Of a stretch of DNA of 36,591 bases, positions 1 to 36,591 are shown piece by piece (position 1 is the first letter of the stretch; every line of letters starts with the position of its first letter). Location of the stretch: NCBI RefSeq assembly GCF_004345675.1, contig NZ_SLWU01000024.1, positions 1-36,591 of the forward strand. Direction: 5' to 3'. The notes beneath the pieces were generated by a model that saw only the letters and a program-made list of their open reading frames with translations, did not search any database and had not been told where the DNA came from. The translations under genes and the position numbers were made by a program. The stretch is from Caldanaerobacter subterraneus. GTDB taxonomy: Bacteria; Bacillota; Thermoanaerobacteria; Thermoanaerobacterales; Thermoanaerobacteraceae.

Positions 1-40
1 TAACATCTTCCTTCTCCTCTCCTCTTTTGCTTCATAAAAA
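1..40 (-). other. possible start of the next gene leftwards
   Basis: An ATG on the minus strand at 6..4 is preceded by a purine-rich, Shine-Dalgarno-like stretch (AGGAGAAGGAAG). A gene downstream of proS may therefore start here and run out of the window. Only two codons are visible, so nothing can be said of the product. Confidence 0.25.
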
Positions 41-71
41 ACAAGGAACCCTTCTCATAATAACGGGTTCC
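34..71 (-). terminator. intrinsic terminator of proS
   Basis: On the minus strand a 7-bp stem GGAACCC/GGGTTCC (positions 71-65 and 51-45) with a 13-nt loop is followed by TTGTTTTTTA. It lies about 25 bases after the proS stop codon. A second small inverted repeat, GAGAGCTC/GAGCTCTC (92-111), overlaps that stop codon. Confidence 0.75.
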
Positions 72-97
72 CGATATTTTGTCAACAGTCTGAGAGC

Positions 98-1819
98 TCA
101 TGAGAGCTCTCTCAACTTCTCCTCTACAATTTGTTTTACTCTTCTTACCGCCTCTTCCACCTTTACTTCTTCCACTTCTTCTCTTTCTCTTAATTTTATT
201 TCAACAATTCCTTCTTTTACCTTTTTGCCTATAGTTACCCTTACAGGTATTCCTATCAAATCTGCGTCATTAAATTTAACGCCAGCTCTTACATCCCTGT
301 CATCAATCAAAACCTCTAACTTCTCTTCAAGCAACTTATTGTATATCTTTTCTGCAATCTGTTTTTGCTCTTCATCTGATACATTCACAGGTACTACAAT
401 GACATGATAAGGCGCTACACTCATAGGCCATATTATGCCTTTTTCATCGTGGTGCTGTTCTATGATTGCAGCTACAGTTCTGTTAATTCCAATGCCGTAG
501 CATCCCATTACAATTGGCTTTTCATTCCCTTCCTCATCTGTGTAAGTAGCTCCTAGGGCCTCGCTGTACTTTGTGCCTAGCTTAAAAATATGACCAACCT
601 CAATTCCTCTAGCAATTTTAAGAGGAGCACCACACCTTGGGCACCTATCTCCTTCTACGACGCTTTTAATATCTGCTACGATATCGCCTTTAAAATCTCT
701 GCCATAATTTACATTTTTTATGTGGTAATCTGTCTCGTTGGCTCCCACGATAAAGTTCCTCAACTGTGGTATTTCGCTGTCTACAACTAAAGTCACTTCT
801 CCTTTCAATCCCAAGGGACCAGCAAAGCCCACCTTCGCCCCTGTGACTTCTTCCACTAAAGGTCCATCAGCCAATTCCAGTTCCTCTTCCCTTATGCCCA
901 AAACATTCAAAAGCTTTGTCTCGTTTATATCCCTATCCCCTCTGACCAAAGCAGCTACAACTTTGCCTTTTGCTTTGTATATGAGAGTTTTTACAAATTT
1001 GCTAGGAGAAATTTTTAAGAAATCTACCAGTTCTTCTATAGTCTTCACATTGGGAGTATAAACTTTTTCAATCTCAAGCATCTCCTCATCCCGACTTTCT
1101 ATTAAACACTCGGCCTTCTCCTCATTGGCAGCGTATCCACAGCTGTCGCAGTAAGCTATCACCGCTTCTCCAACACTGGATATCACCATGAATTCTTTTG
1201 AATCTCTTCCTCCCATGGCTCCAGGGTCGGCTTCCACCACCAGATATTTAAGGCCACACCTGTCAAATATTCTGCAGTACGCCCTGTACATTTTATTAAA
1301 AGATTCGTCTAGTCCTTCCCAATCAGCATCAAAGCTGTAAGCGTCCTTCATTATAAACTCTCTGCTCCTCATCACTCCAAAGCGCGGGCGCCTCTCGTCC
1401 CTAAATTTAGTTTGAATCTGGTAAAGTATGAGGGGAAGCTGTCTATATGATTTCACTTCATTTCTTACAAGGTCTGTAAAGACTTCTTCGTGAGTTGGCC
1501 CCAAACAAAAATCTCTCTCATTTCTGTCTTTAAGCTTAAACATTTCGGGTCCAAACACATCCCATCTTCCCGTTTCCTTAAAAAGCTCTGCAGGAATCAA
1601 AGCAGACATCAAGACTTCCTGACTTCCTTCCCTGTCCATTTCTTCTCTGACTATCTCTTCCACTTTCTTTAGCACTCTTTTTCCTAAAGGCAGATACACA
1701 TATATTCCAGCTGCTAATTTCCTCATCAGTCCTGCTTTTAACATAAGGACATGGCTTGGAATTTCAGCATCAGCAGGAACTTCTCTTAAAGTCGGCATTA
1801 GTAACTGTGACAGTCTCAC
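98..1819 (-). CDS. proS: prolyl-tRNA synthetase
   Basis: Charges tRNA-Pro with proline in the cytoplasm. At 573 aa the protein has the length and layout of the bacterial long-form class II enzyme. The N-terminal catalytic core contains class II motifs such as [17 protein letters not shown] (motif 2) and [17 protein letters not shown] (motif 3). Between motifs 2 and 3 is the YbaK-like editing insertion (about residues 250-380). The C-terminal anticodon-binding domain includes [11 protein letters not shown] and [20 protein letters not shown]. The start is GTG, with GGAGGG six bases upstream. It lies 62 bases after ispF in the same direction, so it may be read through from the isoprenoid genes. 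No T-box leader is visible in the short gap. Confidence 0.95.
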
Positions 1820-1881
1820 TCTCTTTACCCTCCTATGTACGAGATTTTTTAAGTAGATTGTATTTTACGGCAGGTTATATG

Positions 1882-2355
1882 TCAATACCTTTCCTCCAGT
1901 AATACTACAGCATAAGCCTTTATGCCTTCCTCTCTTCCTGTAAATCCCAATCCTTCCTCCGTCTTTGCTTTGACATTCACTCTTTCTTTGCTAACACCAA
2001 GCAATTCTGCAAGGCTTGTCCTTATTCTGTCTTTATAAGGAGAAAGCTTGGGCCTTTCGGTTACAACTATGCAATCCACGTTGTTCACAACATAGTGCTC
2101 ACTCACCAATTCCAACACCCTTTTTAAAAGTATTTTACTGTCTACTTCCTTATAGGCCATATCTGTATCAGGAAAATGTTCTCCAATATCTCCCAAACCC
2201 GCAGCTCCCAAAATCGCATCAATTAAAGCGTGAATAAGAACATCTCCATCAGAATGCCCCTTTAACCCTTTTTCAAAGGGGATTTCTATCCCTCCGAGCA
2301 TCAATTTTTTCCCTTCTTCAAACCTGTGGACATCATATCCTATCCCTACTCTCAT
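1882..2355 (-). CDS. ispF: 2-C-methyl-D-erythritol 2,4-cyclodiphosphate synthase
   Basis: Fifth step of the MEP isoprenoid pathway: it converts CDP-methylerythritol 2-phosphate to the cyclic diphosphate and releases CMP. The family hallmarks are present: N-terminal GIGYDVHRF (Asp and His metal ligands), [16 protein letters not shown] and the FPDTD motif. The 157-aa length is normal. The reading frame is open to 2364, but I choose the ATG at 2355, which gives the standard [10 protein letters not shown] start and places GAGGG nine bases upstream. That start is one base after the TAA of the upstream hydrolase gene, so translation is probably coupled. Confidence 0.95.
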
Positions 2356-2356
2356 T

Positions 2357-3601
2357 TTACCCATCCCTCATTTTAAAGTTTCCTTCCTCATCCACTTCTA
2401 AAGTAAATTCTGCCCCTCTTGACAGGCGAGAGGACTTAAATTTTTTCTCTACGGTTTTTTTATTAGTCTCAATATAAAATTCAGACATCCCAGGCTCCTT
2501 TATTGAAATTTTATAAACTCCTTCCGGCTCAAAGCACACATGCCAATTGTACTTTCCAAACACATCGTAAGTTTTTATTTTTTTGCTTCTATCAAGCACA
2601 ACAATCTTCTTATCCGTTATAATGCTCAAGTATGAAATAGCCTTCTCCAAAAGAGATATGGAAGGTTTTTCTCTAATACCCAAAATCTCCCCCAAATAAG
2701 AGACAGAATCTTTCAAGATTCCTATGTGACTTGATTTCAGCACAATTTCCTCGCCGTTTATCCCCAAGGCGCTTTTTGTCAAAACTGTCCCATCCCCTTT
2801 GTCATCCCTTATAACCCCGACAGGCTTTCCATCTGGCCACACCACTTCGCTCTCAGACTTTTCCACCTGAATGAATTTATTAGTATAAACGCCTTCTCCA
2901 GCAAAAAGATAAACACTTCTCACCCTTTCATACAATATGTCCGCCTTCTCATTGAGGTCATTTAAAAAATCGTTAATCACCTTCATGTATTCGATATTTT
3001 TAAACAATATCTTCTCATACCTTACAGGATACATGAAAAGATAACTGCCGTACTCTTTAGAGGGCATCAAATCCTTTATTGATGGGATGTATTTTCTTAT
3101 CACAGTTACCGCATCTTTTTCTCCTTTAATCTTAGAAAAAATCCACAAAAATCCTCTAAAGAGCATATTTACAAAATCCTCATCATCTGGAGGTACTGTT
3201 CCGCCTTCCCAACCATAATATGCATTGGCAGCGCCGAGATTAGGCGTACCCAAAAGTATCAGCTTATCCACGTCAAACTGGTACTTATCGCTTTGAAGGT
3301 AACTTCTTGCTAAAAGCCCACCCATGCTGTGACAGACGAGGTCTACTTTGCTGCTTCCTGTCTTTGCCTTTGCCTCCTCAATCGCCAGTATAAGCTTATC
3401 AACAGCATCAGGTATTTTTCTCCACCATTCATAGTAGCATACAAATAAGTTCTTATTTTCTACTAAGCCTATCTTTTGCAAATCTTCTATAAAAGGTGCA
3501 TATATGTTAGCCGCTGGCCCAAAGCTCCATATCTTTCCTAAAGGCGTTGGAGTAAAAATAGATCCAAATATTCCGTGTAAAAAAACCACAGGATTATTCA
3601 T
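2357..3601 (-). CDS. lipase-like alpha/beta hydrolase (LCAT/PGAP1-like)
   Basis: Predicted serine esterase or lipase of about 414 aa. It opens with the oxyanion-hole signature VVFLHGIFG, followed by the nucleophile elbow [14 protein letters not shown] (Ser about residue 92). A late GDGTV motif probably supplies the catalytic Asp, and KSSHIGIL the His. This order matches the LCAT-like and PGAP1-like hydrolases; the substrate is unknown. There is no signal peptide, so it is probably cytoplasmic. The frame opens at 3616, but the ATG at 3601 has GAGGGTG upstream and begins [11 protein letters not shown] 19-bp inverted repeat (3611-3655) overlaps that ribosome-binding site. The gene sits between ispD and ispF, which are adjacent in many genomes, and is coupled to ispF. 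Confidence 0.8.
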
Positions 3602-3610
3602 AGATATCAC

Positions 3611-3655
3611 CCTCATACAATTTAGTAGGTAACAGTCCTACTAAATTATATGAGG
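3611..3655. repeat. 19-bp inverted repeat at the hydrolase ribosome-binding site
   Basis: Arms 3611-3629 and 3637-3655 pair over 19 bases with one mismatch around a 7-base loop. On the minus-strand transcript the distal arm ends in TATGAGG, which contains the start of the hydrolase Shine-Dalgarno sequence GAGGGTG. There is no U-run, so it does not look like a terminator. It could restrict translation of the hydrolase or act as an RNA stability element. Confidence 0.7.
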
Positions 3656-3669
3656 AAACTCAAAAAAGG

Positions 3670-4353
3670 TTATTTTCTCAAAAAAAGTTCTGCCACGACC
3701 AAATCTTCTGGAGTAGTTATTTTGATATTTTTATAATCCCCTTCCACTAGTTTAACTTTAAATCCCATCCTTTCCACCAAAACGCTGTCATCTGTACCCA
3801 AAAAGCCCTCTTCAAGAGCTTTCCTGTGAGCTTTCACTATCAATTCTTTTTCAAATACCTGGGGAGTTTGAATAGCCCACAGGTATCTCCTGTCAGGAGT
3901 ATCTAAAATGAAATTATCTTCATCTGCCACTTTTATGGTGTCTTTCACAGGAACTCCAACAGCTGCAGCCTTGTAAAGATAAGCTGCTTTTATAGCTTCC
4001 ATTATAATCTCTTTAGTCACCAAAGGCCTTGCTCCGTCGTGTATAGCGACAATTTCACAATCTTTATCTACCACAGAAATTCCGTTGTAAACAGAATACT
4101 GCCTTTCTTCACCCCCCTTTACAATTTTAAAAGGCTTATTCCAATAAAATTTCTCCAAGACGTTCTCCTGACAATACTCCGTCTCTTCTGGAGAAGTGAC
4201 CACAATTATTTCTTTAATCCATTCAATTTCATCAAATGCCTTAATAGAGTAATAAAGCACTGGTTTACCTGCAATTGAAAGATAAACTTTATTCAAACTT
4301 TTATTCATTCTAGTGCTTCTTCCAGCGGCTACTATTACAGCGCTCACATTCAT
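3670..4353 (-). CDS. ispD: 2-C-methyl-D-erythritol 4-phosphate cytidylyltransferase
   Basis: Third step of the MEP pathway: transfers CMP from CTP to methylerythritol 4-phosphate. The 227-aa protein starts with the nucleotide-binding signature VSAVIVAAGRSTRM followed by the NKVYLSIAGKPVLYYS region. It carries VAIHDGARPLV in the middle and TPQVFEK and TDDSVLVE later, all typical of IspD. AGAGGG lies seven bases before the ATG. The gene is separated from the upstream PIN/TRAM gene by a terminator and has its own extended -10 promoter. IspF is encoded two genes downstream, so both proteins act in the same pathway. Confidence 0.95.
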   Translation of the reverse strand: MNVSAVIVAAGRSTRMNKSLNKVYLSIAGKPVLYYSIKAFDEIEWIKEIIVVTSPEETEYCQENVLEKFYWNKPFKIVKGGEERQYSVYNGISVVDKDCEIVAIHDGARPLVTKEIIMEAIKAAYLYKAAAVGVPVKDTIKVADEDNFILDTPDRRYLWAIQTPQVFEKELIVKAHRKALEEGFLGTDDSVLVERMGFKVKLVEGDYKNIKITTPEDLVVAELFLRK

Positions 4354-4387
4354 TTACTATCCCTCTTATAAAATATTCTACAAACCA

Positions 4388-4396
4388 ATTATACCA
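4388..4396 (-). promoter_or_regulatory. extended -10 promoter of ispD
   Basis: The minus strand reads TGGTATAAT, an extended -10 (TGn plus perfect TATAAT), 35 bases before the ispD start. No good -35 is present; the expected position falls in the upstream terminator stem. Confidence 0.5.
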
Positions 4397-4404
4397 TTTT
4401 CTAA

Positions 4405-4430
4405 ACAAAAAAACACAGGAAACCCTGTGT
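4405..4430 (-). terminator. intrinsic terminator after the PIN/TRAM gene
   Basis: Stem ACACAGG/CCTGTGT (4430-4424 with 4419-4413), four-base loop, followed on the minus strand by TTTTTTTG. It begins directly at the stop codon of the upstream gene. Confidence 0.85.
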
Positions 4431-5536
4431 CAAATCGCTTTTTCCTGTTCTGCCTGCTTTGGCTTTGCAAATATCATTCTTCCTGCAGCAGTCTGCAAAA
4501 CGCTTGTCACAAGCACCTCAATAGTGCTTCCAATAAATTTTTTCCCTCCGTCCACCACAATCATGGTTCCGTCATCTAGATAACCCACTCCCTGCCCTGC
4601 TTCTTTGCCATCTTTTATTATCTGCACCACCATTTCTTCTCCCGGCAGCACAATGGGTTTTACTGCATTGGAAAGCTCATTTATGTTGAGGACAGGTACT
4701 CTGTGAAATTCTGCCACTTTGTTTAAATTATAGTCATTTGTGATTATCTTGCCCTTCAGCATCTGAGCTAGTTTCAAAAGCTTTGTATCCACTTCTGTAG
4801 CATCTATATGCTTATCCACTATCTCCACTTTTATGTTAAGCTCATTCTGTATCCTATTTAGTACATCCAATCCCCTTCTTCCTCTGTTTCTTTTTAAAGT
4901 ATCAGAAGAGTCAGCGATGTGCCTCAACTCTTCTAGTACAAAAGACGGTATGATGAGCGGCCCTTCAATGAACCCAGTCTTGCATATATCAAATATCCTC
5001 CCATCAATAATGACGCTAGTATCCAAAATTTTGGGTATTCCACCGTATTCATTTTTATTGCCCTTCTGAGACCCCAATTTTTTCATGAAAGAAAAAATAT
5101 TCAAAAGCTCTTCTTTTTTCTTGAGAGAAATCCTTATCCCCAGGTAACCAAGAAATAAATTCAGCAGTATAGGAACTATTTTCCCAACTATGAAAATCGG
5201 ATACAAGGGAGCACTCAGCAAATTCGCCACGATAAGGCCTATTATCAAGCCAAAAGCCCCTATCAAAATCTCGTCAATCGGCATATTCTGCAATTTCGCT
5301 TCCAGCCACTGCTCAAAGTCTCTTGCCCACTTTATGAAAACAGGTGACACTATATAAAATATAATTCCGACTATAAGAGTTCCTGCCCCATAAATTATCG
5401 TGGTAGTCAGGTAAGGCAATTTACTTGGTACAAAACTTTGAAATACGCTTAAACTCAATAGAAATTTTACCAATTCAAAGCCCAACGCTAATCCTAATAT
5501 ACCTATAACTCCTCTTGCAATTTTATAAAACACCAT
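4430..5536 (-). CDS. yacL: YacL-like membrane protein with PIN and TRAM domains
   Basis: A 368-aa integral membrane protein. About four hydrophobic helices fill the first 145 residues. A PIN nuclease domain follows (roughly 165-290), with the acidic positions ILDTSVIIDGR, LEELRHIADSSD and IITNDYNLNK. A C-terminal TRAM domain (about 300-355) starts at LPGEEMVVQIIKDG. This layout is that of B. subtilis YacL. PIN domains usually cleave RNA and TRAM domains bind RNA or tRNA, but the substrate of this family is not established. AGGAGG precedes the ATG. In related Firmicutes the gene normally follows disA; here disA is missing from the neighbourhood and the gene has its own promoter at 5640-5669. 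Confidence 0.88.
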   Translation of the reverse strand: MVFYKIARGVIGILGLALGFELVKFLLSLSVFQSFVPSKLPYLTTTIIYGAGTLIVGIIFYIVSPVFIKWARDFEQWLEAKLQNMPIDEILIGAFGLIIGLIVANLLSAPLYPIFIVGKIVPILLNLFLGYLGIRISLKKKEELLNIFSFMKKLGSQKGNKNEYGGIPKILDTSVIIDGRIFDICKTGFIEGPLIIPSFVLEELRHIADSSDTLKRNRGRRGLDVLNRIQNELNIKVEIVDKHIDATEVDTKLLKLAQMLKGKIITNDYNLNKVAEFHRVPVLNINELSNAVKPIVLPGEEMVVQIIKDGKEAGQGVGYLDDGTMIVVDGGKKFIGSTIEVLVTSVLQTAAGRMIFAKPKQAEQEKAI

Positions 5537-5639
5537 CTCACCTCCTATCCTATATTATTGGCTATTTTTTTAAATATTATAAGCAAATTGGAAGAAAATT
5601 TGCCAAAATTTTTACATGAATAATGAAGGGCTTACCTTC

Positions 5640-5669
5640 AGTATACTACTTATGTGGAGCAATTGTCAA
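5640..5669 (-). promoter_or_regulatory. promoter of the PIN/TRAM gene
   Basis: On the minus strand TTGACA (5669-5664), an 18-base spacer and TATACT (5645-5640). The predicted leader is about 95 bases. It diverges from the promoter at 5733-5761. Confidence 0.7.
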
Positions 5670-5732
5670 TTTATGTGTTAAGATACAAATGATTAAAATT
5701 GCAATTAATACTATGAAATGCCATTCTAAATA

Positions 5733-5761
5733 TTGACATGCATCATCTTTGAGTCTATAAT
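5733..5761 (+). promoter_or_regulatory. consensus sigma-A promoter of the MazG-like gene
   Basis: Perfect TTGACA (5733-5738), 17-base spacer and perfect TATAAT (5756-5761), followed by the start codon at 5801. This is the strongest-looking promoter in the left half of the window. Confidence 0.85.
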
Positions 5762-5800
5762 AAAATCAAGAAAACCTAAAAAGAACGGGAGTGGACCAAA

Positions 5801-6196
5801 ATGAAAGACATTATTGTAGACGACCTCCAAAACACAGTAGATGAATATCTTTTGCGCCACAGAAGCATAATAGACATTCTCACTAAAATTCAAGAAAGCA
5901 GTGCCCGTATAAACAGAGCAGTAGCGAAGTCGGTGACCGAATGCGGTTGCATAAGAATAAATGCCAGTAAGCAGGAAACTCCTCCTGATGCCACTTTAGA
6001 GGATGCCCGCAAATATTTTAAAACCCATGTAGAAGGTCAGCTCTGTGAAAATTGCAAAGAAGTGCTGGAAGCTGAAATAGGCAATAACATCTTCTACATA
6101 ATCGCTTTATGCAATGTATTAGGCCTTAATTTTTACGACATACTCCTTAAAAAGCACAAAGAGCTAAATACTCTAGGAATTTTTAACATGTTATAA
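5801..6196 (+). CDS. small MazG-like protein with four cysteines
   Basis: A 131-aa, mostly helical protein of unknown function. The C-terminal half (about residues 85-122: CKEVLEAEIGNNIFYIIALC, then LGLNFYDILL) follows the pattern of the MazG all-alpha NTP pyrophosphohydrolase core (EELGD-FYLLALANLLG type). The acidic residue expected after Gly is Asn95 here, so catalysis is uncertain. A CxC (C48, C50) and a CxxC (C82, C85) could together bind a metal. The gene is monocistronic on the plus strand, with a consensus promoter, GGGAGTGG before the ATG and a strong terminator after the stop. It occupies the place where disA is found in related genomes. The assignment rests on residue pattern only. 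Confidence 0.65.
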   Translation: MKDIIVDDLQNTVDEYLLRHRSIIDILTKIQESSARINRAVAKSVTECGCIRINASKQETPPDATLEDARKYFKTHVEGQLCENCKEVLEAEIGNNIFYIIALCNVLGLNFYDILLKKHKELNTLGIFNML

Positions 6197-6222
6197 GAAG
6201 CGCCTTTTAAGGCGCTTTTTTT
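6197..6222 (+). terminator. intrinsic terminator between convergent genes
   Basis: Stem AAGCGCCTT/AAGGCGCTT with a two-base loop followed by TTTTTTAC on the plus strand. It ends the MazG-like gene and may also stop transcription from radA, though the minus-strand T-run is weaker. Confidence 0.85.
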
Positions 6223-7567
6223 ACAACCCTCTTACAAATTCCATTACCTCTTTTATATCTTTGACCTTTATTACCTCAATCCCTTCTTCTTTGGCTTTCA
6301 TATGAGGTATAAAAACCTTAGAAAACCCCATTTTTTTAGCTTCGTTGATTCTCTTGTCAATATTGCCAACACCCCTTACTTCTCCAGCTAAACCTACTTC
6401 TCCGACGAAACAAACATCCTCTGGCAAAGGGATGTTATAATATCCTGACAAAGAAGCAGCTATTACGCCCAAATCGGCTGCCGGCTCCTGAATTTTTATC
6501 CCCCCTGTCACATTTACATACGCATCAAAATTTGAAAAATTAAGCCCCAATCTTTTTTCCATTACCGCAAGAAGCAGAATAAACCTGTTGTAATCAAAAC
6601 CTGTCGCCATTCTCCTCGGCATACCAAAAGATGTGTAGCTCAAAAGCGCCTGAACTTCCATCAAAATAGGGCGCGTCCCCTGGAGAGAAGACACAATCGC
6701 TGTACCGGCAACCCCTTTAGGCCTGCTCATCAGTATAAATTCAGAGGGATTGCGGATTTCCTCAAGCCCTTTATCTTGCATCTCAAAAACTCCTATTTCG
6801 TGAGTTGCTCCAAACCTATTTTTAACAGCCCTTAACACTCTAAAAGAATGGCTGGCATCGCCCTCCAAATAGAGAACCGTGTCCACCATGTGTTCAAGAA
6901 CCTTGGGCCCTGCTATAGCTCCTTCCTTTGTGACATGCCCTATCAAAAAAACGCTTATATTTTTTTCTTTCGCAATAGCCATAAGCTTTTGAGAAGCGTA
7001 TCTCACCTGAGAAATGCTGCCAGGTATTGTCTCACTTTCATCTGTGTACATGGTCTGAATAGAATCTACTATCACAAAATCCGGGCGTATCTCTTCAATT
7101 TTTTCCTCTATCACATCTATATTCGTCTCACACAAAAGGTATAAATCCTGCCTCTCTTTTAAAATTCTATCAGCCCTCAGCTTGATTTGCTGGGGGGATT
7201 CCTCACCAGATACATATAACACCGTAAACTTTTCTGAAACATTTCCAGCTACCTGAAGCAAAAGCGTTGACTTCCCTATCCCTGGGTCTCCTCCTATGAG
7301 CACCAAGGAACCTCTTACAATGCCGCCCCCTAGTACTCTGTCAAATTCTTCAATACCTGTCTTTATCCTCTCTTCTTCAGAAGATACAACCTCTCTTAAC
7401 AAGTATAAGTTTTTGCTATTCCTGCTTTTAACCTTTTTTTCTTTGAAATCCCCTACTATCTCTTCATCAAAAGAATTCCAGCTGTCGCAATTAGGGCATC
7501 TGCCCAGCCATTTACTGCTCTCAAATCCGCATTCTCTGCATACAAATTTTGTGGTCGACTTCTTCAT
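6221..7567 (-). CDS. radA: DNA repair protein RadA
   Basis: RecA-like ATPase (branch migration in recombination and repair), 448 aa from the chosen start. The N-terminal zinc finger is CRECGFESSKWLGRCPNC. The Walker A is GGDPGIGKSTLLLQ, the Walker B region DFVIVDSIQTMY, and the RadA-specific KNRFG motif is present. A C-terminal Lon-protease-like domain contains YVNVTGGIKIQEPAADL. The frame opens with a TTG at 7585, but the ATG at 7567 has GGTGG four bases upstream and gives the usual short N-terminus before the zinc finger. In B. subtilis radA is followed by disA; here it is followed by the convergent MazG-like gene. Confidence 0.95.
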   Translation of the reverse strand: MKKSTTKFVCRECGFESSKWLGRCPNCDSWNSFDEEIVGDFKEKKVKSRNSKNLYLLREVVSSEEERIKTGIEEFDRVLGGGIVRGSLVLIGGDPGIGKSTLLLQVAGNVSEKFTVLYVSGEESPQQIKLRADRILKERQDLYLLCETNIDVIEEKIEEIRPDFVIVDSIQTMYTDESETIPGSISQVRYASQKLMAIAKEKNISVFLIGHVTKEGAIAGPKVLEHMVDTVLYLEGDASHSFRVLRAVKNRFGATHEIGVFEMQDKGLEEIRNPSEFILMSRPKGVAGTAIVSSLQGTRPILMEVQALLSYTSFGMPRRMATGFDYNRFILLLAVMEKRLGLNFSNFDAYVNVTGGIKIQEPAADLGVIAASLSGYYNIPLPEDVCFVGEVGLAGEVRGVGNIDKRINEAKKMGFSKVFIPHMKAKEEGIEVIKVKDIKEVMEFVRGL

Positions 7568-7614
7568 CTCTCCACCATCTTTCAAAAATGCTTTGCTTGT
7601 CTAAATTATACCAC

Positions 7615-8013
7615 TTAAACTTCTCCCTTTAAAGTGAAATAAAGAAATAACCCGTTCAATATCATCACAAAAGAGGCCACTAACACTCCCATAATCCTCT
7701 CCAAAGGCGTATCAGCAAATTCCTTCATAAATTTTTTATTAGAGGTAATAAGAAGGAGAGGGATGATAGCCATAGGCAGTTCAAAACTTAATACCACCTG
7801 ACTCACTATCAAACTTTTCAACGGATCAATTCCCAGAGCAATTATTGTAATAGCTGGAACCATTGCGACAAGCCTTCTTACATTAAGCGGAATATTAAGA
7901 CCTACAAATCCCTTCATTATCGTCTGTCCTGCCATAGTCCCTACTGCAGAGGAAGAAAAACCTGACGCCAAAAGAGCAATTCCAAAAGCCCAGCTTGAGA
8001 AGGTGCTTTTATT
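7615..8013 (-). pseudogene. C-terminal remnant of an NRAMP metal transporter
   Basis: About 130 codons match the last third of NRAMP-family Mn2+/Fe2+ transporters. They include WAFGIALLASGFSSSAVGTM, the AGQTIMKGF loop, RRLVAMVPAITIIALG and SQVVLSFELPMAIIPLL, with four or five membrane helices. The first two-thirds of the gene, including the DPGN metal-binding motif, is absent. The frame extends rightward to 8085 only by running into the clpC terminator and 3' end, which gives an unrelated basic N-terminus. There is no plausible ribosome-binding site. I read it as a deletion relic lying between clpC and radA. Confidence 0.8.
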
Positions 8014-8025
8014 TGTCCTTGTGCA

Positions 8026-8064
8026 AAAAAATAAAAAAGGCCTAGCCAGTCGGCTAAGCCTTTT
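8026..8064 (-). terminator. intrinsic terminator of the clpC operon
   Basis: Stem AAAAGGCTTAGCC/GGCTAGGCCTTTT (8064-8052 with 8047-8035) with a four-base loop, followed by a T-rich tract on the minus strand. It overlaps the clpC stop codon. Confidence 0.85.
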
Positions 8065-10504
8065 GAACCACATCCTTTTTGACAAACTTTATCTTTCCAT
8101 CTTCAGCTGTGACGATGAGCTCATCACCTGGTTTGACTTCTCCCTGAAGCATCAATTCAGACAGCTGATTTTCTACAATCCTCTGTATAACCCGTCTCAA
8201 AGGTCTTGCGCCGTAGTTGGGGTCGTAACCTTGTTTGATGATTTCTTCTTTAGCTTCCGGAGTAAACTCTAGCTTAATGTTGTTTTCCTCTAACCTCTTA
8301 TTCAATTCCTTTATCATTATGTCGGCAATCTTCTCAATGTGCTCTTTAGAAAGCGGATGGAAGACAATTATTTCGTCTACCCTGTTTAAAAACTCTGGTC
8401 TGAAGGTTTTTCTAAGCTCTGCCATCAATGTCTCTTTGATCTTCTCAAAAGAAGCCTTGTCCTCTTTTTCCTGTGGCATAAATCCAAGTGTAGTCTGCTT
8501 CTTCAATAGTTCTGCACCGACATTTGATGTCATGATTATAACTGTGTTTTTGAAATCTACAGTCCTTCCCTTAGAGTCAGTCAACCTTCCGTCTTCAAGT
8601 ATCTGGAGGAGAATGTTGAAAACATCTGGATGCGCTTTTTCAATCTCGTCCAAGAGTATCACTGAATAAGGTCTCCTTCTTACTTTTTCTGTAAGCTGTC
8701 CTCCTTCTTCAAAGCCCACATAACCTGGAGGAGAGCCTATGAGTTTTGAAACTGTATGCCTTTCCATGTATTCTGACATATCTAATCTTATCATGGCATT
8801 TTCATCGCCAAACAGAGCTTCTGCTAAAGCCTTACTGAGCTCCGTCTTACCAACACCTGTAGGTCCTAAGAATATGAAGGACCCTATCGGCCTTTTTGGA
8901 TCTTTTAACCCTACTCTTGCCCTTCTTATAGCCTTTGCCACTGCCTCTACTGCTTCGTCCTGTCCGATTACTCTTTCATGCAGTATTTCTTCCAAGTGTA
9001 AGAGTCTCTCTGACTCCTCTTCTGCTAGCTTCTTCACAGGTATTCCAGTCCACATGGATACGACTTGGGCTATTTCTTCTGGACCAACGCTCTTTTCTTC
9101 AGAGAGAGAATTCTGCTGCCATTTAGCTTTTAATTCCTCCAGCTGTTCTCTCAATTTCTGTTCTTCGTCCCTTATTTTAGCAGCTTTTTCATATTCCTGA
9201 GTCCTTATAGCTTCTTCTTTTTCCTTTATGAGGTCGTTAATCTTGTCCTCCAATTCTTTTATCTCAAGAGGAGCAGTGACGGTTTTTAATCTCACTCGAG
9301 AGGCAGCTTCATCTATCAAATCAATCGCCTTATCTGGAAGGAACCTGTCTGTGATGTACCTGTGAGAAAGCTTTGCTGCTGCTTCCAATGCCTCATCAGT
9401 AATTTTAACTCTGTGGTGAGCTTCATATTTGTCTCTTAGCCCTTTTAGTATTTCAATCGTCTCTTCTACAGTAGGCTCTTCTACCATTATGGGTTGGAAT
9501 CTTCTTTCTAAAGCCGGGTCTCTTTCCACATATTTTCTGTATTCATCCAATGTGGTAGCACCAATTACCTGAATTTCTCCTCTTGCCAGAGCAGGCTTTA
9601 AGATGTTGGAAGCATCTATTGCACCTTCAGCAGCTCCAGCACCTATTAATGTGTGCATCTCATCTACAAAAAGTATAACATTTCCTGCCTTTATTACCTC
9701 ATTTATTACAGTTTTTAATCTATCTTCAAATTCTCCTCTGTATTTAGTTCCAGCAACCAGTGAAGCTAAATCTAGGGTAACCACTCTTTTATCCTTTAAT
9801 ATCTCAGGAACTTCACCCTCGACAATTTTTTGAGCCAGTCCTTCTACGATGGCAGTTTTACCAACTCCCGGCTCTCCTATGAGCACAGGATTGTTTTTTG
9901 TCCTCCTGCTCAAAATCTGTATTACCCTTTCAATTTCCTTCTCTCTTCCTATCACAGGGTCAAGTTTTCCGTCTCTTGCAAGGTCAGTCAAGTCTCTTCC
10001 AAACTGATTGAGAGTAGGAGTATTGGTGTTTTTAGCTTTTGAAACTTTAGAAGGCCCAGCTGCTGGTTCCTCGCTTAGCATTTTTACAATCTCTTCTCTC
10101 ACTCTGTTAAAATCTATTCCCTGCTCCATTAAAATCCTTACGGCAACTCCTTCTCCTTCTCTTAAAAGCCCAAGCAAAATGTGCTCTGTGCCCACATAGC
10201 TTGTGTTAAATCTCCTGGCTTCACTCAAGCTAAGTTCCAGAACCCTTTTAGCTCTCGGCGTATAGCCTACTACATCTCCAGGAATGTTCCCCATTCCAAT
10301 TAAAGAAAGGACTTTTTCTCTTGTAGCCTCATAAGTCACTCCCAATTTTTTTAAAACTCTTGCTGCAATCCCTTCGTCCTCTTTAAGTAAACCTAATAGG
10401 ATGTGCTCTGTTCCAACATAGTTATGGTAAAAAGACCTTGCTTCCTCTTGAGCTAGATAAAGAGCCTTTTGAGCCCTTTCTGTAAACCTGCCAAACATGG
10501 CCAT
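8054..10504 (-). CDS. clpC: ATP-dependent Clp protease ATP-binding subunit ClpC
   Basis: AAA+ unfoldase that feeds McsB-marked and adaptor-bound proteins to ClpP. The 816-aa protein has the full family layout. The N-terminal double Clp repeat includes [16 protein letters not shown] and, further on, [12 protein letters not shown] in both halves. NBD1 has Walker [10 protein letters not shown] and Walker [10 protein letters not shown]. The middle coiled-coil domain contains a UVR-like segment ([21 protein letters not shown]). NBD2 has [10 protein letters not shown] and [19 protein letters not shown] precedes the ATG. It is the last gene of the ctsR-mcsA-mcsB-clpC operon and is expected to be induced by heat through CtsR. 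Confidence 0.97.
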
Positions 10505-10521
10505 ATTAACACCTCCCGAAA

Positions 10522-11535
10522 TTATTCTTTTTTATTTAACTGAGTGGACACATATTCAGCTCTTTTCACATCCCTCTCATAAGGGTTAAGTTGCATGCCG
10601 TAAATCTTCTGGAGATTAGCAGGCTGTATTTGAGTGGTGAGTCTGTCGAGTTTATCAAGGTCCACACTTAATATTCCCAAAACAATCCCAAGCCTTACGT
10701 CAGACATCAAAGTCATGTACTCTTTGGTGGACATCACTTTGGCATGAGACAAGATACCAAATGCTCTTCCTACTCTGTCCTCTATCTGAACTCTTTGTTT
10801 TTTGTAAAGTTCCTCCCTTGCTCTTCTTTCGCTTGAAATTATCTGTTTAGCAACTCCTTCGATATTTTCTATTATCTCTTTTTCACTCTGCCCCAAAGTT
10901 ACCTGATTGGAAATCTGGTATATATCTCCTAAAGCTTGAGTGCCTTCTCCGTATATACCCCTTACTGCCATCCCTATTTTAGAAACAGAATTTAGAATAT
11001 TGCTTATCTGCCCGGTTATTGTTAAAGCTGGAAGATGTACCATAACTGAAGCTCTTATCCCTGTGCCGACATTTGTAGGGCATGAAGTTAAGTATCCTAT
11101 CTTTTCGTCGTAAGCATAGTCAATCGTCTCTTCAATTAAATCATCAATTTTGTCAGCCATATCCCAGCTCTCATCAAGCTTCAAACCCGGCAGAATGCAT
11201 TGTATCCTCAAATGGTCTTCTTCATTTACCATGATGCTCACAGTATTATCGTCTTTTATAAGAGCATATCCGGTTTTTATATTTTGAGAAAGGTCAGGGC
11301 TTATAAGGTGTTTTTCAACCAATGCCTGCCTGTCTAAAGGAGTCAACTTTTTCATCTCATACTCCGTAAATTGGGTGGATAGGATAGTATTGCTGCCTAG
11401 AATTGCCTTCCTGGCGAGCTCAATGACTTTTTTGCCCTGTTCTTCAGTCATGACAGTTGGAAAAGGAATATCTTTTACATTGCGGGCCAACCTAATTCGA
11501 CTGGATAACACTACGTCTTTATCATATTGTAGCAT
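10522..11535 (-). CDS. mcsB: protein-arginine kinase McsB
   Basis: Phosphorylates arginine residues on proteins, marking them for ClpC-ClpP, and acts on CtsR. The 337-aa length is typical. Phosphagen-kinase motifs are clear: [14 protein letters not shown] near the N-terminus, the catalytic-cysteine loop [20 protein letters not shown], and the late [11 protein letters not shown] region. AGGTGAG lies just before the ATG. The start is nine bases after mcsA, and clpC follows after 17 bases, so the operon is tightly packed. McsB usually needs McsA as activator, which is encoded next to it. Confidence 0.95.
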
Positions 11536-11543
11536 GTTCTCAC

Positions 11544-12059
11544 CTACTTTCCTAGTTCTTTTTCCAGTTCTCTTATTTTATCTCTGAGCTCTGCCGCTTT
11601 TTCATAAGCTTCTTCTTTTATGGCTTTTTCAAGCTGCTGCCTTAATTCCTCAATCTGCCTCTTTACTCTCATCTTACCGCCGGCTTTTTTAGGAATTTTC
11701 CCTCTGTGTTCAGTGCTACCGTGTATTCTGCGTATAAGAGGATTTAATTCTTCTGCAAAAGCTGTGTAACAATCGCTGCATCCGAGTCTCCCAATCTTTT
11801 TAAAATCCTCGTAAGTCATTCCGCAGTAGTTACACTTCAAAGGCTTTTTCGTAAAATCCTCTATTCCGGGCAGAAAATCCATCAACCCGGAGAGGAGGTT
11901 TTGCACTGAAAACGGAGTAAAGCTGGAGAAGACTTCTGTATTCAAAATTCCCTCTTCAGCAGCACATTGGTCACAAAGATGCATTTCTGTCTTTACGCCA
12001 TTTACTATCTTAGTATAGTGAACAGTAGCAGGCCTTATCTTGCATTTATCGCACATCAT
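11544..12059 (-). CDS. mcsA: McsA, zinc-finger activator of McsB
   Basis: Accessory protein that binds zinc and activates the McsB kinase. Two pairs of CxxC-type sites are visible: CDKCKIRPATVHY with LCDQCAAEEG near the N-terminus, and CNYCGMTYEDF with LGCSDCYTAF in the middle. The C-terminus is a UVR motif (QLEKAIKEEAYEKAAELRDK). The frame opens at 12089, but the ATG at 12059 has AAAGGAGG seven bases upstream and gives the usual MMCDKC start (171 aa). The ribosome-binding site touches the ctsR stop codon, so the two genes are likely translated in sequence. Confidence 0.93.
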   Translation of the reverse strand: MMCDKCKIRPATVHYTKIVNGVKTEMHLCDQCAAEEGILNTEVFSSFTPFSVQNLLSGLMDFLPGIEDFTKKPLKCNYCGMTYEDFKKIGRLGCSDCYTAFAEELNPLIRRIHGSTEHRGKIPKKAGGKMRVKRQIEELRQQLEKAIKEEAYEKAAELRDKIRELEKELGK

Positions 12060-12072
12060 AAGAATCCCTCCT

Positions 12073-12531
12073 TTACTTGTGGCGGGCAACTTCCATTAAA
12101 AAGGCCTTTAAAAGTATTGCCCTTAAGGCGTTCTTCTCTTCCTGCGAAAAAGGAAGAATTTTATCATTCATTACAGCTTTCATTAAACTAGCCTCTCTGG
12201 CCGTTATGAAATTGTGGTCCAGCAGTGCATCAATATAATACTTGGCTTTGCTCTCAGAAATGCTATCTCCTACATTTTCTATAACCTGATTTATCCAGTT
12301 ATTTGAAACAGAAGCTTTGTAGATTTTGATGTATCCGCCGCCACCTCTTTTGCTCTCTATGATGTAGCCTTTGTCTATAGTAAAGCGCGTTTCCAGTACA
12401 TAATTTATTTGAGATGGCGCACAATTGAACACATTTGCCAATTCATTCCTCTGAATTTCCACATAATGCTTCCCTGCTTCCTCCATCAACTCTTTAATGA
12501 AATTTTCAATCAAGTCACTAAGCCTCGCCAT
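12073..12531 (-). CDS. ctsR: transcriptional repressor CtsR
   Basis: Winged helix-turn-helix repressor of class III heat-shock genes. The family signatures are evident: QRNELANVFNCAPSQINYVL (DNA-binding helix) and RFTIDKGYIIESKRGGGGYI with the glycine-rich wing that senses heat. The frame is open from a GTG at 12543 with further ATGs at 12537 and 12531. I take 12531 because MARLSDLIE matches the family start and the predicted transcription start is near 12548, so the GTG would be almost leaderless. GGTGAT lies four bases upstream. It heads the mcsA-mcsB-clpC operon and represses it through the operator at 12562-12578. Confidence 0.93.
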   Translation of the reverse strand: MARLSDLIENFIKELMEEAGKHYVEIQRNELANVFNCAPSQINYVLETRFTIDKGYIIESKRGGGGYIKIYKASVSNNWINQVIENVGDSISESKAKYYIDALLDHNFITAREASLMKAVMNDKILPFSQEEKNALRAILLKAFLMEVARHK

Positions 12532-12554
12532 CCCCATCACCACATTTCCTGCGT

Positions 12555-12583
12555 ATTTTACTTTGACTTTCTTTGACTTTCAC
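12555..12583 (-). promoter_or_regulatory. promoter of the ctsR operon
   Basis: Minus strand GTGAAA (12583-12578), 17-base spacer and TAAAAT (12560-12555). The spacer is almost wholly filled by the CtsR operator, so repressor and RNA polymerase would compete for it. Confidence 0.7.
12562..12578 (-). promoter_or_regulatory. CtsR operator
   Basis: The minus strand reads AGTCAAAGAAAGTCAAA, the direct heptad repeat with three-base spacing expected for CtsR (consensus RGTCAAANANRGTCAAA). It sits upstream of the CtsR gene itself, implying autoregulation. Confidence 0.9.
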
Positions 12584-12706
12584 TTATATTTTTTCACTTT
12601 TCCTCTCCCCCGTCAATTTCTTTTTTGGCTTAAAACAAGCCATTTTTGCTAGTATTTTCATCGAATAATAAAAATATCTCTTTCATTCTAAAATTTTCTT
12701 CAATTT

Positions 12707-12898
12707 TCATTCATTTTCATAGTTTTCTTCCCTTTCATCCAAGGTTTCCTGCACCTCTTCCTGGTTTAGGAGGTTAGAAAAATTGCTTTTATTCTTAAAT
12801 GCCTTTTTATTCGAAACTTCATAGACTTCTTCTTCAAAAAAACCTGAGCGAAGGGATTTGTAAAGTTTGCCTTTAAAAAATTTTTGACCTTTCTTCAT
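12707..12898 (-). CDS. small charged protein of unknown function
   Basis: A 63-aa ORF beginning 13 bases after the malic enzyme stop codon, with AGAGGTG about seven bases before its ATG. The N-terminal half is basic (KKGQKFFKGKLYKSL) and the C-terminal half is acidic (EEVQETLDEREENYENE). There is no membrane segment or cysteine, and I recognise no family. Position and ribosome-binding site suggest it is translated with the malic enzyme, but it could be a chance ORF. Confidence 0.5.
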   Translation of the reverse strand: MKKGQKFFKGKLYKSLRSGFFEEEVYEVSNKKAFKNKSNFSNLLNQEEVQETLDEREENYENE

Positions 12899-12910
12899 AC
12901 CACAACACCT

Positions 12911-14095
12911 CTAATCAAATTTAGTAATTCTAGAAACACCTGTATTAATTGCTTCTTTTGCAACAGCATAAGCCACATTCTCAGCTACCCTTTTATCAAA
13001 AGGCTTCGGTAGTATGTATTCACTCGAAAGTTCCTCTTCTGAGATAGTATTAGCTATAGCATACGCTGCTGCAAGTTTCATCCTTTCGTTTATAGTAGTC
13101 GCCCTTACCCTCAAAGCACCTTTAAAAACTCCTGGAAAAGCCAGCACATTATTGACCTGGTTAGGAAAGTCAGACCTGCCCGTCCCCACCACATAAGCTC
13201 CCGCTTCTTTTGCCTCTTCAGGGTGTATTTCGGGAACTGGATTAGCCAGTGCAAAGACAATAGGTTTTTTAGCCATCTTTTTTACCATTTCCTTTGTCAA
13301 GAGATTAGGTCCTGATACTCCTATGAAAACATCAGCACCTTCTAAAGCCTCCTTCAATGTCCCTTTAATTTTCTTTTTATTGGTAATTCTAGCAATCTCT
13401 TGTTTTGAAGAATCCAGGTCTTTTCTTCCTTCATATATGATGCCACTTCTGTCGCAAACTATTACATCTTTTACCCCAGCATTAACTAAAAATTTAGAAA
13501 TAGCAACACCTGCCGCTCCAGCTCCATTCACTACCGCAACAATTTCATAAAGAGACTTTTTTACAATTTTTAAGGCATTTACTAAAGCTGCGAAAGTCAC
13601 TATAGCTGTCCCATGTTGATCGTCGTGAAATACAGGTATATCCAGCATTTCATCGAGTCTTTTCTCTATTTCAAAACAACGAGGAGCAGAAATATCCTCA
13701 AGGTTAATTCCTCCAAAAGTAGGAGCGATATTTAGCACTGTTCTTATGATTTCATCTACATCTTGTGTCGCAAGGCATATTGGAATAGCATCAATACCGC
13801 CAAATTCCTTAAACAAAACTGCTTTCCCTTCCATGACAGGGAGCGCCGCGTAAGGTCCAATATTGCCGAGCCCTAGCACCGCAGAACCATCTGTAACTAC
13901 TGCTACCATGTGTCCTTTCACAGTATATTCATAGACCAGGTCTTTATCCTTTTCAATTTCTTTACACGGCTCTGCTACATAAGGAGTATAAGCTAAAGAA
14001 AGGTCTTCCTCATTTTTTACAGGTACTTTACTTACAACTTCTATTTTCCCTTTATTTTCTCTATGAAGTTTTAATGCTTCTTTTTTAAGATCCAT
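12911..14095 (-). CDS. NAD(P)-dependent malic enzyme (malate dehydrogenase, decarboxylating)
   Basis: Oxidative decarboxylation of malate to pyruvate and CO2. The 394-aa protein is the short bacterial form. The N-terminal catalytic domain has LAYTPYVAEPC, VVTDGSAVLGLGNIGP and PVMEGKAVLFKEF; the metal site is in FGGINLEDISAPRCFEIE and HDDQHGTAIV. The nucleotide-binding Rossmann domain has VVNGAGAAGVAISKFL, and FALANPVPEIHPEEA follows. AAGGAGG lies five bases before the ATG. The cofactor preference cannot be settled by eye. A small ORF follows and may share the transcript. Confidence 0.93.
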   Translation of the reverse strand: MDLKKEALKLHRENKGKIEVVSKVPVKNEEDLSLAYTPYVAEPCKEIEKDKDLVYEYTVKGHMVAVVTDGSAVLGLGNIGPYAALPVMEGKAVLFKEFGGIDAIPICLATQDVDEIIRTVLNIAPTFGGINLEDISAPRCFEIEKRLDEMLDIPVFHDDQHGTAIVTFAALVNALKIVKKSLYEIVAVVNGAGAAGVAISKFLVNAGVKDVIVCDRSGIIYEGRKDLDSSKQEIARITNKKKIKGTLKEALEGADVFIGVSGPNLLTKEMVKKMAKKPIVFALANPVPEIHPEEAKEAGAYVVGTGRSDFPNQVNNVLAFPGVFKGALRVRATTINERMKLAAAYAIANTISEEELSSEYILPKPFDKRVAENVAYAVAKEAINTGVSRITKFD

Positions 14096-14150
14096 AAAAT
14101 CCTCCTTAATAAAAAGGGTTTTCTTATATTATACCTTATTTTCCCTCAAG

Positions 14151-14176
14151 AAAAAAGAAGCCTGCTTAAGCAGGCT
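14151..14176 (-). terminator. intrinsic terminator of the EF-G-like gene
   Basis: Palindromic stem AGCCTGC/GCAGGCT with a TTAA loop, followed on the minus strand by TTCTTTTTTC. It abuts the EF-G-like stop codon. Confidence 0.85.
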
Positions 14177-16224
14177 TAGTCTTCTTCTTTTTCTTTTAAT
14201 TTTTTCCTTTCCTCTATTATTTTCTGAGCAACGTTAGGCGGAGCCTCTTCATAGCGCGCAAAACTCATTCTAAAATCTCCTCTTGCTTGTGTCAAAGACC
14301 GCAAATCCGTCGCATACCTATTCATTTCTGCCAAAGGCACTTCTGCTGTAATTATCTCCATTCCTCCATGGGCTTCCATTCCAAGTATTCTTCCCCTTCT
14401 CTTGTTCAGGTCCCCTATGATGTCTCCCATATATTCTTCAGGCACTATCACCTCGACTCTCATGATGGGCTCTAAAAGCACTGGATTTGCTTGTTCCATA
14501 CCTTTTTTAAACGCAATGGAGGCTGCAATCTTAAAAGCCAACTCTGAAGAGTCTACTGGATGATAAGACCCATCCACCAGTGTAGCTTTAATATTCACAA
14601 CAGGGTATCTAGCCAGCACTCCTTCTCTCATGCTCTCCCTCAAACCCTTTTCTACCGCTGGGATGTACTGCTTGGGAACCGCTCCGCCAAAAATCTTGTC
14701 CTCAAATTCAAATTCGCTGTTGGGATTAGGCTCAAACTCTATCCACACATGGCCGTACTGACCGTGTCCACCTGTCTGTTTCTTGTGCTTTCCTTCAACT
14801 TTGACTTTCCCTTTAATAGTCTCCCTATATGGAACAATGGGGTCAGAAAGAGTGCATTCTACACCGAACTTGCTCATGAGCTTTTTGGAAATCACTTCAA
14901 TGTGCTGTTCACCCATGCCATAAACTATCACTTGCCCTGTCTCCAGATTTTTCTCTACTTTAAAAGTGGGGTCCTCCTCCTGTAATCTCTGAAGCCCATT
15001 GCTTATTTTCTCTTCATCTCCCTTAGACTTCGGTTCAATTGCTAAAGCCAGATTAGGGACGGGAAATTCGATGGAAGGGAGAACCATAGGATTAGATGGG
15101 TCGCACAAAGTATCTCCTGTGAGAGTGACCTGTAGCTTTGAGACTGCTCCTATATCTCCAGCAACTATTTGAGAAGCAGGTATTTGCTTTTTACCTCTTA
15201 AAAAGAATATCTGTGAAATTTTTTCTTGAGCTTTTTTATTAGAATTAAAAAGGACTGTATCTGGCTTCAAAACCCCAGAAATCACTTTAAATATTGAAAG
15301 CCTGCCCACATAAGGGTCTGCTATTGTTTTGAAAACTACTAAAGAGAGAGGGCCATCCTCTTTAACTTTCTCCCCTTCTCTTTCTATCTCCAAAGGCGAT
15401 GGCAGAAACTCCACTATTGCATTGAGCAAATTATCTACACCTATGTTCTTAAGGCTAAAACCGCAGAGTACAGGCATCAAATCTCCCATTTTAATACCAG
15501 CTTTAATCCCTTCTTTTATTTCTTCCAAAGTGAATTCTTCGCCGTTAAAATACTTTTCCATCAAAGTTTCATCGTTTTCAGCAACGCTTTCAATTAATTC
15601 TTCTCTGGCAGACAGCACTTTATCCATTAAGTCAGCAGGTATTTCCGCCTCTTTTACCCCTTTCTCGTCGTAAACGTATGCCTTCTGAGTAATAACGTCA
15701 ACATATCCTGTAAAGCTTTGCTCTTTCCCTATAGGAAACGCTAGAGGAATTACTTTGTTCCCAAATTTCTCTCTCAACTGGTCTAGAGTCTTGAAAAAAT
15801 CCGCATTTTCTCTATCCATCTTGTTTACAAAAAACATGATAGGCAATTTGCTCTTTTTGGCCAGGTCAAAAACTTTTTCTGTTCCAACTTCTACTCCTGA
15901 TGCAGCGCACACAGGTATCACTACGCTGTCTGAAACCCTCAAACCGCTCATCACTTCCCCGTAGAAGTCAAAATATCCCGGCATGTCTAATATATTAATT
16001 TTACAGTCTTTCCACTCAATGGGAATTACAGAAGTAGAAATAGAAATTTGCCTTGCAATCTCCTCCGGGTCGTAATCGGAAACCGTTGTGCCATTCTCTA
16101 CTCTTCCCATTCTATCGATGGCCTTTGTGGTAAAAAGAAGTGCTTCTGCCAGTGTAGTTTTTCCAGCTCCCCCATGGGAAACTAATCCTACATTCCTTAT
16201 TTGGCTAGTTTTGTAATCCTTCAT
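14176..16224 (-). CDS. elongation factor G-like GTPase (EF-G2 type)
   Basis: Translational GTPase of about 682 aa with the five-domain layout of EF-G. G1 is VSHGGAGKTTLAEALLF, G3 is ILDMPGYFDF and G4 is FVNKMD. The domain IV region KKQTGGHGQYGHVWIEFEP and the C-terminal GDIIGDLNKRRGRILGMEA are also present. The G1 loop and divergent sequence match the second, EF-G-like class found beside canonical fusA in many Firmicutes. The biological role of this class is not well defined; it may be ribosome rescue or a stress function. The frame opens at 16278, but the ATG at 16224 with AGGGGG six bases upstream is the better start. It is a monocistronic unit between two terminators. Confidence 0.88.
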   Translation of the reverse strand: MKDYKTSQIRNVGLVSHGGAGKTTLAEALLFTTKAIDRMGRVENGTTVSDYDPEEIARQISISTSVIPIEWKDCKINILDMPGYFDFYGEVMSGLRVSDSVVIPVCAASGVEVGTEKVFDLAKKSKLPIMFFVNKMDRENADFFKTLDQLREKFGNKVIPLAFPIGKEQSFTGYVDVITQKAYVYDEKGVKEAEIPADLMDKVLSAREELIESVAENDETLMEKYFNGEEFTLEEIKEGIKAGIKMGDLMPVLCGFSLKNIGVDNLLNAIVEFLPSPLEIEREGEKVKEDGPLSLVVFKTIADPYVGRLSIFKVISGVLKPDTVLFNSNKKAQEKISQIFFLRGKKQIPASQIVAGDIGAVSKLQVTLTGDTLCDPSNPMVLPSIEFPVPNLALAIEPKSKGDEEKISNGLQRLQEEDPTFKVEKNLETGQVIVYGMGEQHIEVISKKLMSKFGVECTLSDPIVPYRETIKGKVKVEGKHKKQTGGHGQYGHVWIEFEPNPNSEFEFEDKIFGGAVPKQYIPAVEKGLRESMREGVLARYPVVNIKATLVDGSYHPVDSSELAFKIAASIAFKKGMEQANPVLLEPIMRVEVIVPEEYMGDIIGDLNKRRGRILGMEAHGGMEIITAEVPLAEMNRYATDLRSLTQARGDFRMSFARYEEAPPNVAQKIIEERKKLKEKEED

Positions 16225-16315
16225 AATTATCCCCCTGTTCTTTAGCAAATAGTCTTTAATATTTATTATTCTATACATTTTGAGATTTTCCTTTATTTTT
16301 TTGATAATTTTTTAA

Positions 16316-16341
16316 TAAAAAATCTCTGGCAGAGCCAGAGA
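16316..16341 (-). terminator. intrinsic terminator of ptsI
   Basis: Stem TCTCTGGC/GCCAGAGA with a three-base loop followed on the minus strand by TTTTTTA, directly after the ptsI stop codon. Confidence 0.88.
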
Positions 16342-16342
16342 C

Positions 16343-18063
16343 TTAGTCAATATCTTTTATCACGTCCTTCATCATTTTTTCTATTTCTCTCGCTTCCGAC
16401 ATGTTTAAGGCTTTTTCTGCAATTTCTTTCGCTTTTTCATACTCCACATTTCTTATTATGTTCTTAATCTCCGGTATGGAAGTTGCGCTCATGGAAAATT
16501 CATCAAGGCCTAATCCCAAAAGAATGACAGCCGCAAGAGGGTCTCCTGCCATTTCCCCGCACATAGCGGCAAACTTCCCTTCTTTATGGGCGGCGTCAAT
16601 CACCATTTTTACAAGTCGCAAAATAGCCGGATGGAAGGGCTGATAGTATTCTTTTACATGTTCGTTCATCCTGTCTACCGCAAGCGTATACTGCGTCAGG
16701 TCATTAGTCCCTATGCTAAAGAAATCTACCTCCTTAGCAAGAATATCTGCCGTCACAGCCGCAGAAGGAATTTCTACCATTATGCCTACTTTTATCTCCT
16801 TATCGTATTTTACTCCTTCTCTATCAAGCTCAGCTTTTACCTCTTCTAAAATAGAGTTCGCTTTTCTCACTTCCTCTACAGACGAAATCATGGGATACAT
16901 TATCTGTACATTTCCGTAAGCGCTTGCTCTTAAAATAGCCCTTAATTGAGTCTTGAAAATATCCGGTCTATCCAAACAAAGCCTTATAGCCCTGTATCCC
17001 AAAAAAGGATTCATCTCTTTTGGCATATCAAGGTAAGGAAGCTCTTTGTCTCCTCCTATGTCCAGTGTCCTTATAGTGACAGGCCTCCCTCCCATTTTTT
17101 CTACAACTTCCTTATAAGCTTCAAATTGCTCTTCTTCACTAGGGAGGCTATTTCTGTCCATGTACAAAAATTCTGTCCTAAAAAGCCCTACTCCCTCTGC
17201 TCCATTAGCTAACGCTGAGGCTACATCTTTGGGAGTCCCTATATTTGCTGCCAACATGACTTTCTTTCCATCGGGTGTTTCTGCAGGCAAATCTTTTAAC
17301 TGCTTTAATCCTTCCACCTTTTTCTCATAGCTCTCTTTTTTGCTTTTGTAGTCCTCTACAGTCTTTTCATCAGGATTTACAATTACAATCCCTTCTAATC
17401 CGTCTACTATAACGAGGTCCCCGGCTTTGACCTGAGAAGTCACATTGCCTAAGCCCACAACTGCAGGGATTTCCAAAGAGCGAGCCATTATAGCTGTATG
17501 TGAAGTCCTTCCTCCCACGTCTGTAGCAAACCCTAAAACCATTTCTTTCTTCATAGTAGCTGTATCTGAAGGAGTAAGGTCTCTCGCAATGACCACAACC
17601 TCTTCTTCAAGGTCAGAAAGATTGACACTTTTTACCCCCAATAAATTTTCTATTATGCGATTGCCCACATCCCTTAAATCAACAGCTCTCTCTCTCAAAT
17701 ATTCGTCATTCAAACTTTCCATCACAGAAGCATTTTGCTCTATAACCTTATTAACTGCGTTATCAGCTGTTACAAGTTCTGTTTTAATCATGTTTTCTAC
17801 CCCTTCAATAAGTTCGGGGTCACTTGCCAGCATCAAATGGGCTTCAAAAATTTCTGCTTTTTCTTTTCCAAATTTTTCCAAGGCTTTTCCTTGATTTTCT
17901 TTATCTCCTCCTGTGTAACTTCCAAAGCCTTTCTAAATTTCGCAATTTCCTCTTCCACTTTCGATTCTTCAATTTTTTCTACATTTATTGTCACTTTTTC
18001 TTTGGTATACAAAAAAGCTTTGCCTATAGCTATTCCAGGCGATGCCGCAACTCCTTTTAACAT
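16343..18063 (-). pseudogene. ptsI: PTS enzyme I, interrupted by a one-base frameshift
   Basis: Phosphoenolpyruvate-protein phosphotransferase, which passes phosphate from PEP to HPr. The N-terminal 60 or so codons (from 18063, MLKGVAASPGIAIGKAF) are in one frame. The remaining 510 codons, starting at a TTG at 17881 with [17 protein letters not shown], are in another. Adding one G near 17882-17886 would join the two halves into a normal enzyme I of about 573 aa. The downstream part keeps the active-site His loop ([17 protein letters not shown]), the PEP-binding [14 protein letters not shown] and CGEMAGDP. Either the reference has a sequencing error or the gene is inactive in this strain; the otherwise perfect conservation favours a very recent change or an error. 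Confidence 0.9.
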
Positions 18064-18098
18064 TTGAAAAAACCTCCCCGAAATTAGTTCTAAGGTTT

Positions 18099-18107
18099 AT
18101 TATAGCA
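18099..18107 (-). promoter_or_regulatory. extended -10 promoter of ptsI
   Basis: Minus strand TGCTATAAT (TGn plus TATAAT) about 36 bases before the ptsI start. A weak TTCGCA lies 18 bases upstream. The same TGTGCTATAAT string occurs before the S9 peptidase gene. Confidence 0.55.
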
Positions 18108-18148
18108 CAGTTTTCACTTCAATGCGAAACTTTTGCACAAAGGTAAAA

Positions 18149-18176
18149 TAAAAAAGCCAAGAAAAAATTCCCTGGC
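18149..18176 (-). terminator. intrinsic terminator of the diguanylate cyclase gene
   Basis: Stem GCCAGG/CTTGGC (one G-T pair) with a nine-base loop, followed on the minus strand by TTTTTTATTTTA, just after the stop codon. Confidence 0.65.
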
Positions 18177-18178
18177 CT

Positions 18179-19840
18179 CTAGACTTCATATATGGCAATT
18201 TTATTTCTGCCCTTGCTTTTTCCTCCCGCGTATAAAGCTCTATCTGCATGGCTTACAAGCTTTTCTGCAGAATCAGCTTTACTCGGGTAATCAGCAACTC
18301 CACCTGTTATTGTAATGTATATGTCTCCTTTTTCAGTTTTTATAGGCTTGGAAGAAACCTCTGTCCTGATTCTTTCTGCAATCATATAGGCTTGCTCTGC
18401 TGTAAGCTTTGGCAAAATCACAGCAAATTCTTCTCCGCCAAATCTCGCTACAATGTCATTGCTCCTCACATTGTTTTTTATGCGCCTTGCCACTTCTTTT
18501 AACACCTCATCGCCAATCAAATGCCCGTATGTGTCGTTTATCTGCTTAAAATTGTCCAAATCAAACATTATAAGGCTTACAGGCTCATTGTTTTCATCTG
18601 CCCTCATTATATTTTCCATAAGAGCGTCGTTAAAGTAGCGCCTGTTATAAGTTTTTGTAAGGGGATCAGTTATAGACTTTCTCGTTACTTCGTAATACTT
18701 TTTAGCGTTTGTTATTGCGACAGAAGCCTGATCTACAATGATTTCTATAATTCTTACTGAATCGTCATCAAATGCATTCGTTTCAACATGCAATATCAAA
18801 AGGCATCCTATAGGTACTCCAGAACTTCTTAACGGTGCAGCAATCAAGCTTCCGTAATTGGCAAAAATCTTTTCTCTATCTAGGCTTCTATCTTCTTTTA
18901 AATTCTTTATGGCAACTATCTTATTAGAAGATATTACTTTGCCTATCAAGCCCTCTCCTTTGAAATAGCTCTCTCTAAACCCTTCTTTCCCTTTACCGCC
19001 AACAGCTTTGACTAAAGTAGCAATTCCGTTAGGATCTGTGAGGTATATAGCTGCTGCGGAAACAGCTACAACTTGAGATATAACTTCTACGATAGTATCT
19101 AATATCTGGTCCAGCTCCAGCTTTGAATTTATCATTTTTACCATTTCGTATATGGCATTCAGCCTTTTATTTGCCTTAACTAAATCTCTAACCATTCTGA
19201 ATACATAAGCTATAAATACGAGGGGCGTAAGGGACAATACAAAGAACATTAAGCTGTGTTTAAAATACACATATGCAAGCAACATAGCTGCTGGCACCAT
19301 TAACACATATGTGCCAAGTTCTAAAAATACACTCTCATTCCAGTACTCTTTGAACAATATTTTCCCCTGCACCTTAAGAGCATAATAGAGTATAAAATTG
19401 TTTATCAAAAAGCTCACAATCACGTAAACTAAAATGTACTTAACCTGTGCAATAGAAATTTCGCCTATTTTTCCCCCCATGAATTCATATAACCATCCAG
19501 CAGGAAGGTAAGACAGCGCAAACATCGCTCCATTTAAAAAGCCATTTTTTATCTTCCTTCTCATTACGATGGTATCAAACATTACAGAGGTCACCATTAA
19601 AGTAGCCGCACCCACTGTACCAAAAATCAAAAAGGCTGCAATTCCAACACTTGGGCTTAAAGACAGCTTAATATCTGTGTACATTATGCCAAGATTGTTT
19701 AAAATTATAGCAAATAAGAGTAGTATCAAAAAAAGTCTAAAATCTATCCCTAATCCATAGTGATAAAGCGCAAATGCAAAAACCAACCCACCTGTGGCAA
19801 TTAGAGCAGTATTGAAAAGGTACTCTCTGTACTTTCCCAT
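18179..19840 (-). CDS. membrane GAF-GGDEF diguanylate cyclase
   Basis: Predicted to make the second messenger c-di-GMP at the membrane. The 553-aa protein begins with six to eight hydrophobic helices (about residues 8-215). A short linker helix and a GAF domain follow (about 235-385, including AAAIYLTDPNG and SLIAAPLRSSGVPIGCLLIL), then a GGDEF domain. The active site is GGEEF (residues about 468-472) and MFDLDNFKQINDTYGH is intact. RSND five residues before GGEEF fits the RxxD product-inhibition site, so the enzyme should be active and feedback-inhibited. GAGGGG precedes the ATG. No EAL domain is present. The signal sensed by the membrane and GAF parts is unknown. Confidence 0.92.
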   Translation of the reverse strand: MGKYREYLFNTALIATGGLVFAFALYHYGLGIDFRLFLILLLFAIILNNLGIMYTDIKLSLSPSVGIAAFLIFGTVGAATLMVTSVMFDTIVMRRKIKNGFLNGAMFALSYLPAGWLYEFMGGKIGEISIAQVKYILVYVIVSFLINNFILYYALKVQGKILFKEYWNESVFLELGTYVLMVPAAMLLAYVYFKHSLMFFVLSLTPLVFIAYVFRMVRDLVKANKRLNAIYEMVKMINSKLELDQILDTIVEVISQVVAVSAAAIYLTDPNGIATLVKAVGGKGKEGFRESYFKGEGLIGKVISSNKIVAIKNLKEDRSLDREKIFANYGSLIAAPLRSSGVPIGCLLILHVETNAFDDDSVRIIEIIVDQASVAITNAKKYYEVTRKSITDPLTKTYNRRYFNDALMENIMRADENNEPVSLIMFDLDNFKQINDTYGHLIGDEVLKEVARRIKNNVRSNDIVARFGGEEFAVILPKLTAEQAYMIAERIRTEVSSKPIKTEKGDIYITITGGVADYPSKADSAEKLVSHADRALYAGGKSKGRNKIAIYEV

Positions 19841-19990
19841 ACTAATCCCCTCGTTTTTCCGAATTATATAAGTATTCTACATTTATTTTAAAAATCCTTC
19901 TTACGCTTACAATTGTTTACGACATCTGTCACAGGAAATTGTACCACAAATACCCATCGCAATATGTCGAACTGTGTAACATGTGTAAAA

Positions 19991-20020
19991 AAATTTAGGT
20001 CCCCTCTTGACAAGGGGACC
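19991..20020 (-). terminator. intrinsic terminator of nrdJ
   Basis: Stem GGTCCCCT/AGGGGACC followed on the minus strand by TAAATTTTTTTACA, seven bases after the nrdJ stop codon. Confidence 0.88.
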
Positions 20021-20026
20021 CAATTG

Positions 20027-22201
20027 TTAACACTGGGAATAACCGCAGTTAAGGCAGGTCTTACATCCTTCTGTGTACACAAAAGTAGCCATGCCGCATA
20101 CAGGACATATATCCACATTTGTAGCTGACACTTTAACAGAATTTCCTTGCTGTTCATATCCGTTTCTCAGAGCTTTTCCTATAGCATCAGGAACAGAGAG
20201 CACCCTATTCTCTCCAAAGCCTATGGTCGTCGCTCCTCCTATTCCTACTAACTGCTCTATTATGTCTTCTACTGCTACCCCTCCCCTTAGCGCAAGAGAA
20301 ATTAGCCTTGCTATAGCTTCTGTAAAGGCCGCCACATCTGAGCCTGCTCGTCCAATATTTACAAATACTTCAAAGGGCTTGTTGTCTATAAAGTTTATAG
20401 TCACATACGCTCTTCCTAGAGGAGTTTCTATCCTCTTTGTAATTCCCTTTAACACAGGTGGCCTTTCAGTTATCTTTGTCTTCTCCTGAGGCTTAGTATC
20501 TGTCACAAGCACTCCTTCTCTTGACCCGTCTCTGTAAACCGTTATCCCTTTACATCCAAGTTCATAAGCTAGTCTATATATATTATCTATATCATCAACC
20601 GTGGCGGTTCTTGGCAGATTTATAGTCTTAGAAATGCTTGAATCAATGTATTTCTGCAGTACGGCCTGCATTTTTACGTGCTCTTCTGGAGTAACTTCAT
20701 GAGCGCTTACAAAAGCAGGATAATCCGCCAACCAGTGCTTTACTGTATGAGTACCTGTACGGTCTTTCCTTACGTACTCCTTCGCAAAATTGGGCTCTAT
20801 CCCCGAACTCACTCCTGCAAGAATGGAAGTGGTACCAGTAGGAGCTTGTGTGAGAATAGTAGCATTTCTTATGCCGTATTTAGCAATTTCATCCCTTATG
20901 TCCTTTGGCAATCTTTGTATAAACTGGCCTTTCAAATACTTATCAGCCACAAACTCAGGAAAAGGCCCTTTTTCTTTAGCTAATTCTACAGAAGCCCTAT
21001 AAGCCGCATCTCTTATTCTCCTCACAATCTCTTCTGTCGCCTTCAGGGATTCCTCACTTCCATACCTTAAGTTCATAAGAATTAAAGCATCCGCAAGCCC
21101 CATCAAGCCCAATCCCACTCTGCGAAGCTTCTGCGCCATCTCTTTGTTTTGCGGAAGCACATATGCTCCCAAATCAAGCACATTATCTAAAAATCTCACC
21201 GCGATCTTTACAGTTTCCTCTAATTCCTCAAAATTAATTTTCCCATTTTCTACAAATGCAACTAAGTTTATAGCCCCTAAATTGCAAACACCGTAAGGTT
21301 CAAGGCCTAATTCTCCGCAAGGATTTGTAGAAATTATCTTCGTGATGTAGTAAGTATTGCTCAATTTATTATACCTTTCTAAAAAGACTACTCCCGGTTC
21401 TGCAGACTCCCACGCAGCAGTCACAATTTTGTTCCAGAGCTCTCTTGCAGGAATCTCTTTATATACTACAGTAGGGTAACCCTTAGCTTTCCACTCATTG
21501 AGGTCTCCTTTCCACTCGGCATCGTAATTGGGATGTGAAGTATCTGGAAACTCAAGCTTCCACATCTTGTCCTGTGCTACTGCTTCCATAAAAGCGTCAG
21601 AAACAGCCACAGAAAGGTTAGCCTGCTGCATCTTTGTAAGGTCTTTTTTTACTTTTATAAACTCTTCTATGTCTGGATGCCAATCCCAGAGCATGAACAT
21701 CAAAGCTGCCCTACGACTTCCACCCTGCTCAACTTGTGTAGCAACTTCATTGGCTGCTAGCATCCAGCTAACTGCTCCCGATGAAGTTCCCCCTACCCCT
21801 TTCACATACGCACCTCTGGGCCTTAATGTGCTCCAGTTAATTCCAACGCCGCCGCCCCTTGAATTAATCTCCAACATTTTAGCTATTGTATCCATTATAG
21901 CGGCACGGCTGTCATTCCCCTTCTTAGGGTCATTTGCTTCCACGGGTATTACAAAGCAGTTGAAATATGTAACCTCTCTGCCAGTCCCCGCCCCAGCCAA
22001 TATCCTACCACCAGGAATAAATTTCCATTCGCTCATCACCTTATAAAATATCTCTTCCTCTTTCTCATTCGTAGCAATAGCTTTTGCGACTCTTTTAAAC
22101 ATTTCTTCGGGCTTTTTTTCCACAGGTTTGCCCTCTCTGTCTTTTAAGGCATACCTGTCCAAAAAAACCTTCTCCCTCTGTTCGTTCCACGCTGGAAGCA
22201 T
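20027..22201 (-). CDS. nrdJ: adenosylcobalamin-dependent (class II) ribonucleotide reductase
   Basis: Reduces ribonucleotides to deoxyribonucleotides using adenosylcobalamin, so it needs no oxygen. The 724-aa protein starts LPAWNEQREKVFLDRYALKD. The reductase barrel includes ILAGAGTGREVTYFNCFV, NSRGGGVGINWSTLRPRG, STNPCGELGLEPYGVCNLGA and TQAPTGTTSILAGVSSGIEP, with the active-site cysteines in the NPCGE and CNL segments. The C-terminal extension ends in a zinc ribbon or redox tail (CPVCG, then CKTCLNCGYSQC). GGGAGGT lies seven bases before the ATG. Two NrdR-box-like palindromes flank its start-site region, pointing to NrdR repression. Confidence 0.95.
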   Translation of the reverse strand: MLPAWNEQREKVFLDRYALKDREGKPVEKKPEEMFKRVAKAIATNEKEEEIFYKVMSEWKFIPGGRILAGAGTGREVTYFNCFVIPVEANDPKKGNDSRAAIMDTIAKMLEINSRGGGVGINWSTLRPRGAYVKGVGGTSSGAVSWMLAANEVATQVEQGGSRRAALMFMLWDWHPDIEEFIKVKKDLTKMQQANLSVAVSDAFMEAVAQDKMWKLEFPDTSHPNYDAEWKGDLNEWKAKGYPTVVYKEIPARELWNKIVTAAWESAEPGVVFLERYNKLSNTYYITKIISTNPCGELGLEPYGVCNLGAINLVAFVENGKINFEELEETVKIAVRFLDNVLDLGAYVLPQNKEMAQKLRRVGLGLMGLADALILMNLRYGSEESLKATEEIVRRIRDAAYRASVELAKEKGPFPEFVADKYLKGQFIQRLPKDIRDEIAKYGIRNATILTQAPTGTTSILAGVSSGIEPNFAKEYVRKDRTGTHTVKHWLADYPAFVSAHEVTPEEHVKMQAVLQKYIDSSISKTINLPRTATVDDIDNIYRLAYELGCKGITVYRDGSREGVLVTDTKPQEKTKITERPPVLKGITKRIETPLGRAYVTINFIDNKPFEVFVNIGRAGSDVAAFTEAIARLISLALRGGVAVEDIIEQLVGIGGATTIGFGENRVLSVPDAIGKALRNGYEQQGNSVKVSATNVDICPVCGMATFVYTEGCKTCLNCGYSQC

Positions 22202-22225
22202 TTATTTTACCTCCCTTTGTGTAAA

Positions 22226-22241
22226 ACACAATATTTTGTAT
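22226..22241. promoter_or_regulatory. NrdR box 1 upstream of nrdJ
   Basis: ACACAATATTTTGTAT fits the 16-bp NrdR consensus (acaCwAtATaTwGtgt) at nearly all core positions. It lies in the leader, about 25 bases before the nrdJ start codon. Confidence 0.75.
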
Positions 22242-22254
22242 ATCGACGTCTTCT

Positions 22255-22282
22255 ATTATACATTTTATTGTGTTTTTTGCAA
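22255..22282 (-). promoter_or_regulatory. promoter of nrdJ
   Basis: Minus strand TTGCAA (22282-22277), 16-base spacer and perfect TATAAT (22260-22255). NrdR box 2 fills most of the spacer. Confidence 0.75.
22258..22273. promoter_or_regulatory. NrdR box 2 upstream of nrdJ
   Basis: ATACATTTTATTGTGT; its reverse complement is almost identical to box 1. The centres of the two boxes are 32 bp apart, three helical turns, the spacing usual for paired NrdR boxes. Confidence 0.75.
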
Positions 22283-22361
22283 GTTCTAAATGCAATAAAT
22301 AAAAACTCTTTTTTGCCCTTTTATATTAAATTTCGTCTAAAATCTTATTAAATTAAACCCA

Positions 22362-22394
22362 GAAAAAAAATTTAAAGTCCGGCTTAACGCCGGA
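22362..22394 (-). terminator. intrinsic terminator of the DUF896-aminotransferase-thioredoxin operon
   Basis: Stem TCCGGC/GCCGGA with a five-base loop, followed on the minus strand by CTTTAAATTTTTTTTC. The stem overlaps the stop codon of the thioredoxin-like gene. Confidence 0.8.
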
Positions 22395-22881
22395 GAAAAA
22401 TATATATAATTTCTTTAATTATTTCACCATCATACTTCCCTTTCAGGTAATCTCTCCTCCAATCGGCGACTTCTTTCTTCTCCAATTCCCTAACAATTTG
22501 AGGCCTTTCAATCCAGTGGCCAAATTCTTTAAAATTTTCATCCATAAACACAAATGTAGGTATCCTAGGCTTTCCTTCCACATAGTAAGGTTTCATATAC
22601 TCTTCATTTCCTTCTCTCTTGACAATTTTAAGTTCAAAAGTTTTATTATAACTCGCAATTTTAGCCACAATAGGCACATTCACTTGAGAATCTGGACACC
22701 AGGTTTCAGCAAAGGCCAAAATATTTACCTTAGGTAAAGAAGCAATCTTCTGCGCCACATCTTTTTCTAAAACAGTCTTATCATATCTTTCCCTGATACG
22801 CTGTCTTGTAATATCATCTTCAGAAGTCTCTATAAATTCATCAAAAGTAAGCCCTTTTTCAAATAAATCTTTTAAGCTCAA
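22384..22881 (-). CDS. thioredoxin-fold protein with a WCPDS site
   Basis: A 165-aa soluble protein. The thioredoxin fold is suggested by NILAFAETWCPDSQVNVP (beta strand, then active-site loop; Cys about residue 62) and the cis-proline-type segment KPRIPTFVFMDENF. The motif is CPDS rather than CxxC, so only one cysteine is present and a monothiol or chaperone-like role is more likely than classic disulfide exchange. Proteins of this kind are common in Firmicutes without a fixed function. The start codon is TTG, with AAAGGAGG eight bases upstream. It follows the aminotransferase by 14 bases and is the last gene of its operon. Confidence 0.8.
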   Translation of the reverse strand: MSLKDLFEKGLTFDEFIETSEDDITRQRIRERYDKTVLEKDVAQKIASLPKVNILAFAETWCPDSQVNVPIVAKIASYNKTFELKIVKREGNEEYMKPYYVEGKPRIPTFVFMDENFKEFGHWIERPQIVRELEKKEVADWRRDYLKGKYDGEIIKEIIYIFLRR

Positions 22882-22895
22882 AGAGCTTTCCTCCT

Positions 22896-24317
22896 TTACT
22901 GTCTTTTAAATAAAGAGCCTAACACTGTTTTTGCACCTGAAACAGTTATCCCCAAGAAACTGCTATTGCGCGTTAAAATTTCATCCAAAGCATCTACCAC
23001 TTTGTCAATTTGCTCTTTCGTGACAATTAAAGGCGGTTCCAATCTTATAACATTTGGATTGTTTAAAGTATAAGCCGTTATAATTCTATGCTTGTTCTGT
23101 AGCTCTGCCGCAATCAAAGAGCCTATATACTCACTTGAAAGTTTAGAAATAGCTCCTCCTGAAAGCTTATCTAAAAGCCCTCCTTCCGGCTGATTAAATT
23201 CTATTCCTATCAAAAGCCCTTTTCCCCTAACATCTTTTATAAGTTTTGGATGTTTTTCTTTTAATTCTTTCAGTCGACCTAAAAAGTATTCACCCTTTTC
23301 TTTGGCAGCCTCAGGAAGTTTTTTCTCTATAATAGCTTGTATTGAAGCAATCGCAGCTGCACAAGCATAGGTATTACCGCCAAAAGTAGAAGTATGCAGT
23401 AATGCTTTTTCCATTGTACCATAGGCTTTTTGCCATATCTCATCGGTGGTAATATATGCCCCTATTGGCATAACTCCTCCACCTAGAGATTTTGCAAGAG
23501 TCATTATGTCTGGCACAACTTCCTCATGCTCACAAGCAAACATTTTTCCTGTTCTTCCAAAACCTGTCTGTATCTCATCCACAATGAGATATGCTTCGTA
23601 CTTTGTACAAAGCTCTCTTGCTTTTCTTAAATACCCCTCAGGCGGTACAATAACCCCACCTTCCCCCTGAATAGGCTCAACTATAAAAGCAGCTACATCT
23701 TTCTCTTTTAAAGCTTCCTCCAACGCTTTTTCATCCCCAAAGGGAACAGCTACAGTCTCTGGCACCAAAGGCTCAAAATATTTTTGGTATTTTCTTCTAC
23801 CGGTTACAGAGAGGGCCCCCATTGACTTTCCGTGAAAAGAGTTCTCGCAGTAAACTATCTTTTTCTTCCCCGATGCAATCTTGGCAAGCTTTAAAGCTCC
23901 TTCAACTGCTTCTGCCCCGCTGTTGCAAAAAAAGCTCCTCTTTAAATTTCCTGGGGTAACTCTTGCAAGGTTGTGAGCAAGAACACCTGGAAGATTCCCT
24001 ATAGAAGCCTGCAAAAGGTTAGGCATGTCCTTCACTTTTTCAACTGCTTCAATTACCTCATCAGGATTGTGCCCTAAATTTAAGGCACCATACCCACCTA
24101 AAAAGTCATAATACTCATTTCCTTCACTGTCCCATACAGAAACCCCTTTGGCTCTTACAAAAAGTTTATCAAATTGAAGCATAGAAAGCATTGACACAAA
24201 AACTGAATTTATATACTCCTTATAATTTTCCTTCACTTGATTTTTATTTAAAGTTAAAGCTTCCTCCAAAGTAATGTATTCCGGAATTTCCTCTTTTATT
24301 TTTACTTTTTCATCCAT
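22896..24317 (-). CDS. class III aminotransferase, putrescine aminotransferase-like
   Basis: PLP-dependent omega-aminotransferase of about 473 aa. Signatures: FLGGYGALNLGHNPDEV, FFCNSGAEAVEGALKLA, ENSFHGKSMGALSVTG, EPIQGEGGVIVPPEGYL, VDEIQTGFGRTGKMF, and the PLP lysine in TLAKSLGGGVMPIGA. The N-terminal extension (about 60 residues before VWDSEGNEYYDF) and overall sequence resemble putrescine:2-oxoglutarate aminotransferase (PatA/YgjG) more than ornithine aminotransferases, but the substrate is an inference. The frame opens at 24356; the ATG at 24317 with GGAGAGG upstream is preferred. It is preceded after 17 bases by the DUF896 gene and followed by the thioredoxin-like gene. Confidence 0.88.
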   Translation of the reverse strand: MDEKVKIKEEIPEYITLEEALTLNKNQVKENYKEYINSVFVSMLSMLQFDKLFVRAKGVSVWDSEGNEYYDFLGGYGALNLGHNPDEVIEAVEKVKDMPNLLQASIGNLPGVLAHNLARVTPGNLKRSFFCNSGAEAVEGALKLAKIASGKKKIVYCENSFHGKSMGALSVTGRRKYQKYFEPLVPETVAVPFGDEKALEEALKEKDVAAFIVEPIQGEGGVIVPPEGYLRKARELCTKYEAYLIVDEIQTGFGRTGKMFACEHEEVVPDIMTLAKSLGGGVMPIGAYITTDEIWQKAYGTMEKALLHTSTFGGNTYACAAAIASIQAIIEKKLPEAAKEKGEYFLGRLKELKEKHPKLIKDVRGKGLLIGIEFNQPEGGLLDKLSGGAISKLSSEYIGSLIAAELQNKHRIITAYTLNNPNVIRLEPPLIVTKEQIDKVVDALDEILTRNSSFLGITVSGAKTVLGSLFKRQ

Positions 24318-24334
24318 TTTCCTCTCCCCCTTAC

Positions 24335-24541
24335 TTAGTACCCATGATGATGGCAATGATGGTGATGATGAGAAGCATCAGCAAATAGATTGTCTAACTC
24401 TCTTTTCACTCTTTCTTTAATTTCCTTAACATAGGCTTCTCTTAATCTTCTTTGTTCTTCTTTTTCCTCTTCTGTAAGTCCTTCACTTTTAGATTTATGA
24501 TATAAAAAATTTATCCTGTCAATCATCTCTTTGGTTATCAT
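24335..24541 (-). CDS. DUF896 (UPF0291, YnzC-like) protein with a His-rich tail
   Basis: A 68-aa protein. Residues 1-50 form the two-helix hairpin typical of DUF896: MIDRINFLYHKSKSEGLTEE, then EKEEQRRLREAYVKEIKERV. The family includes YnzC and has no firm function. The last eleven residues are HHHHHCHHHGY, eight histidines and one cysteine, which is not part of the usual family and looks like a metal-binding tail. GGGGTGAT precedes the ATG. It opens an operon with the aminotransferase (start 17 bases downstream). Confidence 0.85.
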   Translation of the reverse strand: MITKEMIDRINFLYHKSKSEGLTEEEKEEQRRLREAYVKEIKERVKRELDNLFADASHHHHHCHHHGY

Positions 24542-24637
24542 TTTATCACCCCTTTATCACAGTCGCTTCGTGCCAAATGTTCACAGTTTACCTCCAAAGT
24601 TTTGCACAGAGCACACAAAATAAGTATTGACAAATAT

Positions 24638-24643
24638 ATTATA
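24638..24643 (-). promoter_or_regulatory. possible -10 of the DUF896 operon
   Basis: Perfect TATAAT on the minus strand about 97 bases before the DUF896 start; only a poor -35 is present. The gap 24542-24748 otherwise holds the divergent promoter of the DUF1614 gene. Confidence 0.35.
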
Positions 24644-24650
24644 TTCTTTT

Positions 24651-24678
24651 TTGATAAAAAACAAAAGAATTTTATAAA
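24651..24678 (+). promoter_or_regulatory. promoter of the DUF1614 gene
   Basis: TTGATA (24651-24656), 16-base spacer, TATAAA (24673-24678), about 70 bases before the start codon at 24749. Confidence 0.55.
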
Positions 24679-24748
24679 ATAATGGATGTATTCATCACTT
24701 TTATGATATTATAACAATATAGTAGCAAATTCTAAGGAGGTTCTTGAA

Positions 24749-25387
24749 ATGCCTTTAATTTGGATATTTTTTCTAATACTGTTGTTTCCTTTTTTTATAT
24801 TTAGTTTTTTTGTACACGCAACAACTTTTTCTTTTGCAAAATTGGGATTATCTCCCCAAATGGCAGTTTTTGTTTTTAGTTTATCTTTAATAGGAAGTGT
24901 AATCAACATTCCTATATCTCGAAAAAAAATTATTGTCCATGAAGAAGAACGGTATTTTTCCCCATTCCTTTTTTACTATCCTCCCCGCGTACAAGAACAA
25001 GTAATTGCAGTAAATGTAGGAGGAGCTGTAGTCCCCGTCATTCTCAGTTTGTACCTTTTGCCAAGGACACCACTACTCCCGACTATAATAGCTACCATAA
25101 TAGTAACAATTGTAGCAAAAGCTCTAGCAAAGCCTGTTCCTGGAGTAGGCATTACTCTTCCTGCTTTTATACCGCCTCTTGTGGCAGCTGCTTCTGCAAT
25201 TTTACTGTCTTATCACAATGCGGCACCTGTTGCATATATTTCAGGAGTTTTAGGAACACTAATTGGAGCAGACCTTTTAAACATACCTCATTTTAAAGAT
25301 TTGCACTCTTATGCCATAAGTATTGGTGGTGCGGGGATATTTGATGGAATATTTTTAGTCGGAGTAGTGGCTGCACTACTTGCATAA
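24749..25387 (+). CDS. DUF1614 membrane protein
   Basis: A 212-aa integral membrane protein with about six hydrophobic helices. Features of the DUF1614 family include FAKLGLSPQMA, the NVGGAVVPVILSLYL segment, KPVPGVGITLPAFIPPL and GADLLNIPHFKDL. The small-residue-rich helices and conserved Pro/Gly motifs suggest a channel or transporter, but no function is known. AAGGAGG lies eight bases before the ATG. It stands alone on the plus strand with its own promoter and a strong terminator shared with the convergent S9 peptidase gene. Confidence 0.85.
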   Translation: MPLIWIFFLILLFPFFIFSFFVHATTFSFAKLGLSPQMAVFVFSLSLIGSVINIPISRKKIIVHEEERYFSPFLFYYPPRVQEQVIAVNVGGAVVPVILSLYLLPRTPLLPTIIATIIVTIVAKALAKPVPGVGITLPAFIPPLVAAASAILLSYHNAAPVAYISGVLGTLIGADLLNIPHFKDLHSYAISIGGAGIFDGIFLVGVVAALLA

Positions 25388-25424
25388 AAAGAGGCATCTT
25401 GAACCACTCAAGATGCCTCTTTTA
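25386..25424. terminator. bidirectional intrinsic terminator
   Basis: Long perfect stem AAAAGAGGCATCTTGA with its complement around a short loop, with A-tract on one side and T-tract on the other. It serves the DUF1614 gene on the plus strand and the S9 peptidase gene on the minus strand. Confidence 0.92.
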
Positions 25425-25425
25425 T

Positions 25426-27423
25426 TCATCCTTTAAGGTACTTATTAAACCAATCAGTTATCTCTTTAAGCCTTCTTATCCTGTGCTTTGGTTTTCCGCT
25501 CCTTGAAAGGTCGTGGTTTTCACCATGACAGATCACCAACCTTGACTCTACACCAAAGTACTTAAGGGCCGTGAACATTTGAAGAGCTTCAGCAAGCCAG
25601 CACCTAAAATCCTCATCAGAATGCAGGAACAATGTCGGAGTCTTCACTTTATCAGCATATTTAAGCGGAGAATTGTCCCAGTATTTCTCAAAGTTGTCCC
25701 AGGGAGTACCGCCCACCTGATCTGGCACAAAGTAATAACCTATATCTGTAGTTCCAAACTCTGTAAACCAGTTTGATATGCTCCTTTGAGATACTGCTGC
25801 CTTAAACCTATCTGTATGCCCTATTATCCAGTTTGTCATAAATCCACCGTAAGATCCACCTGTAACCCCAACTCTTTCGGGGTCAATGTCTTTGTAATTT
25901 TCAAGCACATAATCTGTAAATTTCATTATATCTTCATAGTCAATTGTCCCATATTTTCCTCTTATATCAGCAAATTCGTTTCCTCTGCCATCGCTTCCTA
26001 CCGGATTGCAGAAAAACACAAAATACCCTTCTGAAGCCCAGTACTGCATTTCATGGAAGTACACTTCACCATATACTGTTTTAGGACCACCATGTATATC
26101 TAATATTGCAGGATACTTCTTCCCTTCTTCATAGTCTACAGGCTTTATAACCCAGCCGTCTATAAAATGCCCTGGCCTCGTCTCTACCTCTACTCTTTCA
26201 GGCTTTGAAAGTTTCTTTTCCTTCTGCACCCACTCATTAAAGTCAGTAATCTGTATCTCCTGCCCATCTTTGTACTCATAAAGCTCCAAAAGCTTTAATC
26301 CTCTAAAACCGATAAAAAAAATATTATCGCCACATACATCAAACATATCCACAGATCCATCTTTATCTATCACTTTTTCTATTTTCCCTTCTAAATTTAT
26401 CCTGTTAAGATAAGCATTGTACCTCTCTGTATATATGAAGTACAAATAATCTCCTTCTGCTTTAAAACTAAAGCCTGAACCGTACCTCACATCAGAGTTT
26501 ACAGAATTTCCTAAACTCATATCGAGCTCAGGGGTTATGCACCTTCTTTCGCCTGACTCCTCTAAAATGTAGAACTTGCTGTTTTCATTTATACCGTATT
26601 TTTTCATATCTGTTCCAGCGCATATTATCTTATCTCCTAAAAAATCCACATACCTATAGGAAAAATCTGAATCCTTATTCACTTTCTTAAGTTCTCCAAC
26701 CTTTAAATTGTATATATAAACATCACTTGTCAAAGGCATTTTGCCCTTATAACTTTTTCCTATAAACACAGCTTTTGTCTTATCTTTGTTGAGCTTTAAA
26801 GAATACACATCAGTGTATTCATCTGTTATAGGCTGCAATTTATTATCACTTAATTTATAAACATAGAGCCTTCCCCTGTCTTTATTGATGACTCCTTCGC
26901 CATTCGCCCAAAAAGGAATCTCATCAAATACTTCGTAATCTTTCTCCTCTTTTCTCCTTTCAAGCTCTTTTTTCTTCTCCTCCTCACTCAAACCCTCCAA
27001 ATCCTTTTTATTCACATTATAAAGTGCAATCAAGAGAAAAGTATCGTCATCAACAGGCAAAATCTCTGTAACCTTTTTAGGTATCACAAAAGCCTCAACA
27101 GCTTCTCCTCCGTGTATATTAATCTTGTAGTACTTTGTAAATTCCTCTCCACTTTCTGCCTTTTCTTTGTCCTTTGGATTTCTGCTACCTGCAAAAAGTA
27201 TGTAATCATCGTCAAGCCATACAAATCCTCTCTCCTCATTAAAGGAAGTCAGCTGAAAATATTTTTTAGTCTTTGTATCCAAAACCCATATGTTAGACAA
27301 ATACTTGTTCTCCTCAACATCCATTCTATGTACCACAAATGCTGCGTGACTACCACTTGGAGAAAATTTTAATCCTGATAAAAATTTAAATTTTGTAAAA
27401 TCCTCCAGCATAAGTTTTTCCAT
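25426..27423 (-). CDS. S9-family serine peptidase (acylaminoacyl-peptidase-like)
   Basis: Predicted cytoplasmic oligopeptidase of about 665 aa. The first 400 residues contain repeated beta-propeller strands (for example FSPSGSHAAFVVHRMD and DIYNLKVGE-like repeats). The C-terminal alpha/beta hydrolase domain has DIHGGPKTVYG, the nucleophile motif VTGGSYGGFMTNWI (GxSxGG), the acid in LHSDEDFRC and the His in CHGENHDLSRSGKP. This is the prolyl oligopeptidase/acylaminoacyl-peptidase layout. No signal peptide. The frame has a TTG at 27426; the ATG at 27423 with AGGGGG upstream is preferred. It forms a single-gene unit with an extended -10 promoter. Confidence 0.93.
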   Translation of the reverse strand: MEKLMLEDFTKFKFLSGLKFSPSGSHAAFVVHRMDVEENKYLSNIWVLDTKTKKYFQLTSFNEERGFVWLDDDYILFAGSRNPKDKEKAESGEEFTKYYKINIHGGEAVEAFVIPKKVTEILPVDDDTFLLIALYNVNKKDLEGLSEEEKKKELERRKEEKDYEVFDEIPFWANGEGVINKDRGRLYVYKLSDNKLQPITDEYTDVYSLKLNKDKTKAVFIGKSYKGKMPLTSDVYIYNLKVGELKKVNKDSDFSYRYVDFLGDKIICAGTDMKKYGINENSKFYILEESGERRCITPELDMSLGNSVNSDVRYGSGFSFKAEGDYLYFIYTERYNAYLNRINLEGKIEKVIDKDGSVDMFDVCGDNIFFIGFRGLKLLELYEYKDGQEIQITDFNEWVQKEKKLSKPERVEVETRPGHFIDGWVIKPVDYEEGKKYPAILDIHGGPKTVYGEVYFHEMQYWASEGYFVFFCNPVGSDGRGNEFADIRGKYGTIDYEDIMKFTDYVLENYKDIDPERVGVTGGSYGGFMTNWIIGHTDRFKAAVSQRSISNWFTEFGTTDIGYYFVPDQVGGTPWDNFEKYWDNSPLKYADKVKTPTLFLHSDEDFRCWLAEALQMFTALKYFGVESRLVICHGENHDLSRSGKPKHRIRRLKEITDWFNKYLKG

Positions 27424-27457
27424 CAAAAACGCCCCCTAATAAAATGTTTTCAAAAAT

Positions 27458-27466
27458 ATTATAGCA
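27458..27466 (-). promoter_or_regulatory. extended -10 promoter of the S9 peptidase
   Basis: Minus strand TGCTATAAT about 35 bases before the start codon; no good -35. It is nearly the same as the ptsI promoter core. Confidence 0.5.
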
Positions 27467-27483
27467 CAAAAAAATAAAAACTC

Positions 27484-27600
27484 CTAAAGGCTGTCTCTAT
27501 ACTGAGAAGGAGTAAGCCCTGTGTATTTCATACAAAAGGAATTGTACCTTTTGTCTAATTTTAAGTTGTTCATATTAAAGGCATCACACCTTGCCTGTTA
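27484..27600 (-). pseudogene. 3' relic of an AraC-family regulator
   Basis: An open stretch of 37 codons ends in CMKYTGLTPSQYRDSL, the hallmark C-terminus of AraC/XylS helix-turn-helix domains (F-K-TG-TPSQYR). In frame before it there is a stop codon and no further recognisable helix-turn-helix sequence. There is no ribosome-binding site. It lies between the S9 peptidase promoter and the last ABC gene and marks the left edge of the accessory island. Confidence 0.7.
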
Positions 27601-27617
27601 TAAAATCTTTGTTAAGT

Positions 27618-27651
27618 ACCTAACAATAAAATCAAAAAAGATTTTGTTTTA
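27618..27651 (-). terminator. possible weak terminator at the end of the exporter genes
   Basis: An A/T-only imperfect inverted repeat (AACAAAATC with GATTTTaTTGTT around a T-rich loop) lies just after the ABC stop codon. No GC pairs strengthen it beyond two positions. Confidence 0.3.
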
Positions 27652-29154
27652 CACCACAAATATTCCCTCTTCTCTTATTGGCTCATCCGCCTTATCCAGT
27701 TTCTCTATGTTGAATAAACTGTAAAAGTACCCTCTCTTCTCTATTAAATCGTCAAATTTCCCTTTCTCCACAATCCTTCCATCCCTTAATACTATTATCT
27801 CGTCATACCTTTTGAGTAGCTCACCCCACAATCTGTGTGTCACCACTATCGCCGTTATGTCCATATCCAGTATCGTCTTCTCTATCAAATACGCCGTCTC
27901 ATTGTCCAGTGCCGCTGTCGCCTCATCCAGAGCCAATATTGACGCATTTGTTATTACTGACCTCGCTATCGCTATCCTCTGCCTTTCCCCTCCCGATAAA
28001 AGTTTTCCCCCTTCTCCTACATCACTTAATATCCCCTCTGGCAATTTCTCTAATAACGGCCCTAATCCTGCTATCTTCGCCGCTCTTACTACTTCTTCAT
28101 CCGTGTATCTGTCATTAAATAGGGTTATGTTGTCTTTTACTGTCCCGTCAAATATGAATACATTCTGATGTAATAGGGTTATTATCTTGAATAAGTCTTT
28201 CTTGTCTATTCTTCTTAATTCTATCCCATCTAATTTTATTTCTCCTTCATAGTTTTCATATTGTTTTAACAATAACTTGAGTATTGTGGATTTCCCTGCT
28301 CCACTTGTCCCTACTAATGCGTACTTTCCTCCTTTTTTGATTGTAAAGTTTATATTATCCAAAGCTTTTGTCTCCCCTGTGTAGCTAAAAGATACGTTTT
28401 TAAATTCTATTGAGTCGTTAAAAGATTTTACTGGTATATAATCATTCCTCTCTTCCTTTTCCTGTAATACTTCATTTATCTTCTGTGATATGCTCTTTAA
28501 TGAGAGTATCCTGTTGAGATTTTGACCCATACTGTATATTGGCATAATTATGTTATTGGTAAGCTGTACACAGGCAATCATCGTTCCTAAAGTCATCTCT
28601 CCTTTTATGGTAAAGTATAAACCTACTGCAAATACAGAGAGGAAAATAAAGCTACTTAAAATTTCTGACATGGTGTCAGAGGTATTTAAAAGTACGCTGT
28701 ATTTAAGCTTTTTATCTTCCACATCTTCATTAACTTTTGAAAACTTCTCATGTACTTTATCCTCTATCCCGAAGCTCTTTATCACTTCAAGTCCTGTAAG
28801 AGTATCTTTAGATTCTATAGTAAAAAGTTCTAAGCTCTCAGAATAATCGTTTCTCATTTTAGCAATCTTATCATCAAAAATGCGAGGAATTATTACACTA
28901 AGAATTGCCATGAGTATTATCATCACAGTTATTTTGTAACTTAATATAAATAGAGAAATTAATGCAGCCACAAATCCTACTGCACTGCCTAAAAGCCTAA
29001 AGAAATTGTTAAAATAATCCTCTTCTACAATCTTTACATCATTTGAAATAATTGAAATGTACTTACCTGTATTAACTTCATTAAAATGTTCCACATCCTT
29101 TTTAATGATTGCTCTAAATAACCTGTCTTTTAGGTATATCAAAGTTTTTTTCAT
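27649..29154 (-). CDS. ABC exporter half-transporter, N-terminally truncated
   Basis: A 501-aa fused membrane/ATPase protein. The nucleotide-binding domain is complete: Walker A VGTSGAGKSTILKLLL, Q-loop LLHQNVFIF, signature LLSGGERQRIAIARS, Walker B ILALDEATAALD, H-loop VVTHRL. Its membrane domain starts at a point equal to about residue 80 of the paralogue at 29341-31068, so the first two helices are missing. There is no ribosome-binding site before the ATG. The exporter frame can be followed about ten codons further upstream (WLNRTTRFHY) before homology ends, as expected for a deletion. It is probably non-functional or works only in a complex; there is no C39 peptidase domain. Confidence 0.8.
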   Translation of the reverse strand: MKKTLIYLKDRLFRAIIKKDVEHFNEVNTGKYISIISNDVKIVEEDYFNNFFRLLGSAVGFVAALISLFILSYKITVMIILMAILSVIIPRIFDDKIAKMRNDYSESLELFTIESKDTLTGLEVIKSFGIEDKVHEKFSKVNEDVEDKKLKYSVLLNTSDTMSEILSSFIFLSVFAVGLYFTIKGEMTLGTMIACVQLTNNIIMPIYSMGQNLNRILSLKSISQKINEVLQEKEERNDYIPVKSFNDSIEFKNVSFSYTGETKALDNINFTIKKGGKYALVGTSGAGKSTILKLLLKQYENYEGEIKLDGIELRRIDKKDLFKIITLLHQNVFIFDGTVKDNITLFNDRYTDEEVVRAAKIAGLGPLLEKLPEGILSDVGEGGKLLSGGERQRIAIARSVITNASILALDEATAALDNETAYLIEKTILDMDITAIVVTHRLWGELLKRYDEIIVLRDGRIVEKGKFDDLIEKRGYFYSLFNIEKLDKADEPIREEGIFVV

Positions 29155-29340
29155 GTAATGAAATCGAGTTGTTCTATTTAACCATCCAACTACTGCTGGC
29201 TCTTCTTCTCTTCAATTGCACATCTTTCATCTGTGCAGAAAACACACCAATCTAGATCTCTTACAGCCTATATTAGTGCACCTTTTAAACTATAAATATC
29301 TTTCTTTTTCGTTTCTCTGGCATTTCACACAAATTCTTTT
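29155..29340 (-). other. intergenic stretch with a Cys-rich frame relic
   Basis: Between the two ABC genes one frame (29267-29190) encodes DWCVFCTDERCAIEEKKSQQ and then a stop, preceded by an in-frame stop and no start codon. A short ATG ORF (19 codons, MKKNLCEMPEKR...) overlaps the stop of the upstream ABC gene (ATGA). Neither has support as a gene. The Cys-rich stretch could be a decayed precursor-like or zinc-ribbon sequence. Confidence 0.35.
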
Positions 29341-31068
29341 TCATACAGTTTCTTCTACAGTCTCAATCTCTTCTTTCTCATCAATCCCATAATTATACAT
29401 ATAATAGAAATACCCTCTCTTTTCTAATAGCTCATCTAATGTACCTCTTTCAATGATTTCCCCATCTCTCATTACAAATATTTCATCATACCTTTTAAGT
29501 ATCTCTGGGTCTAACTTATGGGTTACAGCAAGCACTGTCGCATCTAAATTTATAAGTGTCCTCTCTATATCGCTCGCCGTAACTTTGTCTAAAGCCGCCG
29601 TAGCTTCATCTATAAGCAGTATTTCAGCTTTCTTGATTAACGCTCTTGCAATTGCTATCCTCTGTCTCTCTCCTCCCGATAGTTCTACTTCCCCTTCCCC
29701 TACTATTGTATCGAGTCCTTTGGGGAGTTTCTCAACAACCTGAATTAAACCAGATTGTTTCAATGCCTCATTGAGTTCCTCTTCACTGCATTCACTATAC
29801 AGACAAATGTTATTCTTTAATGTGTCACCAAACATAAAGACATCCTGTTGTATGATACTAACTTTCCTGTAATAGGAGGCAGGGTCAAATTCTCTTATAT
29901 CTACTCCATCAATGAGAACTTGCCCCTCATAATCTGTAATGTGATTTAATAAAACTCTAAGCAGTGTGGTCTTCCCGCAACCGCTTTCTCCAACCAACGT
30001 ATATTTTTTGCCCTTATCAAGCTTTATGTTTATGTTTGACAAAGCATTCCTCTTGCCATCATAAGAAAAGGTTAGGTTTTTGATTTCTATGGAATTTCTA
30101 AATTCAAAAGATTTATCTCCCTGTGAGACTTCCTCTTTGCCTACCTCTATTATTTCTTTTTGGATTTTATCCGCTATTTTTTCAACAGATTTTATTTTTG
30201 TAGCATATACAGATGCAGAAATTAAAGGATTTACTATGTAGTTCATAAGCTGTACAGCAGCAATCATAGAACCTACTGTGATATAACCTCTCAAGACCAA
30301 ATATGTGGCTACGAGTATATTTACAAAAAACATTGCAAATCCTGACACGATAGATAAAGCTCCTTGAAATCCTTGAAATGCGTCAGATTTATACCCCGCC
30401 ATTTCTGCATCTTTATTGTCTTTTGATGCCATATTGAGAATTTTATTTTCTATGTTAAAGGCTTTTATTACTTCAAATCCCTGAGCCATCTCTTTTATCC
30501 TGTTGGTAAACCTCTCAAGCTTTTTAAGGTACTGCCCCTTTAGTTCCTGATTTATTTTTGTGAAAAGCTGAGGCACAATCACTGGAACCCAGCCAAAAAT
30601 GAAAATGACTATAGTGAGATAAACGTTTATTCGAAGTATTAGATATAAAGACACAATAAATAGTAAAACGTCTTCCATAATGTTAATCAAACTGGTGAGG
30701 TAATTAGTCTCTATCATCCTCACATCATTGCTAAGTAAAGATATCAATTCTGAACTTGTAATTTTTCTTCTTCTAGAGTTTATGAAGCTTTCTATAATGG
30801 ATTGTTTGTAGTCTATCAATACTTTCTTGTTAAAAGCTGCCGAAGCTGCCTTTGACAAGGTCTCAGCTGTAAATACTGCTATCAGAAAGCCTACTGAATA
30901 CCATATTAACGTAGAAATGCTGTAATTTAAATTTCCAACAGATGTGTCAACGATTATTTTAAAAAGTATTGCCTGCAGGGCTTTAAGGGCTGATACAAAA
31001 ATTATAAGTATAGCGTTTATCAGAATTAAAAGCTTATATTTTAAGATGTACTTCTTTATCGTCTCCAT
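29341..31068 (-). CDS. ABC exporter half-transporter (fused membrane and ATPase domains)
   Basis: A 575-aa type I exporter half. About six helices lie in residues 10-300. The ATPase domain has Walker A VGESGCGKTTLLRVLL, Q-loop IIQQDVFMFGD, signature ELSGGERQRIAIARALI, Walker B ILLIDEATAALD and H-loop AVTHKLD. There is no N-terminal C39 peptidase domain. GGAGG lies eight bases before the ATG. It belongs with the similar gene at 27649 (both end in a conserved RGYFY segment) and could form a heterodimer with it or a homodimer. It probably exports the modified peptide or provides self-immunity; this is inferred from the neighbouring RiPP genes. Confidence 0.88.
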   Translation of the reverse strand: METIKKYILKYKLLILINAILIIFVSALKALQAILFKIIVDTSVGNLNYSISTLIWYSVGFLIAVFTAETLSKAASAAFNKKVLIDYKQSIIESFINSRRRKITSSELISLLSNDVRMIETNYLTSLINIMEDVLLFIVSLYLILRINVYLTIVIFIFGWVPVIVPQLFTKINQELKGQYLKKLERFTNRIKEMAQGFEVIKAFNIENKILNMASKDNKDAEMAGYKSDAFQGFQGALSIVSGFAMFFVNILVATYLVLRGYITVGSMIAAVQLMNYIVNPLISASVYATKIKSVEKIADKIQKEIIEVGKEEVSQGDKSFEFRNSIEIKNLTFSYDGKRNALSNINIKLDKGKKYTLVGESGCGKTTLLRVLLNHITDYEGQVLIDGVDIREFDPASYYRKVSIIQQDVFMFGDTLKNNICLYSECSEEELNEALKQSGLIQVVEKLPKGLDTIVGEGEVELSGGERQRIAIARALIKKAEILLIDEATAALDKVTASDIERTLINLDATVLAVTHKLDPEILKRYDEIFVMRDGEIIERGTLDELLEKRGYFYYMYNYGIDEKEEIETVEETV

Positions 31069-31438
31069 TTATACGACCTCCATAGAATGAGATTTGTAAT
31101 ATCAAATCAAATTTTCCCCTATAGATTAAGATAATTCGTTCTTTATACAAGCTGAAATTGTGCAATATATGTCAGTATCTCAAAATCTCAAACAAAAAAG
31201 TCAATATCATCAATAAAGCCACAACTTTTTCAATTTTATCCTAACATTCTTATCTCTCCCAGTAAAATATCAAAAATGTCTATAAACTTTCCTGATATTT
31301 CATTTTGGTAAACTTATCCATACTTCCCTTCATTTTTCTCATTTTTTCATATATCACCAGTGCAAAATTTTAATTTTGTAACTGTAAGTTACAATTTCAG
31401 CTACAACCCAAATGTAAAAGCCATTTATTGACATCTTA
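31069..31438. other. 370-base gap with stacked palindromes, no supported gene
   Basis: I see no convincing coding sequence. The longest minus-strand frames with a start are about 20 codons (one begins MRKMKGSMDKFTKMKYQESL) and look like decay products. Close to the ABC gene at 31439 are two adjoining inverted repeats: 31363-31378 (CAAAATT/AATTTTG) and 31376-31394 (TTGTAACT/AGTTACAA). Minus-strand TTGTAA and TAAAAT with a 16-base spacer overlap them, so this may be a regulated promoter for the two downstream ABC genes. Confidence 0.4.
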
Positions 31439-33088
31439 TTACACCAAATATTCCACCTTTTTAGAAATTCTATTTAAATCTATCACTTCATCCGCTATAT
31501 TTAAAAACTCTTGGTTATGAGTAACAATTAAAATTATTTTTTCCTTCTTGAGTGCTGTTAGCATAGATTTTAATTTCTCAATACTAACAACATCTAAGGC
31601 AGACGTGGGCTCATCTAACACTATGACATCTGGATCTTTTAAAAATGTCCTGGCAATCGCTATCTTTAATTTTTCTCCTCCTGAAATGTTGCTGGAGGCT
31701 TCATTTAGTTTTGTATTCAATCCTTCATGAAATTTATCTATATCTACATTTAAATCTTTTAGCAGTTTATCAATAGTTTTATAATCGTAAACCTCCACCC
31801 CATATATTAAGTTATTTATAATTGTGTCATTAACTAATTTTGGTTCCTGTTCTGTGACTCCAATAATTTTCCTTCTTATGTAATACATGTCTAGTTCCTT
31901 AATTTCTATTGAATTGTAATATATCTCACCTGAATAGTAATTTACTAAAATCCCAAGAATTACATTAATGAGAGTACTTTTGCCGGCTCCATTATCACCT
32001 ACAATGCAGTATATTTTCCCTTTTTCAAATTCATAATTGAAATCGTGTATAATTTTTTTAGAATTGTCATAAGCAAAGGAAACATTTCTAAGTTCAATAG
32101 TCTCTATACCCTCTAATCTAATAGTACCATTTATCTCTTGGGGCTCATCCAATATTTGTCTTAATCTATCATAGGAAATTAAAGCATCCTGATATGACTT
32201 ACCTAAGTTTAAAAAGTATCCTACACTTCCTATCATCATTGAAAAATAACTACTAATTATCGTAAAATCTCCTATTGTCAAATTTCCATTTATTATTTCC
32301 ATTCCGCCAACAAAAAATATTATTACCCTTGCAATAGTAGTCACCATTGAATTGCTGCTATTAAAAAGATAAGAAACTTTTGTATATCTTAGTAATGAAT
32401 TAAACATTTTTTCAAATGCGCTATTTAATCTTTCCCTTTCTTCCTTAAAAGTCGCATTTAGTTTTATAACTTTTACATTTTGCAAATTATCATTCATTTT
32501 TGAAAAAAATTCGTTCTGTTTTTCTTTTAATTCATAGCCTCGTATATATAAAGGTTTTCTAAACACAAAGTAAAGCAATATATATAAGGGAATCAAAGCC
32601 ATTAATTCTAAAGTCAATTTGGCATTTATTCTCATGGAAATATAAGCCAAGAAAATAATAGTTAAAGCATTAGTAAGAATATCTAGCATATTGGCTAATA
32701 CAAAAGAAACTACAGTATTGCTGTCAAAGTTTATTCTTTGATTTAGATATGCACTGTCTACCCCTTTAAAGTAAAGAATAGGCAATTTAGTTACATGGTC
32801 CAATACGTAAAAGTTTAAGTCTGTCATTGATTTGGTCTGAATTTTAACATAGGTGTAGTTCATTACAAAAGAACTAATTATAGTGATTATTCCAATTAAT
32901 ACTATCTTTGCTGTAAAATCATAAATTACTTTAAAATCTTTACTCTGCAATAGAAGGTCAATATAATTACCTGTAATGTAAGGTACTATAATTGACATGA
33001 GCCATCCAATGATACTAAAAAATAGAAATACTATCAGGGAGCTTTTGTACTTAAATATGAATTTTTTAACAAAGTTAAATATTTTCAT
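31439..33088 (-). CDS. ABC exporter half-transporter next to the S41 protease
   Basis: About 549 aa, with six hydrophobic helices in the first 290 residues and a complete ATPase domain: Walker A VGDNGAGKSTLINVIL, signature NISGGEKLKIAIARTFL, Walker B VIVLDEPTSALD, H-loop VTHNQ. It is more diverged than the other two ABC proteins (EPTSALD and GGEKLK instead of EATAALD and GGERQR), so it probably has a different partner or cargo. There is no C39 domain. The frame includes a TTG at 33097, but the ATG at 33088 is preferred. It starts about 20 bases after the S41 protease stop codon, so the two are co-transcribed. The likely role is export of the processed peptide. Confidence 0.88.
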   Translation of the reverse strand: MKIFNFVKKFIFKYKSSLIVFLFFSIIGWLMSIIVPYITGNYIDLLLQSKDFKVIYDFTAKIVLIGIITIISSFVMNYTYVKIQTKSMTDLNFYVLDHVTKLPILYFKGVDSAYLNQRINFDSNTVVSFVLANMLDILTNALTIIFLAYISMRINAKLTLELMALIPLYILLYFVFRKPLYIRGYELKEKQNEFFSKMNDNLQNVKVIKLNATFKEERERLNSAFEKMFNSLLRYTKVSYLFNSSNSMVTTIARVIIFFVGGMEIINGNLTIGDFTIISSYFSMMIGSVGYFLNLGKSYQDALISYDRLRQILDEPQEINGTIRLEGIETIELRNVSFAYDNSKKIIHDFNYEFEKGKIYCIVGDNGAGKSTLINVILGILVNYYSGEIYYNSIEIKELDMYYIRRKIIGVTEQEPKLVNDTIINNLIYGVEVYDYKTIDKLLKDLNVDIDKFHEGLNTKLNEASSNISGGEKLKIAIARTFLKDPDVIVLDEPTSALDVVSIEKLKSMLTALKKEKIILIVTHNQEFLNIADEVIDLNRISKKVEYLV

Positions 33089-33111
33089 ATTGATCAACTC
33101 TCTTGTATTTT

Positions 33112-34512
33112 TTAGAAATTGCTTTTTTCTTTTCCTAAAGATTTAATCAATTCGACTGTCTTTTGCTTCAATATTTCTGCTCTTACTTCTGGATAGCCAG
33201 CATTTGTATCTGGAACGTCTAATTCTATGTCTGGTTTCACACCTTCTATAAAAAATGAACCCCCGTCTCGGTTTAAAATTGTGCCGGCTTCAAATCTCAC
33301 AATCAATCCACTGTTAGGAAGCCTCATATATGAAGTAAGTGAACCATCTCCTGAAGTACTTCTTCCTATCAATGTAGCAAAACCTGTTTCTTTACAAAAC
33401 TTGGCAAATTCTGTGGCTGCAGAAAAAGTTCCTCTGTCTATTATTAGAAATATCTTTCCTTTAAAATTTATATATTCATTTGATTTGAAAAACTTTTCTA
33501 TGTAGTTTTCTTTTTGTTTAGATAGGTTTTCTTTAAATTCACAGATTGTAAAATCTTTTTTCATCTCTTCTGAAAGTTTATCGTATATAGGACTCTCTCT
33601 GAATTTATTTTCATCATAAAATATTACATACCTCTCAAAAATTTTTTTCGTATATTTCCCCTTTCGCGATAAAGAAAAATATGTATTTTTATCCTTATTT
33701 TCTAAATATTTTAATTTTAAATATTCCAAACCTCTTTCTCCTATCAGTGGAGCTACTATAGCATCTAACCAGTATTCTGAAGAACCTCCTACATTTCCAC
33801 TAATGTCTATAATTAAATAAGGATAATCTTTGATACTTTTTAAAAAGTTGTATATTTCTTTTTTCTCTTCCTGATAATTTTTACTGTTCTGATCTTTATC
33901 TATCAAAAAAGAATTAACTCTTAAATAGGCTATTTTATCCTCTTCTAAAATTTCTGTTTTTATATTTTTCTGTCCTCTCCTCATTTGAACAAAAAAGCTA
34001 CTATTATAACTGGAATTTACACTTCCTAGCAATTCACTCCATTTTTCATAATTTTTCTTGGAATCTTTAAATATTTTTATAAAAGGCTTAAATTCAATAG
34101 AATCTCTCATCGTTTCATCTTCAATTAATTTTAAAATGTAATTAAAATAGCTGGGACTTGCTACATAAAGGTGTCCATCATGCAATTTCCCTAAAATTTC
34201 ATTTAATTTATTATAAAACTCAATGTTATTCCTTGTATTTTTTATCTCTTCTATAAACTCTTCCTTATGGGCTAGCCAGTCGTAGCCGTACATTTTTTTT
34301 ACTTCATAAAAATGTGCGTAATTGTCTTTTAAAATGTTATACATATACTCAAAATCTTCTATCTTTTCTTTCTCTGTTAAATCTTTTAATTCTATTGATG
34401 CAAATAGAGTGTTTGAAGTATATATCCCAGCAAAAAATCCTGTTGAAAATGCCATTAAAAACAGTGATATAAAAACAAAGATTGATAATCCCTTCTTCAA
34501 AACTAACCACAT
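33112..34512 (-). CDS. membrane-anchored S41-family protease
   Basis: A 466-aa protein. One N-terminal hydrophobic helix (about residues 8-31) should anchor it with the rest outside the cell. An S41 helical domain follows, ending in KLHDGHLYV, whose His114 is the likely general base in tricorn-type members. The core has DGNVGG-like DISGNVGGSSEYW and the nucleophile region DRGTFSAATEFAKF (Ser364). The Lys expected in CtpA-type enzymes is not found (GRSTSGDGS instead), so a Ser-His mechanism is more likely. No PDZ domain is evident. GAGGAG directly abuts the ATG, an unusual spacing; a TTG four codons in is an alternative. It lies between the precursor peptide and an ABC exporter, which suggests leader removal. 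Confidence 0.85.
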   Translation of the reverse strand: MWLVLKKGLSIFVFISLFLMAFSTGFFAGIYTSNTLFASIELKDLTEKEKIEDFEYMYNILKDNYAHFYEVKKMYGYDWLAHKEEFIEEIKNTRNNIEFYNKLNEILGKLHDGHLYVASPSYFNYILKLIEDETMRDSIEFKPFIKIFKDSKKNYEKWSELLGSVNSSYNSSFFVQMRRGQKNIKTEILEEDKIAYLRVNSFLIDKDQNSKNYQEEKKEIYNFLKSIKDYPYLIIDISGNVGGSSEYWLDAIVAPLIGERGLEYLKLKYLENKDKNTYFSLSRKGKYTKKIFERYVIFYDENKFRESPIYDKLSEEMKKDFTICEFKENLSKQKENYIEKFFKSNEYINFKGKIFLIIDRGTFSAATEFAKFCKETGFATLIGRSTSGDGSLTSYMRLPNSGLIVRFEAGTILNRDGGSFFIEGVKPDIELDVPDTNAGYPEVRAEILKQKTVELIKSLGKEKSNF

Positions 34513-34540
34513 CTCCTCACGTATTATTTAGGAAATAACG

Positions 34541-34576
34541 CTCGCTAGTCTGATAGCATAGTATTAGACTAGCGAG
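34541..34576. repeat. hairpin between precursor gene and protease gene
   Basis: Perfect 11-bp arms CTCGCTAGTCT (34541-34551) and AGACTAGCGAG (34566-34576) with a 14-base loop. On the minus strand the 3' side continues GTTATTTCC, a poor U-tract. It could act as a partial terminator or an RNA end-protecting element that raises precursor transcript over the protease and exporter. Confidence 0.75.
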
Positions 34577-34594
34577 TCCAGAAAATTATATCTG

Positions 34595-34783
34595 CTATTT
34601 TATATATGGTTCCATTCTACTGCCACCTCTACATAAACATGTCCAATCTCCACAATAGGAAGCACAAAGCGTTGAATTATCTCTACATACGCATATTTCT
34701 GGTATCTCAACGTTGCAGATCTTAATAAAACAATCACATATACTGTTACTCATAGAATTATATCCTTCTATTAAATATTCCAT
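34595..34783 (-). CDS. cysteine-rich RiPP precursor peptide
   Basis: A 62-aa peptide (52 aa if translation starts at Met11). Its first 15 residues have no Cys. The rest holds nine cysteines at 16, 18, 23, 31, 33, 40, 44, 49 and 51: three CXC pairs (CDC, CVC, CLC) and three single Cys. The tail GGSRMEPYIK is Cys-free. Such a Cys-rich core directly downstream of a SPASM radical SAM enzyme is the classic layout of sactipeptide and ranthipeptide precursors. AGGAGG lies only two bases before the first ATG, while AAGGA lies nine bases before Met11 (34753), so the start is uncertain. The arrangement recalls the CLI_3235-type Cys-rich bacteriocin precursors, but I cannot confirm membership. Confidence 0.8.
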   Translation of the reverse strand: MEYLIEGYNSMSNSICDCFIKICNVEIPEICVCRDNSTLCASYCGDWTCLCRGGSRMEPYIK

Positions 34784-34815
34784 TTCCTCCTACCCCCTTT
34801 CTTTTTATTTTTATA

Positions 34816-34835
34816 TAGAATGTGCGCACATTCTA
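34816..34835. promoter_or_regulatory. 20-bp perfect palindrome upstream of the precursor gene
   Basis: TAGAATGTGCGCACATTCTA is a perfect 20-bp dyad with no spacer, 33 bases before the precursor start codon. On the minus strand a TTGTGA lies just upstream and TATATA/TATAAA just downstream, so it may sit inside a promoter spacer as an operator. No U-run follows, so a terminator is unlikely. Confidence 0.6.
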
Positions 34836-34874
34836 ATCACAATTAAAATGTCTGAAATATACACTCAAATTGGT

Positions 34875-36200
34875 TTAAACCTTGTCTGGCTTTTTCTCTA
34901 ATAGCTCTTTTGCTATATCCTTCAAATATTCTTCTAAAACATATTTATAATCTCCACATCTTTCTGTCACTCTCTCTATTCTTCTCCTTGGACATCCTCC
35001 CATACAAATTGGCAGTAGCTTGCAATCAGTACACATCTCGTCTATCGTAGGGTCATAAAGAAGATATTCCATGAACTTATCAACATTCAAAGAAATTAAG
35101 GACGTATCGTTTAATATATTTCCTACCCTATACTCTTCCATACCTATATCAGACCAGCACTTGTATATGTATCCCTCCGGGTCTATCACCATTGAATTTA
35201 CCCTGTCTGCTCCACAAAAATTGTATTTTAAATAGGGATATTTATGCATTAAATTATTCGAAAAACCTCTTTCTTTTAACACTTTTTCAAACATATAAGT
35301 AACCTTAGAATATTCATGCATAGATAGGCACTTATTTGGTACATAACAATCATTTGTAGGTTCTACATATCCCAAATAAACACTAAGTTTATTTTTCAAT
35401 CCTCTTCTTTCCAACCCATCTAATATTTCATTAACTCTGTTTACGTTTTCTTTGTCTACGTTTATCCTTAAAGAAATATTTGGCATTATATCAATATTTT
35501 CTTCTATGTTAACTAGTATCTTTTCAAAAGTTCCCTGTCCACTTTTTAAAGGACGTCTTTTATCATGTACATCCTGGGGACCATCCAATGTTATTTGTAT
35601 AAATGATAATCGCAAGTTCTTAAATTGTTCTACTATTTCCCTTGTCAAGTTATACCCGTTTGTTATAATAGATGCACCATATATAACTTCATTTTCATCA
35701 CAGAGTTTTATAATTTTTTCTGACATATCTTTAACAATATCAAAAGCCAACAGCAGTTCTCCTCCATACCAAACAATATTTACACTCTGCAAATACTTTA
35801 TCTGCCGCTTTATATATTCAACTATTTTATCTTGTACTTCTTCACTCATAAATACATTTTTCTGACTATCCTTTTCATAACAATATACACAGGCAAAATT
35901 ACACCCTAGTGTAGGTGCAATAGTTAAACCTAAATTTTTGTCATTAAATCTACTCCGCCAGAGATTAAAACGTAACAACTGGAGTTCATCAACATTGTCA
36001 TCTATGATAAATTGCCCTTTTTTCAAGTCTTCTATTAATTTATTGTCATCAATTGAAATGCCTTTTTCTATATAATTCTTATATTTGTCGTGATTCTTTT
36101 TTTCCATTAAGGCTAAAGCTCCTGTTCTTGAATTATAAGCTACTATTTTCTCCGGCTCTTCAGGAAAGTCAAAGAAAAAGTTATATCTAGACGGTTTCAT
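34875..36200 (-). CDS. radical SAM/SPASM peptide maturase
   Basis: A 441-aa enzyme that probably installs thioether links in the adjacent Cys-rich peptide. The radical SAM cluster site is CNFACVYC (C100, C104, C107). The barrel carries WYGGELLLA (GGE motif) and the ITLDGPQDVHDKRRP region. A full SPASM domain follows: C329, C348, then CTDCKLLPICMGGC (C390, C393, C399, C403) and C415, enough for two auxiliary [4Fe-4S] clusters. The first 90 residues (KPSRYNFFF, then AYNSRTGALALME) resemble the precursor-binding N-terminus of peptide maturases of this type. GGGGAG lies seven bases before the ATG. The precursor gene starts 91 bases downstream. Confidence 0.92.
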   Translation of the reverse strand: MKPSRYNFFFDFPEEPEKIVAYNSRTGALALMEKKNHDKYKNYIEKGISIDDNKLIEDLKKGQFIIDDNVDELQLLRFNLWRSRFNDKNLGLTIAPTLGCNFACVYCYEKDSQKNVFMSEEVQDKIVEYIKRQIKYLQSVNIVWYGGELLLAFDIVKDMSEKIIKLCDENEVIYGASIITNGYNLTREIVEQFKNLRLSFIQITLDGPQDVHDKRRPLKSGQGTFEKILVNIEENIDIMPNISLRINVDKENVNRVNEILDGLERRGLKNKLSVYLGYVEPTNDCYVPNKCLSMHEYSKVTYMFEKVLKERGFSNNLMHKYPYLKYNFCGADRVNSMVIDPEGYIYKCWSDIGMEEYRVGNILNDTSLISLNVDKFMEYLLYDPTIDEMCTDCKLLPICMGGCPRRRIERVTERCGDYKYVLEEYLKDIAKELLEKKPDKV

Positions 36201-36233
36201 TTTCTTTCTCCCCTTAAAGAATTTTTACGCTGA

Positions 36234-36275
36234 GCCCATCTCAAAAACTTTTTACATAAAAGTTTTAAGATGTGC
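36234..36275. repeat. imperfect long inverted repeat before the maturase gene
   Basis: Arms 36234-36252 and 36258-36275 pair as GC(C/A)CATCT and AAAACTTTT/AAAAGTTTT with a five-base loop and a small bulge. It lies between the 48-aa peptide ORF and the maturase. No U-run follows on the minus strand, so it is more likely an attenuator, an RNA-processing hairpin or an insertion-sequence end than a full terminator. Confidence 0.55.
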
Positions 36276-36314
36276 CTTTGGCCTGCTTGAAATCTATCTT
36301 GGCTTTGCATCTTT

Positions 36315-36461
36315 TTACTTATCTACAACTACTGAATGCCAATCTATTATATCCTTTTCTCCCATTGGTCCTATACTTTTGACATTTCCTATCACATTAA
36401 AACACCATGAAGACAGTAAAAGAGTAACTATGGAAAAAACAATTAATAATTTTTTCTTCAT
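36315..36461 (-). CDS. 48-aa exported small peptide heading the RiPP operon
   Basis: A short ORF with very good expression signals: AAGGAGG four bases before the ATG and a near-consensus promoter 43 bases further up. It starts MKKKLLIVFSIVTLLLSS, a typical positively charged, hydrophobic signal or anchor segment. It ends in a short polar tail containing SIGPMGEKDIIDW and VVVDK. It has one cysteine at residue 20, but the context does not fit a lipobox. Length, signal and position resemble exported pro-pheromones of RRNPP-type quorum sensing (Phr, PapR). It could equally be a small membrane or immunity peptide. No family is recognised. Confidence 0.6.
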   Translation of the reverse strand: MKKKLLIVFSIVTLLLSSWCFNVIGNVKSIGPMGEKDIIDWHSVVVDK

Positions 36462-36503
36462 GCCCCCTCCTTGCCTCCCTTTACTTTTCCTTCTCCTACC
36501 TAT

Positions 36504-36532
36504 ATAATATATGGTAAGTTAAACAATTTCAA
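36504..36532 (-). promoter_or_regulatory. promoter of the RiPP operon
   Basis: Minus strand TTGAAA (36532-36527), 17-base spacer, TATTAT (36509-36504), predicted start near 36497. It should drive the 48-aa peptide and, by read-through, the maturase and precursor genes. Confidence 0.75.
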
Positions 36533-36591
36533 CCCGAATTGATTCTGGGTGGTGTGTAAAAAAATGGATGGATTCTATTATGACTTAGAGG

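Follow-up and report, generated by a model that had tools for sequence, protein, structure and literature searches.

A probable pheromone-controlled radical-SAM RiPP operon with a candidate S41 immunity protease in Caldanaerobacter subterraneus

We consider it probable that the window, a stretch of 36,591 nucleotides from Caldanaerobacter subterraneus, carries a pheromone-controlled radical-SAM RiPP (RaS-RiPP) operon in which an S41 protease is the likely self-immunity factor. The genes follow one another on the minus strand in the order 48-aa peptide, SPASM radical SAM enzyme, 62-aa nine-Cys peptide, S41 protease and ABC1, and every part named in a preliminary description of this DNA is present on that strand where it had been placed. 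The description of the locus as complete overlooked a divergent regulator, which lies just outside the span considered and is truncated where the contig stops. What can be read from the sequence is which genes are there, their co-conservation, the family of the regulator and the exchange of precursor and S41 genes as a unit. The features are the following.

36552..36591, plus strand: start of a divergent PlcR-like HTH-TPR regulator (GTG 36552 or ATG 36564), the gene running off the end of contig C24
36533..36549, no strand assigned: imperfect inverted repeat CCCGAATTGATTCTGGG between the divergent genes, beside the -35 box
36504..36532, minus strand: promoter TTGAAA-17-TATTAT of the pheromone gene and operon
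36315..36461, minus strand: predicted 48-aa pheromone precursor with an N-terminal signal-like segment and a C-terminal GPMGEKDIIDWHS region
34875..36200, minus strand: radical SAM/SPASM peptide maturase, 441 aa, with CX3CX2C (CNFACVYC) and the SPASM Cys set
34816..34835, no strand assigned: perfect 20-bp palindrome TAGAATGTGCGCACATTCTA upstream of the precursor gene
34595..34783, minus strand: Cys-rich precursor, 62 aa, with leader MEYLIEGYN, nine Cys and tail RMEPYIK, preceded by a strong Shine-Dalgarno sequence
34541..34576, minus strand: strong hairpin between the precursor and protease genes, with no U run after it
33112..34512, minus strand: membrane-anchored extracytoplasmic S41-type protease, allele b
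31439..33097, minus strand: ABC1, half-size ABC exporter lacking a C39 peptidase domain
29341..31068, minus strand: ABC2, ABC exporter, a loosely linked neighbor that is not specific to the cassette

The same string of genes was found again in other Thermoanaerobacter loci, with decay that varies by locus. The parts thus travel together in several loci, the outcome that the preliminary description had set as a test for a single radical-SAM RiPP locus. The cassette is known from only seven loci in five species-level genomes, and the majority are damaged. Between loci, dN/dS is about 0.10 for the radical SAM enzyme and for ABC1 and 0.25-0.39 for S41, and all seven loci keep the leader and tail of the precursor; the cassette parts are thus no chance ORFs. 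A pheromone-like ORF, a regulator, a maturase, a Cys-rich precursor and ABC1 are also united in two distant genomes, G091 and G263. A 37-aa ORF at 36310-36197 was discounted as a gene, having no family and being 40-81% conserved as homologous DNA only. No Rfam family (riboswitch or known RNA) reached its gathering score in the interval between pheromone and maturase genes in six loci, and a lax Rfam search of this interval gave a match at chance level only.

The maturase combines the CX3CX2C motif with a SPASM domain, as expected of RaS-RiPP enzymes. Matches to Pfam Radical_SAM (E = 5e-20) and SPASM (E = 1e-4) and to TIGR04085 SPASM (67 bits), together with the CNFACVYC motif, bear out the earlier claim of a full SPASM radical SAM enzyme. 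Its best NCBIfam model is Clo7bot (TIGR04334), at 387 bits against a curated cut-off of 600 bits; it scores 141 bits with the PapB model and 90 bits with the SCIFF model, whose cut-off is 425, and sactisynthase models are absent among its best 25 NCBIfam model matches. The nearest solved structure is the SCIFF maturase CteB, a ranthipeptide enzyme (5wgg; E = 1.7e-17), with SkfB far behind (E = 4.6e-6), although the precursor is unrelated in sequence to SCIFF. These comparisons lean toward the ranthipeptide side, with thioethers from the Cys sulfur to a beta or gamma carbon, rather than the sactipeptide side, where the alpha carbon is bonded. The locus resembles those of Clo7bot, for example on the Paraclostridium bifermentans plasmid NZ_CP079738, in having a short Cys-rich precursor with a conserved leader beside a SPASM enzyme and an ABC exporter. 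However, the gene beside the maturase is not of the Clo7bot precursor type: it has no NCBIfam match, and its leader MEYLIEGYN is unlike the MKFIKKPARKFEEG of annotated Clo7bot peptides. One precursor is present here, compared to seven or more in Clo7bot, and the S41 gene and the PlcR-like pheromone pair are unannotated in the Clo7bot locus. Overall, the locus is a new version of a Clo7bot-like RaS-RiPP.

The 48-aa peptide had been regarded as a non-standard RiPP part. Given the divergent regulator, the conserved promoter and the match to PlcR, it is instead best read as the predicted pheromone of an RRNPP-type quorum-sensing pair. Homologues of the peptide occur at 21 places in eight of ten genomes of the genus, and at no fewer than 17, that is at least 17 of the 21, a divergent regulator lies about 90 bp away, giving the adjacent short secreted propeptide gene typical of RRNPP systems. 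A D..xWH-like C-terminal core of the peptide recurs in G091 and G263. The regulator start in the window, MVCKKMDGFYYDLE, is identical to the beginning of L031:2375-3334, and residues 99-319 of the window regulator lie on contig C26 and are 93% identical to the G005 homologue; at L080 and L071, a C26-type flank, the regulator gene and the cassette are contiguous at the same site. Domain and fold tests were run on homologues of the G005/G009/G012 type, the window copy being cut. These homologues have an N-terminal HTH and a C-terminal TPR region (matches to HTH_3 and TPR_12, with RNPP_C below threshold), their profile matches PlcR from end to end (E = 8e-8), and the five best Foldseek matches of the model (pLDDT 88) are PlcR, followed by ComR and Rgg2. 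A phage origin of the regulator was rejected, as viral contigs held no relative. The consensus-like promoter noted earlier is real by the measure of conservation, its hexamers and spacing being kept in the aligned upstream regions of homologous loci. The inverted repeat beside it, conserved across pheromone loci and perfect (GCCGATTCAAATCGGC) in type B paralogues, is probably the operator of the regulator.

Two known systems are close to this arrangement. PlcR-PapR of the Bacillus cereus group is similar in regulator profile and fold and in its adjacent secreted propeptide gene, but identity is 21%, and the regulator here is divergent to the pheromone gene and fronts a RiPP operon. In the streptococcal Rgg/SHP-controlled RaS-RiPPs (streptide, tryglysin and streptosactin; PMC13361665), an RRNPP regulator and its own short pheromone gene likewise precede a radical-SAM RiPP operon, whereas here the regulator is PlcR-like, the hosts are thermophilic clostridia, the maturase and precursor belong to other families and an S41 gene is present.

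The nine-Cys short peptide is a real ORF, with homologues in all seven loci that have a maturase 3' end; leader and tail are conserved around a variable core, as in RaS-RiPP precursors. The nine Cys are not conserved, since the count ranges from 5 to 9 across the seven loci and is nine in only two. The core has been exchanged between loci, with the maturase staying about 94% identical. The preliminary description would have been undermined by homologous maturases consistently lying beside a different precursor; this came about by half, as a homologous ORF always adjoins the maturase, yet the Cys pattern and core of this ORF differ between loci, and in distant relatives other Cys-rich precursors take its place. 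Membership of the precursor in a known family was dropped after Pfam and NCBIfam searches returned no match. The 16-bp core of the upstream palindrome occurs at only seven places among the ten genus genomes (five carry it), all of them precursor loci, and at L025 it shows a symmetrical compensating change (TGGAATG..CATTCCA); it is a putative operator or short RNA hairpin. In other loci this region is readable as an internal sigma-70 promoter, TTGATT-17-TATATA; the window has GTGATT here, and the promoter scan did not pick this site out. The hairpin downstream of the precursor (z = -4.2 in the window, -7 to -8 at other loci) keeps its structure despite sequence differences between precursor types, and probably sets the ratio of precursor to downstream expression.

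Among the exporters, earlier described together as lacking C39, only ABC1 proved to be a cassette part: its meaningful matches are ABC_membrane and ABC_tran only, with no C39 domain, and the maturase has a homologue of ABC1 as its neighbor both in Thermoanaerobacter and at L102, L104, L109 and L098. ABC2 and ABC3 were rejected as specific parts, as both also occur away from the cassette; copies of ABC2 that are 90-95% identical lie at L070, L071 and L077, where this maturase is missing, and ABC3, further downstream, is short of 76 N-terminal residues relative to a 577-aa homologue. An S9 peptidase at 27426-25426 was rejected as the processing enzyme: it belongs to the chromosomal flank and also occurs in G012, which lacks this maturase.

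From this gene set we infer pheromone processing, activation, cross-linking, export and immunity as follows. The 48-aa peptide would be exported, cut down to a short pheromone and taken back up, and the divergent PlcR-like regulator would bind it and turn on the promoter (36532-36504). The SPASM enzyme would then introduce Cys-derived thioether cross-links into the MEYLIEGYN-led precursor, and ABC1 would export the modified peptide. S41, anchored outside the membrane, would most likely degrade or clip the mature peptide at the producer surface.

The membrane-anchored S41 protease is present as described (34512-33112; Pfam S41, E = 1e-30), with Ser364, His111 and His114 invariant and D, not Lys, at +25; its suggested role as leader protease is doubtful. 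The gene directly follows the precursor in every Thermoanaerobacter locus that has both, and the type of the adjacent S41 matches the precursor type across loci, a pairing drawn from few independent exchanges; the two nine-Cys precursors adjoin different alleles, b and c. Contig C12 carries alleles c-a-b, with a type II precursor 3' end and hairpin between c and a. An intact S41 b (96%), with dN/dS of 0.24-0.39, adjoins a different RaS cassette on G010 C20, and the orphan S41 b copies of G005, G010 C11 and G011 are broken. S41 is absent beside the maturase-precursor-ABC1 loci L102, L104 and L109, and G286 has a regulator homologue, S41 and an ABC exporter without a maturase. Related S41 lipoproteins, some in tandem, occur without RiPP genes at L146 and L147. 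Its absence from three distant loci, its exchange with the precursor, its persistence as old copies and the maturase-free locus make a standard leader-protease role improbable for S41, which more likely protects the producer than builds the peptide. By analogy with NSR, an S41 protease that inactivates nisin at the membrane (PMC4698656; PMC9958725), we favor self-immunity. Like NSR, the window protein appears to be a membrane-anchored, extracytoplasmic S41 protein with no Ser-Lys dyad and with Ser and His available, but the NSR motif TASSAEM (PMC4698656) reads TFSAATE in the window, and NSR is a resistance gene outside RaS-RiPP operons. NSR (4y68) is the second-best Foldseek match, a weak one given the low quality of the S41 model (pLDDT 63.5, too poor for active-site placement), and a sequence search did not find NSR even at E = 10. 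It is possible, and we put it forward tentatively, that precursor and S41 form a toxin-immunity-like pair swapped jointly while the maturase and the pheromone switch stay constant, and that older S41 genes left in a stack further downstream serve as orphan immunity.

A pheromone-controlled operon in which S41 instead processes the leader or core of the exported peptide, its variation tracking the precursor cleavage site, is rather unlikely but the strongest alternative. The position of S41 right behind the precursor and the missing C39 domain of ABC1 would suit it, and covariation with precursor type is expected of a substrate-specific protease too. However, the leader stays near-constant among precursors whose S41 neighbors are just 45-52% alike, and cutting the leader would not by itself call for different proteases; the three distant systems without an adjacent S41, the copies that outlast a lost precursor and the S41-regulator-exporter locus also argue against it. 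It is improbable that the Cys-rich product is a metal-binding, disulfide-rich or signaling peptide rather than a cross-linked antimicrobial, with S41 a general surface protease carried by recombination. The freedom of Cys number and spacing and the S41 lipoproteins apart from RiPP genes are consistent with such a product, but a Clo7bot/CteB-group maturase under purifying selection always adjoins the Cys-rich ORF, and the precursor is exchanged with its neighbor in the manner of bacteriocin-immunity pairs. Slightly less probable still is that, rather than a pheromone, the 48-aa peptide is a leader or small membrane peptide, acting for instance in translational control of the operon, and that the regulator answers to another signal. 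Its distant counterparts begin with GTG or TTG and have a short core alone in common, and both the mature pheromone and its binding to the regulator are predictions. Nevertheless, the divergent pair recurs in many copies with differing downstream genes, which is the RRNPP layout, and the C-terminal core is retained between variable flanks.

Streptococci are a documented case of RaS-RiPPs under pheromone control (PMC13361665). The link between RRNPP regulation and radical-SAM peptides appears broader, because thermophilic clostridia and two distant genomes have a PlcR-like pair in front of another maturase family. A literature search, with most subscription journals outside its scope, found no paper linking RRNPP with Thermoanaerobacter or an S41 family peptidase with RaS-RiPPs. 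If our reading is true, the precursor-S41 pair would represent proteolytic self-immunity within a radical-SAM RiPP operon. Two pairings at this locus lend themselves to testing, that of the pheromone with its regulator and that of the precursor with S41, and the stacked S41 genes and precursor remnant are a record of how such peptides are exchanged.

All five genes listed in the preliminary description were found in the reported order on the minus strand of this contig (C24), one of 79 in a Thermoanaerobacter-type genome. Two further exporters (ABC2 and ABC3) and then an S9 peptidase lie downstream of the first exporter (ABC1). The relevant features are as follows:

Minus strand, first in order: peptide, 48 aa
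Minus strand, second: radical SAM/SPASM enzyme (maturase), 441 aa
Minus strand, third: Cys-rich peptide (precursor), 62 aa, nine Cys
Minus strand, fourth: S41 protease, 466 aa
Minus strand, fifth: ABC exporter ABC1, 552 aa, without C39
27649-29154: ABC3, shorter by 76 N-terminal residues than its 577-aa full-length homologue at locus L145
36552-36591: start of the regulator gene, first codons only

By this comparison ABC3 is probably a truncated pseudogene, and both ABC2 and ABC3 are found elsewhere at loci without this maturase.

The cassette is real and coherent, and is predicted to make a radical-SAM RiPP. A second copy, with a frameshifted maturase, is present on contig C12 of the same genome, and related cassettes occur in the genomes G005, G009, G010 (two loci and fragments), and G011. 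Wherever the 3' end of a maturase gene is present, it is followed by a precursor ORF (leader MEYL(I/V)(E/Q)G, EPY-type tail), then S41, then ABC1 unless deleted. Decay is common among the copies; the maturase, precursor, precursor-adjacent S41, and ABC1 are all intact in the window and in G005. Between loci, dN/dS is about 0.10 for intact maturases, 0.10 for ABC1, and 0.17-0.39 for S41, and these genes are therefore under selection now or were so recently. Upstream of the G005 cassette (L031:13151-17890) is a possible further RiPP cluster, comprising ABC transporter genes and genes for a second SPASM enzyme, a B12-binding radical SAM protein, and a PqqD-like protein.

The maturase is closest to TIGR04334, though its score of 387 bits lies below the cut-off of 600, which points to a Clo7bot-like enzyme that falls outside the family as curated. 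CteB is the nearest among solved structures. A Cys-every-fifth precursor (CefA, NF038108, 51 bits) was observed beside a maturase relative at L023:2209-4114, on a contig binned as Thermococcus, reflecting either misbinning or transfer.

The 48-aa peptide had been regarded as a nonstandard part of the locus. Together with the divergent regulator, it instead has the anatomy of a pheromone pair of the RRNPP quorum-sensing family. Of 10 genus genomes, 8 encode homologues of the peptide, at 21 places in total, and at least 17 of these places have a divergent regulator gene about 90 bp away. The peptides begin with a signal-like segment and have a core near the C-terminus in common, for example GPMGEKDIIDWHS or APLGEEDLIRWHS. 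TTGAAA-17-TATTAT and an inverted repeat are kept between the divergent genes in all pairs. HTH and TPR domains were identified in the regulator, along with a sub-threshold match to RNPP_C; a profile built from 11 regulators matches PlcR across its whole length (E 8e-8), and the five best Foldseek matches of the predicted fold (pLDDT 88) are all PlcR, followed by ComR and Rgg2. The rest of the window's regulator is almost certainly on contig C26, because the fragment there is 93% identical to the G005 regulator and because in G011 and G012 a C26-type flank runs without a break through the regulator into window-type genes.

A maturase search of about 400 genomes of the phylum extended the comparison beyond the genus. 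In G091 (L102), the maturase (49%) is accompanied by two Cys-rich precursors (MTYLIEGN..), ABC1 (54%), a pheromone-like ORF that starts at GTG, and a divergent regulator (40%). G263 (L109) has a regulator (38%), a pheromone-like ORF with a TTG start and the C-terminus EKESDIYEWHMYDEFI, a maturase (47%) whose gene is split at residue 275 by about 1.8 kb of other DNA (L109:4461-6301), a precursor (MKYLINGS..), and ABC1 (41%). In G087 (L104), which lacks the regulator, a maturase (47%) and ABC1 (56%) accompany three precursors. No S41 gene adjoins any of these three distant cassettes, which argues that maturase, precursor, and ABC1 form the core, often joined by the pheromone pair, and that S41 was added in Thermoanaerobacter.

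Precursor and S41 appear to have been exchanged within the genus. Between the window and other loci, maturase dS is 0.2-0.3. In the precursor, synonymous sites are either saturated or give no computable value, a rough estimate from short sequences. The nine-Cys precursor of the window and C12 compares with a second type having 5-7 Cys and ending CxCWGPYCWGQVCRP or similar. S41 alleles a, b, and c share 45-55% identity; S41 a follows the second precursor type in 5 of 5 loci, and the nine-Cys precursor is followed by b in the window and c on C12. Several loci carry b downstream of a. On C12 the order is c, a, b, with the 3' end of a second-type precursor and its hairpin between c and a. Most simply, a new precursor and its S41 would have been inserted ahead of an older set, destroying the old precursor and leaving the old S41. 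In each locus tested, precursor and S41 are separated by a strong hairpin that lacks a U run (z -4 to -8) and differs in sequence between precursor types. Upstream of the precursor is a perfect 20-bp palindrome that may act as an operator or form an RNA hairpin. The 10 genus genomes contain its 16-bp core at 7 places, all at precursor loci (reversed control: none), and a symmetrical change at locus L025 preserves the palindrome.

S41 had been proposed as a leader protease. Immunity is the more probable role, given the exchange with the precursor, the S41 stack, an intact S41 b (96%) adjoining a different RaS cassette in G010, and a locus in G286 where S41 and an ABC exporter face a divergent regulator homologue (37%) and no maturase is visible. 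This falls short of proof; the independent exchange events are few, and orphan S41 b is broken in three loci. Ser364, His111, and His114 are invariant, and Asp occupies the +25 position, where Ser-Lys dyad enzymes carry Lys. The membrane-bound nisin-resistance S41 protease NSR uses Ser/His (PMC4698656). NSR was the second-best fold match of a poor S41 model, and a sequence search gave no match to it. In two distant genomes (L146:7019-9545 and L147:6238-8804), S41 lipoprotein genes stand in tandem with no RiPP genes nearby; their identity to the S41 of the window is 28-33%.

Pheromone-controlled RaS-RiPPs are already known in streptococci (PMC13361665). Our literature search, with most subscription journals outside its reach, found no paper that links RRNPP to Thermoanaerobacter or S41 family peptidases to RaS-RiPPs. 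Many more pheromone-regulator pairs, of types B and C (L066, L073-L077), precede genes that encode small secreted proteins or ABC transporters, not rSAM enzymes. The window's pheromone type is followed by other candidate RaS-RiPP genes in G012 (L071:4794-6452; a precursor-like MSKITFSSVSPMDWCFGLGGCGVVKIN and a 450-aa rSAM) and in G007 (L069:7412-7537; MQKITFSSVTPMGWCLGFFGSGVIDK). It seems that different RiPP cassettes can occupy the position behind the pheromone switch.
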